A stretch of 64,000 nt of DNA, from the NCBI GenBank assembly GCA_029210205.1, contig JARGOD010000014.1:1-64000 (forward strand), given 5' to 3'. Under the pieces are notes generated by a model, which saw nothing but the letters and a program-made list of their open reading frames with translations, ran no database searches and was not told the origin of the DNA. The stretch is from Verrucomicrobiales bacterium (GTDB lineage Bacteria; Verrucomicrobiota; Verrucomicrobiia; Verrucomicrobiales; DEV007). Positions 1 to 64,000 of the stretch are shown piece after piece (the stretch's first letter is position 1; each line of letters begins with the position of its first letter). A program made the translations under genes and the position numbers.

Positions 1-2
1 AA

Positions 3-461
3 ATGAACCAACGATTTAGGATTCCAGTCAGTCGGTGGTCGCTGATTTGGCTCCCCTTGCTCGTGCTTATTCAAGTTCCGAGCATTTTGTATCGCTTCTC
101 AAAATTTCGAGAAGAGTCTGATCTCAATTCCGGTTTGTTCCTTTTACTATGGATTCTGGCTGGTATCTTTTGGCTGGTTTTCGCAATTCGGCAGTTTCGA
201 ACTGCTGATGTGATTTTGATCGAGGAAGAAGAGATCACGGTCCACAGCGAAAGAGGCGAACGGATATTCCCATCCAAAACGGTTACTACCGTTACCGACG
301 ATCAAATTGCATTTCATTTGTTCTTCAAAAAGGGCGAGATCAGCCTCTCAAAGAAAACGATTCCCTCTGACTTGGCGAAATGCCTTGAGGAACGCATCTT
401 GGCAGATTCGGGAGCGAACAAGACGGAGATCTCAAGCCCGATCACGTCCGGAGTTGATTGA
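3..461 (+). CDS. hypothetical membrane protein (two N-terminal TM segments, PH-like C-terminus); possible integron cassette ORF
   Basis: ORF with two hydrophobic segments, followed by the attC-like repeat at 451-540. Confidence 0.6.
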   Translation: MNQRFRIPVSRWSLIWLPLLVLIQVPSILYRFSKFREESDLNSGLFLLLWILAGIFWLVFAIRQFRTADVILIEEEEITVHSERGERIFPSKTVTTVTDDQIAFHLFFKKGEISLSKKTIPSDLAKCLEERILADSGANKTEISSPITSGVD

Positions 462-540
462 CTTCCGTGATTCAAATCCGTAACATCCAGTCGAGGTCTC
501 GCCCTCTGATCGGGCTGAGATGCCTCGGACGTTCGCCTGA
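451..540 (+). repeat. imperfect direct repeat copy A, attC-like hairpin
   Basis: Gapless alignment with 1032-1121, about 65/90 identical by hand count; first 23 nt identical (GAGTTGATTGACTTCCGTGATTC); ends GTTCGCC. Confidence 0.6.
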
Positions 541-546
541 ATAGAG

Positions 547-1038
547 ATGCACAATTTACTCCTACCGCCTCTCCATTCTACACGGCTGATGTCGGGTATC
601 GTCGCAACTGCCTTCCTTTGTTTGTGCGTTCTCCCCGGCATTGCCAAGGCGCAGAAAGGAATCGATCCATCCGACATATGGTATCGGGCTTTTATCCTCG
701 TCCAGTCGGCAAAGGAGATGGAAGCGCAGGGAAGGTTTCTTGAGGCGATCAATAAGCTCGACGAGGCCATGCCCCTCTATGACCACCTCGCTCAACAATC
801 CCCTGAATTTCAGCCCGAGATCGTCCGCACTCGACGCAATCTCATCGCAGAAAAGCGGGACCAACTGAAAATCGCGATGGGGCCGAGAGCCCAAGCCGAC
901 CTACACAATTATCGAGTTTGGTTCGTGTGCTCAGCTCTCGGAATTCTTTCTGTCATCTTAATTGCAACTATGCTATTCAAGCGCAAACAAGGAGGCGAAC
1001 AAGCCGACGCTGGTAAGCCTGATCCCGCCTCGAGTTGA
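547..1038 (+). CDS. hypothetical secreted/membrane protein (N-terminal signal, C-terminal TM)
   Basis: ORF with hydrophobic N-terminus and a TM segment near the C-terminus; flanked by the two repeat copies. Confidence 0.6.
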   Translation: MHNLLLPPLHSTRLMSGIVATAFLCLCVLPGIAKAQKGIDPSDIWYRAFILVQSAKEMEAQGRFLEAINKLDEAMPLYDHLAQQSPEFQPEIVRTRRNLIAEKRDQLKIAMGPRAQADLHNYRVWFVCSALGILSVILIATMLFKRKQGGEQADAGKPDPASS

Positions 1039-1121
1039 TTGACTTCCGTGATTCGAACCTTCAACCTCCAAGCGAGAGACTGCCGCCGGATCAGGCTACC
1101 AGGTCTTGAACGTTCGGCTGA
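1032..1121 (+). repeat. imperfect direct repeat copy B, attC-like hairpin
   Basis: Same length as copy A; contains CGAACCTTCAA ... TTGAACGTTCG (11-bp stem with one mismatch); ends GTTCGGC. Confidence 0.6.
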
Positions 1122-1135
1122 GAAATGACTGAGAA

Positions 1136-1429
1136 ATGACTGAGATATACGAAGAAACCGGCGGTTCGCGCATAGGTTGTTGGAACGCATCTTGGCCATT
1201 TGCGAAACTTATTGTATCAGACGAGAAGATTACTCTTCAGAGTGTCGGAGGGCCTTACTCTTTTCGGAGGGAGGAAATTGATTCCATATCCAAATTTCGA
1301 GGCTTATTTTCCCTCGGGATTCAAATAAAATCGTTCACAAAAGAAACTCCGGACCCACTGGTGTTTTGGACCTTTCGGTTCGCGACACTCAGGCGCAATT
1401 TGGAGTCGAGAGGTTACAAAATCAGCTAG
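1136..1429 (+). CDS. small hypothetical protein, possible cassette ORF
   Basis: 97-aa ORF directly after repeat B; NASWPFAKL...GGPYSFRREEIDSI pattern. Confidence 0.55.
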   Translation: MTEIYEETGGSRIGCWNASWPFAKLIVSDEKITLQSVGGPYSFRREEIDSISKFRGLFSLGIQIKSFTKETPDPLVFWTFRFATLRRNLESRGYKIS

Positions 1430-1673
1430 CCAGACCCGACGCCAATTGCCGAACAAGACGAGTTACTCAAGCCCTGACCGCCATGAGTCGAAATGACTTT
1501 TCTAATTCCAAACTTCAACTCACAATCAACCCGCGCTCACAGTAGCAGACGCCAGCATTGAGCTGTTCCGAAACCGAGGAGCACCCGACACGCCGGAGCG
1601 CTTCTAACTGGCAGTCAGGATTTCCACGGGAGTGTTGCCTCAGCCATCTCGCTGAAACCATCTGTCGGTAGTC

Positions 1674-2774
1674 TCAATCTTCGGTCGTGCCTCCGCCGGA
1701 ATTACCCAGCTCAGCATGTTCCGGAGGAAGGGCCGCTTTGAAGCGGCTCTTATCGATCGCTTTCATGTAGGCTTCGAGTCCGGAGACCTGACCTTCCAGC
1801 ATCTTGGACCAGATCGAGTCATCCATGAACTGCATGCCGTATTCCTTTCCGCCGGTGATGATGTCGAACAGTTTCTGGGTTGAGCCTTCCCGGATAACGG
1901 AACTAACGGCCGGGGTGGAGACGAGAATTTCGTTCACCGCGGTTCGTCCACCGTCTTCGGTCTTGAGAAGCAGTTGTGCGACCACTCCGCGAAGTGAGCC
2001 GGCGAGCATGGTCCGAACTTGGGCCTGTTGATCGGAAGGAAAAACGTCGACAAGACGATCGACGGTCTTACGGGCATTGTTCGTGTGAAGTGTGCCAAAG
2101 ACGAGGAGTCCAGTCTCAGCCGCGGTCAGGGCGAGTGAGATTGTTTCGAGGTCCCGCATCTCACCCACGAGAACGATGTCGGCATCTTCACGAAGTGAAG
2201 CACGCAAGCCGTCAGCGAAGGACGGGGAATGAACCGGCACCTCCCGCTGACTGATCGTCGATTTCTTATTGTTGTGCACGAACTCAATCGGTTCCTCGAT
2301 CGTGATGATGTGGCGAGAATAGGTTCGGTTAATGTAATCGATCAGAGCCGCCAGGGTCGTGGATTTTCCGGAACCGGTTGGGCCGGTCACGAGAACGAGT
2401 CCGCTTCGCATGTCGCCAAAGCGCTCAATGCTGTCGGGCACTTTCAAGTCCTGAAGAGTCTTGATCTTGGTCGGAATGAGACGAAAGACGGCTCCGAGGC
2501 CGTTCTTTTGTTTGAAGTAGTTGCAACGAAAGCGGGACTCCTTGTCCATCTCGTAGGCGAAGTCGAGGTCACCGACTTCGAGAAAGCGTTCAAAGGCTTT
2601 TTCGTCGCAGATTTCTGCGAGCATTGCCTTGATCGTGGCATGCTCGAGAATGCCTTCGGAGATCGGTTGAATCGTTCCCTGCGCCCTCAGCTTGGGAGGT
2701 TGGCCTTCGCTCAGGTGAAGGTCGGAGCCCCCGGTCGCGACGAGGTGCTGGAAATATTGGTCAATGACAGCCAT
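1674..2774 (-). CDS. pilT: type IV pilus retraction ATPase PilT family
   Basis: GPTGSGKST Walker A, EEPIEF, GEMRDLETI, TLHTNNA motifs. Confidence 0.92.
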   Translation of the reverse strand: MAVIDQYFQHLVATGGSDLHLSEGQPPKLRAQGTIQPISEGILEHATIKAMLAEICDEKAFERFLEVGDLDFAYEMDKESRFRCNYFKQKNGLGAVFRLIPTKIKTLQDLKVPDSIERFGDMRSGLVLVTGPTGSGKSTTLAALIDYINRTYSRHIITIEEPIEFVHNNKKSTISQREVPVHSPSFADGLRASLREDADIVLVGEMRDLETISLALTAAETGLLVFGTLHTNNARKTVDRLVDVFPSDQQAQVRTMLAGSLRGVVAQLLLKTEDGGRTAVNEILVSTPAVSSVIREGSTQKLFDIITGGKEYGMQFMDDSIWSKMLEGQVSGLEAYMKAIDKSRFKAALPPEHAELGNSGGGTTED

Positions 2775-2800
2775 AGGAAAAAAGGTTGGGTTGTTTAAGG

Positions 2801-3883
2801 TTACGCTCCGATTGCGGCTCTCAGGGTTGGAGGATCAATAGCGCGACCGATGGCCTCTTCTTTAGAGATCTTTCCTTCGTTGTAGAGTTCGATGAGCGCG
2901 TCATCCATCATGATCATGCCGATTTTCTTTCCGGTTTGCATGACGCCGGGCAACATGAACGTTTTTCCTTCGCGAATGAGAGAGGAGACCGCCGGAGTGT
3001 TCACGAGGAGTTCGAGAGCAAGTTCGCGCCCTGTTCCTTCGGTATTGGGCACCAGTTGCTGAGAAATGATGCCGCGAAGTGATTCGCCGACCATGATTCG
3101 AATTTGCTCCCGCTGTTCGGTCGGGAAGACGTCGAGAACCCGGTCCAGGGTACGGGCGGCACTACCGGTGTGGAGCGTCGCAAGGACGAGGTGACCGGTT
3201 TCCGCTGCAGTAATCGCCAGTGAGATCGTCTCGAGGTCACGCATCTCACCCACCATGATTACGTCCGGATCTTCACGAAGAGCGGCTCTGAGAGCATGGG
3301 AGAAACTTTCGGTATGAGTGTGGACTTCCCGCTGGTTGACGTGGCAGTCTTTCGATTCGATGACGTACTCGATCGGATCTTCCAGGGTAATGATGTGGTC
3401 GGTGCGCTGACGATTGATCTCATCGACGAGGGCCGCGAGGGTCGTTGATTTACCGGAACCGACAGCCCCGGTCACGAGGACAAGGCCGTTGTGATATTCG
3501 AGGAGTGGCTTGATCGCATCGGGCAGGCCAAGCTCATCCATGGTTCGGAGTGAGGTGTCAATGACGCGGAAAACCATCTCCCATCCGAGGCGGGTTTTCA
3601 CCACGGAAGCACGGAAACGACCGAATCCGGGGTCGTAGGCAAAGTCGACATCTCCTTTTTCTTCGAGGCGTCTCAGCTCTTGCTCGGGTAAAAAGTTTCG
3701 AGCAAGCGTTTCGCTTTGTTCAGGAGATATCGTGTCCGCGTTTTCCCAGATAGGCTGGAGAAGTCCGAAGCGTCGCCACTTAGGTTGCGTGCTTGGGGCA
3801 AGGTGGACATCGGAGACTTTGTATTCCTGAGCGAGACGAAGGTATTCGTCAACGTGACTGAGGATAGCGATCGTGTCTGACAT
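2801..3883 (-). CDS. second PilT/PilU-family ATPase
   Basis: GAVGSGKSTTLAALVDEIN, LEDPIEYV, GEMRDLETISLAITAAETGHLVLATLHT; likely start MSDTIAIL at 3883 rather than 3979. Confidence 0.9.
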   Translation of the reverse strand: MSDTIAILSHVDEYLRLAQEYKVSDVHLAPSTQPKWRRFGLLQPIWENADTISPEQSETLARNFLPEQELRRLEEKGDVDFAYDPGFGRFRASVVKTRLGWEMVFRVIDTSLRTMDELGLPDAIKPLLEYHNGLVLVTGAVGSGKSTTLAALVDEINRQRTDHIITLEDPIEYVIESKDCHVNQREVHTHTESFSHALRAALREDPDVIMVGEMRDLETISLAITAAETGHLVLATLHTGSAARTLDRVLDVFPTEQREQIRIMVGESLRGIISQQLVPNTEGTGRELALELLVNTPAVSSLIREGKTFMLPGVMQTGKKIGMIMMDDALIELYNEGKISKEEAIGRAIDPPTLRAAIGA

Positions 3884-4078
3884 AGTAAAATCTGATTCGG
3901 AGAGAGGACTCTTGGTGTTGCGCCGGAACTTCCGGAAGTCTGTGGAGTATTTGTATTTGATGAGTGACAGGCAAGTCAAAAAGCGGCTTTTCAGCGGGTA
4001 GTTTCAACTGCTGATCCACTTTGATCAGGGGAGGGGATTTTTCTTGCAGTGAGAGCGGGAAACGGTGAACGCTGAGAT

Positions 4079-4924
4079 GTGAAAAAATTTAGCGGACTTT
4101 TTATATTTCTGGTCGTCTTCGCCCTTTCCGGCGTTCTCATTCATCAGGTGCTCTATAACAGCCCTGGAATCTTTGTTTGGTCATTGCAGGAAAATCCTGA
4201 GACGGGATCGAAGACAATTGCGAGAACGACGATGATTCCTGCCACTCCGTCGGAAGGGATGGAGCCGGAAACGGGCGATGCCAAGGTGGCGGCGAGTGAG
4301 GACGCCCTTGATCCAGCGCCTGCTCCTGAGGCGATCCCTGCCCAGAATGCTGATCCCAGCGAAATTTCCCTGTTTAACGGCAAGGAGCTTGGTGAATGGG
4401 AATCGACGCAGTACGGAGGTGAGGGTGACGTCTTCGTTGACGAAGAGGGGAATCTCGAATTCGGCTTCGGCGCGGTTATTACCGGCGTCCACTGGACCGG
4501 GGATGTGCCGGCGCTGAGTAATTATGAAATTACCCTCGAGGCGATGAAACTCGATGGATATGATTTCTTCTGCGCTCTCACCTTCCCGGTGAAAGACAGT
4601 CACGCCACCTACGTTCTCGGCGGATGGGGTGGGGGAGTCGTGGGGATTTCGAGCGTGGATGATCTTAATGCTTCCGAAAATGAGACCATGAACATCGAAG
4701 GGTTTGAGAACGACCGGTGGTATCAAATCAAGGTTCGGGTCACCGATGACCGACTGGAGGCGTGGCTTGACGATGACCAGATGGTCAATCTCGCGCTGAA
4801 AGACAAAAAAATAAGTCTTTTGCCCGGTGACATCGAACTCTCGGTTCCGATCGGACTGGCCAGTTTTCAGACGCGGTCACAATTTCGAAACATTGTCTGG
4901 CGCAATCTTGCCGAAGCTGAGTAA
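4079..4924 (+). CDS. DUF1080 / 3-keto-disaccharide hydrolase-type LamG-like domain protein, membrane anchored
   Basis: N-terminal TM; SLFNGKELGEWE ... WYQIKVRVTDDRLEAWLDDDQMV typical of DUF1080. Confidence 0.75.
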   Translation: MKKFSGLFIFLVVFALSGVLIHQVLYNSPGIFVWSLQENPETGSKTIARTTMIPATPSEGMEPETGDAKVAASEDALDPAPAPEAIPAQNADPSEISLFNGKELGEWESTQYGGEGDVFVDEEGNLEFGFGAVITGVHWTGDVPALSNYEITLEAMKLDGYDFFCALTFPVKDSHATYVLGGWGGGVVGISSVDDLNASENETMNIEGFENDRWYQIKVRVTDDRLEAWLDDDQMVNLALKDKKISLLPGDIELSVPIGLASFQTRSQFRNIVWRNLAEAE

Positions 4925-5124
4925 GGTAGGAGTTCGGCAGCCTTCCGTCATGGAAATTATAAAATTGTCAAAAATTAAAATTATGGAGGGCTTAATTATC
5001 AACTTTTTGAACGAATCGCTTGACCCTGTGTCAAGATGCTGTCTGGATATTTAAAAATTGTGGCCCGCTTCCCGCTTTACCCTCAATTTTTTTTATGACC
5101 CTCAACTCAAGTTTTACCACCTAG

Positions 5125-6165
5125 ATGAACCTGCGCGACCAGTTAAAAGAAATCCTTCCTGACATTCTGCCAAGAAACCCCGCCCAGGCGATCAAGGGTA
5201 CTGAGCTCATCGAGATGGTGAAGCACCGGCTGAAGCAGGACTACTCTGATGCAACTTTGCGGTATCACTTTTCGATTATGTCATGTGATCCATCTTCGCC
5301 GATCGCTAAGGTTGAGCAGGGGCAGGGATACTATTTGAGAACGTCGACGATTCACAGCGTCAACAGTGCACGGAATCTCTTCCACCAGAACTATGGTGGA
5401 GGCAGTGAAGAGAGTTCGATGGGCTCAACCGACGTGGATGTGGCATTGGCTCGTGCAGAGAAATTTCGCGCCGTGGTTCAGCGCTACCTTGAGTCGGTCC
5501 AGCAGTTCCCGTTTACTTTTAACGAGTCTTTTTCCGCTGATGCCGGAGCCAATCGCTGGCGTGTCCCTGATATGGCGGTGGTCGACTGGGTTGCCTCGAC
5601 AGAGGTCGACGAGGAAGTGATTCTGGAGCAGCAGAAGCTTGAGGTTCACCGTCGTCTTGGTCAGGCACCTTTCCGTGTTTCCAGTGTGAAGCTCCGTCTT
5701 GAGTTGAGCCATGCTTCGCATCTTGAAGACCTTTATCAGTGCCTCGCCACTTCCGAGTGGGCCAACTCCGGAGAACTTCTCATTGCGGCACCGATTAACG
5801 ATGCCCGTCTTCTCGAAGAGGTTCGACGTTTTGCCTCACGTTATGGCGTCGGTGTGATCAGCTTCGGACTCGATGCTGATATTCTGGATGACATGCCGGA
5901 GCCGGCTGCGATCGAGAATCTTTCACCCGAAGAGTTTGATTCGATTCAGGGGCTTCTTCAGATTCGCCGCTACGCGACTCCACAGACTCAGCCCAGCTTT
6001 GATTGGAATCACATTTCTGCCTCATCGGTTGAGAATACGGACTTTGCCCGCTTCGAAAAGTGGATTGCCCGCTGTGTCACTGAAGAGCGCACCATGACTT
6101 CCCGCGAATTCGAAGATCTCGAACGAAAGCCTGCTGCGGCTGTTTCTCAGGAATACGTGGCCTGA
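5125..6165 (+). CDS. winged-helix plus HrgA/COG2958-like restriction-endonuclease-fold protein
   Basis: N-terminal wHTH-like segment; NRWRVPDMAVVDW ... LELSHASHLEDLYQCLATSEWANSGELLIAAPIND..LLEEVRRFASRYGVGVI resembles HrgA/COG2958. Confidence 0.5.
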   Translation: MNLRDQLKEILPDILPRNPAQAIKGTELIEMVKHRLKQDYSDATLRYHFSIMSCDPSSPIAKVEQGQGYYLRTSTIHSVNSARNLFHQNYGGGSEESSMGSTDVDVALARAEKFRAVVQRYLESVQQFPFTFNESFSADAGANRWRVPDMAVVDWVASTEVDEEVILEQQKLEVHRRLGQAPFRVSSVKLRLELSHASHLEDLYQCLATSEWANSGELLIAAPINDARLLEEVRRFASRYGVGVISFGLDADILDDMPEPAAIENLSPEEFDSIQGLLQIRRYATPQTQPSFDWNHISASSVENTDFARFEKWIARCVTEERTMTSREFEDLERKPAAAVSQEYVA

Positions 6166-6199
6166 TTTTTTCCTCCCCTTGGTTTTACAGGGAATCTTG

Positions 6200-6240
6200 A
6201 AAGAGGCGTCTTGCGAATGCGAGACGCCTCTTTTTCTTTT
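6200..6240 (+). terminator. Rho-independent terminator
   Basis: AAAGAGGCGTCT/AGACGCCTCTTT stem followed by TTCTTTT. Confidence 0.85.
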
Positions 6241-6393
6241 GCCAAGCAAACGAATGATCAGGCAAAATAAAGTGTTGTTGAGGGTTTAGGAAAAGCGCTT
6301 CGTGAGGTGTTTTGATAGCTGGCATTACAATTTTCTGACAACCCTTTTACAGGGCCATGACAACTGATTTGAAAAGCGGGCGACCTTCTCCTC

Positions 6394-7746
6394 ATGGACA
6401 AGATCCGAATCAAATCAATGTTGGCGCTCGGAGCAGCAATGCTCGTGGGCATAAATCCTGTCGTCTCGGCAGACGGTGAAAATCTTCCTCTCAAAGTGAA
6501 GACTGAGGTCGACCGACCGCTTATTCATGAGAGCACCGACGAGCAGAAGGTCGTTATTAAAATCGAAGTCACCGGTGAAGAAATTTCAGTTGGGGATCGA
6601 ATGCCGCTTAATCTGGCTATCGTTCTCGATCGGAGTGGCTCGATGTCGGGTGGAAAGCTTGAGCAGGCGAAGCAGGCCGCCGAGATGCTCGTCGATCAAC
6701 TTGAGAGTGACGACGTCCTTTCGCTGGTGGTCTATGAGACCGAAGTTGAGGTAGTTCTTTCAGCCCGGCGCATCGGAAATCGCCATGCTGAAATTAAACG
6801 CCTCGTTCGAAAAATTCAGACAGGAGGCAGCACTGCTCTTTATGGCGGGGTGGAGAAGGGTGGAAAAGAGCTCAGTGAATTCCTTTCAAGGGAGCGCATT
6901 AATCGAGTCATTCTGCTTTCCGATGGAATCGCAAATATCGGTCCGAGTAGCAATCGTGAGATCGCACGGCTGGGTTCGCGCCTTGCCAAGGATGGCATGT
7001 CAGTGACTACGATTGGTCTTGGAGGTGATTACAACGAAACTCTCATGACCGCTCTCGCTGAAGCGAGCGATGCCAACTATTACTATGTGGCCGATGTTGA
7101 GACACTCCCTGAAGTCTTCCGAAATGAGCTGGGTGAACTAAAGAGTCTTGTTGCCCGTGACTTCAAAATTGAGATTCGTTGTCCGGACGGTGTGCGGCCA
7201 ATTCGCTTTCTCGGTCGACCGGAAGAATTGAAGACGCAGACCGGCACGCATACTTTTGGAACCCTCGCCGGCGGTCAGACGCGTGAACTCTATCTTGAGT
7301 GCGCGGTCAGTCCAGAGGCGCAGGGAACCCTTAGCGAAATTGCTACGGTCTCAGCTGAATTCGAAGACCTCAAGCAAGGTAAAAAGGCAAAGGTGGATGA
7401 ACGGACTGTGGTCGTTGGTTACACCGACGACTCAGGGCTCGCCGAAAAAAGTGTGAATCAGGCGATCCGGGCTGAATCCGTCATCTATGCAAATGCGGTC
7501 GAAACCGAAAGGACAATCGCTTATGCCGATGCCGGGGACATCGATGCATCGCGAGCTAACATCGTTAGACAGAAGGCTGAGTTGAACGCGGTTTTTGCAG
7601 CGGCGCCCGCGTCGCAAAAGGAGACCTTGAGGGAAGAGATCAGCGCCCTTGAAGAAACAGAAAAGGACCTCGAGTCTGAAAGTCTCTCGAAAGAGCAGCG
7701 AAAAAGGCTTTCGATTGGCTCCTTCTTGAAGCGTAACGCTAAGTAA
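6394..7746 (+). CDS. von Willebrand factor type A domain protein
   Basis: LAIVLDRSGSMSGGKLEQAKQA MIDAS motif; RVILLSDGIANIGPSS. Confidence 0.9.
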   Translation: MDKIRIKSMLALGAAMLVGINPVVSADGENLPLKVKTEVDRPLIHESTDEQKVVIKIEVTGEEISVGDRMPLNLAIVLDRSGSMSGGKLEQAKQAAEMLVDQLESDDVLSLVVYETEVEVVLSARRIGNRHAEIKRLVRKIQTGGSTALYGGVEKGGKELSEFLSRERINRVILLSDGIANIGPSSNREIARLGSRLAKDGMSVTTIGLGGDYNETLMTALAEASDANYYYVADVETLPEVFRNELGELKSLVARDFKIEIRCPDGVRPIRFLGRPEELKTQTGTHTFGTLAGGQTRELYLECAVSPEAQGTLSEIATVSAEFEDLKQGKKAKVDERTVVVGYTDDSGLAEKSVNQAIRAESVIYANAVETERTIAYADAGDIDASRANIVRQKAELNAVFAAAPASQKETLREEISALEETEKDLESESLSKEQRKRLSIGSFLKRNAK

Positions 7747-7775
7747 GTACGCTTCTGAAGAGAATCGAGCAAACT

Positions 7776-7803
7776 GGGCGGGCCTGATCAGGCCCGCCCT
7801 TTT
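7776..7803 (+). terminator. Rho-independent terminator
   Basis: Perfect GGGCGGGCCTGATCAGGCCCGCCC followed by TTTT. Confidence 0.8.
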
Positions 7804-7846
7804 CCGTGAAGCGCTCTTTGTTGAAGCGTGGTAGGCTTTCCCAATC

Positions 7847-9814
7847 ATGAAACGAATTGCCCTGGTCTTCTTCCTTGCGATTCTGCTGCCATCAATCCTC
7901 CTGGCGGTGATGGCGATTCGTTCAGTTAGTGATCAGTCACTGATCCTGAACAGCCAGCGGGCCATGTTCTATCAGTCGACTTGCGATTCGGTCGCTGCGG
8001 AGATTAACCTGTTCATGGACGAGGTTCGGGTGTTTCACGGAAAACTGATTAACGAATTAGCACGCCTTCAAACCGCAAGGCTTGTCGAAACCTTTGATGA
8101 GGCGATCACTAGTTCCTGGTCGCAAGCTGCGGTTGGTGCTGTTGTGAATGACAAAGGGAAGATTATTTCCCCTCTCCCGGGCGAGTCAGAGTCCGCTGAT
8201 TCCTTTCTCGCGAATCATCGTGACTTTCTCATGAACGAAAGGACCGTGGAAGTTTATCAGGCGCCTCCGGTGCTCAATAGTGAGGTTTCAATCGTCGAAG
8301 ACACTTTTTCGAGTCGCGAAAAATCAGGTTCATTTTCTAAATTCAGCTCGCCGGGTTCCGGGAATGAGAGTGAATTGGAGGCGGACTCTGAGGCACCGCG
8401 ATCAAAACTCAAGGTGAGTGTTGTCCAAAACAAGCTGGAGGATTTTCGCTTCGGTTCAACTCGCGGAGGACCAGTTCGTGCTGAAATCGCGAAAGAAGCG
8501 CCGGCACCGCTCGCTCTTCCAAGTGAGGCGCGGCAGCGCAACGTGATGCCTGACCAGACATCAGCTCCGCTTGCCGAAGCGCTGTCACCTGTGTTCGAAC
8601 AGGGAATCGAGGCGCAGGCGACGGTAAATTTTTCAAGGCTGAATACCGCCGAGGTGAGATCAACCGATCTTATTGAGGCTGAGTCCGGAGCAGTCAGCCG
8701 TCTTATTGATGGGAGGCTCCACCTTCTATTGTGGGAGAAAAGTCCACGTTTTTCCGGATATACATTCTGGACGGAACTGGATTTGGGAACGATTCGGGAG
8801 GACCTCAACCTCCTCTTCTCAGAAATGCCGTTTTCATCGCGTGAGGCAGTATCTGTGGCCTTGCTTGATTCCGATGGGGAACTTGTGACTCAAACGGAAC
8901 CCGGTTTCGCAACGGACTGGAGCCGACCATTTGTGGCTTCTGAAGTCGGTCAGATTCTTCCGAGATGGGAAGTTGCGACCTACTTCTTAGACCCTGATGC
9001 GCTCAATGAATCGGCGACGACTCTTCGTTGGACTCTTTCACTAATTGTTTTTTCTCTGCTTGTCGCAGTTGCGGTGGGAAGTTTTCTAATTCTTAAGGCG
9101 GTGCAATATGAGATGAAGCTTGCGACCCGGAAGACGGATTTTGTGAGCAATGTGAGCCATGAATTAAAGACTCCGCTGACATCGATCAGAATGTTCTCAG
9201 AGCTGCTTTCGCGGGGGGAAGAGACTGACGACGAGAAGACAAGGGACTACTCGGGGATTATTCATAAGGAATCAGAGCGGTTGAGTCGCTTGATCAATCG
9301 ACTCCTTGATTTTTCACGATTGGATCGAGATGAGATGACTCTCAAGGCCGAGCCTGTCGATTTAGCTCTCCTTGTGAAGGATTGCGCTACGACCTTCGAA
9401 ATGCAGCTGGAACCGGGAACGATGGATATCCAAATCGAAGATCGAACTGATCGATCTTTGATTGTCACCGGCGATGCAGATGCGCTCGAGCAGGTCATCC
9501 TGAATCTGCTTAGCAATGCAGGAAAATATGCCGCAGATGGGAAAGAGATTCGACTCGTTCTCGAGGCCCCTTCGAAAGAGAAGGTCGTGCTGAGGATCCA
9601 GGATCGTGGGATCGGAATTCCGCGTAATCTGCGCGAGAAAGTCTTCGAAAAATTCTATCGAATTGATGATTCCATTCATGCAGGGGTTGAAGGTTCAGGT
9701 ATTGGCCTTGCGCTGAGTCGGCAGCTTATTGAAAAACACGGAGGGGAAATTCGATGTGAGTCACGTGACGGACGTGGAAGTTCCTTCGTGATAGAACTAC
9801 CGCTTTGGGAATAA
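7847..9814 (+). CDS. sensor histidine kinase (HisKA/HATPase)
   Basis: VSNVSHELKTPLTSIRMFSELL H-box, N/G boxes, two TM segments with a long low-complexity periplasmic insert. Confidence 0.93.
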   Translation: MKRIALVFFLAILLPSILLAVMAIRSVSDQSLILNSQRAMFYQSTCDSVAAEINLFMDEVRVFHGKLINELARLQTARLVETFDEAITSSWSQAAVGAVVNDKGKIISPLPGESESADSFLANHRDFLMNERTVEVYQAPPVLNSEVSIVEDTFSSREKSGSFSKFSSPGSGNESELEADSEAPRSKLKVSVVQNKLEDFRFGSTRGGPVRAEIAKEAPAPLALPSEARQRNVMPDQTSAPLAEALSPVFEQGIEAQATVNFSRLNTAEVRSTDLIEAESGAVSRLIDGRLHLLLWEKSPRFSGYTFWTELDLGTIREDLNLLFSEMPFSSREAVSVALLDSDGELVTQTEPGFATDWSRPFVASEVGQILPRWEVATYFLDPDALNESATTLRWTLSLIVFSLLVAVAVGSFLILKAVQYEMKLATRKTDFVSNVSHELKTPLTSIRMFSELLSRGEETDDEKTRDYSGIIHKESERLSRLINRLLDFSRLDRDEMTLKAEPVDLALLVKDCATTFEMQLEPGTMDIQIEDRTDRSLIVTGDADALEQVILNLLSNAGKYAADGKEIRLVLEAPSKEKVVLRIQDRGIGIPRNLREKVFEKFYRIDDSIHAGVEGSGIGLALSRQLIEKHGGEIRCESRDGRGSSFVIELPLWE

Positions 9815-9815
9815 G

Positions 9816-10523
9816 ATGAAAAAGAGTGATATCACCGTCTTTATCGTCGAAGACGACAACAGTATTCGTTTCGGACTTGAGGAGATTCTGAGAGCTGAAG
9901 GCTATGCTGCGATTTCGTGTGGAGATGGGGCCGTTGCGCTTGAGGGTATTGGCGAGGCGCTGCCGGATCTTGTCATCTTAGATGTGATGCTGCCCGGGAA
10001 GAGTGGTTATGAAATCGCAGGGGAGCTTCGCAAAACGGGATGCCGAATCCCCATTCTCATGCTGACGGCGAAGGGGCAGGAAATGGACAAGGTGGCAGGA
10101 TTGAACAGCGGAGCGGATGACTACGTGACAAAACCTTTTGGGATCAGTGAATTACTCGCGCGGGTAAATGCTCTGCTTCGTCGTTCGTGCGACTGGGGTG
10201 GGGAAGAGGCGCTAAGCATCGAATCGGGCATGATCTCACTTGGACGTGCCGAGATTGATCTTGAGAACTACTCGGTGAGTCTCGACGGCGAAAAGGTGGC
10301 GCTCACCCCGCGAGAGCGGGAGCTGATAGTTTTCCTGCTTCAGCACCGGGGGCAGGTTTTAAGTCGCGACCGAATCCTTGAGGCGGTTTGGGGAGTGAAG
10401 TATTTTGGCACGACGCGGACACTGGATCAATGCGTCGCTCAGGTGCGGAAGAAGATCGGAGATCACGGGCGAACCGCTGAGCATCTTCTCACGGTTCATG
10501 GAGTCGGCTATAAGCTGACTTAA
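9816..10523 (+). CDS. OmpR/PhoB-family response regulator
   Basis: VEDDNSIRFGLEEIL, LVILDVMLPGKSGYE, KPFGISELLARV, winged-helix C-terminus. Confidence 0.95.
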   Translation: MKKSDITVFIVEDDNSIRFGLEEILRAEGYAAISCGDGAVALEGIGEALPDLVILDVMLPGKSGYEIAGELRKTGCRIPILMLTAKGQEMDKVAGLNSGADDYVTKPFGISELLARVNALLRRSCDWGGEEALSIESGMISLGRAEIDLENYSVSLDGEKVALTPRERELIVFLLQHRGQVLSRDRILEAVWGVKYFGTTRTLDQCVAQVRKKIGDHGRTAEHLLTVHGVGYKLT

Positions 10524-10526
10524 AAT

Positions 10527-11180
10527 TCAATCGAACCCGGGCAGCATCGCCTGTTTGACCGGGCCTTCGTGTCGGTCTGCGCTCTTGAGTGGGTTTTCGC
10601 AGCGAAACGAGTCAAGATTACCATCGCCAGAGCTCAGTAAGGATCGAGGATCCGCGCCTTCGAGGAACTCAAGAAACTGATCCGCTTTAAGCAGCGCAGG
10701 CATTCGATCATGAATTTTTCTGATCGATCCTTTGGCCTGCGTTGTCAGCATGGTGTAACACGAATCTTCGAAGGAGGCGGAGGACGGGGCGGATTCCCAG
10801 AGTCCTGCAGCCCATAGAAAATTTTCATCCTTCCCCGGTTCGAACGCATAGGTCTGTTTATTTCCGGTAGCTCCGGTCCATTCATAGAATGTCGCAATCG
10901 GAATAAGACAGCGCTGGCGCGTTTGCCATGCATGAGACCACATCCCATCCAGTTTCTCGGAACGGGCATTGTTTATCGAAGGATTGAATGCCCGCTCGAA
11001 TCCCCAGCGCATCGCTGTTGCTTTTGCCGCACCGCCTTTCAGGGCGACAATAAGCCCGGAGTCTGTCTTCCGAATCCCGAAGTTTTTTTGCGAGTCCCTC
11101 AGAGCTTCGGCGACTGCTTCTTCCCAATCATTTCGGGAACGGTGACGGAGAGCTCTTCCTATGTCGTAAAGATTGCACAT
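10527..11180 (-). CDS. SOS response-associated peptidase (SRAP/YedK family)
   Basis: MCNLYDIG catalytic Cys2, NARSEKLDGMW, RCLIPIATFYEW, HDRMPALL. Confidence 0.93.
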   Translation of the reverse strand: MCNLYDIGRALRHRSRNDWEEAVAEALRDSQKNFGIRKTDSGLIVALKGGAAKATAMRWGFERAFNPSINNARSEKLDGMWSHAWQTRQRCLIPIATFYEWTGATGNKQTYAFEPGKDENFLWAAGLWESAPSSASFEDSCYTMLTTQAKGSIRKIHDRMPALLKADQFLEFLEGADPRSLLSSGDGNLDSFRCENPLKSADRHEGPVKQAMLPGFD

Positions 11181-11230
11181 GGATCATCCCGTGTTCTTAA
11201 TCACGATCATACACTGGCCGATGACTTCGG

Positions 11231-11268
11231 AAAACAAAACAGGGTTAGGCCAATGACCTAACCCTGTT
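11231..11268 (-). terminator. terminator downstream of rpsR
   Basis: AACAGGGTTAGG/CCTAACCCTGTT hairpin with T-rich tail on the minus strand. Confidence 0.75.
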
Positions 11269-11298
11269 GGGAAAATTCGAACTGATCGAGACAAGCTC

Positions 11299-11538
11299 TT
11301 ACATCAGGTTCATCGCGCGAGCTCGCTTGATTTCGCGAGTGATCTTACGATGAAGCTTCGCGGAAACACCTGTCGTGCGACGTGGGTAAATCTTTCCGGA
11401 CTCCGTGGTGAACTTCTTCAAAAAGTCAGGGTTCAGGTAGTTCACCTTGGAAAGAGGCACGTCGAGACGTCGGCGTGGCATCTTGCGGTTGGCGCGGCGA
11501 AAGTTCATCGCGCGCTCTTCTGTTTTCGGTCCAATCAT
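11299..11538 (-). CDS. rpsR: 30S ribosomal protein S18
   Basis: LSKVNYLNPDFLKKFTTESGKIYPRRTTGVSAKLHRKITREIKRARAMNLM. Confidence 0.95.
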   Translation of the reverse strand: MIGPKTEERAMNFRRANRKMPRRRLDVPLSKVNYLNPDFLKKFTTESGKIYPRRTTGVSAKLHRKITREIKRARAMNLM

Positions 11539-11571
11539 AAAATAGTCTGGTTGAGTCTACCGGTTAAGGGA

Positions 11572-11745
11572 CTAGCGCTTCTCGCGATGCAGGGTGCGTC
11601 GCTTGAGGTAGGGATTAAACTTCACTTTTTCCAGTCGGCCCGGAGTGCGAAGACTCTTCTTGTTTCGTGTGGAAACATAGATCGAGGGACGGGCGCCTTC
11701 TTCTTTGGCTTCCGTGCATTCAAGGATAATAACGTCTCTGGGCAT
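11572..11745 (-). CDS. rpmG: 50S ribosomal protein L33
   Basis: Manual translation of the minus strand: [57 protein letters not shown]; 57 aa, absent from the supplied ORF track. Confidence 0.93.
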
Positions 11746-11818
11746 GACTGGGCGAGTTTACGTGTGTTTCGCGAGGGCGGGAAAATTAGTCGGATTACCA
11801 AATTTCTCAACCGAAATT

Positions 11819-12706
11819 TTATTCGTCGTCTGAAGCGGGCTTTGCGACGTCTTTTTCGTCGAGGCCAAAGAGGGACGTCACAGGCGATCGATGGATGCCT
11901 TGAGCGTGCTCTTCATCGAGCTTTTCCTGATAATCGACCGTGCAACGAGCGAAGGGCATTGCTTCAAGGCGGGCCTGAGGAATAGGCTCGCCGGAACCCT
12001 CGCAGACGCCATAGTCGCCGGCATCGAGACGAAGAAGTGCTTCTTCGATTTCGTTTACCGCGTCCTGCTCCTGAGAAAGAATATTCAAGGCAAAGTCGCG
12101 GTCGTAGGAATCTGAGCCTGCATCGGCCTGGTGCATGCCAAAAGCTGAGGAATCCGCGTTGTCGTCACCGCGACCCAGTGTGTCACGAGCAACGCCGTTC
12201 ATCTGATCGACGAGGGTATCACGAAGATCGAGAAGTTTCTGGCGCTGATGCTTGAGGAAAGTGGCCGAAAGTTTCTGCGGCTTACCGCCCTTAGTCGGAG
12301 CCGGGGTGGGGAGGTTGCGCTGCGCGAGATGCGGCATCATCGGGCGTTTCTTCGCGGAAATTCGCTTTCTCAGGGGTGTCTGATTAGCGGGCGCATTAGC
12401 GTCATACTTTTTCTTTGAAGCAGCCTTTTTAGTTGCCTTCTTCGCCGGAGTTTTTTTAGCCGGGGCCTCCTTTTTGGCGGGCGTTTTCTTGGCTGGAGCC
12501 TTCTTTGCCGGGGCTGCCTTCTTGGCTGGAGCCTTCTTCGCCGGGACGGCTTTTTTAGCCGGGGCTTTCTTGGTGGCTGCTTTCTTGGCTGGTGCTGCTT
12601 TCTTTTTCACTGCTTTTTTGGCTGGAATCGCCTTTTTGCTGGATGCTTTTTTGGAAGGGGCTGCCGCCTTCTTCGTAACCTTTTTTTTCGCCGCTTTCTT
12701 TGCCAT
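11819..12706 (-). CDS. TraR/DksA-family protein with Lys/Ala/Pro-rich histone H1-like N-terminal tail
   Basis: AKKAPAKK repeats, then KLLDLRDTLVDQMNG ... YGVCEGSGEPIPQARLEAMPFARCTVDYQEKL; start MAKKAAKKK at 12706. Confidence 0.85.
   Translation of the reverse strand: MAKKAAKKKVTKKAAAPSKKASSKKAIPAKKAVKKKAAPAKKAATKKAPAKKAVPAKKAPAKKAAPAKKAPAKKTPAKKEAPAKKTPAKKATKKAASKKKYDANAPANQTPLRKRISAKKRPMMPHLAQRNLPTPAPTKGGKPQKLSATFLKHQRQKLLDLRDTLVDQMNGVARDTLGRGDDNADSSAFGMHQADAGSDSYDRDFALNILSQEQDAVNEIEEALLRLDAGDYGVCEGSGEPIPQARLEAMPFARCTVDYQEKLDEEHAQGIHRSPVTSLFGLDEKDVAKPASDDE
12410..12706 (-). repeat. low-complexity tandem repeats encoding (A/P)KKAPAKK
   Basis: Recurrent ttcttggctggagccttctt(t/c)gccgggg units. 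Confidence 0.8.
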
Positions 12707-12838
12707 GACCGTTGGCTTGGGGGGTGAGGAAATGTTTAAATTAACGAGGCGAAGTCTGATGTGCCCCGCCGAAAGGCGGAATCTGTAAAGCAAACGGTCC
12801 GCTCTCGCAAGAGGAATTCCCTGTTTCCACCATAAAGG

Positions 12839-14626
12839 CTAAAACGGCCAAAGTCGGGGGATCAAGAGGCTGGCCATGATCCAAAGCGCAATTGCAAGCG
12901 GAAGACCGACCCGGCTGAAGTCAGTGAACTTATAGCCTCCCGCTCCGTAGACGTATGTATTAGTCTGATAGCCGATCGGAGTAACGAAGCTTGCAGAAGA
13001 GGCGAACATCACCGCAACGACGAAGGGTCTTGCGTCGACTCCAAGCTGAGTTGCGATACCGATTGCAATGGGAGTGAGGAGAGCGGCCACCGCGTTATTA
13101 CTGATCAGCTCGGTGAGAATTGCTGAGAGCAGGTAGAGCGCTGCGAGAATTGCGTAAGGGCCAAGATCCTGAAACCAGTGTGCCGCTTGTTCAGCGAGAA
13201 TTTGGGCAAGGCCGGTATTCTCCAGTCCCATGCCAAGTCCGAGCATGCCGAAAATCATGAAGATGACTTTCCATTCGACGGCATCATAGGCTTCTTCGGG
13301 ATCAATGCAGCGAGTCACAAGGGTGATCAATGCGGCAGTTAGCGCAAAGATCGGGATGTAGGCAGGGAGGACGGCACCTCCAACCATGAAGAGCAAGAGC
13401 GCACCAATTGCTACAGGAGCTTTGCCATGACGAATTGAACGCCCTTTCGGCTTACTGAGGTTTACGAAATCCTTCTCAGCAAAAAGATCATTCATCCGGT
13501 CGACGGGACCCTCGACAAGCAGCGTATCACCGAAGGCAAGTTTTACTTCCTCAAAACGGTGACGGAGATTCACGCCGCGGCGATGCACGGCAAGAATGAC
13601 GACCCCGAATCGCTGCCGGAAATTCAATTCTTTGAGACTGCTTCCCGCCATCCTCGACTCGGGGCCCACGATACCCTCCATGAGAACGGCTGACTCTGTG
13701 CGGACATGATCGAGGCCTAGTTCGCCCTCAGGGAGCAGATCGACCCCTGTCGTTTCAGAGAGTTCGACGACCCCTGAAGCCCTCGTTTTCAGGGTGATTT
13801 GATCGCCGGATTCAAAGATCAGTTCGTTGAGAGGAACCGGCAAGGGCCGGCCTTCCCGGATGATTTCAATGACGCGAAGATTTCTGCGTTTTGCGAGCGG
13901 TGTTTCAGGAAAAGGTCTTCCAATCAAGGGGGAATCCTTCGAAACATAAACCTGAGTCAAAAATTCCTGTGAGGCTTCCCCGTCGAATAAGGTCGAGAGC
14001 GTGACCCGGTCAGGGATGAGGCGCCATCCTCCAAGAAGGATGTAGATGATCACGCTGATAACGAAGAGAATTCCAAGTTTACTGATTTCGAACATGCCAA
14101 AGGGCTTCATCCCGGCATCTGCCGCGATGCCTGAAGCAATCAAGTTCGTCGACGTCCCGATGACGGTGCAGGTTCCCCCCACAATCGCGGCGTAGCTGAG
14201 TGGAATGAGAAACCGGGAAGCAGTCAGATCAAACTTCCGGCAATGAGCGAGAATGATGGGAAGAAAAACGACGACAACCGGTGTGTTGTTCACAAAAGCC
14301 GACAAAAATGCGACGAGCAGGAGAAGCACAACCATGGTCCTGAGAGGACTGCTCCCGGCGAGTGTTTCAAATTTACCAGCCAGCAAATCAATGAGGCCGG
14401 TTCTTTCGAGGACAGCACTGAGAATAAACATCGCCGCTACGGTGACGGGTGCGGAACTTCCAAACACGGCTAGAGACTCTGAGGGCGAGAGTACCCCGAT
14501 GAGCACCAGTGAGAGGAAAGCGGACATGGCCGCGAGGTCCGGCGAAATCCACTCTTTCACAAGCACCACAAAAACCGCCACGACGATCGCGACGGTGAAT
14601 ATCTGCTGCCAAAGGTGTACTTCCAT
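12839..14626 (-). CDS. SLC13/DASS-family anion transporter with TrkA-C (RCK_C) domains
   Basis: Multiple TMs, FVNNTPVVVVFLPI, SYAAIVGGTCTVIGTSTNLIA, two RCK_C-like segments; start likely MEVHLW at 14626. Confidence 0.88.
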   Translation of the reverse strand: MEVHLWQQIFTVAIVVAVFVVLVKEWISPDLAAMSAFLSLVLIGVLSPSESLAVFGSSAPVTVAAMFILSAVLERTGLIDLLAGKFETLAGSSPLRTMVVLLLLVAFLSAFVNNTPVVVVFLPIILAHCRKFDLTASRFLIPLSYAAIVGGTCTVIGTSTNLIASGIAADAGMKPFGMFEISKLGILFVISVIIYILLGGWRLIPDRVTLSTLFDGEASQEFLTQVYVSKDSPLIGRPFPETPLAKRRNLRVIEIIREGRPLPVPLNELIFESGDQITLKTRASGVVELSETTGVDLLPEGELGLDHVRTESAVLMEGIVGPESRMAGSSLKELNFRQRFGVVILAVHRRGVNLRHRFEEVKLAFGDTLLVEGPVDRMNDLFAEKDFVNLSKPKGRSIRHGKAPVAIGALLLFMVGGAVLPAYIPIFALTAALITLVTRCIDPEEAYDAVEWKVIFMIFGMLGLGMGLENTGLAQILAEQAAHWFQDLGPYAILAALYLLSAILTELISNNAVAALLTPIAIGIATQLGVDARPFVVAVMFASSASFVTPIGYQTNTYVYGAGGYKFTDFSRVGLPLAIALWIMASLLIPRLWPF

Positions 14627-14720
14627 ACGATAAAATGATCGTTGCGTTTCGGTCTCACCCAAGGCAGCATCCTGCGATCAGGCGGGTCATAAGCCTTCCT
14701 CTAATTTTTCCCGTGGATCA

Positions 14721-16583
14721 ATGGAAACTCTTCTCATCGCCGTCGGAGCTCTCGTTCTCTATCTCATTGCCTACAATACTTACGGCAAATGGTTAGCTCG
14801 GAAAATTTTTAAGCTCGATCCGGTGGCGCTCGTCCCCAGCGTCGCTCTGAATGACGATAAGGATTATGTTCCCACGAAAAAATCGATCATTTTCGGTCAC
14901 CACTTTACTTCCATCGCAGGAACCGGTCCGATTGTGGGGCCGGCAGTCGCCGTGATCTGGGGGTGGGTTCCGGCTCTTCTGTGGGTCCTTTTCGGTTCAA
15001 TTCTCATCGGTGCGGTCCACGACTTCGGCTCTCTTGTCGTCTCGATGAGGAATCGTGGGCAGACGGTTGGAGACATTGCCGGCCGGGTTCTTACGAAACG
15101 AACTCGCCTCCTGTTTCTCCTTATCCTCTTCATGGCTCTGACAATCGTTCTCGCGATTTTTGGTTTGGTCATCGCTGCAGTGTTTAAGCAATATCCAGCC
15201 TCCATTTTCCCCTGCCTCGTTCAAATACCCCTCGCCGTCTTCATCGGGGTTTATCTTCACCGAAGAGGAATGGACATCCTGATTCCGTCACTGATCGCGC
15301 TCGTCGTCATGTATGTGACTGTGTTTTACGGAAACGTCGGATTTCTCGGCGCCTTCAATACTGCGCTCGCGGAGTGGTCGATTATGACCTGGGTCGTTGT
15401 TCTGCTTCTGTACAGTTATGTCGCATCGGTGCTGCCTGTCTGGACGCTCCTACAGCCGCGAGACTACATCAACAGCCTGCAATTGTTGAGCGCACTCGCT
15501 TTGGTCGTCGTTGGATTGGTTGTCGCAGGGTTTGTGGGTGGAGCACCGGTGGTTTCCGGCGCAGAGCGACCTGCGCTGGAGATAGTGGCACCCGCATTTC
15601 GCTGGGCCCCCGAGGGAGCACCCTGGATATTTCCTTTCCTCTTTATCACGATCGCCTGTGGCGCGATTTCCGGATTCCACTGCCTCGTCTCAAGTGGAAC
15701 CTCGTCGAAGCAAATCAAGTGTGAGACCGACGCTCAGTTCGTCGGCTATGGTTCAATGCTCACGGAAGGGTTTCTCGCGGTGCTGGTGATTCTCGCCTGT
15801 GTTGCTGGACTGGGGCTCGGTATTGCCGGTGCCGATGGGAACGTTGCACTTGGAGCGGCGGCTTACGAGCTTCGCTATGCGACCTGGGGCGGTGCGAACA
15901 GCCTCGGTGCAAAAGTAGGGGCATTCGTCGAAGGGTCCGCGAATTTTCTTAAGGCTCTGGGGGTCAGTCCTGCATTCGCTATTGCCCTCATGGGTGTCTT
16001 TGTCGCCAGTTTTGCAGCGACAACTCTCGATACAGCCTGCCGACTTCAGCGATATGTAGTGCAGGAGCTTGCCTCAACCTTTGTTAAAAAAGAAGGAGGC
16101 TCTGCTTTCAATCCATTTGTCTGGCTTACGAACAAACACGGAGCAACTGTGTTTGCGGTGATCCTCGCCACATTTATTGCTGCGATGCCTGGAGGGGAAG
16201 GCAAGCCGGCAGGAACTGGAGGACTCATTCTCTGGCCGCTTTTCGGGGCGACGAATCAATTGCTCGCAGGATTAGCCTTTCTCGTCATCACATTCTGGAT
16301 GTGGCGGCGAAAACTGCCGGTCTGGTTTATCGCAATTCCCACGGTCTTCATGCTTATTCTCCCGGGAGTTGCGATGAGTATCCAGATCTTCATTGGAGAA
16401 AACTCGTTTTTTGCGGCGGGTAATTGGCTCCTTGTTTTTATTGGTCTCGCAACGCTGGCACTCCAGATTTGGATGATCGCTGAGGCGATCATAGCGTGGC
16501 CGAAAGCAAAAGGCATTCTCGAGAAACAACTCGAACCTCTCTCAGGATCCAACTACACAGCGGAAGGCGGACGATCTTGTTGA
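14721..16583 (+). CDS. cstA: carbon starvation protein CstA family
   Basis: FGHHFTSIAGTGPIVGPAVAVIWGW, GAISGFHCLVSSGTSSKQI, TLDTACRLQRYVVQEL. Confidence 0.95.
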   Translation: METLLIAVGALVLYLIAYNTYGKWLARKIFKLDPVALVPSVALNDDKDYVPTKKSIIFGHHFTSIAGTGPIVGPAVAVIWGWVPALLWVLFGSILIGAVHDFGSLVVSMRNRGQTVGDIAGRVLTKRTRLLFLLILFMALTIVLAIFGLVIAAVFKQYPASIFPCLVQIPLAVFIGVYLHRRGMDILIPSLIALVVMYVTVFYGNVGFLGAFNTALAEWSIMTWVVVLLLYSYVASVLPVWTLLQPRDYINSLQLLSALALVVVGLVVAGFVGGAPVVSGAERPALEIVAPAFRWAPEGAPWIFPFLFITIACGAISGFHCLVSSGTSSKQIKCETDAQFVGYGSMLTEGFLAVLVILACVAGLGLGIAGADGNVALGAAAYELRYATWGGANSLGAKVGAFVEGSANFLKALGVSPAFAIALMGVFVASFAATTLDTACRLQRYVVQELASTFVKKEGGSAFNPFVWLTNKHGATVFAVILATFIAAMPGGEGKPAGTGGLILWPLFGATNQLLAGLAFLVITFWMWRRKLPVWFIAIPTVFMLILPGVAMSIQIFIGENSFFAAGNWLLVFIGLATLALQIWMIAEAIIAWPKAKGILEKQLEPLSGSNYTAEGGRSC

Positions 16584-16607
16584 TCGACGGGCGTCTTAAA
16601 CTGAGGA

Positions 16608-16922
16608 CTAAGTTGCTTCGAGCTCGGGAAGCACTTTTGCGACCCGCTCTTTAAGTTCCTTGCCCGGCTTAAACTTCACGACGGCACGGGCCGGGATTGG
16701 GACAGCTGCTTCGGGCTTGTTGGGATTTCGACCGATTTTTGGCTTCGTCTTGGTTACCTGAAAAGCTCCGAAGTTACGGAGAACGACGTCATCGTTTGCG
16801 GAGAGGCTTGTCGTGACTTCTTCGATGAATGATTGAAGCACGTTGAAGACCTCCTGCTGAGTGAGCCCTGTCTCGTTGCTAATTCGAATGACGAGGTCCC
16901 TTTTGGTGATCGTAGTAGACAT
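16608..16922 (-). CDS. HU/IHF-family DNA-binding protein
   Basis: LRNFGAFQVTKTKPKIGRNPNKPEAAVPIPARAVVKFKPGKELKERV. Confidence 0.95.
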   Translation of the reverse strand: MSTTITKRDLVIRISNETGLTQQEVFNVLQSFIEEVTTSLSANDDVVLRNFGAFQVTKTKPKIGRNPNKPEAAVPIPARAVVKFKPGKELKERVAKVLPELEAT

Positions 16923-17091
16923 GGTCGTAGGTCTTTAGTGCTTGATGTTCAGTGCTGAATAACTTGGGATTCCGAAAGTTTTTCTTTCGGATGAAACCAA
17001 TCGTCACTCGTTGATGGACAAAACAATATCGTGGATTTTGCCAATTAGGTAAGCGGTTTCCGTGCCTATTCCGTAGCAAATATCTGCATAA

Positions 17092-18234
17092 ATGGGTGAA
17101 ATTACCTCATTCACACACAAAATGCCTAGAATGGCGCGAAGCGAGATTTTAAAAGGATCCGATGAGGGGGAGATATTCGAAAGGGTCTTTGCCGGACATT
17201 CATCTATTAATTCTTTCCAGGCATCCCTGATAAATTGGTTCGAGCTTGAAGGAGAATCTTACCCATGGCGCGAGACGACGGATCCGTATCCAATCCTCGT
17301 CTCGGAGTTGATGCTTCAGCAAACTCAGATTTCCACGGTGTTGGGAAAGGGATATTTTAGGCGATGGCTGGAACAATTCCCGACGTGGGAAGCGCTCGCG
17401 GAAGCGGAGGAGTTGGATCTGCTGAAGGCATGGGAAGGGCTCGGTTATTACAACCGGGCGAGGAATCTTCAGAAGACCGCGCGTGTCATCCTTAACGAAT
17501 ACAACGGAACGTTTCCGAGGGAACATGATCAGATTCTCGCTTTGCCCGGAGTTGGTCCCTACACAGCGGGGGCCGTACTCAGCTTCGCTTTTAATCAAAG
17601 GGCTCCAATTGTAGATGGAAATGTAACCCGGGTCCTCGCAAGGCTGTTTGGGATAAATGAGGCGGTGGACAGTTCAGCTGTGATTCGGTTTTTCTGGAAA
17701 TCCGCGGAAGCGATGACGCCGGATTCTAAAGTTCGGGAATACAATTCTGCTATTATGGAGTTGGGGCAGCGAGTCTGTATTCGCTCGTCCCCGAAGTGTG
17801 GAGAGTGCCCGGTGAATGGACACTGCGTGGCGCTCAGGGAAGGAACTGTCGATACAATTCCGATGAAGAAGAAGCGTGCGAAAACTGTTCTTCGTGAGGA
17901 ATTCGTCGGTATCGGCGTGAAGAACGGACGAATATTTCTCACCACAGAAGAAGGTTCGCGGAGGCTTGGTCTTTGGCGCCTTCCAGAACTAACGGCAGAT
18001 CAGGCCGATGATCTCGCGGAGCTTTTTCGTTTCGATTATGCGATTACAAAATACAAAGTTTGCCTCCGTTGCTTCGTTCTAAGCCCGGCTTTGATTGGAG
18101 ATCTCGATGCCCCGGGACAGGGCGATTGGTATTCACTGCAGGCCCTTGATTCCCTGCCCCCAATGGGGTCACCCTATCTTAAGGTGATCAGAAAATACCA
18201 AAATCTTCATGATGAGTTGAACCTAAGTTCTTGA
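17092..18234 (+). CDS. mutY: A/G-specific adenine glycosylase
   Basis: YPWRETTDPYPILVSELMLQQTQ, LPGVGPYTAGAVLSFAF, C-x6-C-x2-C-x5-C Fe-S cluster (CIRSSPKCGECPVNGHC). Confidence 0.95.
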   Translation: MGEITSFTHKMPRMARSEILKGSDEGEIFERVFAGHSSINSFQASLINWFELEGESYPWRETTDPYPILVSELMLQQTQISTVLGKGYFRRWLEQFPTWEALAEAEELDLLKAWEGLGYYNRARNLQKTARVILNEYNGTFPREHDQILALPGVGPYTAGAVLSFAFNQRAPIVDGNVTRVLARLFGINEAVDSSAVIRFFWKSAEAMTPDSKVREYNSAIMELGQRVCIRSSPKCGECPVNGHCVALREGTVDTIPMKKKRAKTVLREEFVGIGVKNGRIFLTTEEGSRRLGLWRLPELTADQADDLAELFRFDYAITKYKVCLRCFVLSPALIGDLDAPGQGDWYSLQALDSLPPMGSPYLKVIRKYQNLHDELNLSS

Positions 18235-18390
18235 AAGAGAGGAAAATTAGCGCCAGATACTGCTTGTTTTGTTATCATTTTTTTCTAAAAGTGAAGGATA
18301 TAGCTGTCTTTGGGAGTTAACTTTGCGATTCGTTCGAATGAATTGTTCATTTCTCCCCGGCGGTAAACCGAAATCACCAGACTAAAAGTC

Positions 18391-19422
18391 ATGTGGAAAG
18401 TATTGCTCGTTATCTCATCAGTCGTCCTTCTCGGGGCAGCTTGGCTCAGTTACACAAACATGGATGCCATGCAGCAACGGGCTCTCGACGTGGAAGAGCA
18501 GACTAAGTTGCTTGAAACCCGTCAGAAGTCATTGGAAGAGACAGACGTGGAAGTTGCGCAGTTGGAGCAGGGTATTCAAATGCTTCTCGACGAGGCAGAA
18601 ACGCTTGAGACTGAGAAGATTGATTTGGATACCAGAATTCTCAAGGCGCAGTCGGACATGAAAGCGCAGGAAGCTCTCCTCGTTGAGTCTACTCAGAAGC
18701 TGGAATCTTCCCGTCTCTTGATGGGGAATATCCAAAAGGTCGAAGCTCTTCAGAAAGAGATGATTCAAATCCGCACTCAGATTGAAGAGGCGGAGATCGA
18801 GGAGACGCAGGCAGAAGGTGCTGTCGCCTCAGCTCAGGTTGACCGTGATCGCCTCGAAAAAGTAGCCGCTGAGCTTGCAGCACTTCGGGTAGACCAGGAA
18901 GCCGGCCTTATTCGTGGCCAGTTTCAAGCCCGGGTTGAGAAAGCTTACAATCAGTGGGGTTTTGTAATTATTGCAGGCGGTACGGACCAGGGCGTGGTCA
19001 ACCGCGCCCAGCTCGACGTCTATCGGCGTGGACAGCCCATTTGTAAGCTTCTGGTCACTTCAGTAGAGCCGGGCCAATGTGCTGCCGATATTATTCCGGG
19101 TTCACTTGCTCCCGGGCAGACAGTCCAGATCGGAGACACGGTAGTTAGCGCGGTTCGTGCTCAGGCTGCTGCTGCGGTCCCTGCAGCTCCTGCGGGAGGT
19201 GCTGCAACGACTACTCCTCAGCCCGCTGCTCCCGCCGCGGCCCCTGCTGCTCCTGCGACACCCGCGGCCCCTGATCCTTTTGGTGGAGGAATGGATGCAG
19301 GCGGTGCTCCTGATCCTTTTGGAGGTTCACCTGCTCCTGCGGCGCCGGACGCAGCTCCTGATCCGTTTGGGGCTCCTGCGAAACCTGCTGACGAGGGCGC
19401 AGCCCCTGATCCTTTCCAGTGA
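18391..19422 (+). CDS. TM-anchored coiled-coil protein with C-terminal globular domain and Pro/Ala DPFGG-repeat tail
   Basis: N-terminal TM, long heptad-like coiled coil, QWGFVIIAGGTDQGVVNRAQLDVYRRGQPICKLLV, four DPF repeats. Confidence 0.75.
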   Translation: MWKVLLVISSVVLLGAAWLSYTNMDAMQQRALDVEEQTKLLETRQKSLEETDVEVAQLEQGIQMLLDEAETLETEKIDLDTRILKAQSDMKAQEALLVESTQKLESSRLLMGNIQKVEALQKEMIQIRTQIEEAEIEETQAEGAVASAQVDRDRLEKVAAELAALRVDQEAGLIRGQFQARVEKAYNQWGFVIIAGGTDQGVVNRAQLDVYRRGQPICKLLVTSVEPGQCAADIIPGSLAPGQTVQIGDTVVSAVRAQAAAAVPAAPAGGAATTTPQPAAPAAAPAAPATPAAPDPFGGGMDAGGAPDPFGGSPAPAAPDAAPDPFGAPAKPADEGAAPDPFQ

Positions 19423-19470
19423 GTGGGCCCGACTGAACACAATTTGATCTTCGTTTAATAGATTTAAGGT

Positions 19471-20262
19471 ATGAAAAAATTCATTATGATCCTGGCAGGT
19501 TTTGCGATGCTGGGTGCAATGGTTGTCGGGGTCATTAATAAGAACGATCTCGATGAAGTCACTGTCCTCGTCGATGCCAAGAAGGCTGAAGTGAAGGACG
19601 CCACGGAAAAACTTGGCGAGTCAGAGGACAAACGCGACGATGCGATCGAGCGGGAGACTCAAGCCAAGGATACCCGAAATCAGATTTCGGCTGGCGTCGA
19701 GGGTGTAAAGGGGAGCCTCAAGCAGGTTGAGCGGTCTTTGGAGGATATCTCCGGGGAATTGAAAAAGGTTGAGATTGAGCAGAAAGAAATCGATCTCGCA
19801 GTCCGGCGTCAGTTTCCGGATGGGAACATTAAGTCAGCAGACGACCTCACGATGACTCTCACGATGCTGAAGGATACGCTCGCTGAGAAGCAGGCCCGTA
19901 AAACTGAATTGATGGCTCAGGTCGAAGCTGCGAATCAAACGAAGCAGGTTCAAGTCGCCAAGGTGAAAGAGGAGGAACAGTTTCAGGTACAGAGAGCACA
20001 GAAGCTGGCGGTTAATGGCCTCGTCGCGACGGTGATTGCGGTCAACCAGGAGTGGGGGTTCGTCATGGTGAATGCCGGCCGACAGCACGGAGTCGGAGCT
20101 GATGCGTCTCTTCTTGTGAAGCGTGGAAACTCCCGCATAGCTCGGTTGAGGATTGTCAATCTTGAGGACAACATGACTGTTGCAGATGTTGTCGACGAGT
20201 CTGTTGTTAGCGGGCTTGGTGTACAGCCGGGGGATAAAGTTATCTTTGAGACAACTAACTGA
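19471..20262 (+). CDS. paralogous TM-anchored coiled-coil protein
   Basis: Same architecture as the upstream gene; EWGFVMVNAGRQHGVGADASLLVKRGNSRIARLRIV. Confidence 0.75.
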   Translation: MKKFIMILAGFAMLGAMVVGVINKNDLDEVTVLVDAKKAEVKDATEKLGESEDKRDDAIERETQAKDTRNQISAGVEGVKGSLKQVERSLEDISGELKKVEIEQKEIDLAVRRQFPDGNIKSADDLTMTLTMLKDTLAEKQARKTELMAQVEAANQTKQVQVAKVKEEEQFQVQRAQKLAVNGLVATVIAVNQEWGFVMVNAGRQHGVGADASLLVKRGNSRIARLRIVNLEDNMTVADVVDESVVSGLGVQPGDKVIFETTN

Positions 20263-20284
20263 CCCAGACCTGCTCATTCCCACT

Positions 20285-20470
20285 ATGAAGATTTTTCGTG
20301 TCTGTTCAGTCCTCGCGTTATCCTTTTTCGCTCTGGGCTTTGCCTCCTGCCAAACAGTGGACAACACTCCTCAGCCTGAGAGGGAGAAGCTGAGTAGCAT
20401 TCCTCACAATATGCCTGAGTCATGGGAAGGTCAGCAAGGATTTCCAGGCCAGATGGGTGGGGGATACTAA
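20285..20470 (+). CDS. small putative lipoprotein
   Basis: MKIFRVCSVLALSFFALGFASC lipobox-type signal; nested in ORF 20180-20470. Confidence 0.6.
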   Translation: MKIFRVCSVLALSFFALGFASCQTVDNTPQPEREKLSSIPHNMPESWEGQQGFPGQMGGGY

Positions 20471-20496
20471 CTTTTAGACTATTACTTATTTAACTT

Positions 20497-20964
20497 ATGT
20501 CAGACTCCAGCACTGTTCTTCCTGAAATGGGATTCGCCGTCGATTTTGACGAGGAGGAAAGAGCGCAGTTAGGTGGCTTCGGTGATTTTCTTTCGCTTAA
20601 CGAGGGAGATTCCCTAATCGATGAAGGTCAGCCTCAGAACTCACTTTTTCTCGTGATCATGGGGACTTTCCACGTTCAAACGGAAGCGACTGGTCGCCCT
20701 GTATTGTTGGGTTCGATGAAAGCCGGGGATACCGTTGGAGAGGTGAATATCTTTGATCCGGGAATTGCGAGCGCCAGTGTCGTGAGCCGATCAATTTCAG
20801 AAGTTTGGAAAATTGATCGATCAAGCCTCGAGCAGTTTCTCGAGGCGCACCCAAGATCTGCTGCAAGGTTCCTCGTGAATGTTTCGACCCAACTCAGCAA
20901 GCGTCTCAGGAAGACGAATGAGAAGGTGGCAATGGCCAGAGAAGCCATGCTGGACTCATTCTAA
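20497..20964 (+). CDS. cyclic nucleotide-binding domain protein (no DNA-binding domain)
   Basis: GDSLIDEGQPQNSLFLVIMGTFHVQTEATGRPVLLGSMKAGDTVGEVNIF. Confidence 0.82.
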   Translation: MSDSSTVLPEMGFAVDFDEEERAQLGGFGDFLSLNEGDSLIDEGQPQNSLFLVIMGTFHVQTEATGRPVLLGSMKAGDTVGEVNIFDPGIASASVVSRSISEVWKIDRSSLEQFLEAHPRSAARFLVNVSTQLSKRLRKTNEKVAMAREAMLDSF

Positions 20965-21009
20965 TTTAACTCCAAGTCTCTCTGAATTCGTCGGGATTCG
21001 TGCTCCGGT

Positions 21010-21432
21010 TTGATGCCGGCCTCAGAAACAATGTTTGAACCTTTAACAATTCCTTTTGGTCCCGTCACGGGATTGGGTTCTGCCTTTGCTCTTCTTTTCG
21101 CCCTGCTCATTGGTCACGCGCTGGCAGATTTTCCTCTTCAAGGCGACTTTCTTTCACGCGGAAAGAATAGAAATGGAACTGCTCCGCAATTGGCGGACGG
21201 GAAAGCCAACCCTCAAGACCTTTGGGTCTATCTCATGAGCGCGCACTGCCTGATCCACGCAGGTTTTGTCTGGATCATCAGTGGATATCTCATCTTTGCA
21301 CTGGCTGAGTTTGTTCTTCACTGGATTATCGATGTCATGAAGTGCGAAGGGCGCACTTCGTTTGCGATTGATCAGTGGTTACACATTCTTACGAAAGTGG
21401 CATTCGTGGCGATTCTGCTGCTGAAATCGTAA
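21010..21432 (+). CDS. DUF3307-type membrane protein
   Basis: LIGHALADFPLQGDFLSRGKNRN ... HCLIHAGFVW ... HWIIDVMKC. Confidence 0.7.
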   Translation: MMPASETMFEPLTIPFGPVTGLGSAFALLFALLIGHALADFPLQGDFLSRGKNRNGTAPQLADGKANPQDLWVYLMSAHCLIHAGFVWIISGYLIFALAEFVLHWIIDVMKCEGRTSFAIDQWLHILTKVAFVAILLLKS

Positions 21433-21489
21433 CTACGGGCCGGAAATACCGACCTTGAAAACTTTTCAGGTTGTTGGATCGTTTCCTTT

Positions 21490-22839
21490 ATGAATTCCCA
21501 TTTTTCATCGGTGCGATTCCTTGCATTATCGCTCCTCGTTCTGCTCGCGGACGGTTTACTTTCGGTTCGAGCGGATGACGCACCGAATGATTCTGGATTT
21601 AAAGAGATCGAGTTGTTCACGGAGGTGCTTGAGACGATTCGCCAGAGTTATGTTGATCCGGAAAAGGTTACTTACGAGCAACTCATCAACAGCGCGCTTG
21701 AGGGAATGTTGGCTGACCTTGATCCACACTGTCAATTTATGCAGCCCAAAGTGTTGGAGCAGTTGAAGCGAAATACGGACAGCACCTATGAGGGGATTGG
21801 TGTCACTATTTCGACAAAAAACGACGTGCTTTCGATTGTGACGGCAAGAGAGGACGGCCCTGCCGCAAAAACGGGAATCCTCCCCGGCGATCAGATTCTT
21901 AAAATCAACGGTCAGCTGACCGAGGATGTGGGAATTTCTCAGGCGGTAAATCTCCTTCGCGGCAAACCGGGAGAGCCGCTGAAGTTGACCGTACGTCGTC
22001 CCGCAACTCAGCAGCTTCTGGAATTTGAGATGAAGCGTGAGGTCATAAAGCAGTCATCAGTGAAAGACATTAAGATTCTGAATACCGATCTTACTTCTCC
22101 CTACCGAATGGGTTACGCGCGAATTTTACAGTTTAGCGAGCCGACTGCGAAAGAACTCGCCGATGGATTGGACAAGCTTGAGCAAGAGGGGATGGACGCG
22201 TTCATCCTCGATATGAGAAATAATCCTGGAGGGTTGCTGGGTAGTGCAATCGATGTCTGTGGTGAATTTGTGAAGGCTGGCACTGTTGTTTTAACGACTG
22301 AGGGTAAGCCGGGTTCAGGTGAGATTAAGGTTTATCGAACCAGTGCTGAGAAAAAGCGTCGGTCGAGAGACTATCCCCTCGCCATTCTGGTGAATCATTC
22401 GTCGGCAAGTGGCGCGGAGGTGGTTTCCGGGGCATTGCAGGATTTGAAGCGATGCGTCGTCGTTGGCGAGACAACCTTTGGCAAAGGATCTGTTCAATCG
22501 ATTATTCCGATTGGTGATGGAAAGGCTCTGCGCATGACAACGGCAAAGTATTACACCCCAAGCCACCGAACGATTCACGAAAATGGCGTTGTCCCGAACA
22601 TCATTGCGACTCTCACTCCATCTCAGGAGGCAAACCTTGCCCAATGGTTTGGACGCGACACACTTCCTCCGGCTGAAAGAAAGAAAGTCGAGCGATTTCA
22701 GGATCCGCAACTGATCAGGGCAGTAGATGCCATGAAAGGCGCCTTGGTCTATTCCTCAATTCAGGAAGGCAGCGAAGCTGGCGAGTCGGATTCGCTGCCG
22801 AAAGCTGCAGATGAAGCCGAAAGTGAAGCGGCTGAATAA
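21490..22839 (+). CDS. S41-family carboxy-terminal processing peptidase
   Basis: PDZ domain; LDMRNNPGGLLGSAIDVCGEFV, VNHSSASGAEVVSGALQDLKR, TFGKGSVQ. Confidence 0.93.
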   Translation: MNSHFSSVRFLALSLLVLLADGLLSVRADDAPNDSGFKEIELFTEVLETIRQSYVDPEKVTYEQLINSALEGMLADLDPHCQFMQPKVLEQLKRNTDSTYEGIGVTISTKNDVLSIVTAREDGPAAKTGILPGDQILKINGQLTEDVGISQAVNLLRGKPGEPLKLTVRRPATQQLLEFEMKREVIKQSSVKDIKILNTDLTSPYRMGYARILQFSEPTAKELADGLDKLEQEGMDAFILDMRNNPGGLLGSAIDVCGEFVKAGTVVLTTEGKPGSGEIKVYRTSAEKKRRSRDYPLAILVNHSSASGAEVVSGALQDLKRCVVVGETTFGKGSVQSIIPIGDGKALRMTTAKYYTPSHRTIHENGVVPNIIATLTPSQEANLAQWFGRDTLPPAERKKVERFQDPQLIRAVDAMKGALVYSSIQEGSEAGESDSLPKAADEAESEAAE

Positions 22840-22848
22840 AATCGCTGA

Positions 22849-23883
22849 ATGACCGATTGCCTCAGGGAATTCGTTCTTGCGATTGAGACCTCTTGCGATG
22901 AGACCGCGGTCGCGATTTGCGACACTGAGGGTGCTGTTTTGATTAGTAATGTGGCCTCTCAGATTGCATTACACGCACCCTACGGAGGAGTGATTCCGGA
23001 ACTCGCGTCTCGAAATCACAGCGCCGATCTGAAGCCTCTTATTTCAGCGACTCTCGAAGAGGTCGGTTTAGAATGGGCAGATATCTCTATCATCGCGGCA
23101 ACCTCGGGACCGGGATTAGCGAGTTCGCTGTTAATTGGTGATACCACAGCAAAGGCAATCTCAGCAGCTCTTGGCTGTCCATTTTATTCCATCAATCACA
23201 TGGAGGGTCATCTTCTCTCTCCCTTCATTGGAGAGGGAATTGATATTCCTCCTCACACGGCGCTGATCGTGAGCGGTGGGCATACAATGCTTGTCCAGGT
23301 AAACGCAGTTGGGAACTACATTATTCTCGGATCGACGAAGGATGACGCCGCCGGCGAAGCTTTCGATAAGGTAGGGAAGATGCTTGAGTTGCCTTATCCC
23401 GGAGGCCCGCAGATATCGGAAAGAGCTGAAAAGGGAGACCCTGCCGCTTTTCATTTTCCCAGAAGCATGCTGGATAGCGGCGATGCTGAATTTAGTTTCA
23501 GCGGGCTTAAGACCTCAGTCCGCTACCTCATCGACAAACAGCCAAAGCCTCTCCTCGAGGAGACCTTGAATGACATCTGCGCTTCGTTTCAGGCCGCCGT
23601 GGTCGATGTTCTCGTCGGAAAACTTCAGCAGACCGCAAAGCGAAATGGAGCAGCACTCATCGCCGTAAGCGGGGGCGTGAGCTGCAACAGGAGCCTTCGC
23701 GAACGATGTGACGGAGTCGCAAAGGAGGAGGGACTGGAGCTGAGACTGGCGCCCCCTTGTTACTCCACCGACAATGCGGCTATGATCGCGTTTGCTGCAG
23801 CAGCTCGCCGTCGCGCCGGGATAACAGGGTCATCGCTCAGTAGCGACATTAATCCAAATCTCAAACTCGATGAAACAGGGTGA
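22849..23883 (+). CDS. tsaD: tRNA N6-adenosine threonylcarbamoyltransferase
   Basis: LAIETSCDETAVAI, NHMEGHLLSPF, VSGGHTMLV, DDAAGEAFDKVGKML, GGVSCNRSLR. Confidence 0.96.
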   Translation: MTDCLREFVLAIETSCDETAVAICDTEGAVLISNVASQIALHAPYGGVIPELASRNHSADLKPLISATLEEVGLEWADISIIAATSGPGLASSLLIGDTTAKAISAALGCPFYSINHMEGHLLSPFIGEGIDIPPHTALIVSGGHTMLVQVNAVGNYIILGSTKDDAAGEAFDKVGKMLELPYPGGPQISERAEKGDPAAFHFPRSMLDSGDAEFSFSGLKTSVRYLIDKQPKPLLEETLNDICASFQAAVVDVLVGKLQQTAKRNGAALIAVSGGVSCNRSLRERCDGVAKEEGLELRLAPPCYSTDNAAMIAFAAAARRRAGITGSSLSSDINPNLKLDETG

Positions 23884-24023
23884 ATGAAGCTAGGATATGA
23901 TTGCTTCGAGAGCTCGAAATCGCTATTTTTCTTACGGATAACAGGATCGCGCTTATTGCGATCCTCAGCCCTCTAAAGCATCTTTTCCGACCTTACCTTC
24001 CTAAACCCCATCCTGAAATTTTT

Positions 24024-25421
24024 ATGAGCGAAGAAAATACCCAAAGAGAAACCCCACTTTCCCGGCGCAAGTTTGTAGCCGGTGCTGCGACGGCTGGAGC
24101 GGCCGCGAGTATGTTGCCTGTTGAAATGAGTGCTCAGGTTGCTGGTAGCGATGTGGTAAAAATCGGCATGATTGGTATGGGCGGTCGCGGATCGGGAGCG
24201 ATAGTCCAGAATCTGGCTGCGAACGACAGCGCGCGCCTTGTTGCCGCAGCAGATGCATTTCAGGATAAAATTGATGGAACTGGTCCTCGTGCGTCGGGTC
24301 TCCCCAAGGTTTTAAAGCAGCTCGAGAAGATGGGGAAAACCGGTCAGGTCGATCTCCCCAAGAGCCGCCAGTACGCCGGTTTTGATGCCTACAAGGGAGT
24401 CATCGACGAATGTGATCTTGTTGTCATTGCAACACCTCCGGGATTTCGTCCGATCCATTTCGACTATGCTGTGAAGCAGGGTAAACATGTCTTTATGGAG
24501 AAGCCGGTCTGCGTCGACGCGAAAGGTTTCAATCAGATTATCGAATCGGCGAAACAAGCGGACCAAAAGAATCTCAAAGTTGTCGTGGGTCTTCAGCGTC
24601 ACTATCAGAAAGTCTACCTTGAGGCCTTCAAGAAGGTGCATGACGAAGGGATGATCGGTGATATCACCGGTGCTCAGGTCTGGTGGAATGGCAGTCGCCC
24701 CTGGATTGTTGAGCGTCAGCCAGGCTGGACAGAGATGGAGTATCAGATGCGAAACTGGTATCACTTCAATTGGCTTTGTGGCGATCATATCTCCGAGCAG
24801 CATGTTCACAATATTGATGTGATGAACTGGTTTCTCAGCGGTGATTCTGTTGCCGGTGGTAACCCTGTTTCCGCTCAGGGCATGGGAGGTCGTGCCGGAA
24901 CTGAGCCATTAAGCGTCGGTGAAATCTTCGACCATCACTATGTCGAATTTCGCTATGGACCCGAGCATGGGAATGCCGTTATGAACAGCCAGTGCCGCCA
25001 AATCAAAGGTACTATGCGAAAAGTAGCCGAGGAGATTCATGGGACCGAGGGAATCCTCTATTTGGGGAATGGCCAGATCACAGATCGAAAAGGTGAAGTG
25101 AAGTGGCAATATCGCGCGCCTCGTAGCGGCGATCCTAATCCTTACGATGTTGAGCACGAGCATCTTCACGCAGCGATCAAGGATGGCACCCCGTTAAATA
25201 ACGCCTACTACGGAGCGAAGAGTTCTTTCTCCAGCGTTCTTGGCCGTCTCGCTACCTACAGCGGGCAGGACATTAAGTGGGACGATGCGGTAGCTTCAGA
25301 TTTCTCAATTATGCCTGAGGAATTCGACTTCAATGCTGAGGCTCCTGTTACGCCGGGTGAGGATGGGAATTACCAGATTGCCATTCCCGGTGAGTTTAAG
25401 GTTCCAACGGCTGAGGCGTAA
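24024..25421 (+). CDS. Gfo/Idh/MocA-family oxidoreductase with Tat signal
   Basis: SRRKFVAGAATAGAA twin-Arg signal; IGMIGMGGRGSGA; EKPVCVDAKGFNQI; start at 24024. Confidence 0.92.
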   Translation: MSEENTQRETPLSRRKFVAGAATAGAAASMLPVEMSAQVAGSDVVKIGMIGMGGRGSGAIVQNLAANDSARLVAAADAFQDKIDGTGPRASGLPKVLKQLEKMGKTGQVDLPKSRQYAGFDAYKGVIDECDLVVIATPPGFRPIHFDYAVKQGKHVFMEKPVCVDAKGFNQIIESAKQADQKNLKVVVGLQRHYQKVYLEAFKKVHDEGMIGDITGAQVWWNGSRPWIVERQPGWTEMEYQMRNWYHFNWLCGDHISEQHVHNIDVMNWFLSGDSVAGGNPVSAQGMGGRAGTEPLSVGEIFDHHYVEFRYGPEHGNAVMNSQCRQIKGTMRKVAEEIHGTEGILYLGNGQITDRKGEVKWQYRAPRSGDPNPYDVEHEHLHAAIKDGTPLNNAYYGAKSSFSSVLGRLATYSGQDIKWDDAVASDFSIMPEEFDFNAEAPVTPGEDGNYQIAIPGEFKVPTAEA

Positions 25422-25445
25422 AACCCTCAAATCTATTCAGGGAAG

Positions 25446-25478
25446 GCGGTTCCAGTGAAAGACTGGAGCCGCTTTTTT
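25446..25478 (+). terminator. Rho-independent terminator
   Basis: GCGGTTCCAGT GAAAG ACTGGAGCCGC followed by TTTTTT. Confidence 0.85.
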
Positions 25479-25705
25479 GTGCTTCGGGGTAAAAACGTCA
25501 CCCCTATAAATACAGAGACCGCTCAGCCCGAAGGCTGAGCGGCTCCGAAACACGAAACACAAACAGACAGTTACCGAGAAAGTAACCACTGTTAGATTAA
25601 CTGATAATTAAGTTTTGTCAACAGTTTGGGAATAAAAAGTTAAATTTCTGCGATTTTTTTAACTTCCCTCGCTCCGAAACGTCTTTGGTGTAACTTTCCA
25701 GACTG

Positions 25706-26389
25706 ATGAAACTCCTCAAATTGTTACTATTTTCCGGTTCGACTTCAGGTCTCGGCCTGATTAGCGGCCTTGCGCTGGTGCTTTCCTCCTGCGCGACAAA
25801 GCCTGAGAACGAAGTTCCAGCAAGCATGGCGGTCAGATACGGCGCGGTTCAGGATTTCTCCAAAGTTCGCGTTCGCGTGAGTTTGAACAATCGGGCAGTT
25901 TACGTTTATGAAGGGGACGAGCCACGATTTGTCGCTGCTGTTGCAATCGGAAAAGTAGGTGATGAAACCCCAACGGGAAGCTTCAAGGCATACAATCGAC
26001 TTCCGAGAAAGCGATCCAACACTTACGGATTTTACGTGAAAGGGCAGGAGATCATCCCCGGCAAAAGATCTCAGATGCCATCCGGCTATCGTTATATCGG
26101 CTATCCGATGCCCTGGTGGGTGGAGTTCAAGTCGGGCTATGGATTTCATGCTGGAGCAGTCTGGCCTGAGCCGAGAACGAAAGGATGTCTTCGACTGCAC
26201 CGTACGATTGCAGAGGACTTTTTTAGTTTGGTCAAAGCTGGAACCCCAATTCACGTAGCTAAGAGCCTCTCGGAAGATGCGACTCTGGGTAAAAATGTTC
26301 CGAGGCCGACTGATTACAGTCAGCCCGATCATCCTCGCTCCGTTTTGATTACCGACGCACCGTTTGATTCGACTGACATTCTTTTCTAG
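25706..26389 (+). CDS. L,D-transpeptidase (YkuD) lipoprotein
   Basis: Lipobox SSCA; YGFHAGAVWPEPRTKGCLRLH catalytic motif. Confidence 0.88.
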   Translation: MKLLKLLLFSGSTSGLGLISGLALVLSSCATKPENEVPASMAVRYGAVQDFSKVRVRVSLNNRAVYVYEGDEPRFVAAVAIGKVGDETPTGSFKAYNRLPRKRSNTYGFYVKGQEIIPGKRSQMPSGYRYIGYPMPWWVEFKSGYGFHAGAVWPEPRTKGCLRLHRTIAEDFFSLVKAGTPIHVAKSLSEDATLGKNVPRPTDYSQPDHPRSVLITDAPFDSTDILF

Positions 26390-26418
26390 TCGTAACGCAA
26401 CTCGCAAAGAGAAATTTT

Positions 26419-27645
26419 ATGCAGGAAGCAGCCCCAAGGAAAAAACGACGTGTCAACGTTCGCACTCCGGAAGTGATGGAGCGAGTGCAGGCCGAGGTCG
26501 CCAATCACTACGAAAGTTCGATCGTTGAGCGAGTTAAGGCACTCGGAGGATTACTCACGATCGGCAATACGACGATCCGTCTCGCAAAGCAATTTGGCTT
26601 TTGTTATGGAGTTGAGCGCGCGATCGATCTTGCTTACGCGTCACGGCGGGTATTCCCGGAAAATCGCATCTTCCTCATCGGCGAGATTATTCACAATCCG
26701 GAAGTGAACCGTCAGCTTGAGGACATGAAGATTGTTTCGCTTCCATGGCGGGAGATGGATGAGCAGTATGACGATCTTGGTGAAAACGATGTTGTCATCG
26801 TCCCTGCGTTTGGAGCTCCGATTTCATTTATGGACAAGGTGGAATCGCAAGGTTGCCTCACCGTTGACACGACCTGCGGTGATGTGATGAAGGTCTGGAA
26901 GCGCGTCCGTGGTTTCGCGAAGGCGGGAGTCACCTCAATTATTCACGGTAAGGCAGATCACGAAGAGACTCGCGCAACGGCTTCACGCGCTGCCGGAGAA
27001 GATGGCAACGGGAACTTCCTCATCGTCCTGACTCTTGAAGATGTTGATTTTGTCTGTGATTACATTCGGGACGGAGGGGAGCGCGAAACATTCTTTCAGC
27101 GATTTGAGGGACGCATGTCTCCGGACTTTGACCCGGATGTCCATTTGCAGCAGGTTGGAGTTGCGAATCAAACAACGATGCTAAAGTCTGAAACTGAAGA
27201 GATTCAGCGTCGTGTCAGGGTGGCAATCGAAGCTCGCGACGAAGGATCCAACGAAAATTTTCTCGTTTTCGACACCATTTGTGGCGCCACACAAGAAAGG
27301 CAGGACGCGCTTTTCGAGCTTCTTAAGCACGAGATGAACATGCTTATCGTCGTGGGAGGATATAACAGCTCGAATACAACTCATCTCGTTGAAATCGGCG
27401 AAAAAGAATTGCCCACATTTTTCATTCGGAGTTCTGATTGCCTCGTTTCTCTGGAAGAAATCGTTCACTATGATCTTCATCAGGAAGAGGAAGTGACGAG
27501 CTATTCGGAAGTGTTTGAGAAGCAGGCAGAGGTTGTTATCGGGATCACCGCTGGTGCATCTTGCCCGAGTAATCTGATCGAAGACACCATCGTGAAAGTT
27601 TTCCAACTCCGAGGGATCTCTGAAGCAGCCGTCCGCGAGGCCTGA
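26419..27645 (+). CDS. ispH: 4-hydroxy-3-methylbut-2-enyl diphosphate reductase
   Basis: LAKQFGFCYGVERAIDLAY, IIHNPEVN, DTTCGDVMKVW, ITAGASCPSNLIEDTI. Confidence 0.95.
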   Translation: MQEAAPRKKRRVNVRTPEVMERVQAEVANHYESSIVERVKALGGLLTIGNTTIRLAKQFGFCYGVERAIDLAYASRRVFPENRIFLIGEIIHNPEVNRQLEDMKIVSLPWREMDEQYDDLGENDVVIVPAFGAPISFMDKVESQGCLTVDTTCGDVMKVWKRVRGFAKAGVTSIIHGKADHEETRATASRAAGEDGNGNFLIVLTLEDVDFVCDYIRDGGERETFFQRFEGRMSPDFDPDVHLQQVGVANQTTMLKSETEEIQRRVRVAIEARDEGSNENFLVFDTICGATQERQDALFELLKHEMNMLIVVGGYNSSNTTHLVEIGEKELPTFFIRSSDCLVSLEEIVHYDLHQEEEVTSYSEVFEKQAEVVIGITAGASCPSNLIEDTIVKVFQLRGISEAAVREA

Positions 27646-27649
27646 ATAC

Positions 27650-29113
27650 TCAGCGGAAGATTGTTTCGCTATCCGGGTAGAGAGTTTCAAAAACTTCAAT
27701 TAGAAGGATGCGGATTTGTTTCTCGAGAGGTTTTGTGAGTTCTCCCGGTTCAGACCCTATCCCGCCTCTCTTCCAGATTTTATTCCATGAATCCTTGTCG
27801 ATTTCGAGCTTAGCCTTAACAAGGTCCTGCCAACGGCCGGGATTGTTGACAGGGTCCTGCCAGGATCCTCTACCACGGCCGTAGTGAGAAATCGCAAGGT
27901 AAAGCATGATAATGGTTTCTACCTGATTAATGAAATGCGCTTCAGACCAGCGCACCATGTTTTGACCTGCCTGTGTTAGGTTGAAGCCGTAGGCGAGAGA
28001 GAAAGTTGTCGCTCCACCAAGAAGCATTCCAACAAGAGCGCCGCCGCCAAAAGTCATTCCTCCAGAAATTAAATCGGCTGAAAGTCCTCCGACCAAACCA
28101 CTCACAGCGCCACCAAAGGTGGCAAGCAATGATTCCTGAACGCTGCGCTTTACACTGAATTTATCGCCTGATGTTGCTTCCAGTCGCGAAGCTGTTTCTC
28201 CGTCGAGACCGTGAATTGAGATAAGTGAGTTGACTGTCTTCTGTGTCTCAGTAGCAAGCCGCTCGTACATTCTTTGTTGAATCTGCTCGAGTTCTTTTCG
28301 GTGTTCTTTCCGGTCGAGAATCTGCTTTTTGACTTTCTCAAGCAACCCTTCCTCCGGGAGAGGTTCGATATCACTCAGTGAAAATTGAGCCAGTTTGGCG
28401 ATTTTCTCAACTGACTGGTCAAAAATCTTGAGGTTGCGTTCCAACCAGGCCTTTTGAAGGTGCCTCGCGGTTTTTCGCTTCTTCCCATCGAGCACTTCTG
28501 AAGCTTTTCCTAAAATGTCGTGTTCCTGAGTCCAGCTTCGGGTGAACGCATCAAGAGTCGAAACGCTTTTCACCATCGAATACTTTGACAAGTGGCTACG
28601 CCATTCGGCTTCATTGAGGCGATCCTGTTCTTCATCAGGCGCACCAGTTTGATTCAGAAACACGAGAACGGGTTTCTCAATCCACTCGATAACTTCGATC
28701 TCCAAATCGACATAACTCAGGGCATGAGGAGATTGAGATGCATCAACGAGGTAGAGAACCACATCAGCGTCTGACTGGACATTCCGGACTGCTTCCTGAC
28801 TGCACCACAAAGATTTGTCCTGCGTACGATCCCATACCTGATGTAAAATCCAGCCGATAGGGTTTTTGCTGGCGCGGAGCCGTTTCGCGAGCTTGGCAAG
28901 GTTCGATCCAAATCCCGGCGTATCCCACAGTCTGGCAAGGAGGCCATCAGATTCGATGAGAACGAATGATTCCGGAATGACCGTGACATGGGCGCTGTCA
29001 GCCACTTCCCCGACATCGCGCCGCAATAGTGTGCGGGCCAATGCGGTCTTTCCTACATTGGTGTGTGAAATCAGGCTGAGCACTACTTGTTGATCGGACG
29101 GATTCTCGCTCAT
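27650..29113 (-). CDS. DUF3482-type GTPase
   Basis: LISHTNVGKTALARTLLRRDVGEV P-loop, LWDTPGFG, LNQTGAPD. Confidence 0.82.
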   Translation of the reverse strand: MSENPSDQQVVLSLISHTNVGKTALARTLLRRDVGEVADSAHVTVIPESFVLIESDGLLARLWDTPGFGSNLAKLAKRLRASKNPIGWILHQVWDRTQDKSLWCSQEAVRNVQSDADVVLYLVDASQSPHALSYVDLEIEVIEWIEKPVLVFLNQTGAPDEEQDRLNEAEWRSHLSKYSMVKSVSTLDAFTRSWTQEHDILGKASEVLDGKKRKTARHLQKAWLERNLKIFDQSVEKIAKLAQFSLSDIEPLPEEGLLEKVKKQILDRKEHRKELEQIQQRMYERLATETQKTVNSLISIHGLDGETASRLEATSGDKFSVKRSVQESLLATFGGAVSGLVGGLSADLISGGMTFGGGALVGMLLGGATTFSLAYGFNLTQAGQNMVRWSEAHFINQVETIIMLYLAISHYGRGRGSWQDPVNNPGRWQDLVKAKLEIDKDSWNKIWKRGGIGSEPGELTKPLEKQIRILLIEVFETLYPDSETIFR

Positions 29114-30561
29114 GTGGTAGTGACTTCAGAAGGTTTTGAAGTCGTCGTCATAACGAAGTCGACGTTTACGGTTTCGAATAAATTTTTCCATGCCTTCAAT
29201 CGCGCATCCTTTCTTTCCTCGCCATCACGGAGCTCGTGCATCTTCCGGTCAAAAGACGAGGTTTCAAGAAGAGCGATCCGAACCGGGCTGCCCGATTGTT
29301 CTGACAGAGTTCCGTAGAGTGCCAGATGTGTTTCCTTCTCCGGGGTTGATGAGAATTCGAATAAAGGGATGCATTCCCCACTGAGTCCGGACACCGGCCC
29401 CTCTTCTTCTCCAAACGGAACAGCGGCCATCCAATTGACCTCGATTGGTTTTTCAAAATGTTCCTCAAGTGTTCGGATAATCTGGCGCCGCGATCCTTCA
29501 GATGGGGATACGGGGTAGGGAAGTATGTTGATGGTGAGGGAATTGCCCGTTGAAACTGCAAGGAGGTGTTCGTAGTAACCCGGTGAAACTGATCTGAACG
29601 GTAGAGTGCGTTCGAGTCGATTGGCTTTCATTCTCCAGAAAAACCCTAGCAATGCTCTCGGGATGACTACGAAGAGCGCAATGGTGATTCCATACCAATG
29701 AATCCATCGAGCTGCATTTTCGCCCGCCGTGGCGGCCTCTCCCGCCTGCCAATGAATTCTGTCGAGTGCTTCCACCGATGGGATTGTCTGACCTGTGAGC
29801 GCAGTGGCCGGGCCGAGAACCAAATTTAGAAACGGTCGAAGTTGAGCACTTTCCGAAAAGAAGGTGCTTTCCCAAACAGCACGATATTCATTTGCGAGGC
29901 CGTTGACATACATCCCCGCGACCGCTGCCGCAGCAAGGAGCATAGCGGTGGTGTGAAAAATAGACTTCAGTCTCGCACCGACCGTCGGAGCGTTAAGCTT
30001 TCTCCAGCGTTTTTCAAAAATTACCCGGGACCCCTCCATTGGATTTCTCTCCACCGAATCAGATGCGGGAACGTTTGAAATAGGTGCCTGCAAAAGATCA
30101 ACAAGCGCAGCGGTCTTTCCACTATCATTCAGCGACTGCCTTCTACCAAAGAGAAGTGCAATCTCGCGAACGTAGACAAAGAGGCTCCAAACCATAATGC
30201 CTAGCAGCGGGAATGAGAGAATATTGATTCGTTTTTCCGGGCCAAGTTGATTGGTTAGGAATCCTGCAATCGCGGCACAGATGAACATCGCAAGAGCAAA
30301 AAGTCCGAGCCGATGCCTTGAAGGGAGTTGTCCAGCCCATTTACTGGCTTCGGGAAAGCGAGAGGTTAACCGAATTAACAGAATCTCCGCTCGACGCGCC
30401 AGAAATGTATTTTCCTCGCTGTTCCCTGCCGTTTCCGGAAGCGGCGCCCCGGCGTTCGAAGCTGCCTCGCGATAGTCAGAGTCATCAAGGAGAGCCCCAT
30501 TTTCATCGGACTGCTCAATTGCCTGGAGTGCTACGATCCTGCGGGTATCTTCCGATTTCAT
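29110..30561 (-). CDS. DUF2868-type membrane protein
   Basis: Multiple TMs, 4-nt overlap with the downstream DUF3482 GTPase, known family pairing. Confidence 0.75.
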   Translation of the reverse strand: MKSEDTRRIVALQAIEQSDENGALLDDSDYREAASNAGAPLPETAGNSEENTFLARRAEILLIRLTSRFPEASKWAGQLPSRHRLGLFALAMFICAAIAGFLTNQLGPEKRINILSFPLLGIMVWSLFVYVREIALLFGRRQSLNDSGKTAALVDLLQAPISNVPASDSVERNPMEGSRVIFEKRWRKLNAPTVGARLKSIFHTTAMLLAAAAVAGMYVNGLANEYRAVWESTFFSESAQLRPFLNLVLGPATALTGQTIPSVEALDRIHWQAGEAATAGENAARWIHWYGITIALFVVIPRALLGFFWRMKANRLERTLPFRSVSPGYYEHLLAVSTGNSLTINILPYPVSPSEGSRRQIIRTLEEHFEKPIEVNWMAAVPFGEEEGPVSGLSGECIPLFEFSSTPEKETHLALYGTLSEQSGSPVRIALLETSSFDRKMHELRDGEERKDARLKAWKNLFETVNVDFVMTTTSKPSEVTTT

Positions 30562-30578
30562 GCCGGGTCGAAGTGCGA

Positions 30579-31103
30579 TTAGAGAGATGAAGGTTGATCT
30601 GCGATCGCCGTAACACGGCTGGGATCTTTGGCGTAAAAGTGGGCCATCCCGATGGCGAGGGCATCTGCTGCATCAAGGGGAGGAGTCTCCTTCAGCCCGA
30701 GAAGGGCTCGAATCATGAAGGCGACTTGCTGTTTGTCTGCCGCTCCTTTTCCGACGACAGCTTGCTTTACTCTCTTTGGAGCGTATTCAAAAACTTCCAT
30801 TCCATGTTCGGCTGCGGCAATAATCGCGGCGCCGCGGGCGGCTCCCATCGTGATGGCTGTTTTGAAGCTCTGAACGTAGATAATTCCCTCAACCGCGCAC
30901 ACCTCAGGCTGATGCTCGCGAATTACATCGTTCAATTGTTCCCGGATCGAGACGAGGCAGCTCGACTGCCGAAGCTTCGGAGCATTGGTGATCACACCAT
31001 AGTCTAAGGCCCGGTAGACCGGTTTCCGACCTGCTTCATGAAAGCAGTCGATGACGGCATAACCAGTTTTCCGCAATGCCGGGTCGATGGAGAGAACACG
31101 CAC
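30579..31103 (-). CDS. ruvC: crossover junction endodeoxyribonuclease RuvC
   Basis: MRVLSIDPALRKTGYAVID; AVEGIIYVQSFKTAITMGAARGAAI; DAADALAIGMAH. Confidence 0.93.
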   Translation of the reverse strand: MRVLSIDPALRKTGYAVIDCFHEAGRKPVYRALDYGVITNAPKLRQSSCLVSIREQLNDVIREHQPEVCAVEGIIYVQSFKTAITMGAARGAAIIAAAEHGMEVFEYAPKRVKQAVVGKGAADKQQVAFMIRALLGLKETPPLDAADALAIGMAHFYAKDPSRVTAIADQPSSL

Positions 31104-31186
31104 AGACCGAAGTTACACCGAAAATCAGGAGAGGCACTCGTTTCGTGAATCAAGAAAGAATGATTTACGGATAGCAGATTCGGCTC

Positions 31187-32182
31187 TCAGTAGATCCTGA
31201 CGTTAGCGTCTCGCCGGAGCTTGGTGAGCCAAGTCTCGAGCTTTTTCTGCTGCTTCTCGACCGTGAGCCTCTTGCTCACTTCATCCTTCAATTCGTCAAA
31301 CGAAGGGACCTTCTGACCGACACGGCTGTCCACTTTGATGATGCGCCAGTGTGTCCCGTCGTCCATAGGCGGGCTAACCTGTCCAGACCCCATTGAGTAG
31401 GCTGCCTGGGTCAGACCGGAGTTTAGTTGGTTTCGCCCGATAACTCCGATATAACCGCCTTTGTCAGCATAGCTGTCTGCCGAATACTCTTTGGCAAGAC
31501 TGCCGAAATCTGCACCGCTTCGAAGTCTGCTTTGAACGTTTTTCATGATTGCCTCCTGCTGAGAGGGCGAGCTTTCCGGGGTCTCCTTGGGAATCGACAT
31601 GATTCGGATCTTGGGTTGGCCATCGCTGGCAAAATCACCTTTAATCTCCTCGTACTTGCGGCGAAGCTCCCACGGAGTATTAGGGATGGCATCTTTACCG
31701 GTCTTCTCAGAGCGGATCGCCTGCACGGCAATGTTTTCCTCCTGAACATCGCGAAACTGAGAAATGGTCATTCCGCTCTTATTGAGGTCGGCGACAAATT
31801 TATCGTAGTCCCCTTCGTAGCGGCCATCGACAAACCGATTTACCGACTCGTCAATATACTGCTCTTTTATCACGCCACCCAAAGTTTTGAATTCGGAAAG
31901 GATCAGCTTCCGATCAATGAGATCATCGAGGGCTCGTTCCTCCATTTTGCGAATCTCGCGCGTTGCTTCAGAACGGCCTACCATCCCGTTGTTTCCCATT
32001 ACCCAAACCTGAACCTGAGTCCGAACCGCCTGATCAACCATGTTCTGGGTAATTGGCTCTCCGTTCACGACGGCTTTGAGTTGGTTCAATACAACGGGCT
32101 CGGCGCAAGCGGTAGACAGGCTGGCGACAATAAAGGTTCCTAGTAGAATCACTGAGTTCGGGTTCGATTTTCTAAGATTCAT
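31187..32182 (-). CDS. SurA-like periplasmic peptidylprolyl isomerase
   Basis: SurA_N-like region plus parvulin domain (FGSLAKEYSADSYADKGGYIGVIGRNQLNSGLTQAAYSMGSGQVSPPM). Confidence 0.87.
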   Translation of the reverse strand: MNLRKSNPNSVILLGTFIVASLSTACAEPVVLNQLKAVVNGEPITQNMVDQAVRTQVQVWVMGNNGMVGRSEATREIRKMEERALDDLIDRKLILSEFKTLGGVIKEQYIDESVNRFVDGRYEGDYDKFVADLNKSGMTISQFRDVQEENIAVQAIRSEKTGKDAIPNTPWELRRKYEEIKGDFASDGQPKIRIMSIPKETPESSPSQQEAIMKNVQSRLRSGADFGSLAKEYSADSYADKGGYIGVIGRNQLNSGLTQAAYSMGSGQVSPPMDDGTHWRIIKVDSRVGQKVPSFDELKDEVSKRLTVEKQQKKLETWLTKLRRDANVRIY

Positions 32183-32219
32183 GAGAAAGGGGTCTTTAGG
32201 GAATGAAACGCAGTTGAGG

Positions 32220-35200
32220 CTATAAGTCTAGAACCCAGTCGAGGGCGGACTCAAGCCATTCCTCCTCGTCGTCTCCGATTAAACGGGGGAATCTACCGTT
32301 TATTTGAATGTATTTCCCGTTCTTATTGAGTTTAAGCTTTCGATCCTGAATTTCAATCGAGCTGCAACCTTTGAGCGCTGCGCGAATTTTCACTTCGGTG
32401 CAGATGAGAAGGTTTTCCACTGGAGCCGGGATGCGACCAAAACGGTCGGACCAGATCTCCCTGAGCCGTTCAAGATCTTCAACCCGGCTTGATTCTGCGA
32501 GTTCACGATACGCGGTGATGCGAAGTTTCGCTTCCGGCATGTAGTTGCCGGGAACGAAGGCAGGGAGGCAGTTGTCGGGTGACTTCTGGAAATGGGACTC
32601 GTTCGTGCAAAGGAAGTCGATGTGAAAAGAGGCATCGATTCGATCACCAACCGGCTCGCCTTTCAGTTTAGCGACGGATTGTTTCAAAAGCTGACAGTAG
32701 AGGTCGAATCCAATCGCCGCGATGTGTCCACTTTGTTGTGTCCCAAGAAGATTACCTGCACCGCGAATCTCAAGATCCCGCATCGCGATTTTGAATCCCG
32801 CCCCGAGCGACGAATACTGCTTGATCGCGTTGATACGTTTGCGCGCATCGCCAACAGTCAAGAGGTCAGGTGGCAGCATCAGATAAGCGTAAGCCCGCCT
32901 ATCGGCCCGGCCGACACGTCCACGAATTTGGTAGAGGTCGGCCAGCCCGAAGCGATCCGCCCGATCAATCATGATCGTATTCGCGTTCGGAATGTCGACG
33001 CCGCTTTCAATGATCGTCGTGCAGACGAGGACATCGAATTCGCCCTTGATGAACCGTGACATGACATCCTCAAGTTCCTCGTCGCCCATCTGTCCATGAC
33101 CGACTTCGACCCTGGCACCGGGCACAAGGTCTTCGATGCGACGCTTCATTCCCCGAATTGATTTCACCCTGTTGTGTAGAAAGAAGACCTGTCCCTGCCT
33201 GGCGATCTCTTTCTCTATCGCCGACCGGATGATCCGCTCATCGTAGGGACAGATAGTGGTCGCGACAGGGCGTCTGCTTGCCGGCGGAGTGTCAATCACT
33301 GACATTTCGCGGACTCCCATCATCGAAAGGTAAAGCGTCCGTGGAATCGGGGTAGCTGAGAGCGTGAGAACATCGACGAAGCGCCAGAGTTCCTTGAAGC
33401 GTTCCTTATGCGTCACGCCAAAGCGTTGTTCTTCATCGACCACGACCAGGCCGAGATCCTTAAAGACAACATCCTTGGAAATGATTCGGTGTGTGCCGAT
33501 CACGATATCGACATTGCCCGTCGCGAGATTCTGCAGGGTCTGACGTTGCTCAGCGGTTGTTCGGTATCGGCTCAGAGTTTCAATTTTGACGGGGAAGTCC
33601 GACATCCGCTCGCGGAAATTCAGGTAGTGTTGTTCCGCTAACACCGTCGTAGGCACCAACATAGCAACCTGCTTCCCCGACATGACCGCTTTGAAGGCCG
33701 CCCGGATCGCGACCTCAGTTTTTCCGAAACCAACATCACCGCAGATGAGCCGATCCATCGGACGGGGGCTTTCCATGTCCTGTTTCGCATCCTCAATCGC
33801 ACGAAGCTGATCCGGCGTTTCTTTGTAGATAAAGGCGTTTTCGAATTCCCACTGCCACTTATTATCCGGGGTGTGTGCATATCCGCGGTGTGATTCCCGT
33901 TCTGCCTGGATCGAAAGCAGCCGCGCTGCGTAATCCATGATCGAGTTTTCAGCGGTCTTACGCAGTCTCGCCCATCGTTTATCTCCAAGTTTTGAGAGCT
34001 TGGGTGCCTTTTTTCCAGATCCGATGTATCGGGAAACGAGATGAGCTTGCTCCAGCGGAACATAGAGTCTTGCCTGCTCATCGTACTCGATTTCAAGAAC
34101 CTCTTCTTTCCCGTCGGGTGTATCCTTCGACTTAATGCCCCGGAATTTTCCGATTCCATAGTCAATATGGACCACAAGATCTCCGTAATTGTATTCGCGA
34201 AGACTGCTGACTTGCTGACTCGACTCCCGCTCTTTGGCGAGACGGTAGCGGCGTTGAACTCTCTGATTTTGGTAGCGGCCGAAAATCTCTGCGTCACTCA
34301 GCACTGCGATCTTAGCGTCCGGAATCGTGAAGCCGCGACTCAGGTTTCCGATCACCGGTTTGAGGAAGCCGTCGTCCCAGGCGTTCTCGAAAACCAGCTC
34401 CGCGAAACGCTCTTTTTCCCCATCGGAATGAAATGCCATGAGAACATTCCATTTCTCTTTTCGCCAGTCCTTGAGCTGACGTGAAAATTCATCACGCTTT
34501 GCCTCCTGGAGAATGAAATCACCAGCTCCGAACTCTCCGAGAGGATTGTCGTAACAGGCGCCCGAAAAATTTTCTACTTCTCCATCGGGGGAGGTTGTGA
34601 CTCCTGATGAAAGAATGACGTGAGCGAGCTCTGTTTCACATTCGACAGCGATGACGAGATCCGACTCCCCAAGGTAATCAGAGATCCGTCCAGTGTGTTC
34701 AAGATTGGCTTCGCTCAGTAGGATATCGCAGTTCTGCACCTTTCGGATCGAAGTCTGAGAGTCGATGTCGAATTCACGGATGGATTCAATTTCGCGATCA
34801 AAAAGCTCGATGCGGACCGGGTGAAGTGACTGCCACGAAAAGACGTCCACAATACCTCCGCGCAGAGCATACTGTCCCCGCTGATAAACTTGAGCCTCCT
34901 GATCATAGCCTGCTTCTTCGAGCGATTCGGCCAGTTTGGTGAGATCTAGCTCATCCCCGACTTTCATCAGTTCAGCCTGCCTTGAAAGCGTTCCCGGAGG
35001 CGGGGCAACTTCGTCGAGAGCATCGCGAGTCAATACGATGACGGGACCTTCAGAAGCGAGGATTGATTCGTGTAGCTCTTTCAGGACAGCGAGGCGTTCC
35101 GCCGCTGACTCCGGGTCCGGCAAAGACTCCTCGAACCCTGCCCACTCATACTCGGGAAGGAAAAGCGCTGATTCTCCCCATGAACCGAGTTCGGTTTGCA

Positions 35201-35447
35201 TGACTTCCTGCGCTTTAACCTGAGAACAGACCACCCAAATCGCTGCATCAGGCTTCCCGGACTCACGAAACGCATTGATGGCAGCCGCGACATAGAGCGG
35301 TTGCCCGGCTTCGGAGACATGATCAAAACAGGAAGGACTTTCGGGGGTGGCTAGCCCCACCGCTCTCAGAGCAGAAAACAGAGACGGACTGCGGTGCAGA
35401 GAAGGGATTAAGGCATCAAGCGCCTCATTTTGGGTCAAATTCTTCAA
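32220..35447 (-). CDS. mfd: transcription-repair coupling factor
   Basis: CarD-type RID ([17 protein letters not shown]), helicase [39 protein letters not shown]-terminus. Confidence 0.96.
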
Positions 35448-35690
35448 GGAACGGCAAACTAAAGCAAAGCGTCGGGATAAAAACCGGAATTCCTTGGCGA
35501 TTCGGCAGGCAAATCAGAAATAAAGGAATCCGGCGCGAATAGATTCATTGCAAGGATGAGTCCCACGATTGGGAAAACTCGCCTCAACTTCCCGTAAATT
35601 ACTGAATTCTTTCTAAAAATTATGAGAAAATTGCAATTTTGTAATTTCATTCTTGCAAAAAGGGGCCCTCAGCGTATTTTTGGTATGCAC

Positions 35691-35927
35691 ATGGCAAAGG
35701 AAGAAACCGCTTTAGCTGATCGCGCGAAACGCGCTCGTCGTATCGTAAAAAACCCAACTTTGTATAAAGTTTGTATGGGTTGTGACTCGATCGTCGCCTC
35801 TAAGGTGAATATCTGCCCGAATTGCCACGCTTATCGCTTCGAAATCCGAGAGGATTTCGTTGTCGCGCAGGCCAAGGCGCTTTCGACACGGGAACAAAAC
35901 TCTGTCGTCGCCGAAGATTTGATGTGA
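35691..35927 (+). CDS. small zinc-ribbon protein
   Basis: VCMGCDSIVASKVNICPNCHAYRFE (CxxC...CxxC). Confidence 0.65.
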   Translation: MAKEETALADRAKRARRIVKNPTLYKVCMGCDSIVASKVNICPNCHAYRFEIREDFVVAQAKALSTREQNSVVAEDLM

Positions 35928-36025
35928 TCGCATCAATTGTTGGGTGAATAAGAATTTCCTTGCAAACGGCTAACTTCCAGCCACCTTACCGACCTCGCAG
36001 ATTTCTCGAAATCAGCGAACTTTTT

Positions 36026-36107
36026 GGGTAGATTCCGGAGCGGTCAAACGGGGCAGACTGTAAATCTGCTGGCTACGCCTTCGAAGGTTCGAATCCTTCT
36101 CTGCCCA
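36026..36107 (+). tRNA. tRNA-Tyr (GTA)
   Basis: GGGTAGA/TCTGCCC acceptor, GCAGA CTGTAAA TCTGC anticodon arm, long class II variable arm, GGTTCGAATCC T-arm. Confidence 0.93.
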
Positions 36108-36114
36108 TTCTTTT

Positions 36115-36153
36115 AAAAGGCCTCAGCCAAGCATTTCTTGGCTGAGGCCTTTT
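36115..36153 (+). terminator. terminator downstream of tRNA-Tyr
   Basis: Perfect 17-bp stem AAAAGGCCTCAGCCAAG/CTTGGCTGAGGCCTTTT. Confidence 0.85.
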
Positions 36154-36248
36154 AACGTACTTGGAAAGACGTCATCTTCTTCGACGAGACATGAGAAGCG
36201 TCATGAACAAGAGATTGATTTTTGTGAGGCTCAGATCAAACTAGCAAC

Positions 36249-36473
36249 ATGAAGTGTTTTGTTTTTGCTCTTTTTCCCGCTCTCTTTCTGGCCTCATGTA
36301 TAACTCCGGACTCTGCCGAGTTGGAAAATACGATCGAAGTTCAGGATGAAAAAATGTGGGAACGTGCCGAAAAATCACGTGTCCGGAAAGAGACTTGGGA
36401 CCGGAAATGGGAGTCATACTCAGATCGTCAAGATGCCAAGTATGACGCCTGGATAGACAGTGCTTTTGACTGA
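36249..36473 (+). CDS. small putative lipoprotein
   Basis: MKCFVFALFPALFLASC lipobox. Confidence 0.6.
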   Translation: MKCFVFALFPALFLASCITPDSAELENTIEVQDEKMWERAEKSRVRKETWDRKWESYSDRQDAKYDAWIDSAFD

Positions 36474-36566
36474 TCGCGGACCTTCTTCCGAGCGGTGTCA
36501 GACTTAAGCGACGTCGGGATAGATGGTGGTGAAAAGTAGTCCCCAATGTGGAAGGAGCGGTTCCAC

Positions 36567-37133
36567 TCAATCTTTTTCCTGCTCCTCCTTCGTGTCTTCT
36601 GCGGCGACGAATTTAAGAACCGTTCCGTTGATGCAGTAGCGCTTATCGGTCGGAGTTTCAAATCCCTCTCCTTCAAAGACATGACCGAGGTGACCTTCGC
36701 AAATCTTGCAGGTCACTTCAGTGCGGGCGTAGCCGAGGTGATAGTCGGTTGTGTATTTCACGTTTTTGGCTTTGGCGGGGTCGTAGAATGAGGGCCAGCC
36801 GCAGTTTGAATCAAATTTCTCAGTCGAGGTGAAAAGCTCGGCGTTGCACCCGGCGCAATAGTAGGTCCCGGCTCCCTGCTTTTTGAACTCTTTGTAGACA
36901 TCACCATTGGCCCGTTCGGTGCCGTCTTCGCGGAGGATGCGATATTGCTCCGGAGTCAGCTCTTTTTTCCACTCTTCATCGGTCTTTTTCACGGGGGCGG
37001 TTGGCTGCTCGGGTGCTTTCTCCATGACTTCGATGATGGTTTCTTTCTTCGCTTTGGATTCGTCAGCGCAGGCGAAAAAGGTGCTGGCAGCGATGAAGCA
37101 GCCAAGGACACCGGAAAAAATGATGGTCTTCAT
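36567..37133 (-). CDS. msrB: peptide-methionine (R)-S-oxide reductase, exported
   Basis: YYCAGCNAELF, GWPSFYDP, EVTCKICEGHLGHVFEGEG, KRYCINGTVLKF; signal peptide from 37133. Confidence 0.93.
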   Translation of the reverse strand: MKTIIFSGVLGCFIAASTFFACADESKAKKETIIEVMEKAPEQPTAPVKKTDEEWKKELTPEQYRILREDGTERANGDVYKEFKKQGAGTYYCAGCNAELFTSTEKFDSNCGWPSFYDPAKAKNVKYTTDYHLGYARTEVTCKICEGHLGHVFEGEGFETPTDKRYCINGTVLKFVAAEDTKEEQEKD

Positions 37134-37244
37134 GGAATAAGGATAGCGGATGGCCGGTGTCGGGTCAAAGGCGCGATCATCACGCAAACATCACCGCGAT
37201 CGCTGTCTTGACGTGTGCGCATCGATGTAGTGCGCTGTTACCCT

Positions 37245-40200
37245 ATGCATATGAAAGCCTCCCTGACTCGACTACTTCACATATTCATCGTGGCTTGTCT
37301 CGCAGGATTGGCAGCGGCGGAAGAGCCAAAACGTTGGCAGACTTACGATGGCTACAACACGGAAGGCTATGGGCGGCATATTGTTTTCATCTCCGGCGAT
37401 GAGGAATATCGCTCTGAGGAAGCGCTTCCAATGCTGGCCAAGCTCATGGCGGTGCGACATGGGTTCAAAGCGACGGTTCTATTTGCTCAGGATCCGGAGG
37501 CACCGGGCATCATCAATCCTAAGGTGCAAACTAATATTCCCGGCCTCGAAGAGCTTCGCACTGCTGACCTGATGGTCATTGCGACGAGGTTCCGGGCGCT
37601 ACCGGATGAACAGATGAAGGAAATTGATGATTACCTCAAGAGCGGGCGTCCCGTCGTCGGACTTCGCACTGCGAATCACGGATTCAAATTCCCGGAGGAC
37701 TCGAAGTGGCATCACTACAGCTGGAGATACAACGGGGAGAAAACCGGCTGGGCTGAGGGTTTTGGAGGAGGCGTTCTCGGGAGTTGGTTTTTCAGCCACC
37801 ATGGATGGCACGGAAAAGAGAGCACTCGTGGGATCATCGAGAAGGGTGCGGAGAAGCATCCCATTCTCCGAGGTATCGAGAAAGGTACGGTCTGGGGGCC
37901 GACGGATGTCTACGGAGTGAAAGAGCCGATTCCCGGTGAGGACGTCGAGATCCTGCTGCGCGGTCAGGTCCTCGAAGGGATGGACTACGATGATCAACCG
38001 ATCGGCAAAGGCCCCTACGAGAAAGCCCCCGACTACATCACCGAGGGGGCGAATGACAAGAATGACCCGATGCAGGCGCTCGCGTGGACGAAGTCCTACC
38101 GGATTCCCGGCGGACGGGAGGGGAGAGCATTCTGTACCACGCTGGGTGCGTCGGAGGACCTCGTCGCGGAGGGTTCCCGGCGACTCGTGGTAAATGCGAT
38201 GCTGTGGTGCCTCGGCATGGAGATTCCGGAGAAAACCGACGTCGATCCGGTCGACAGGTATGAGCCGACGGGTTTTAAGAATCATCCGATGGAACACTGG
38301 AAAGGCCTGGGCATGAAGGTTTCGGATTTCGATCTGGAAGCGCCGCTCTATGAGCCTGGCGGGGCGCCTCATGGCGAGCCGTCGACTCCATACCACGATG
38401 TCACCGGCGGGCGCGAGGGGCGGGGCTACGAGTTCGCCGGTCATCCCGTAAATCGCCATCGGCTCTACGACTTTCACCGACGCCAGGCGGCCCACCTGCT
38501 TCAACTCAAGCAGGACGGGGAAGTGATTCCGGAGATCCTGCCGAACATGCCCGATCTCGATGGTGGCCCGTTCGGGCATTGGGGGAAATTTCACAAGAAC
38601 GGCTACAAGGACCGGCGTTGGAATCTCATGGATGTCGGGATCGCGATGGGAGGCGTGTTCCGGGCGGGCGGCTCCACGCTCGAACGGACCATCGCGGTTC
38701 GGCTGAGTGATGACCTCGCCTGCGCCTTCGACACCGCGACCCTGCGGGTGACGCATGTCTGGAAGGGCGGCTTCGTTCGGTTTCAGGAACATCGCTGGGG
38801 TATCGGAAACGGGATCGTGCCGGACGGGGAACTGCTGGATTATGAAGCGGAAGAGCCCGGAGAAGGTCGCTTCCTCGGCTATTCGCTGGCGGGGGACGAG
38901 GTGGTTTTCCGGTTTGAATCCGGAGGAAAGGAGATGACCCTCACGCCCTACCAAACCGATAATGGTGAGCTGGGGGTGAGGTTCGGTGAGGCGTCAAAGC
39001 CGGTCGAAGAGACCTTCGGTGATGCCCGCTATTCCCGTGACGCGATTACTCTGACCGGAAAAACCGGAGATCCGATTCCGGGAAGTCCTTTCGCGATCGA
39101 TCGGATTCCGGTTCCGCTTCACAACGAGTTCGGTTCCATGATGTTCATTGGCGGGCATGATTTCTTCTCGAACGGAGAGGCGGCGGTCTGCACGATGATG
39201 GGCGATGTCTGGCGGGTTTCCGGTCTCGACGAATCGCTGGAGGAAGTCACCTGGACCCGCATCGCCACCGGGTTGAGCCAGTCGCTTGGTCTTGCGATCC
39301 ACGATGACCGAATCTACGTGACCTGCCGGGATCGCATCGTTCGTCTCCACGACTACAACGACGATGGTGAAATCGATTACTACGAAAACTTCTGCGATGA
39401 CTTCGAGGTGTCGTCGGGAAGTCATGATTTCTCGACCGGTCTTCAGCGGGATGGAAACGGGTATTTCTATTTTATCTCCGGAAAACTAGGCGTCGTCCGG
39501 GTGTCGCCAGACGGCCAATCGGCGGAGGCGCTCGCGGATGGATTGCGCAACACGAACGGGATCGGAGTCACTCCGGACGCCTCGGTCGTGGTGACGAGTA
39601 CAAACCAGGGCGACTGGACCCCGGCTTCGGCAATTTTCGAAGTCAGGAAGGGAGACTTCTACGGGCGCGGTGCGAAGGAAGACGGCAAACCGATCGCCCC
39701 GGCGATGTGCTACATCCCCAGAGGTTACTGTAACTCCACGGGGGGACAGGTCTTTGTGGACTCAGAAAAATGGGGATCACTCGATGGGCAACTGCTTACC
39801 TTCTCCTTCGGGGCGGGGACCTGGCAGATGGTGATGCGCGACACTTCCGATCCTGACCAACGTACCCAGGGCACGCTTGTTCCGCTGCCGGGTGACTTCA
39901 AAAGCGGGGTGCATCGGGCAGCGTTCAATCCTGTCGATGGGCAGCTCTATGTGAGCGGAGCTGATGGGTGGGGGAACTATGCGATCACGGACGGGAGCTT
40001 TGCGCGGGTTCGCTACCTCGGGGATGAGGCCTCGACCCTCCCGCTCAGCTTGACGGTACACCGGAACGGTCTGAAAATCGAGTTGACCAACGCGATCGAT
40101 CCCGATTCCGCCGTGCCGGAGAACTTCGCCGCCCAGACCTGGAACTACGAATACTCCGATGGCTACGGCTCACTCGAGTATTCGCTGAAGCAGCCAGAAC

Positions 40201-40871
40201 TGCCTGGCCATGATCCGCTGAAGGTAAAGTCGGTCACACTTCTGCAGGATGGAAAAACGCTCTTCATCGAAGTTCCCGACCTGCAGCCGGCGATGCAGGT
40301 TCAGCTCTACGGGGAGCTCCTGAGGGCCGACGGAGAGTCATTCGTCCTTGATCTGTATCCGACCGTGCTCTGGATGCATGAAGACTGGACGGGAATGGAG
40401 GATTACACCGCGTCGGATCCTGACAAGCAGTCAGAGTTAGCGCTCCGGGTGAAGTGGCCGATCCCGTTCGAGACGAAGCAGCCGCAAGGCAAGCCGGGGA
40501 GAAAGATCCCGCTGGAGATGGTCTCCGGCTTGCAGTTTTCTCCGACCGAGTTCTCCGTGAAGGCCGGTGAGCAGGTGACCTTGGAAATTCGCAACCGCGA
40601 TTCGATTCCACACAACTGGCTTCTTGCGGAACAAGGCACTTACGAGAAAGTCGGGATGGCGTCGAGCATGATGCTCACGGACCCCGACGCGGCGGCGAAA
40701 CACTATGCGCCGGAGATGGACGAAGTCCTCCACTACTCGCCTATGCTGTATCACCACAAGCGATTCATTCTTCATTTCACCGCCCCGGAGGAACCGGGAC
40801 GCTATCCCTACCTATGCACTTTTCCGGGACACTGGGCAGTGATGAAAGGGGAGATGATAGTCGAGCCGTGA
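37245..40871 (+). CDS. multidomain protein: ThuA-like, beta-propeller-like region, C-terminal cupredoxin
   Basis: HIVFISGDEEYRSEEALPMLAKLMA..., VVGLRTANHGFKF (ThuA); C-terminal PHNWLL ... YPYLCTFPGHWAVMKGEMIVEP (azurin/auracyanin-like Cu site). Confidence 0.82.
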   Translation: MHMKASLTRLLHIFIVACLAGLAAAEEPKRWQTYDGYNTEGYGRHIVFISGDEEYRSEEALPMLAKLMAVRHGFKATVLFAQDPEAPGIINPKVQTNIPGLEELRTADLMVIATRFRALPDEQMKEIDDYLKSGRPVVGLRTANHGFKFPEDSKWHHYSWRYNGEKTGWAEGFGGGVLGSWFFSHHGWHGKESTRGIIEKGAEKHPILRGIEKGTVWGPTDVYGVKEPIPGEDVEILLRGQVLEGMDYDDQPIGKGPYEKAPDYITEGANDKNDPMQALAWTKSYRIPGGREGRAFCTTLGASEDLVAEGSRRLVVNAMLWCLGMEIPEKTDVDPVDRYEPTGFKNHPMEHWKGLGMKVSDFDLEAPLYEPGGAPHGEPSTPYHDVTGGREGRGYEFAGHPVNRHRLYDFHRRQAAHLLQLKQDGEVIPEILPNMPDLDGGPFGHWGKFHKNGYKDRRWNLMDVGIAMGGVFRAGGSTLERTIAVRLSDDLACAFDTATLRVTHVWKGGFVRFQEHRWGIGNGIVPDGELLDYEAEEPGEGRFLGYSLAGDEVVFRFESGGKEMTLTPYQTDNGELGVRFGEASKPVEETFGDARYSRDAITLTGKTGDPIPGSPFAIDRIPVPLHNEFGSMMFIGGHDFFSNGEAAVCTMMGDVWRVSGLDESLEEVTWTRIATGLSQSLGLAIHDDRIYVTCRDRIVRLHDYNDDGEIDYYENFCDDFEVSSGSHDFSTGLQRDGNGYFYFISGKLGVVRVSPDGQSAEALADGLRNTNGIGVTPDASVVVTSTNQGDWTPASAIFEVRKGDFYGRGAKEDGKPIAPAMCYIPRGYCNSTGGQVFVDSEKWGSLDGQLLTFSFGAGTWQMVMRDTSDPDQRTQGTLVPLPGDFKSGVHRAAFNPVDGQLYVSGADGWGNYAITDGSFARVRYLGDEASTLPLSLTVHRNGLKIELTNAIDPDSAVPENFAAQTWNYEYSDGYGSLEYSLKQPELPGHDPLKVKSVTLLQDGKTLFIEVPDLQPAMQVQLYGELLRADGESFVLDLYPTVLWMHEDWTGMEDYTASDPDKQSELALRVKWPIPFETKQPQGKPGRKIPLEMVSGLQFSPTEFSVKAGEQVTLEIRNRDSIPHNWLLAEQGTYEKVGMASSMMLTDPDAAAKHYAPEMDEVLHYSPMLYHHKRFILHFTAPEEPGRYPYLCTFPGHWAVMKGEMIVEP

Positions 40872-40919
40872 GTGGGCCGGAATTCGGGTCTCGAGGGGCA
40901 TCAAGGCTTGGCGATTTCG

Positions 40920-42002
40920 TCATCGCTTTGCGACCAACTCGGCGAGGTAAATAGCGGTGATGGGATTGCCGTCTTCGTCCTTCTCGTGACTTGAATACCA
41001 AGAGACGAGTCCGTTGCCGTTGTCGAGTTCGACGAAGCCGGGGTAGGAGTTGTCGCCTCCGCTGGGGAGGGTGGCGAACTGGATCAGTGTTTCGCCCTCA
41101 AGCCAGTAGAGCGCGGTACGCGCTCCCTCCGTTGTGTTGCGGCGTCCGCCGACGAGATAACGATCGCCCCACTTCGCGAGGAGGGGGCCGCCGATGTAGT
41201 CGGGAAAGTCGATGCGGCTCTTCTCCTGCCATGGGGGATCTGCCCGGACGAGCTGGGCCGGCTCCGAGCCGCTCCGACTCACCGCGATGAGAGCACCGTC
41301 GGGTTCGAAGAGAAAAGCAGTCTCGTCCCCTCGGTCGGGCTGGAAGAGGGAATGAAATTTCCAGACCAGCCCGTCGTCGCTCTCCAGCATCGCTGACTCG
41401 ACGATGCGGGGGCTGCCCGTTCCCCGATGCTGCTCCGAGTAGGCACGTTTTCTCCGTCCGCAGAGGTAGGCCTTGCCTTCGTGGGTAGCGGCGCGCCAAA
41501 TGTAGTGTCCGTAGGTGCCCTCGAGCTGGGTTGGCGCGCTCCAGTCGTTCCCGTCGTCCGAGTGAACGGCGTAGCCGAGGTGCTGGTTGAGGTTGTAATC
41601 CTCGCGGGGAAGCGTGTCGTCGCCGCTCCACCAGGTTCCGGTGTAGACGAAGAGCTTGTCGCGGAAGACGAGAAAATGGGGATCACGGACGTCGCGACGT
41701 TTCACCGAGAACCGGTGCACCTCGGTCCACTCCTTGGTGTCGGTGCTGCAGAGGATGCGGATCGAAGAGGTCGGGTGAACCATGTGACCGTCGGGACAGC
41801 TCCGGAAGGTGAGCCAGAACTTTCCCTTCCAACGGACCAGATCGGTGAATGCGTTGTGTTCTCCGTTGTGGTAGGCGCGGCGAATGTCGGTGACCTCGAC
41901 GTCGTCGGCGAGGAGCGGGGAGGCGAAGGCGAAGTAAAGGAGGGCAAACAGTGGGAAACGAAAAGACGGCATTCTCTTTTTTATCAGGAGCTGCGTCCGC
42001 AT
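40920..42002 (-). CDS. sialidase/glycosyl hydrolase-like secreted protein
   Basis: Signal peptide; repeated beta-propeller-like strands (WTEVHRFSVKRRDVRDPHFLVFRDKLFVYTGTW). Confidence 0.65.
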   Translation of the reverse strand: MRTQLLIKKRMPSFRFPLFALLYFAFASPLLADDVEVTDIRRAYHNGEHNAFTDLVRWKGKFWLTFRSCPDGHMVHPTSSIRILCSTDTKEWTEVHRFSVKRRDVRDPHFLVFRDKLFVYTGTWWSGDDTLPREDYNLNQHLGYAVHSDDGNDWSAPTQLEGTYGHYIWRAATHEGKAYLCGRRKRAYSEQHRGTGSPRIVESAMLESDDGLVWKFHSLFQPDRGDETAFLFEPDGALIAVSRSGSEPAQLVRADPPWQEKSRIDFPDYIGGPLLAKWGDRYLVGGRRNTTEGARTALYWLEGETLIQFATLPSGGDNSYPGFVELDNGNGLVSWYSSHEKDEDGNPITAIYLAELVAKR

Positions 42003-42042
42003 CGCAAGGACAGCATCGCGCCGGTTCGAGAGCGGTGGAGAC

Positions 42043-44436
42043 TCACCTCGCTCCCGCCAGGGCCCGTTCGATGAGAAAATCCACGAGCGGCTGGTGGGTG
42101 AAGAATCCTTCCCAGAAGCTGTGCTTTTGCCCCTCTGCCTTCACAAGGGTGATGAGGTCGCCGGCACCATTGTCCTCGTAAATCTGTTCCAGCGCGGCGG
42201 AGTTTTCCGCGAGCGGCACGACCTGGTCGTCGGTGCCATGAATGATGTGCACGGGGATCCCGGCTTTCGCGAGGACATCGGCGCGGCGGATCGGGTTGTA
42301 GCTATCGAGTTGGTCACCCAGCTCTGCGGGTGAAAGGTCATACATTGGCGCGGCCTTTTCGAGTCCGGGGTAGGTCGTGAAATCATAGACCGGATAGATG
42401 CCGCCGAGGCCGGCGACGCGTTCGGGATGTTCGATTGCCCAACTGCTCGACCAGAGACCACCGCGGCTGCGGCCGAGCAGGGCAGGTTTTTCCGAGTAGC
42501 CGCGTTTTACCATTTCAGCATGGAGTGATTCAAAGTAAGGGAAGGCATGAGGGCTGCCGTAGGCTTCTCCAACGTCGATGCCGGCGACGGCGATCCCGGC
42601 TGCGACAAACTGGTCATGCATCCAGCGCTCGGCCCGGTCAGGGGTGTTCTTCAAGGTAGGCCCATAGAAAATCCAGGGCTTGGAGTCCCCTTCGGATTTT
42701 GTGGATGGATGCATGATGAAGGCGTGGCGTCCCTGGAGAAGAAAGGTTTCTCCGCTTGGAAGGACTTGAGTGCGCTTTGCTCGACCCATCTCCTGTGCCG
42801 CGTTCATGCGGCTGGGCTGTGCGGGATCGACGTCTTTCAGCTTCGAAGGATCGAGATCAGCGGAGGCGGTTTCCTTGAAGTCGGCCATGAGGCGCTCCCA
42901 CTCGGTGATCAGTTCCGTCAGTTTGGCGCGATGAACGATCGCGAGATCGGTGGTTTCAGCACGGTCGTCGGCGAGGTGGTAAAGCTCCCACGGCTCCTGA
43001 ATCGGGGCGACAGCTTTCCAGTCGCCCATGCGGATCGCCTTGTGCCCGTCGTGGAACCACCAGATCGCCTCGTGAGAAACGGTATCGTCTTCGGTGAAGA
43101 GCGGGGCCAGACTCTTGCCCGGTGATTCGGGAGCGTCTTGATGAGGCTCAGCGCCGGCCAGTTCCAGCAGGGTCGGCACGACATCGATGACGTGTCCGGG
43201 GTTGTGACGAATTTCCCCTCGGGCAGCGATTCCCTGCGGCCATGACATCACCAGCGGCGTGGTCGTTCCTCCCTCGTGCGTCCAGGTCTTGTGACGGCGG
43301 AAGGGAGTGTTTGAAACGGTTGACCAGCCGGGTCCGAGGCAAAGGTAGGTATCCGCCGCGCCCATTGGAAGGGACGGGTCATGACCATCGTCACGGACCA
43401 TGATCTCGGCGCTGGCTCCGTTGTCAGAAAGGAACATGACGATGGTGTTTTCCCATTCGTCCATGGCTTTGATCTGGTCGAAGACTCTGCCGATCTCGAG
43501 ATCCATGCGATGTATCATCGCGGCATGGATCGCCATTTTGGTGGATTGAAATTCTTTTTGCGTATCGGTCAGACGCCCCCAGGGGACAGGCTGGTTGATT
43601 TCGCCCTCGCCAAGAATTTCGTAGGCATCGGGGAAATAGTAGGGAGCTCCTACCTCGCGCTCGACGCGTGAAGGGTTGGTGACTGGGTTGGGTTCAAAGA
43701 GTCCCATTTGCTGCATTTTTTGCCACCGTTGACGTCGGATCGCATCCCATCCAACATCGTAGGCGTCTTCATAAATCGCGATGTCCTCGGGGAGGGCGTG
43801 GAGCGGAAAATGCGGCGCGGCGAAGGCGAGATAATGGAAGAATGGAGCTTTGTTGTGGTTCTCGGCGTGATCCTGAAGCACTTCGATGACATGGTTAGCG
43901 AGGGCGGTGGTGGCGTAATAGCCGGTGCCTTTTTCAACCGGCGGAAGTTTCACATCGTCTTTCCAGTGAACAGTCGGGTTGAAGAAACGGCCCTGGTCTT
44001 TGAGATAGTAAGAGTGATGAAATCCGTTTTCGAGCGGCATGCCGTCGATGTGCCATTTTCCGGTGTGATAGGAACGATAGCCGACGGGCTCAAGGAGTTG
44101 TGGAAGCAGAACCGCCCAGTCCGGCCGAATACCCCGATTGCCGCCGCCGGATGGAACCCCCGGAACACTGTCGCGCCGTATCTGCTGGGCGTAGAAACCA
44201 GTCAACAGCGCCCCCCGTGTTGGCCAGCAGCGAGCCGTGTTATAAAACTGGGTGAACTTCAACCCGCCTTCGGCAATAGAATCTAGATTGGGCGTCTGAA
44301 TCTCCCCGCCATAGCAGCCAAGATCCGAAAATCCGAGATCATCGGCAAGGATTAGCAGAACATTTGGCTTTTCTGATGCCTGTCCTGAAGAGATGAAGAA
44401 AAAAACGAGAGTAAAGCAGGCGGTAAAGATCTTCAT
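42043..44436 (-). CDS. sulfatase fused to C-terminal alpha/beta hydrolase
   Basis: NVLLILADDLGFSDLGCYGGEI, NTARCWPTRGALLTG (C-x-P-x-R), then GRSRGG nucleophile elbow, HGTDDQVVP and GQKHSFW. Confidence 0.9.
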   Translation of the reverse strand: MKIFTACFTLVFFFISSGQASEKPNVLLILADDLGFSDLGCYGGEIQTPNLDSIAEGGLKFTQFYNTARCWPTRGALLTGFYAQQIRRDSVPGVPSGGGNRGIRPDWAVLLPQLLEPVGYRSYHTGKWHIDGMPLENGFHHSYYLKDQGRFFNPTVHWKDDVKLPPVEKGTGYYATTALANHVIEVLQDHAENHNKAPFFHYLAFAAPHFPLHALPEDIAIYEDAYDVGWDAIRRQRWQKMQQMGLFEPNPVTNPSRVEREVGAPYYFPDAYEILGEGEINQPVPWGRLTDTQKEFQSTKMAIHAAMIHRMDLEIGRVFDQIKAMDEWENTIVMFLSDNGASAEIMVRDDGHDPSLPMGAADTYLCLGPGWSTVSNTPFRRHKTWTHEGGTTTPLVMSWPQGIAARGEIRHNPGHVIDVVPTLLELAGAEPHQDAPESPGKSLAPLFTEDDTVSHEAIWWFHDGHKAIRMGDWKAVAPIQEPWELYHLADDRAETTDLAIVHRAKLTELITEWERLMADFKETASADLDPSKLKDVDPAQPSRMNAAQEMGRAKRTQVLPSGETFLLQGRHAFIMHPSTKSEGDSKPWIFYGPTLKNTPDRAERWMHDQFVAAGIAVAGIDVGEAYGSPHAFPYFESLHAEMVKRGYSEKPALLGRSRGGLWSSSWAIEHPERVAGLGGIYPVYDFTTYPGLEKAAPMYDLSPAELGDQLDSYNPIRRADVLAKAGIPVHIIHGTDDQVVPLAENSAALEQIYEDNGAGDLITLVKAEGQKHSFWEGFFTHQPLVDFLIERALAGAR

Positions 44437-44557
44437 GCGGAAAACAGGGTTGAGTCGATGACTCAATAGGGTTTGATCGGTATCCTAGGAGGCTCTTCGA
44501 TTTGAGGAAACAGATAATCGCTACGTCATTCCCTACCTGAACCGACCAGAGGGGCAC

Positions 44558-44588
44558 AAAAAAAGCGAAACTCCGTGAGGAGTTCCGC
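44558..44588 (-). terminator. terminator of RRM gene
   Basis: Minus strand GCGGAACTCC TCAC GGAGTTTCGC TTTTTTT. Confidence 0.85.
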
Positions 44589-44621
44589 TCAATTCGATTG
44601 AACGCGTCTAGCGCGATCAGA

Positions 44622-44906
44622 TTAGTAACGGCCACGGCCGCCACCACCACCACCACCGCGATCTTCGCGAGGGCGTGCTTCATTCACCTTGATGGTGCGT
44701 CCGCCAAGATCCTGGCCATCGAGCGCGTCGATAGCTGAATTCATGGCTTCTTTAGAATCCATTGTCACGAATGCAAATCCGCGAGGACGTCCAGTTTCAC
44801 GATCCTGGGGAACGTGAACATCAGTGACGGTTCCGTACTGGCCGAACGAATCTTCCAGGTCTTCTTTAGTAGTGTCGAAGGACAAATTGCCCACATACAT
44901 TTTCAT
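44622..44906 (-). CDS. RNA recognition motif protein with Gly-rich tail
   Basis: [24 protein letters not shown] (RNP2), [10 protein letters not shown] (RNP1), [11 protein letters not shown]. Confidence 0.95.
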
Positions 44907-45107
44907 AATAATCGGGTGGCTCGAGCGCGTGGCATTGTCTCCATAGACTGTCCCCGATCAGCGGGTTGCAGATCACCTATTAAGTGATGTTTTACTTGGC
45001 AATACTCCAGATCTTGATTTAGCCAAGTCTTGAACCGCGGAACCAGTAACCCAGTTTTCACCTTCTGTCTCGAATTATCCGAGATTCTCCGGCCGGTTTA
45101 AATTCAG

Positions 45108-45836
45108 CTATTTTCGGCGAACTCGGAAGGTTGTCTGGTTTCCCTGCTGAAATTTCTCCATTTCGAAGGAATCAATCGCTTTGAAGAGGTCGCTGAGCTT
45201 ACTGAATCCGTAGGTTCGGTGGTCGAATGGGCCCTGATTCGAAATATGCCCCCCAACGGGGCCCAGTGAGGCCCATCCTTCATCGTCGGCGGCTGCATCG
45301 ACGGCGCTGCGTAGCGTATTCATGAGTTTGGTATTTCCCTTGAGCTGATTACCGGAAGAGCGGCGCTCTTTCTTCTGTTCAGCACTTTCAGCTTCGTCGT
45401 CGAGGTAGAGGAATCGGGTGCAGGCATTGATAAACGGAGCAGGGGTGTTCTGGCCGCCAAATCCGATCACCTGCTTGCCATCAGCCCGGATCCGCGTGCA
45501 AAGCGGGGTAAAATCGCAATCCGACGAAATCAGGGCAAAGGTTTGTACGTCTTTCGTGTAAAGCATATCCATCGCGTCGATGAGAAGTCTCATGTCAGTA
45601 CCATTTTTCCCTTTCACCATGTCGAAGAGCTGAACTGGTTCGATTGCATATTCGTGAAGCACTTTGGTCCAACCTGAAAGCCCGCGCTTGGCCCAGTTCC
45701 CATAGGCGCGGCGGATATTTACGACGCCGTGGCTTGCCAGTTCCGTGATGATGAATTCGATTTTCGCAGCGGGCGCGTTGTCGGCGTCGATTAGGAGAGC
45801 GATGCTGTCGTCGGACGACTCTTTCGTAGAAGGCAT
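45108..45836 (-). CDS. NYN (LabA/PIN-like) ribonuclease-domain protein with OST-HTH/LOTUS-like C-terminus
   Basis: ALLIDADNAPAAKIEFI, KNGTDMRLLIDAMDML, ALISSDCDFTPLCTRIRADGKQVIGFG. Confidence 0.87.
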   Translation of the reverse strand: MPSTKESSDDSIALLIDADNAPAAKIEFIITELASHGVVNIRRAYGNWAKRGLSGWTKVLHEYAIEPVQLFDMVKGKNGTDMRLLIDAMDMLYTKDVQTFALISSDCDFTPLCTRIRADGKQVIGFGGQNTPAPFINACTRFLYLDDEAESAEQKKERRSSGNQLKGNTKLMNTLRSAVDAAADDEGWASLGPVGGHISNQGPFDHRTYGFSKLSDLFKAIDSFEMEKFQQGNQTTFRVRRK

Positions 45837-46005
45837 GAGCGGAACCTAACAGGGTTGGATACGAGGGTAAACCCTCTTGCCTCAACTCCTTTCAATTCCC
45901 CGGCCTCCAGCCGCGAGAAGGACAGGAGCCTGGTCAGATCATCTATATTCGGATCTTGTTGGGAGCAAGGTAGCTGATAGAATCAGGATAATTCATCCCG
46001 ATGCC

Positions 46006-46893
46006 ATGCGAATTCGAATTTTCATACTCTGTGCTGCGATCTCGGCGCTCGCTTTTACGAGCTCTGGCCAGGAGGATCCAGCAAGGTCTCTGAACAGGGG
46101 GAGTAATCAGGTTTCTGTCACTTTGAGCAACAGCACCGATTCGTCGCTGGCACTGAAGTGGGTAGATTTTGATGGGCGTTCTCAGGAATTTGGAAGCGTC
46201 TCCCCGCGGGAAACAGTGACGCTTGAAACTTATCCCGGCCATCTCTGGAGCTTAAGTAATGGAAAGCAAATCGTAGTCCGTTATCGGGCCACGGCAGCGG
46301 CGACGCAATCGCTGGCTCTCGGAGGAAGTGCCGTGCCGAAGCCTATTGGGAGTGCACCGGTTTCTCCCCCAATGACGACTTCAAGCCCGCAGCAGGTTCC
46401 TGTCCAACCAGCTCAACCACCGACAATTCAGCAGAGTGGCTCGCAATTCACGCCGGCGGAAGCAAATGCGATGGTGAATTATCATAATCAGGTCCGTGGC
46501 GAAGTTGGTGTCGGGCCAGTACGCTGGTCTCCCCAGATTGCTCAATTTGCTCAGCAGTGGGCAGACGAGATGGCGGCGAAGGGAAAATTTGAGCATCGTC
46601 CCCGGAGTCAGCAGCAATATGGGGAGAATCTTGCCGCCGGATCCTCACCAACATACAGCCCACTCGACGGAGCGAAGCAGTGGTACGACGAGAAAAAGCT
46701 CTTCAGGGCACCCAACGGAGTCTTCACGGCGGCTCTCATGTCGGCGGGGCATTACACGCAGATGGTCTGGCGGGGAAGCACAGAAATCGGCGCCGGAAAA
46801 GCGATCATTCGAAGAGGTCAGATGAAAGGATGGACCGTGATTGTTTGCAATTACAACCCGCCCGGTAATATGATCGGTGCGAAGGTTTATTAA
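46006..46893 (+). CDS. CAP/SCP-domain secreted protein
   Basis: Signal at MRIRIFILCAAIS (46006); YHNQVRGEVGVGPVRWSPQIAQFAQQWAD, HYTQMVWRGSTEIGAG, VCNYNPPGN. Confidence 0.9.
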   Translation: MRIRIFILCAAISALAFTSSGQEDPARSLNRGSNQVSVTLSNSTDSSLALKWVDFDGRSQEFGSVSPRETVTLETYPGHLWSLSNGKQIVVRYRATAAATQSLALGGSAVPKPIGSAPVSPPMTTSSPQQVPVQPAQPPTIQQSGSQFTPAEANAMVNYHNQVRGEVGVGPVRWSPQIAQFAQQWADEMAAKGKFEHRPRSQQQYGENLAAGSSPTYSPLDGAKQWYDEKKLFRAPNGVFTAALMSAGHYTQMVWRGSTEIGAGKAIIRRGQMKGWTVIVCNYNPPGNMIGAKVY

Positions 46894-46911
46894 AATATCA
46901 CGATTCAGATT

Positions 46912-47667
46912 ATGAAGATTCCCTCTCTCCTTGTTGCTCTCTCTGTCTTCTTTACGACAAATCTAAAATCCGAGGACGGCAACGGTCGCCTCCTGGAGAC
47001 GCTTCTTCGGGGACTGGCTCACGTCGTGACTTCGGAAAGCGGAAGTTCGCTTGTTCCGCCACCGATCCCTCATGATTCTCATGCCGGACACTCGCATCAG
47101 CAGCAGCCGGCACCTCATTATCAGCAGCAAAGCTCACCAAATCGTGGCTGGTTTCAGCCGAGTCAGCCGCAGGTCCAACCCGCACCTTCTCTGGTTCGTC
47201 CTACGCCGCAACCCCGCGTAATCCGCCAACAGCCGCAATCAGGGAATCCCGCGAGTCCATTTTCCGGGTGGTATCAAGCCCCGCAGCAACAACAGGCTCC
47301 GCGTTATCAGCCTGTACCCCAGGTAAATCCTAATCCGTCACCTCCTTTCAGTGGATTCAATCCATTTCAGATTCAGTCTCCCCGCCAACAGCAAGTCCAC
47401 GACCACCGTTCTCATCAGGAGCACCGGGTGCAGCCGTCACATCAGCCGGGTTTCTTTGGACAGCGTCAGCAGCAGCAACCGTCACGTCATTCGCACGAAG
47501 GCTATCATGGTCACGGGTCGAGTGAGCAACAGAACGTCATTGCGATTCGATCGCAGTTTCAGCCGTTTACGATTTTCCAAAAAAAGCAAACTCAGAGGGT
47601 CACCTCCAGTCGCACCGTGCCGCCCGTTCCTAATCAGAGAGGTATCGTCTGGTTTAGGACGAGATAG
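46912..47667 (+). CDS. Gln/Pro/His-rich secreted low-complexity protein
   Basis: Signal peptide then HxQQQ, PQ, HSHEGYHGHG low-complexity sequence. Confidence 0.55.
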   Translation: MKIPSLLVALSVFFTTNLKSEDGNGRLLETLLRGLAHVVTSESGSSLVPPPIPHDSHAGHSHQQQPAPHYQQQSSPNRGWFQPSQPQVQPAPSLVRPTPQPRVIRQQPQSGNPASPFSGWYQAPQQQQAPRYQPVPQVNPNPSPPFSGFNPFQIQSPRQQQVHDHRSHQEHRVQPSHQPGFFGQRQQQQPSRHSHEGYHGHGSSEQQNVIAIRSQFQPFTIFQKKQTQRVTSSRTVPPVPNQRGIVWFRTR

Positions 47668-47697
47668 CATTATCTGTGCAGGCACACTCTGATCGTC

Positions 47698-47892
47698 TCA
47701 CTCTTTTCCGAGTGCGACTCGAAAACCGACGGTGCGGTGCCTGAAGGACGAGAGGGCATGGCCACGCGCTGAAGGTCGGGTAGCTTCCTGTTCCTCCATC
47801 CAGCTTCCGCCTCTAAAGACTCGAGTGGTCGCTGCTGAGACATCGCGGGCCTCTTGCTGCGACAGAGCTCCCGGAGTCGAAATGATGAGCAA
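47698..47892 (-). pseudogene. fragment resembling C-terminus of FGE-sulfatase (SUMF1/formylglycine-generating enzyme) family
   Basis: TTRVFRGGSWMEEQEATRPSARGHALSSFRHRTVGFRVALGKE*. Confidence 0.5.
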
Positions 47893-48102
47893 CGCGGTTG
47901 AAAGGAAGGGTGCAGGGAATCGCGTAAAACACGCAATGGACGGTGCTTACACCCTGGCGGGAGCATGACTTGTCTCCCGTTTTATGGACTGCTCCGAGAC
48001 AGGATCTCTCTCCTGAAAAGTGCTTGGAATTATAATTATCAGGTTTATCGTAATATTCTGAATTAATTCCTTTTGCGGGTTGCTTGAGCCACCCTTGCCG
48101 AT

Positions 48103-49437
48103 ATGACTAAATCTCCCTCGTTGTGGCTGAAAAGCTGGCGACGCCTTGCCGCAGAAGGAAAGGCGGAAGATTTTTCGTCGTTTCTATCTTCGGCGATGCC
48201 GGCTGGACTTCGTCTCGCGGGTGCGTTCCTCCAGTTGCTTTCAACGATCCTGATTGCCCGAAGCCTCGGGGTTGAGGATTCCGGAATGTATTTTTTCTGG
48301 GCCGCCGCGATGCTCGAAGTCGGGCAAGTTGCAACCTACGGGCTGGATCGGCTCGCTCTTCAGCAAGTTCCGCGATTGGACGGAAAACGTGATCAACTGA
48401 CCCGCTTTCTTGCACCTTTACGAGCGACCGCGCTCATGCTGGGTGTGATCCTTGCTTCGGGGCTGTGCTTTTATGCCTATGTCATTCAGGGGGATTCTCA
48501 GATGAGTCCGTTTTGGTATATACTTCCATTTCTCTGCATCGCGGGGGTCGTCATGAGCATGATCAACGGAGAGGCGATGGCCGGACTCGGGCGACCGGTT
48601 CTTGCCATCGTATGTCGGCACACGATGCTCAATGTGACTTTGATTCTTTGCATCATTTTCATGGGAGATCGGCTCACGACTGATTTGGCGATTTCGGCGT
48701 ATGCCCTCGCCTTTTTCACTTCAGGGTTCGGGGCACTTCTTCTTCCGGGATTTCGTGGGCAGGGAAAGGCGGTGGCGCTCCCATCGAGAGAGCAGTTCCG
48801 CGGACACCTTGTCGAAGGTTCGCCGCTTTTCCTCGGATCAGTCTTTGCCTCGCTTGCGTTCATTGTTCCGCTCGCAATTCTTGAGCGAACTCACTCGAGT
48901 GCAGAGATCGCGTTGGTGACGACGGCTTTCCGTATTTTTGTTCTCGTTGATGTGCTTGTCAGGGCGATTCATTCGCTCGTCATGCCTGAGTTGTCGCGGG
49001 CGGCTCATGTCGGGGACGGAGCCTTGCTCGGTCGCATTTATCGAACGGCGGTGGTGAAAGGACTGCTTGTCCTCGGGATTCCGGTTTTAGGAATCATGAT
49101 TCTCGCCGAACCCATCATGGCCATCTTCGGCGAGGGTTTTGAGGCGGGGGCTTCCTTGCTGAGGATCTTCATGGGTTATGCTTTTGTTTTGCTTCTGCTC
49201 GGTCCCGCACAGCAGCTCCTCCTCATGGTTGGGCACACGCGGCGGATGGCCTTCTTTTCGCTGGTCAGTTTTCTCTTCTCGGTGATTCTTTCGTTTCTTT
49301 TCGTTCCGCGATTCGGACCACTGGCCCTGACATGTGTCCTCGGGGCAGCGATTATTCTCGAGCGGGGACTCTTTCTTTTCTTTTCACTGAAAGCCATGTA
49401 TGAGCCTTCTCGAACAGTGGAAGGGAGCGATGAATAA
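48103..49437 (+). CDS. polysaccharide flippase (Wzx/MATE-like)
   Basis: Multi-TM, LQLLSTILIARSLGVEDSGMYFFWAAAM, EPIMAIFGEGFEAGASLLRI. Confidence 0.85.
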   Translation: MTKSPSLWLKSWRRLAAEGKAEDFSSFLSSAMPAGLRLAGAFLQLLSTILIARSLGVEDSGMYFFWAAAMLEVGQVATYGLDRLALQQVPRLDGKRDQLTRFLAPLRATALMLGVILASGLCFYAYVIQGDSQMSPFWYILPFLCIAGVVMSMINGEAMAGLGRPVLAIVCRHTMLNVTLILCIIFMGDRLTTDLAISAYALAFFTSGFGALLLPGFRGQGKAVALPSREQFRGHLVEGSPLFLGSVFASLAFIVPLAILERTHSSAEIALVTTAFRIFVLVDVLVRAIHSLVMPELSRAAHVGDGALLGRIYRTAVVKGLLVLGIPVLGIMILAEPIMAIFGEGFEAGASLLRIFMGYAFVLLLLGPAQQLLLMVGHTRRMAFFSLVSFLFSVILSFLFVPRFGPLALTCVLGAAIILERGLFLFFSLKAMYEPSRTVEGSDE

Positions 49438-50746
49438 TCAGGAGCCGATCGCAGAGCCACTTCCTCGTTTTGTGGGAATGGACCCCACCCATTTACGGCG
49501 CGAATCGCTTGCGCTGAACCTGCTCATACAGGTGCCGCTCTATCTCTATTTGTGCAGTCTCTGGCTAGTCCGACCGCTTGCGCTGGGGGATACTTTCTCT
49601 CTGACCTTGATGGCTCCGGGTTTTCTTCTTGTCGCCCTGATCGTTTTGCGGATTCCACGGGAATTCTTCCTTTCAAAGATTAGACTCGTGAGATTCGAAT
49701 TCTTTTTGCTGCTAAGTTTTGTTCTCCTTTCGATTCTCTCGCTCGTGAACAGCGATTCTCCGATCCGTAGTTTCCGCATTATCTTTCCGAGCCTTCTGCC
49801 CTTTGCGATTTTTGCTCACTATGTCGTTCTTGCCTGGTTTGCCCCCCATCTGCTTCAGAGGGTTCCGCGCCTTCTTATTGCCTGTGCCGTGATCTTTAGT
49901 GTCATTCCGCTAGGGCTCACGATTCTCGTTCCTCCTCTGGAACCACTCGTGTTTGGCTCATACCGCATGAAAGGCTTTTTCGAGAATCCGATCCAGCATT
50001 CCATCTGCCTCGCGACCTTGATGCCGTTGATAACGGTGGAGTTTAGCCTCGCTAAAAAATTCCGCTGGAAGATATTCTGGAGCCTTCTCTTTGTGGTCAT
50101 GCTCTACACGCTCTTCCGGGCGGGCTCAAAATCAGCGATGGGTGTTGCGTTCCTTTTCAGCGTGATGCTCTATGCGTTGCTCGCCTTCCGTTCACGTAAC
50201 TTTGTCAAGATAGCCACGGTTCTGGTTGGCCTGGTTCTCGCAGGAATCTTTCTGAAACTTTTTGGGCTGATGATTGCAGAAATGATCAACCCGATCATCG
50301 CCGAGAAGATTCGCAGCATCATTGAAGGGGGCGTTTCAAACTATCAGTCGATCGAGTCCCGGAAGCTTCTCTGGGAGGAGGCGATTCGGCAGGGAAAAAT
50401 GCACTGGCTCGTGGGGACTGGAGCAGGTGAAAAAGTTCATGGAATCTCTCATTCACACAATCTCGTCCTCGATTACTTCAAGGGGATCGGGATCTTTGGA
50501 GCAATTGGAATCGCCTTGCTTTGTCTTTCGATCATCGGCCGAACTGGATGGAAGGCACTCACGGTCGTAAGCGGGCGCGGATGCGAAATCGACATTCGCG
50601 TTCTCGCGTGTTTGATCGGATCAACCGTTTACGTCATCTGCAACCAACTGAGCGATTGCTTTGGTCCGACCACGATTGGCTTTCTCTGGGTGAACTATCT
50701 CACCGCAGTCTTCATGGAGCGTGAGAAGCCGGGTCGGCTCGGCTGA
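49430..50746 (+). CDS. O-antigen ligase/polymerase family protein
   Basis: Multi-TM; YRMKGFFENPIQHSICLATL, WLVGTGAGEKVHGISHSHNLVLDYFKGIG; start likely 49430. Confidence 0.83.
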   Translation: MNNQEPIAEPLPRFVGMDPTHLRRESLALNLLIQVPLYLYLCSLWLVRPLALGDTFSLTLMAPGFLLVALIVLRIPREFFLSKIRLVRFEFFLLLSFVLLSILSLVNSDSPIRSFRIIFPSLLPFAIFAHYVVLAWFAPHLLQRVPRLLIACAVIFSVIPLGLTILVPPLEPLVFGSYRMKGFFENPIQHSICLATLMPLITVEFSLAKKFRWKIFWSLLFVVMLYTLFRAGSKSAMGVAFLFSVMLYALLAFRSRNFVKIATVLVGLVLAGIFLKLFGLMIAEMINPIIAEKIRSIIEGGVSNYQSIESRKLLWEEAIRQGKMHWLVGTGAGEKVHGISHSHNLVLDYFKGIGIFGAIGIALLCLSIIGRTGWKALTVVSGRGCEIDIRVLACLIGSTVYVICNQLSDCFGPTTIGFLWVNYLTAVFMEREKPGRLG

Positions 50747-51369
50747 TCGTGATTCTCTTTCAGGTTCTCGGCTCCGTGCTTCAAGCGGTCAAAGAGGGTA
50801 ACCAGAAAGCAGGCGGATCCTGACATTTCTAAAATCTCTTCCCCAATCATCATGGAGAGGTAATTCGCTATTTGAATACCTCCTCCCCAGTTCCACTGCA
50901 CCGCTTCGAGAAGTTGGGAGGAACCCCAGGCAACTGCACCGAGAATCCAGAGAAGAAGTTGGAGGCCCCGCTGCGTTATGGCAAAACGGAGCCAGCCGAA
51001 TCCGGCGGCGGCGATGAGCGGAAGATAGAGGAGTTGCCAGTCGATTCCGGTAAGACGTTCAGCCGTTTCGTGAATTTTGAGACATTCATCTGCTCCCATG
51101 AAAAGAAAGATGAAGCCGAGAAAACGAATTGGAGCCGGGAGTGGGCCGTGGAGGAGATGAATTCGGTACAGAAACCAGCCATTGGCGACGAGAAGAAAGG
51201 CAGAGAACAGCGTCGTGAAATTCAGCTCCCGATCGAGATGGAAGAGATTCAGGAAAGTTCCGGATTCGCGGCTCGAAGCGAAAACGCCGAGCCCTGCAAA
51301 GATCGTGATCGCGATGACTAGAGATCCCGAAAACTGTGCTTTCGTTAGATATTTCACAGGCTCTTTCAT
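50695..51369 (-). CDS. hypothetical multi-TM protein
   Basis: 225-codon ORF, several TMs, co-directional with the EPS genes; 3' end overlaps the ligase gene antisense. Confidence 0.6.
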   Translation of the reverse strand: MKEPVKYLTKAQFSGSLVIAITIFAGLGVFASSRESGTFLNLFHLDRELNFTTLFSAFLLVANGWFLYRIHLLHGPLPAPIRFLGFIFLFMGADECLKIHETAERLTGIDWQLLYLPLIAAAGFGWLRFAITQRGLQLLLWILGAVAWGSSQLLEAVQWNWGGGIQIANYLSMMIGEEILEMSGSACFLVTLFDRLKHGAENLKENHDQPSRPGFSRSMKTAVR

Positions 51370-52361
51370 TAGGAAGATAATCCGATGTTAGAAGCTAGCT
51401 TGGTTCCGGTCCACAGTTGGAGGGGAACCTTCACTGCGTTTTCTCCTTTGTTGTGAACCCAGAGACGGGGAATGACGAGATCGTCTGTCTCATGAGTGAC
51501 CGCATTAAGGTCTGCCGCAAAACCGTAGCGGACTCCGGCCTCCCTCGCGGCTGCGAGCGTCTCTCCGTTAAAATCCCGATTCTCGAGCCCAAAGGGATAG
51601 CTAAGTGTATCGATTCTTTTCCCGATAATGGAGGAGAGTGTCTCGATGGACTCGCTAACTTCACGGACTTGAGATCGATAGTCGAGTGAGCAAAGGCGTG
51701 AATGCGTCACGGTGTGAGCTCCGATCGTGAGGAGAGGGTGCTGTGCCGCTTCTCTGAGTTCCTCCGCACTCGCACAGCGTTGCGGTTGCGCATGGTCAGC
51801 GCCATCAAGTTGGGAAGATAGAGTTGAGAAAATTGTCTCCCGCCGTTCGGTGCTCGCACTGCGAAGAATCGGGTAGAGTAGATCGTAGAGCCCCTTCGTT
51901 GAGAGATTTCCGATCAATAAAGGGGAAGATTGGGTCGGCTCTAAAAGCAGAGTGTCGGGCAGGAAGGATGATCCATAAACGAGCGCGGCTAGGTGGTCCC
52001 ACCAAAAGGCTTCACCGAGATTTCCGGTTGTTACGAAGAGCGTTGCCGGAATTTCATACTTCTCGAGAAGCGGTAGAGCATGAGTGAGGACGTCGAGGTA
52101 GCCATCGTCGAAGGTGAGGGAGACTGACCCGCGCTCAAGTTGCCCCCGGTTTTTCTTTTCCATGAACTCATGGAGAGAGAGGACGCGACCGTTTTCGGCA
52201 AGAGCAGCGAGGTGTCTCTCGAAATTGGCAGGGCTCACGCACAAGTTAAACGGATCGAGATCCGGCTCAGCGACACGATGATAGAGAAGCACCCCGCCGC
52301 GAGCTTCGCGTCGATTCCCGAGCCAGTTCAGGCCGGTGTGGATCTTTCTTTTGAGGCGCAT
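51369..52361 (-). CDS. polysaccharide deacetylase family protein
   Basis: GGVLLYHRVAEPDLDPFN, VSLTFDDGYLDVLTHALPLLEKYEIPATLFVTTG, GAHTVTHSRLCSL; start 52361. Confidence 0.92.
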   Translation of the reverse strand: MRLKRKIHTGLNWLGNRREARGGVLLYHRVAEPDLDPFNLCVSPANFERHLAALAENGRVLSLHEFMEKKNRGQLERGSVSLTFDDGYLDVLTHALPLLEKYEIPATLFVTTGNLGEAFWWDHLAALVYGSSFLPDTLLLEPTQSSPLLIGNLSTKGLYDLLYPILRSASTERRETIFSTLSSQLDGADHAQPQRCASAEELREAAQHPLLTIGAHTVTHSRLCSLDYRSQVREVSESIETLSSIIGKRIDTLSYPFGLENRDFNGETLAAAREAGVRYGFAADLNAVTHETDDLVIPRLWVHNKGENAVKVPLQLWTGTKLASNIGLSS

Positions 52362-53206
52362 TAGATCTGATTTGAGACAGGAATGTTGGCGTTGGCGCGC
52401 TGTGGCGCCGGCTTTGTGAAGCCAAGGATGCGCTTGAGGCGGTCGCGGAAGGAGTGCGGTAAAATGAGGAAGCTGGTTCTTTTTGCGAGGAAGGCATACC
52501 AGAGCGGATCGAGCGGTCTTGGGTGGCGGAGTTTGAACCGGAGGCCGGAGAAGAGTTGCTTCTGCTGGTTTGAGCGGCTGATTCCCCCCTCCCTGACAAA
52601 ACAATCAACGAGCGGGTCGTGAAGGTTGGCGGCGCGGTGGTTTTTGACGATTCGTGAGAAAAGAACGTAGTCTTCGATGTGGGGGTAGCTGGCGTCGTAG
52701 AGCCCGGTGTCGTTGAGAACTGCAGTTCGTAGCATCACGGCGGGATGTATGAAAGAATTGCGGAAGACAATCCAGCGACGGGTTTCTTCAGGCGCAAGCG
52801 GGAGGTTCGTCGTAAAGAGCGGTTCACCGTTTTTTTCACTACGGAAAACGACGTTGGATCCGACCATGGCGAGTTCCGGGTGCTGATCGAGGTGACGATA
52901 CTGAATCGAAAAACGGTTCCGGCGATTCAGGTCTGCCGCATCGAGACGGGCAACGCAGTTGAATCGGCGTGCTAGAATGTGCTCGAGGCCGAGATTGAGG
53001 GCTTTAACGATGCCTCCATTTGGAGTCTGTCGAATCACTTCGACAGCAAAGGGGTAGCTTCCGGGTGGAATGACGACGGCTTCCCGGCTCCCGTCATCGA
53101 CCACAAAAACGGTGAAGGAATAGTTCTCTTCCTCAATCGAGTCCAGCGTTCGTCGCAGCGCGGCGGTGTCATTGTAGGAAGGGATGAGAACGGCGAGATC
53201 TTTCAT
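52361..53206 (-). CDS. glycosyltransferase family 2
   Basis: DLAVLIPSYNDTAALRRTLDSIEEENYSFTVFVVDDGS, RLDAADLNRRNR. Confidence 0.9.
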   Translation of the reverse strand: MKDLAVLIPSYNDTAALRRTLDSIEEENYSFTVFVVDDGSREAVVIPPGSYPFAVEVIRQTPNGGIVKALNLGLEHILARRFNCVARLDAADLNRRNRFSIQYRHLDQHPELAMVGSNVVFRSEKNGEPLFTTNLPLAPEETRRWIVFRNSFIHPAVMLRTAVLNDTGLYDASYPHIEDYVLFSRIVKNHRAANLHDPLVDCFVREGGISRSNQQKQLFSGLRFKLRHPRPLDPLWYAFLAKRTSFLILPHSFRDRLKRILGFTKPAPQRANANIPVSNQI

Positions 53207-53232
53207 GGCTCCAAATTAGAAGGCGTGACTTT

Positions 53233-54495
53233 TCAGTGAGAGGTCTGGATCCCATTGGTGGTTTTTGCCGCCTTGATATTTCCGGCGGAGACCGGCGTGA
53301 CTGAAGGGTAAGGCGGGGAAGTCGACGGAACAGAATCCGCCGTCTTGATCCCCGAACGCTTTTGTGACCGCGATGCTTCGATTAGCGAGCGGTAGAGCTT
53401 TTCATAGTTTGAGAACATGGTCTCAAAAGTGAAATGTTCCAGATAGCGAGCCCTCCCTGCAGCGCCCATTTGTTCTCTCATCTCTTGATCGACGATGAGA
53501 TTGCGGAGCGTGTCGGCGAGTCCGTTGATGTCTTTACTGGAAACGAGGCAACCGGTCGCTCCATCAAGAACTGATTCGCGACTGCCTCCAATATCGGTGA
53601 CGACGACCGGGAGCGAGGCAGCCATCGCTTCGAGAATACTTCGGGGGAAACCCTCCCAGTTTGTGATGAGGGCGAAAATATCGTGTTTTGTCAGGGTGTT
53701 ATCCACTGATTCGGAGTAGCCGGAGAATTCGATGCGATCTCTGAGCTCAAGTTCTTCCGTCTGCTTGATGCAGTCAGGTCGAAGAGGTCCATCTCCGATA
53801 AATGTCAGTCTCCAATCGAGGTCCGTAATTCGACTGAGAGCGTCGATGAGAAGCGGCTGATCTTTCTGCTCCTCAAACCGACCTACCATGATGAGGCGCG
53901 CGCCTTCGTGTGAGAAAGCGGGAGGATTTTGATCAGCATAGCGATCTCTGACCCCATTGTGAATCGTGCAAGTCGACTCTGCTTTTCCCACTCCCTTAGA
54001 CAGTCCGAATTGTCTCTCATCTTCGCTGACCGTGACAATTTGAGTCGCTGCCGGAGCGAGAAGCTTTTCGATGAACTGATAGAGTGCTGCTTTGGAAAAA
54101 CCTTCGACGAAGGACCAGCAATGGGGGGTATAAACGAGAGGGCAGTTGATGCCGAGAGCGGCGACTCTCCCGATGGCTCCTGCCTTCGAAGCGTGAAGTG
54201 AAATGAGGTCGGGATTGAATCGTTGAATCTCGCGTCTCATCGCGAGAGCTGCCTTGGTGTCCTTTAGAGGGTTGATTTCCCTGCCAAGCGAAGGCAGGCA
54301 CACGAAGTCGATTCCGGAATTTGCAAAACGGCGTGGCACTTCCATGTCTTCGGTCCCGCCAACGAGGACGCGCACGATGTGCCCTTCCTCTGAGAGTCGC
54401 TTCGACATGTCCATGACATGAAGGGAAGACCCTCCAAAAGCATCTCCTCGGGCTACTGCGTAAAGAATTCGATGGGTATTGCTCTGTCGTGACAT
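53233..54495 (-). CDS. glycosyltransferase family 4 (group 1)
   Basis: YTPHCWSFVEGF, GRFEEQKDQPLLIDAL, NWEGFPRSILEAMAASLPVVVTDIGGSRESV. Confidence 0.93.
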   Translation of the reverse strand: MSRQSNTHRILYAVARGDAFGGSSLHVMDMSKRLSEEGHIVRVLVGGTEDMEVPRRFANSGIDFVCLPSLGREINPLKDTKAALAMRREIQRFNPDLISLHASKAGAIGRVAALGINCPLVYTPHCWSFVEGFSKAALYQFIEKLLAPAATQIVTVSEDERQFGLSKGVGKAESTCTIHNGVRDRYADQNPPAFSHEGARLIMVGRFEEQKDQPLLIDALSRITDLDWRLTFIGDGPLRPDCIKQTEELELRDRIEFSGYSESVDNTLTKHDIFALITNWEGFPRSILEAMAASLPVVVTDIGGSRESVLDGATGCLVSSKDINGLADTLRNLIVDQEMREQMGAAGRARYLEHFTFETMFSNYEKLYRSLIEASRSQKRSGIKTADSVPSTSPPYPSVTPVSAGNIKAAKTTNGIQTSH

Positions 54496-54510
54496 TGGAA
54501 AAATCCGGGC

Positions 54511-56562
54511 TTAGTGTTTGAGTGCAAATCGGGGGAAAAGATGACGGCGTCGTGAATTTGACTGGAGTGAGCTGTTCTCGAATTTCAGCTCCTTCGTTTT
54601 CGGTTCTTTATCAACGGGATCGATGAAGATGAATCCAATACGTGTCTCATTTTCCCGGTTTAATCTCCGGACGCGCTGGGCAATTTCAGATTTGGCGCTC
54701 GTTCCTTTAGCGACGGCGATGACTTCGCGGTCTGAAAGTGATGATATCCATTCGATTAAGGGCGGGCTCTGAAGTGTCCCTGACTCGATCAGAATTTTCT
54801 CAAATGAGCTGCATAGTTTTGGGAGGACAGAAGAAAACCTCGTCGAATCAAAAATGTCCTCCGGAGAAAGAGTGAGGAGGCTCAGGTTTTTTGTGCCTGA
54901 CTCCGTGATACGCGCGGTGTCGGCTTGTGCTTTGACGCGGACAAGAAGTGTCTTCCGATTTCCGTTGGCGAGAGAAAGAGCAAGCTTTTGAGTGACCGCG
55001 GCGCTTTCGCTGGGGAGTCCCGGCGCGGAGATTTGCATGATTTGCGCGTTTCCGCCGAGCAGGTAAGGCATCATCGCATTTGATTCTGTCGCGTTCTCAT
55101 TACCAGCGGTCCAGTCTGCAATGACAGGAAGACGGAATCTGTTTTCGAGCTGTCCGGCCTTTGAGAAAGGAACGCCCGCAAGAATTTTTATGATCAGAAA
55201 TCCGCTGACGAGAAACAAACCGGCGAATCCACCTGCGATGGGGAAGATCAAGGTGGGCGGTCCCGCTGCCTTAAAGGGGGTGAGGGGTTCAGAGACGATC
55301 GTAGCAATGCTGCCCGGCATCTCCGTGGAGATAATATTCTCGCTGAGTCTTTGCTGGAGTGTTTTGTAATGCAGCCAACGATTGTCGACTTCCTCCATTG
55401 CGACTCGAAATTCTGAGCCTCTTGATTTTTGATCGATGAGTTCATTCTGCAATTGAGCGACTTCAAGGCCGAGAAGGGCTTCCCGTTTTTTGGCTGCTTC
55501 GTAGCGTGCACTCACGGTTTCGGTTAGTTCGTCCGCGAAGGCTTCGATTTGTTCCTCATAGCGATCTGCTTCTGCGGCTGCGGCGAGGTAGGTCGGATGC
55601 GAGGGCGTGTATTGCTGGCGGGCTGCAGCGAGACGAGACTTCGCTCCCGAAAGGGCTGTCATTAGGCCGGAAAAGTGTGAGTCGTTCCGGTAGCCGGCAA
55701 TCTCGACGATATCTGTCGCCGTTGTGCCTTCGCTAAGATTACCGAGTGATTCGTGTATCCCCTCTAACTCAACCCGGGCGCGGACTGCTTCGTTCAGGTC
55801 ACTTCCGAACTGAGTGAGCCTTGCAGCGAAAAGGTCGTGATCTTGATCGAGTGGGATTCCGGCAGTGCTTTCACGGAATTTGTTGAGTTCCTTTTCCGCT
55901 GTGAGTGCAGCGGCTTTGGCTTCGGCCACTTGCATTTCGATGAGGCTGCGGACTTTACTCACCTCGCCGCGTCGCTGGTCGGCGAGAAAAGACTGAAATT
56001 CATCGACGAAAGTGGAGGCAATCAAGCGTGCTCTCTCGGGATCGGGGTCGGTGGCGCTTATTTTAATGATGCGAGTCTCCGGTTGGAGGCTGGCCTTGAT
56101 TCGGTTCTTCTGGATGAAATCGAGGAGTTTGGCATCAGGCAGGGCCGGGTTGGAGGCCAGGTCAGGGGGGAGAAATCCGGCAGTGTTTCTCAGGTCGAGC
56201 TTTTCAACGACGCGAAGAACGACGGAGTCGGCAACCACTGTGACTTCAAGCGAGCGGAGAGATTCCTGGACTGAATCGCCGCTGCTTCCAACTTTTTCAA
56301 ACTGGAGCAACTGGTCGAGACTCGAGTCGACGAGGAGCATCGCAGAGCTTTCATACATTGGCTCCTGCGTCACTTTCCAGGCAGTAACGAGCGCTGCGCA
56401 AAGGAGTGGAACAAAGATGATGACCTTCCAGCTCTGTTTCAGCAGGTAGCCCAAATCATGTCGATCAATAAGGGGATCAACCATGAACTCGGAACGTCCC
56501 GGCACTTCTTCAGGAGGTGCTGTGCGCTCAATCACTTGAGGTTTGTAGGGAGTGAGAGACAT
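54511..56562 (-). CDS. Wzz/GumC-like polysaccharide co-polymerase with degenerate BY-kinase-like C-terminus
   Basis: Wzz N-terminal TM, coiled coil, second TM (PTLIFPIAGGFAGLFLVSGFLIIKIL), C-terminal Rossmann-like segment lacking Walker motifs; start MSLTPYK at 56562. Confidence 0.82.
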   Translation of the reverse strand: MSLTPYKPQVIERTAPPEEVPGRSEFMVDPLIDRHDLGYLLKQSWKVIIFVPLLCAALVTAWKVTQEPMYESSAMLLVDSSLDQLLQFEKVGSSGDSVQESLRSLEVTVVADSVVLRVVEKLDLRNTAGFLPPDLASNPALPDAKLLDFIQKNRIKASLQPETRIIKISATDPDPERARLIASTFVDEFQSFLADQRRGEVSKVRSLIEMQVAEAKAAALTAEKELNKFRESTAGIPLDQDHDLFAARLTQFGSDLNEAVRARVELEGIHESLGNLSEGTTATDIVEIAGYRNDSHFSGLMTALSGAKSRLAAARQQYTPSHPTYLAAAAEADRYEEQIEAFADELTETVSARYEAAKKREALLGLEVAQLQNELIDQKSRGSEFRVAMEEVDNRWLHYKTLQQRLSENIISTEMPGSIATIVSEPLTPFKAAGPPTLIFPIAGGFAGLFLVSGFLIIKILAGVPFSKAGQLENRFRLPVIADWTAGNENATESNAMMPYLLGGNAQIMQISAPGLPSESAAVTQKLALSLANGNRKTLLVRVKAQADTARITESGTKNLSLLTLSPEDIFDSTRFSSVLPKLCSSFEKILIESGTLQSPPLIEWISSLSDREVIAVAKGTSAKSEIAQRVRRLNRENETRIGFIFIDPVDKEPKTKELKFENSSLQSNSRRRHLFPRFALKH

Positions 56563-56743
56563 GGGAAAGCAAAACGGTCGTGGCTCAATATATCGTTTTT
56601 GAGCTATTATTTTGAGAATTATCGCAGCAATGACAAAATTAAGCAATAATTTTCTATCAAAATTACAGTTTTTACCTTAATATGAACTCAATACTACTTA
56701 TCTTATTAAATATGAGTCCCCGAACTCATTCCTCATCACTCTC

Positions 56744-57730
56744 ATGAATCGTCAACGAATCCTTGTCACCGGTGCGGCCGGCTTTATAGGAAGCCATACA
56801 GTGGACACCTTGCTCAGCCGCGGCTTCGAAGTAGTCGCCGTTGATAATTTTCGCACTGGAAGGGCGACTAATATCCGCCAGTGCGTGAAGGACTCGGGTT
56901 TTGTATTTGAGTTCGCCGATATCACACAAGAAAAGGTGCTGCGCTCTCTCTGCCTCAAATACCGGCCCGATACGATCATTCACCTCGCGGGTCTCGTCAG
57001 TGTCGTCCAAGCACAGGATGAGCCGAATCTCAATTACCTCCTCAATATTCAAGCTACGCACATCGTGGCAGAGGCAGCGCGAGCCAGTGGTGTGCGCCGC
57101 GTTGTTTTTGCTTCATCTGCGGCTGTCTACGGAAACAACGTAAATCTTCCACTCCATGAGACTTCAAAGACTGAGCCGATCAGTCTCTACGGAACCGCGA
57201 AGCGAGTCTCTGAACAGATTCTCGACGGTCATGCGACGACCTTTGGTCTCGAGGTCGCGTCTCTCCGGTTCTTTAATGTCTTCGGGCCGAGGCAGGATCC
57301 GCAATCGCCTTATTCAGGGGTCATGTCGATCTTTGCGAGACGGTTTGCAGAGGGTGAGGCAGTGAAGGTCTTTGGCGATGGGGCGCAGACCCGTGACTTC
57401 ATCTCGGTCTTTGATGTCGCAACAGCACTAGCTCAGGCGGCGTCGGTGACGGGGATCACTTCCGAGGTTTGTAATGTTTGCACGGGACGCCCAGTTAGTG
57501 TTCTTGAGATTATCCGCGAGTTTCAAGAGATCTATCCGAGTGCCCCGGGACCAGAGTTCTTGAGTGCTCGGGAGGGGGAGATTCTTCATTCGGTGGGAGA
57601 TCCCGCAGCAGCTTCTGAGATCCTCAACTTTGCTTCCGAGGTTTCATTGCAAAAAGGAATCCACTCTCTAGTCGAGGTAAGCCGACCTGAGACTGTGACT
57701 CACCCCAGGTTTGCTCCCGAGTTCGCCTGA
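56744..57730 (+). CDS. NAD-dependent epimerase/dehydratase (UDP-glucose 4-epimerase-like)
   Basis: ILVTGAAGFIGSHTVDTLLSRG, SSAAVYGNN, SLYGTAKRVSEQ. Confidence 0.93.
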   Translation: MNRQRILVTGAAGFIGSHTVDTLLSRGFEVVAVDNFRTGRATNIRQCVKDSGFVFEFADITQEKVLRSLCLKYRPDTIIHLAGLVSVVQAQDEPNLNYLLNIQATHIVAEAARASGVRRVVFASSAAVYGNNVNLPLHETSKTEPISLYGTAKRVSEQILDGHATTFGLEVASLRFFNVFGPRQDPQSPYSGVMSIFARRFAEGEAVKVFGDGAQTRDFISVFDVATALAQAASVTGITSEVCNVCTGRPVSVLEIIREFQEIYPSAPGPEFLSAREGEILHSVGDPAAASEILNFASEVSLQKGIHSLVEVSRPETVTHPRFAPEFA

Positions 57731-57779
57731 GTTGACGGAAAGAGGCGGCAGCATTCTGGACCGGTGGCCCCGACCGTTG

Positions 57780-59708
57780 CTATCTCTTTTCCTTCCCCTC
57801 ATTCTTGTGCTCAGCGAGTAGGCCACGAATGGAGTTGGGAGCGCCTGGTTTATAGCTGTTTCCACTTTCGTGATACGAGTCGCCATCCCAGTGCCAGAAG
57901 AGAGCCGCTTCCCATAGCATTCCCGACTGTGCTACCCCGTGGCCGCCTGCACTAAGAAACTCGGAAGTAGTGAAGGCATCCTTCCCGTCCGACCCTACCG
58001 CAACCGCTTGGATTGTTAGCGCACCATTCCTCCATTCAGAGTTCTTACCGAGAACATTGCTTTTCACGTCGCCAGTGTTCGTTGGGATGACTCCGGCAGT
58101 GCTGATGATGTCCTGAGACATGGTGATCGCGAGGCCTTTCAGCTTTGCTGTATTACTCGAACCGTTCAGGCTGAAGGTCATGAGCTCGCGTGTCGCGGTA
58201 TCGTCGTATTCGTTGACAGGGAGGGTAACTGTTTTTGACTCTCCTTTGTCCTGATAATCTAGTGTCAGGCTGAGTCCCGGCGAGAGGTCACCATTCACAA
58301 CGATAAGCTTGAACATCTGCTTAGGATTTTGGATCGCCTCGTCCAACTCTATCTGTTTGCTCTCAGGAAGTGAGAAAAAGTTGATCTTCTTGATTCCGTA
58401 TTTTCCCGTGATGTCGTGGGTGTGTGCACCGGTGCTACCTTTGCCGATTTCAGAGATCGTGACGGAGGTATCGAGATCGAGATGTCCGTCAAAGAGCCCC
58501 TGTTCTTCGGTTGCATAGCGCGATGCGAAAGGGCTGTCGACGTAATCGGGCGAAATCGCCTTTGCGTAGGCACTCACGCCAAAGCCGCCGGGATAGTCGG
58601 AGGCGTTCACGCTAAATTTTCCAGCATAGGCGGCAAGGTCAGTCTTCACACCACTGCTTCCAGGTACCGGCATGATCTGATAGTGAATAAGCGAAGTTCC
58701 TGAGCTGTTCAAATCAAAGAGTGTGACTTGAATTGAGCGAGTTCCGGAACTGAAATTATTCGAACTGAATTCAATGTCTGGAGGTCGAAGCGCGCCCATG
58801 AGTGCTTTGTATTCCTGATTCACGACACTGCTCTGATTCCAGAGAGTCGAGTCATATGGAATTGCCTGTGCTTTGACGAATGCATTCGCCGGAACCGGAA
58901 AGGTGAGGCCCGGGAGAAGCTCCTTCCAGGCGGCATAGTCGATAGAGTAGAAAAGGTGCGAACTTCCTTGAGGATTCGGATTCGTTAGTGATACCGAGAG
59001 CGGAAATTGAGAGGTCACAAAGTTTCCTCCTGGAACTGTAAATTGAGGGGGTAGTAGGTCCTGTTTATTTGTCAAAATGACGGGCGGTGGCACGGGAGTA
59101 TTCGAAGGCGAAGTGGTAGGGACCTCCGTGACTGGAATGACGGTAGGTCCCGTTGGTGCAGCAGGCATCGCTTCTGAATAATCCCAAATCCAATCGTCTT
59201 TGGAGGCGTAACTGAGAGAGCTCTTTCGATTTGCATCGTCATCCCCAACGTTGCTCGTTCCGACATCACCGAGAGATACGGTGCGAATTCCGGGAGCACC
59301 GCTGTAGGCAATAGTAAATCGTTTAGACGCTGCATCCCACCGCAGGCGGGGTTTGCCTGCGGCAGCTTCTTCATCAGTCTGCAGCGTGAGAAAAGCCCGT
59401 TCGTCCAGAAATCCACCGCTGAGTCCGGGAGTGAGATTTTTTACTTCATCTGATAGTGAAGCTTTGAGTCTGGAGACAACCTCCGTTGCGTCATCGACAC
59501 CGTCGAGGTCGCCTCCGGAAGCGAGGTAGCTTTTGACGGCAGAATTAAGAACAGCGTGGTCTTGCTGCATTTTGACTTCTCGTGCCCCGTTGATCAGGCC
59601 AATCTTGTTCACTCCGACGCCGATGCCTGCTATAATCCCAACCACAGCGACAAGAATGACAAGTTCAACCTGGGATAAGCCCCGTGAGTGGTAGAACGAC
59701 ATCTTCAT
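57780..59708 (-). CDS. large pseudopilin-like protein with chitobiase-like (CHB_HEX_C-like) modules
   Basis: RG|LSQVELVILVAVVGIIAGIG prepilin-type N-terminus with Glu5; YSIDYAAWKELLPGLTFPVPANAFVKAQAIP repeat-like segment. Confidence 0.72.
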   Translation of the reverse strand: MKMSFYHSRGLSQVELVILVAVVGIIAGIGVGVNKIGLINGAREVKMQQDHAVLNSAVKSYLASGGDLDGVDDATEVVSRLKASLSDEVKNLTPGLSGGFLDERAFLTLQTDEEAAAGKPRLRWDAASKRFTIAYSGAPGIRTVSLGDVGTSNVGDDDANRKSSLSYASKDDWIWDYSEAMPAAPTGPTVIPVTEVPTTSPSNTPVPPPVILTNKQDLLPPQFTVPGGNFVTSQFPLSVSLTNPNPQGSSHLFYSIDYAAWKELLPGLTFPVPANAFVKAQAIPYDSTLWNQSSVVNQEYKALMGALRPPDIEFSSNNFSSGTRSIQVTLFDLNSSGTSLIHYQIMPVPGSSGVKTDLAAYAGKFSVNASDYPGGFGVSAYAKAISPDYVDSPFASRYATEEQGLFDGHLDLDTSVTISEIGKGSTGAHTHDITGKYGIKKINFFSLPESKQIELDEAIQNPKQMFKLIVVNGDLSPGLSLTLDYQDKGESKTVTLPVNEYDDTATRELMTFSLNGSSNTAKLKGLAITMSQDIISTAGVIPTNTGDVKSNVLGKNSEWRNGALTIQAVAVGSDGKDAFTTSEFLSAGGHGVAQSGMLWEAALFWHWDGDSYHESGNSYKPGAPNSIRGLLAEHKNEGKEKR

Positions 59709-59826
59709 ATAGAAATTATAATTACAATAACTGCTATATCAAGCGTTTTGATGTGAACATATTCTTCTCCTGATAGCTCAACGTACTTAGCTAATTAGCT
59801 GGATCAGTTTCTCTAAGTGAGGCTGA

Positions 59827-61017
59827 TCAGCTGTTGATCACACGAATGGCAACAAGATCGCCTTCCGCGTTTCGGCAGTAGATTCTACCGTTAGCATAAA
59901 CCGGAGCAGTCCAGCATTTTCCTTCAAGGACCTTTTGTTGAAGGAGTAGATGATACCTTTCAGGAGTGGCTTTGAAGATAGTTAGAAGGCCATTGTCGAA
60001 TACGATCACATTTTCGCCCACCGCCATCAGCCCACCGCTGCCAAAGCCTTCCTCCAGCCAAACAATCTCACCAGTATCCAGGCTCGTGCACATTAACTCA
60101 GTCGGGCGGTGTGTCGTTCCGTGCAATGAGTATAGGTGATTCCCGATGAGAACGCCGGGGTTGAAATACCACTTCATGTCGTGCTGTTTCCATACCGGGG
60201 TAGGAGTTGAATCGCCTTTGTTAAAAGTCAGCATCTCTGTACCGGCGCTTGATGAGAGAATGATTCGATTTCCTGCGATCACAGGATCCGAGGCATTGAC
60301 ATCACGGCTCGATCTCCATGGGTATTCCCACCTGCTTTTACCGGTAGTAGAATCGAAACCTATCAACCCCTTTGCCGAAAACAGAAGATGGTAGTGATCT
60401 TTGTTCGTTTGTGAAAACGGAACGACAGTAGCATAGCCGGACGTTTCGGTAGAAGGCATCCAGAGCGTCTCGCCTGTTTCCTTTGCGAGGGCGAGTCCAC
60501 CGCGTCCCACATTCAGCAAAACCTTGTCTCCGACGATGAAGGCGGACCCAGCGAAGCTCCACTCGGGCAATTCGAATTCATGATCGGCGATGAGGTCGCG
60601 CTTCCAGATCACTGCTCCGGTTTCCAGCTCGAGTCGGAACGCGTGTCCCTTTTTGCTCAGGGTGTAGACGGAGCCTTCATGAATCGTCGGAGTCCCACCC
60701 GGCCCGCCCTCGTAGTAGAGCGGATCGAGCGCACAATCATAGGTGTGCTTCCACAAAACCTCGCCGGTTTTGGCATCGAGACACCAAACGGTATCTTTTT
60801 CGTTCTGATTTCCCATCGTGAGAACGCGATCACCGACAACCGATACAGTGCAGAATCCGATGCCCACTTCCGTCTTCCAAGCAATCGGGAGGGTCTCGGG
60901 AAGACTCGCCGGAAAGGCTTCATTTGAAATGCCGTTGTAGTCAGGGCCGCGCCAGTTCGGCCAGTCCAGTGAGAGGGCGATCGTCGGCAGAAACAAGAGG
61001 GCGAGAAGTGCTTTCAT
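59827..61017 (-). CDS. PQQ-repeat (PQQ-like beta-propeller) secreted protein
   Basis: WPNWRGPDYNGISNEAFP, VWCLDAKTGEVLWKHTYD, repeated W-motif blades; start 61017. Confidence 0.9.
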   Translation of the reverse strand: MKALLALLFLPTIALSLDWPNWRGPDYNGISNEAFPASLPETLPIAWKTEVGIGFCTVSVVGDRVLTMGNQNEKDTVWCLDAKTGEVLWKHTYDCALDPLYYEGGPGGTPTIHEGSVYTLSKKGHAFRLELETGAVIWKRDLIADHEFELPEWSFAGSAFIVGDKVLLNVGRGGLALAKETGETLWMPSTETSGYATVVPFSQTNKDHYHLLFSAKGLIGFDSTTGKSRWEYPWRSSRDVNASDPVIAGNRIILSSSAGTEMLTFNKGDSTPTPVWKQHDMKWYFNPGVLIGNHLYSLHGTTHRPTELMCTSLDTGEIVWLEEGFGSGGLMAVGENVIVFDNGLLTIFKATPERYHLLLQQKVLEGKCWTAPVYANGRIYCRNAEGDLVAIRVINS

Positions 61018-61096
61018 TGGATAATAAAAGCATGAAATAATCTGCCTGTTTAGCAAGGCGATTCCGTGGTCATCACGCTACCGGATCTGCGCTAAG

Positions 61097-62053
61097 TCAT
61101 TTCCACTCCCAGCGATCCTTTTCGACGAGTCCTGCCTCGGAACGAACCTTTTCCGATTGGAGGTCCTGTTTCGCCTTTTCATCCTCTTTCAGATAAGCAT
61201 CCCAGAACCGGGTGCTGAGGACCAGAATCGCGTGGTGATGATGGTCGATACAATTCTGTCGCGAGAAGCCTCCGACATCTGAAAAAGCAAAGTGCTCGGC
61301 GTCTTCGAGAACGAGATGATACTTATCATTATCGGGAAGACCGGTGAAGACCTGCATTCGTGACTCGGGCGTGGTTCTCGCATCGATCGGACTTCCGTCT
61401 TTGGTTCCGGTCATGAGAAGAACAGGAAACTCAATATGACCGAAGGCCTCTTCGGGCGTGAATCGTTTATGCAGCGACGGGCTGAAGGCGAGGAAGGCAT
61501 CGATGCGAGGTTCGAGAAAATTCATCTCGAGAGGGAATTTCTGGCCCATCATCGCCTGCGTCGTGTTCGCTCCATAGCTGTGTCCGCTCATGCCGATGCG
61601 TTCCAGATTCAGCCTGCCATGAAGCGGGTGACCTGCTTCAACACTCCATTTCTCGAGCTGATCAATCACAAAGGGAATGTCTGCGTAGCGAGCGAGTGAG
61701 GATTGAAAGTTCGCCGCTTTCTTCAGCGCAGCCATGCGCCCCGCGCGATCGACATTTTTCCAGACTTCTTCGTCGCTACCCGCATGTTGCACGAAGATCG
61801 CGATGTATCCGGCCGCCGCCCAGTGATTACCGAGATAGGGGTTGTTGTTCCGCGATCCGCCGAGGCCGTGCGAGAAAATGACGATAGGAGCCGGGGTTTC
61901 AGCCGCTGGTAGATAGACTTTTACAGGAACGGTTCGCTCGCGAGAGGTATCGACCGGCTCGAAGGAAAGCGTCTGGATTATCGCTTCTTCAGCATAGGTT
62001 AACCCTGCGAAGAATGCAGAAGTCGCGAGTAAAAAGAGGCGTGAAGTGATCAT
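61097..62053 (-). CDS. alpha/beta hydrolase (dienelactone hydrolase/chlorophyllase-like)
   Basis: PIVIFSHGLGGSRNN, IGMSGHSYGANTTQAMMG. Confidence 0.87.
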   Translation of the reverse strand: MITSRLFLLATSAFFAGLTYAEEAIIQTLSFEPVDTSRERTVPVKVYLPAAETPAPIVIFSHGLGGSRNNNPYLGNHWAAAGYIAIFVQHAGSDEEVWKNVDRAGRMAALKKAANFQSSLARYADIPFVIDQLEKWSVEAGHPLHGRLNLERIGMSGHSYGANTTQAMMGQKFPLEMNFLEPRIDAFLAFSPSLHKRFTPEEAFGHIEFPVLLMTGTKDGSPIDARTTPESRMQVFTGLPDNDKYHLVLEDAEHFAFSDVGGFSRQNCIDHHHHAILVLSTRFWDAYLKEDEKAKQDLQSEKVRSEAGLVEKDRWEWK

Positions 62054-62104
62054 CGTCTCGATCCAACTCCGCCTCTGGAAAGAGGTTTCGCGAAAACGAC
62101 CTGA

Positions 62105-63943
62105 CTAGCGGGTCACGAGGTCGGAGATCTGAATGTCCCACTCCAGCGTGCCGGCGCGGGTGAGGTCACCGTTATGTTCCACTTTGTAGGCCATGAGAGT
62201 TCCTTCACCGAATCCGGTCGCGAGAAGCCATTTCCCGTCCGGTGAAAGCGCGAGTCCCCAGGGGATCTTGTCCGCCTTCGTGAGGCCGAGATGCTTCACT
62301 CTTCCACTTTCGAGAATAAGATACCGCGAGATGAAATCGAAGTCGTGCTTATGGCCGCGAATCCCTGCGAAGAGAAATCGTCCGTCCGGCGTGATGACGA
62401 TGTCGGAAGAACTCACGCCCTCTTCCGGAGGCTCCGCTCCGGTGATATCGCAGACTTGCTTGATAGTGAGCGAACCGTCATCAGCTTTGTTATAAACAGA
62501 AACACCGAGATGCTGCTCGTTGCTGAAATAGAGAATCGGCTGCGTTGGATGATAGGCTAAGTGACGCGGGCCGGTTCCCTCGGGTGGCATTACATCGAGT
62601 TTCTCGAGCGCGGTGAGGGCACCCATGTCAGGATCGAAGTGATACTGATAGAGTGCGTTGCTGTCTTTCACGTAGGGAATGTAGACATAGCGGTTGTCCG
62701 GTGAAACGAGGACGCAGTGCGCTGCTTTTCGCCCCTCGTTCAGGCTCGAAACGAGGTCGCCGGGAAGGCCCTCATTGTCGAGTTCATAAACATCGACAAA
62801 ACCGTCTCCGTAGTTGCAGCCGAGGAGGAATCGGTTGCGGCGATCAAGGCTGAGGTAGGAATAACCATTTGCCGTCGTGAAGGGGGAGAGGGAAATACCA
62901 TTTCTTGTGTGTGTTGCGACGGCGGCAGGAGTCTTTCCATCTTCAGCACCACGATTCGAAGTGACGAAGAACTGCTTCTTGAAAGGATGCACTGCGATCG
63001 TCGCGGCGCTGAATCCCAGTTCAACCTGCTCAACGACGGCGAGCTTGAGTTGATCTCCGGCAGGGGTCGCCTTCACGACCCAGAGGGAATCAGTCTTACG
63101 ACTCGGCGCGTAGACGTGGAATGGCTTCCCTCGCGAGTTGAGTTGCTCCATCGCACCGACCATTTCGCGCCCGAGTTCATGGCAACCGGCTGTAGCGATG
63201 TGGACATCGGGTTTGCCGTCTTTGTCCGGTTCAAACTCGAGGTTGGAAAGCGGGACCACGGTGAGGTTGGGATCACGCGAGGCGATCCGGCTCAGGGACT
63301 CGTTCACCCGAGCGCGCCCTTCGCTAAGTTCACGAATGTGGCCGGCGACGATGGGAAGCTTCGGATTGCCGATGATATCCCGAAAGCGCCAGAAGACACT
63401 CCGAATCGTGCGCCGGAAAAGCGCTGCATCCGTCGATTCGTTCGATTCTCCCTGATGCCAGAAGAGACCCTTGATCTCCAGATCCTCTTCCAGTTCCGAC
63501 TGCACCTGAGCGCGGGCTTTCGTGAGGTAGGTTTCAAAGAGGCCGAAAAGTCCTTCATCAAAAGATTCACCCACGCGTGGGTTTTCGCCCGGCCACCAGC
63601 TATTGATCTTTTCCCCGGTGACGGGCGCTCCGCAGCGGCAGTATTGAATGAAAACGATGTCCTCTCCGCCGGCCTTGTCGAGCAGCGCCTGCGCGAGACC
63701 GGTTCCTTTCGCGGACGGATTCAGGGAGCCGAGTGACACGAGAATCGACTCATCCGGCTCGGAAACGCACTTCATCCCAAAGTAGTGAATCTTTGGCCCG
63801 TCAGTATCTTCCGCATCGGAATCTTCGCTTAGCTGACTGAGCCTCCAACCGTTCGACTGACCCGCGACGATATAGGTATCAATCGCCTGCGCGGGAAACA
63901 GAATCGAAGTGATGAGAAGGCAAAACAGGGGCAGTAGTTTCAT
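62105..63943 (-). CDS. SASA-type (sialate O-acetylesterase-like) domain fused to lactonase-type beta-propeller
   Basis: DTYIVAGQSNGW ... FWHQGESNEST (SASA), then IAVHPFKKQFFVTSNRG ... RNRFLLGCNYGDGFVDVYEL ... GTGPRHLAYHPTQPILYFSNE (lactonase). Confidence 0.85.
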   Translation of the reverse strand: MKLLPLFCLLITSILFPAQAIDTYIVAGQSNGWRLSQLSEDSDAEDTDGPKIHYFGMKCVSEPDESILVSLGSLNPSAKGTGLAQALLDKAGGEDIVFIQYCRCGAPVTGEKINSWWPGENPRVGESFDEGLFGLFETYLTKARAQVQSELEEDLEIKGLFWHQGESNESTDAALFRRTIRSVFWRFRDIIGNPKLPIVAGHIRELSEGRARVNESLSRIASRDPNLTVVPLSNLEFEPDKDGKPDVHIATAGCHELGREMVGAMEQLNSRGKPFHVYAPSRKTDSLWVVKATPAGDQLKLAVVEQVELGFSAATIAVHPFKKQFFVTSNRGAEDGKTPAAVATHTRNGISLSPFTTANGYSYLSLDRRNRFLLGCNYGDGFVDVYELDNEGLPGDLVSSLNEGRKAAHCVLVSPDNRYVYIPYVKDSNALYQYHFDPDMGALTALEKLDVMPPEGTGPRHLAYHPTQPILYFSNEQHLGVSVYNKADDGSLTIKQVCDITGAEPPEEGVSSSDIVITPDGRFLFAGIRGHKHDFDFISRYLILESGRVKHLGLTKADKIPWGLALSPDGKWLLATGFGEGTLMAYKVEHNGDLTRAGTLEWDIQISDLVTR

Positions 63944-64000
63944 GGCATGGGACACTTAGACCAAACTCTTTTGCTCTGCTTTTGCAACTCCTGCGATCGC

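Follow-up and report, generated by a model that had tools for sequence, protein, structure and literature searches.

The window considered here is a stretch of 64,000 nucleotides, comprising bases 1-64000 of contig C109 in a draft genome (4.9 Mb, 195 contigs, 87% complete), and its left edge coincides with the end of the contig. The source is an uncultured Akkermansiaceae-type Verrucomicrobiales bacterium that carries a gene-capturing integron, and the left part of the window is the distal end of one cassette array, adjoining a pilT-type ATPase gene. Three gene cassettes are visible, all on the forward strand. The first contains an ORF at 3..461, which encodes a protein of 152 aa without a Pfam family and whose stop codon lies within the recombination site attC 1 (413..537), bounded by the R'' box AGCGAAC (413-419) and the R' box GTTCGCC (531-537), and scoring 121.7 bits with the covariance model described below. 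Judging from this R'' box, the cassette would start just left of the contig edge, where GTTCGCT is expected. The second cassette encodes a protein of 163 aa (547..1038; no Pfam family at threshold) and is followed by attC 2 (994..1118; R'' GGCGAAC at 994-1000, R' GTTCGGC at 1112-1118; 120.8 bits). The third encodes a protein of 97 aa (1136..1429; no Pfam family), and its site, attC 3 (1448..1571; R'' GCCGAAC at 1448-1454), is terminal and degenerate, scoring only 43.8 bits. The array end falls in 1572..1673, and homology to sister genomes starts at ~1674-1676, at the end of the pilT-type gene, which occupies 1674..2774 on the reverse strand as the chromosomal flank of the array, its family having been read from the sequence.

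A cassette array with attC repeats at this contig edge had been proposed in a sequence-only reading, and the proposal is borne out by the covariance model, by arrays on a single strand and by the linkage of the repeats to the integron integrase (IntI) in relatives. The details, on the other hand, need to be redrawn in part. The limits 451-540 and 1032-1121 given to the two sites are too narrow at one end, the full sites being 413-537 and 994-1118. The ungapped two-copy repeat is real, with 71% identity, but it starts ~37 nt further left and is 127 nt long (414-540 and 995-1121); likewise, the identical 23-nt stretch GAGTTGATTGACTTCCGTGATTC is indeed present at 451 and 1032, although its overlap with the stop codon lies inside the site and not at its start. 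A search of the window with a 21-nt core of this repeat gave two perfect matches, against 0 in 100 shuffles. The R' boxes had been placed correctly in both position and letters, whereas TTCGAAC (1052-1058), taken for R'', has to give way to the boxes at 413-419 and 994-1000. The hairpin drawn for the second copy is a sub-optimal inner fold: this shorter segment folds no better than shuffles, whereas for the complete sites either strand is more stably folded than its shuffles (z -2.3 to -2.9). The fold of attC 3 is no better than that of shuffles.

When 20 sites of this genome were aligned from AAC to GTT, they were found to measure 123-129 nt, with the invariant ends AACAAG and ACGTT, and to share a covarying L stem of 14 pairs, 13 of which show at least one two-sided change. 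The suggested conservation of structure is therefore upheld, but the pair CGAGG/CCTCG on which it had been based lies outside the consensus stem. Within the left arm, G16 and A23 are nearly invariant and have no partner, resembling the bases that are extrahelical in known attC (PMC2727003). R and L boxes are present in these sites, together with a single-strand stem and with bases left unpaired in one arm; their R boxes, however, do not fit RYYYAAC and GTTRRRY, only AAC and GTT being invariant. An Rfam scan of the repeat region gave no match. Searched at the DNA level, the genome itself yielded numerous additional copies on C53, a contig of 14.8 kb, and a covariance model, which was trained on this genome's own sites with attC 3 left out and is thus not an independent attC model, identified 34 sites at E<1e-3, arranged in same-strand clusters. 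One more was later recognised on C53, giving a total of at least 35 (C53, 19; C151, 4; C109, 3; C102, 3; C19, 2; C54, 2; C61, 2). The three outcomes that would have spoken against the sequence-only reading did not arise: the model gives matches, the copies follow single ORFs in arrays on one strand, and in relatives IntI lies beside them, encoded on the other strand.

According to the established integron mechanism, which would apply here, attC is recognised by IntI as a folded bottom strand and is joined at G/TT with either attI or a second attC. If cassettes are inserted at G/TT as circles, the R'' box of a site should pair with the R' box at the start of its own cassette, rather than with the next R' box in the linear order of the array. 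The window array obeys this rule: the R'' box of attC 2 is exactly complementary, in reverse, to the GTTCGCC at 531 with which the second cassette begins, and that of attC 3 pairs with the GTTCGGC at 1112, even though its L stem is lost. In all 18 usable cases on C53 and C109, R'' and the cassette-opening R' are exact reverse complements (19/19 when attC 3 is added), while agreement of R'' with the R' of the linear site to which it belongs was seen in just 2 of 23 cases on these contigs; the highest count in 100,000 permutations was 9. At six loci of relatives, the rule held in 29 of 30 cases, versus 0 of 36 for pairing within sites. The rule is independent of folding, and we regard it as proof that these are true integron cassettes. 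The unusual R' boxes, whose departure from GTTRRRY had been regarded as a difficulty, are accounted for as well: after the fixed GTT, any four bases can follow in this clade provided that the two ends of the cassette circle pair. A dispersed palindromic repeat of the REP or MITE kind, unrelated to integrons, would likewise yield palindromic copies at ORF ends, but it is refuted by the cassette rule and is also at odds with the single strand used in each cluster, the single-ORF spacing and the linkage to attI and IntI, so that we assign it a negligible probability. Requiring no model, the rule can moreover serve to recognise true cassettes in clades whose attC are unusual.

The cassettes are small single ORFs, mostly without known families. 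The few recognisable products include a metallophosphatase, a SUKH/SMI1 protein, a macro-domain protein and DUFs. PADLOC, applied to ten cassette proteins, detected no defence system, a macro-domain protein on C54 giving only a weak DarG-like match.

Only one protein in the genome scores above the integron-integrase cut-off (326 bits vs 265). It is encoded on contig C17 (locus L045, 254-1594), and among PDB entries Vibrio IntI4 (2a3v; E 1e-62) matches it best, over residues 109-426. Its N-terminal extension of ~105 aa has no Pfam match, and is kept in Verrucomicrobiales and Akkermansiaceae MAGs as well as in Rubritalea profundi. At the loci of relatives, IntI lies on the plus strand and every attC match of the same family on the minus strand, upstream of IntI, which is the usual divergent layout. 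Among 57 genomes searched, IntI was found in 31 and this attC family in 44. Furthermore, a palindrome of the form TGTTC-N4-GAACA is located 46-61 nt before the aligned intI start, and in 16 of 18 loci it has no more than one mismatch. Because the same palindrome precedes, in relatives, not just intI but also lexA-, recA- and dinB-like genes (upstream of intI in L090-L128; also L205, L202, L209, L207, L206 and L199), the names of which were read from the protein sequences, it looks like an SOS (LexA-type) box; a LexA motif of this form has reportedly been published for Verrucomicrobia. Given such a box before intI in relatives, cassette capture is probably induced by DNA damage in this clade. 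The copy before the C17 intI in the present genome is degenerate, with two mismatches.

Alignment of the regions upstream of IntI revealed a conserved clade attI of ~170 bp, which ends in GATAC-G/T-AATAAATACTGTT. Contig C17 breaks off inside its attI; the stretch left of its intI was considered as a first cassette ORF and rejected, comparison with relatives having identified it as part of attI. Contig C120 terminates in a complete attI, ...GGTGATACGAATAAATACTGTTATG, which follows a bile-acid-symporter-type gene by only ~110 bp and has no intI beside it. In the sister genome G027, this symporter gene lies ~44 bp from pilT, and none of 19 sister loci contains an attC beside pilT; it is therefore probable that the array was gained here between the two genes. 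From the gene order in this one sister genome, the C120 attI is most likely the head of the window array. There are no exact overlaps among the ends of C120, C53, C109 and other contigs, and the assembly contains no join between C120 and C109. No intI was found on either of the two. Thus, where an integrase gene had been expected further left, the best evidence, by synteny, places an attI without one.

With the copies on C17, C120, C32 and C91, the present genome contains four attI. Distal array ends with chromosomal flank are also four in number (C109, C54, C19 and C102), and further small clusters are located on C61 and C151. The numbers of attI ends and of distal ends are consistent with four separate platforms.

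We consider it likely that the array in the window lies between the intI-less attI of C120 and pilT, forming a platform that has no integrase of its own and is probably served in trans by the C17 enzyme. A more conventional arrangement would be an ordinary complete integron, in which the array that starts at the C17 integrase has its distal end in the window and the C120 attI heads another array. That C17 breaks off within its attI, and that C53, C54, C19, C102 and C109 are not joined, leave room for other pairings of ends; but G027, in which the C120 gene neighbours pilT, pairs C120 with C109, and we regard such an arrangement as unlikely. At 87% completeness, a second intI could also be missing from the assembly.

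Platforms of this kind are by no means confined to the present genome. An attI model identified 69 copies in 34 genomes of the genus, 10 of which have an IntI match within 3.5 kb and 57 of which do not, some of the latter lying near the other contig edge and being kept in the count; the remaining 2 lie so close to a contig start that they could not be classed. Genome G006, for instance, has 13 attI vs 3 intI. We examined 21 attI loci (20 plus C120) that were chosen for their lack of a linked intI match and are not a random sample. In 19 of these, tblastn at E<=10 detected no trace of an integrase beside attI, while integrase remnants were found at two, L261 and L264, the former with a distant tyrosine recombinase (32% identity) ~5 kb downstream. 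Many of the intI-less loci are interior to contigs of 100-400 kb, and so do not represent breaks in the assembly. The attC that follows an intI-less attI is on the same strand, and its R'' is the reverse complement of the attI GTTNNNN in 16 of 16 cases. At later attC pairs of these platforms the cassette rule held in only 2 of 16 cases, which we put down to short attC missed by the model or mis-read box ends as candidate causes, so that only the attI-to-first-attC result is used for them. In addition, one cassette is common to two intI-less platforms on different contigs of G006 (L252 8057-8497 and L254 4171-4611), with 93% identity over 441 bp and with homology that starts and ends at the cassette borders. 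Platforms without intI could have originated either by loss of intI or by copying of attI alone, and the remnants at L261 and L264 favour loss in at least two of them.

Under the mechanism that we propose, IntI would have inserted the gene cassettes as single circles, joining the folded bottom strand of attC at G/TT; the C17 enzyme would serve the C120 attI in trans, and one integrase would insert, excise and reshuffle cassettes at several attI platforms. Alternatively, the platform may be a dead relic, in which cassette exchange ended with the loss of intI and of which attI and attC are the remains. The attC 3 that no longer folds and the integrase remnants at two loci of relatives agree with this, and progressive loss of integron activity has been described in Xanthomonas (PMC12444791). 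Against it stand the intact attC 1 and attC 2, the cassette common to two intI-less platforms, and the full conserved core that intI-less attI copies retain even though 19 of the 21 loci bear no integrase trace. We hold the relic to be rather improbable, though less so than the ordinary complete integron, and attI may be maintained by selection in the absence of a neighbouring intI. A single integrase serving several platforms in trans is probably the better description. Whether this extends to the whole genus, such that its integron is a distributed system with one or a few SOS-controlled integrases serving many scattered attI, each under selection without its own integrase, we judge to be about an even call.

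In the usual view, an integron consists of one intI, one attI and one array, and arrays without intI are decayed remains. The system described here resembles sedentary chromosomal integrons, such as the VCR array of Vibrio cholerae, in its conserved ~125-nt attC, its single-ORF cassettes in one orientation and, as seen in relatives, its divergent IntI and the SOS box before intI. It differs from them in that only AAC and GTT are fixed in the boxes, rather than RYYYAAC and GTTRRRY, in that there are several arrays and attI copies per genome, and in the extended N-terminus of IntI. With at least two attC sites and no integrase nearby, the window array is also a CALIN, i.e. a cluster of attC sites lacking an integron integrase, as already described (PMC9024848); unlike the usual picture of a CALIN as a degraded integron that contains no attI, however, it would begin, according to synteny, at a conserved attI at which the first cassette was inserted. 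Another parallel is the published CALIN with its own attI in the Shewanella prophage M16-3, which is headed by attI and lacks an intI of its own, as the window array probably does, which lies in a genome region that contains a complete integron, and whose attI core, CTAATAAA...TGTT, is similar (PMC9892861). That is a single prophage case, whereas here there are dozens of chromosomal copies across a genus. Integrons have been published in Verrucomicrobiota before (PMC8618304), and a partial literature search brought up no account of attI-headed platforms that lack intI and number in the dozens within one genus. Since attI search is no longer a default of IntegronFinder 2.0 and attI is poorly described outside class 1 (PMC9024848), such platforms would be filed as CALINs and their layout missed by standard integron searches. 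A clade-specific attI model makes it directly testable whether orphan arrays are alive. If the system is indeed distributed, capture and expression of cassettes would take place in many different genomic surroundings, and the arrays termed orphans would be functional components instead of relics.

The arrays elsewhere in the genome are not uniform. That on C102 (L171), as its sequence reads, mixes types of attC, a short site of classical form (~70 nt, at approximately position 1795 of the reverse complement, missed by the model) standing beside sites of ~125 nt. On C53, an IS110-type transposase gene (Pfam Transposase_20; ORF 2652-3734, reverse strand) lies inside an attC (L030, 2015-3884), of which the R'' box GGAGAAC (2015-2021) matches the cassette-opening GTTCTCC and the rest is found beyond the element; IS1111 elements targeting attC have been described (PMC11187229).
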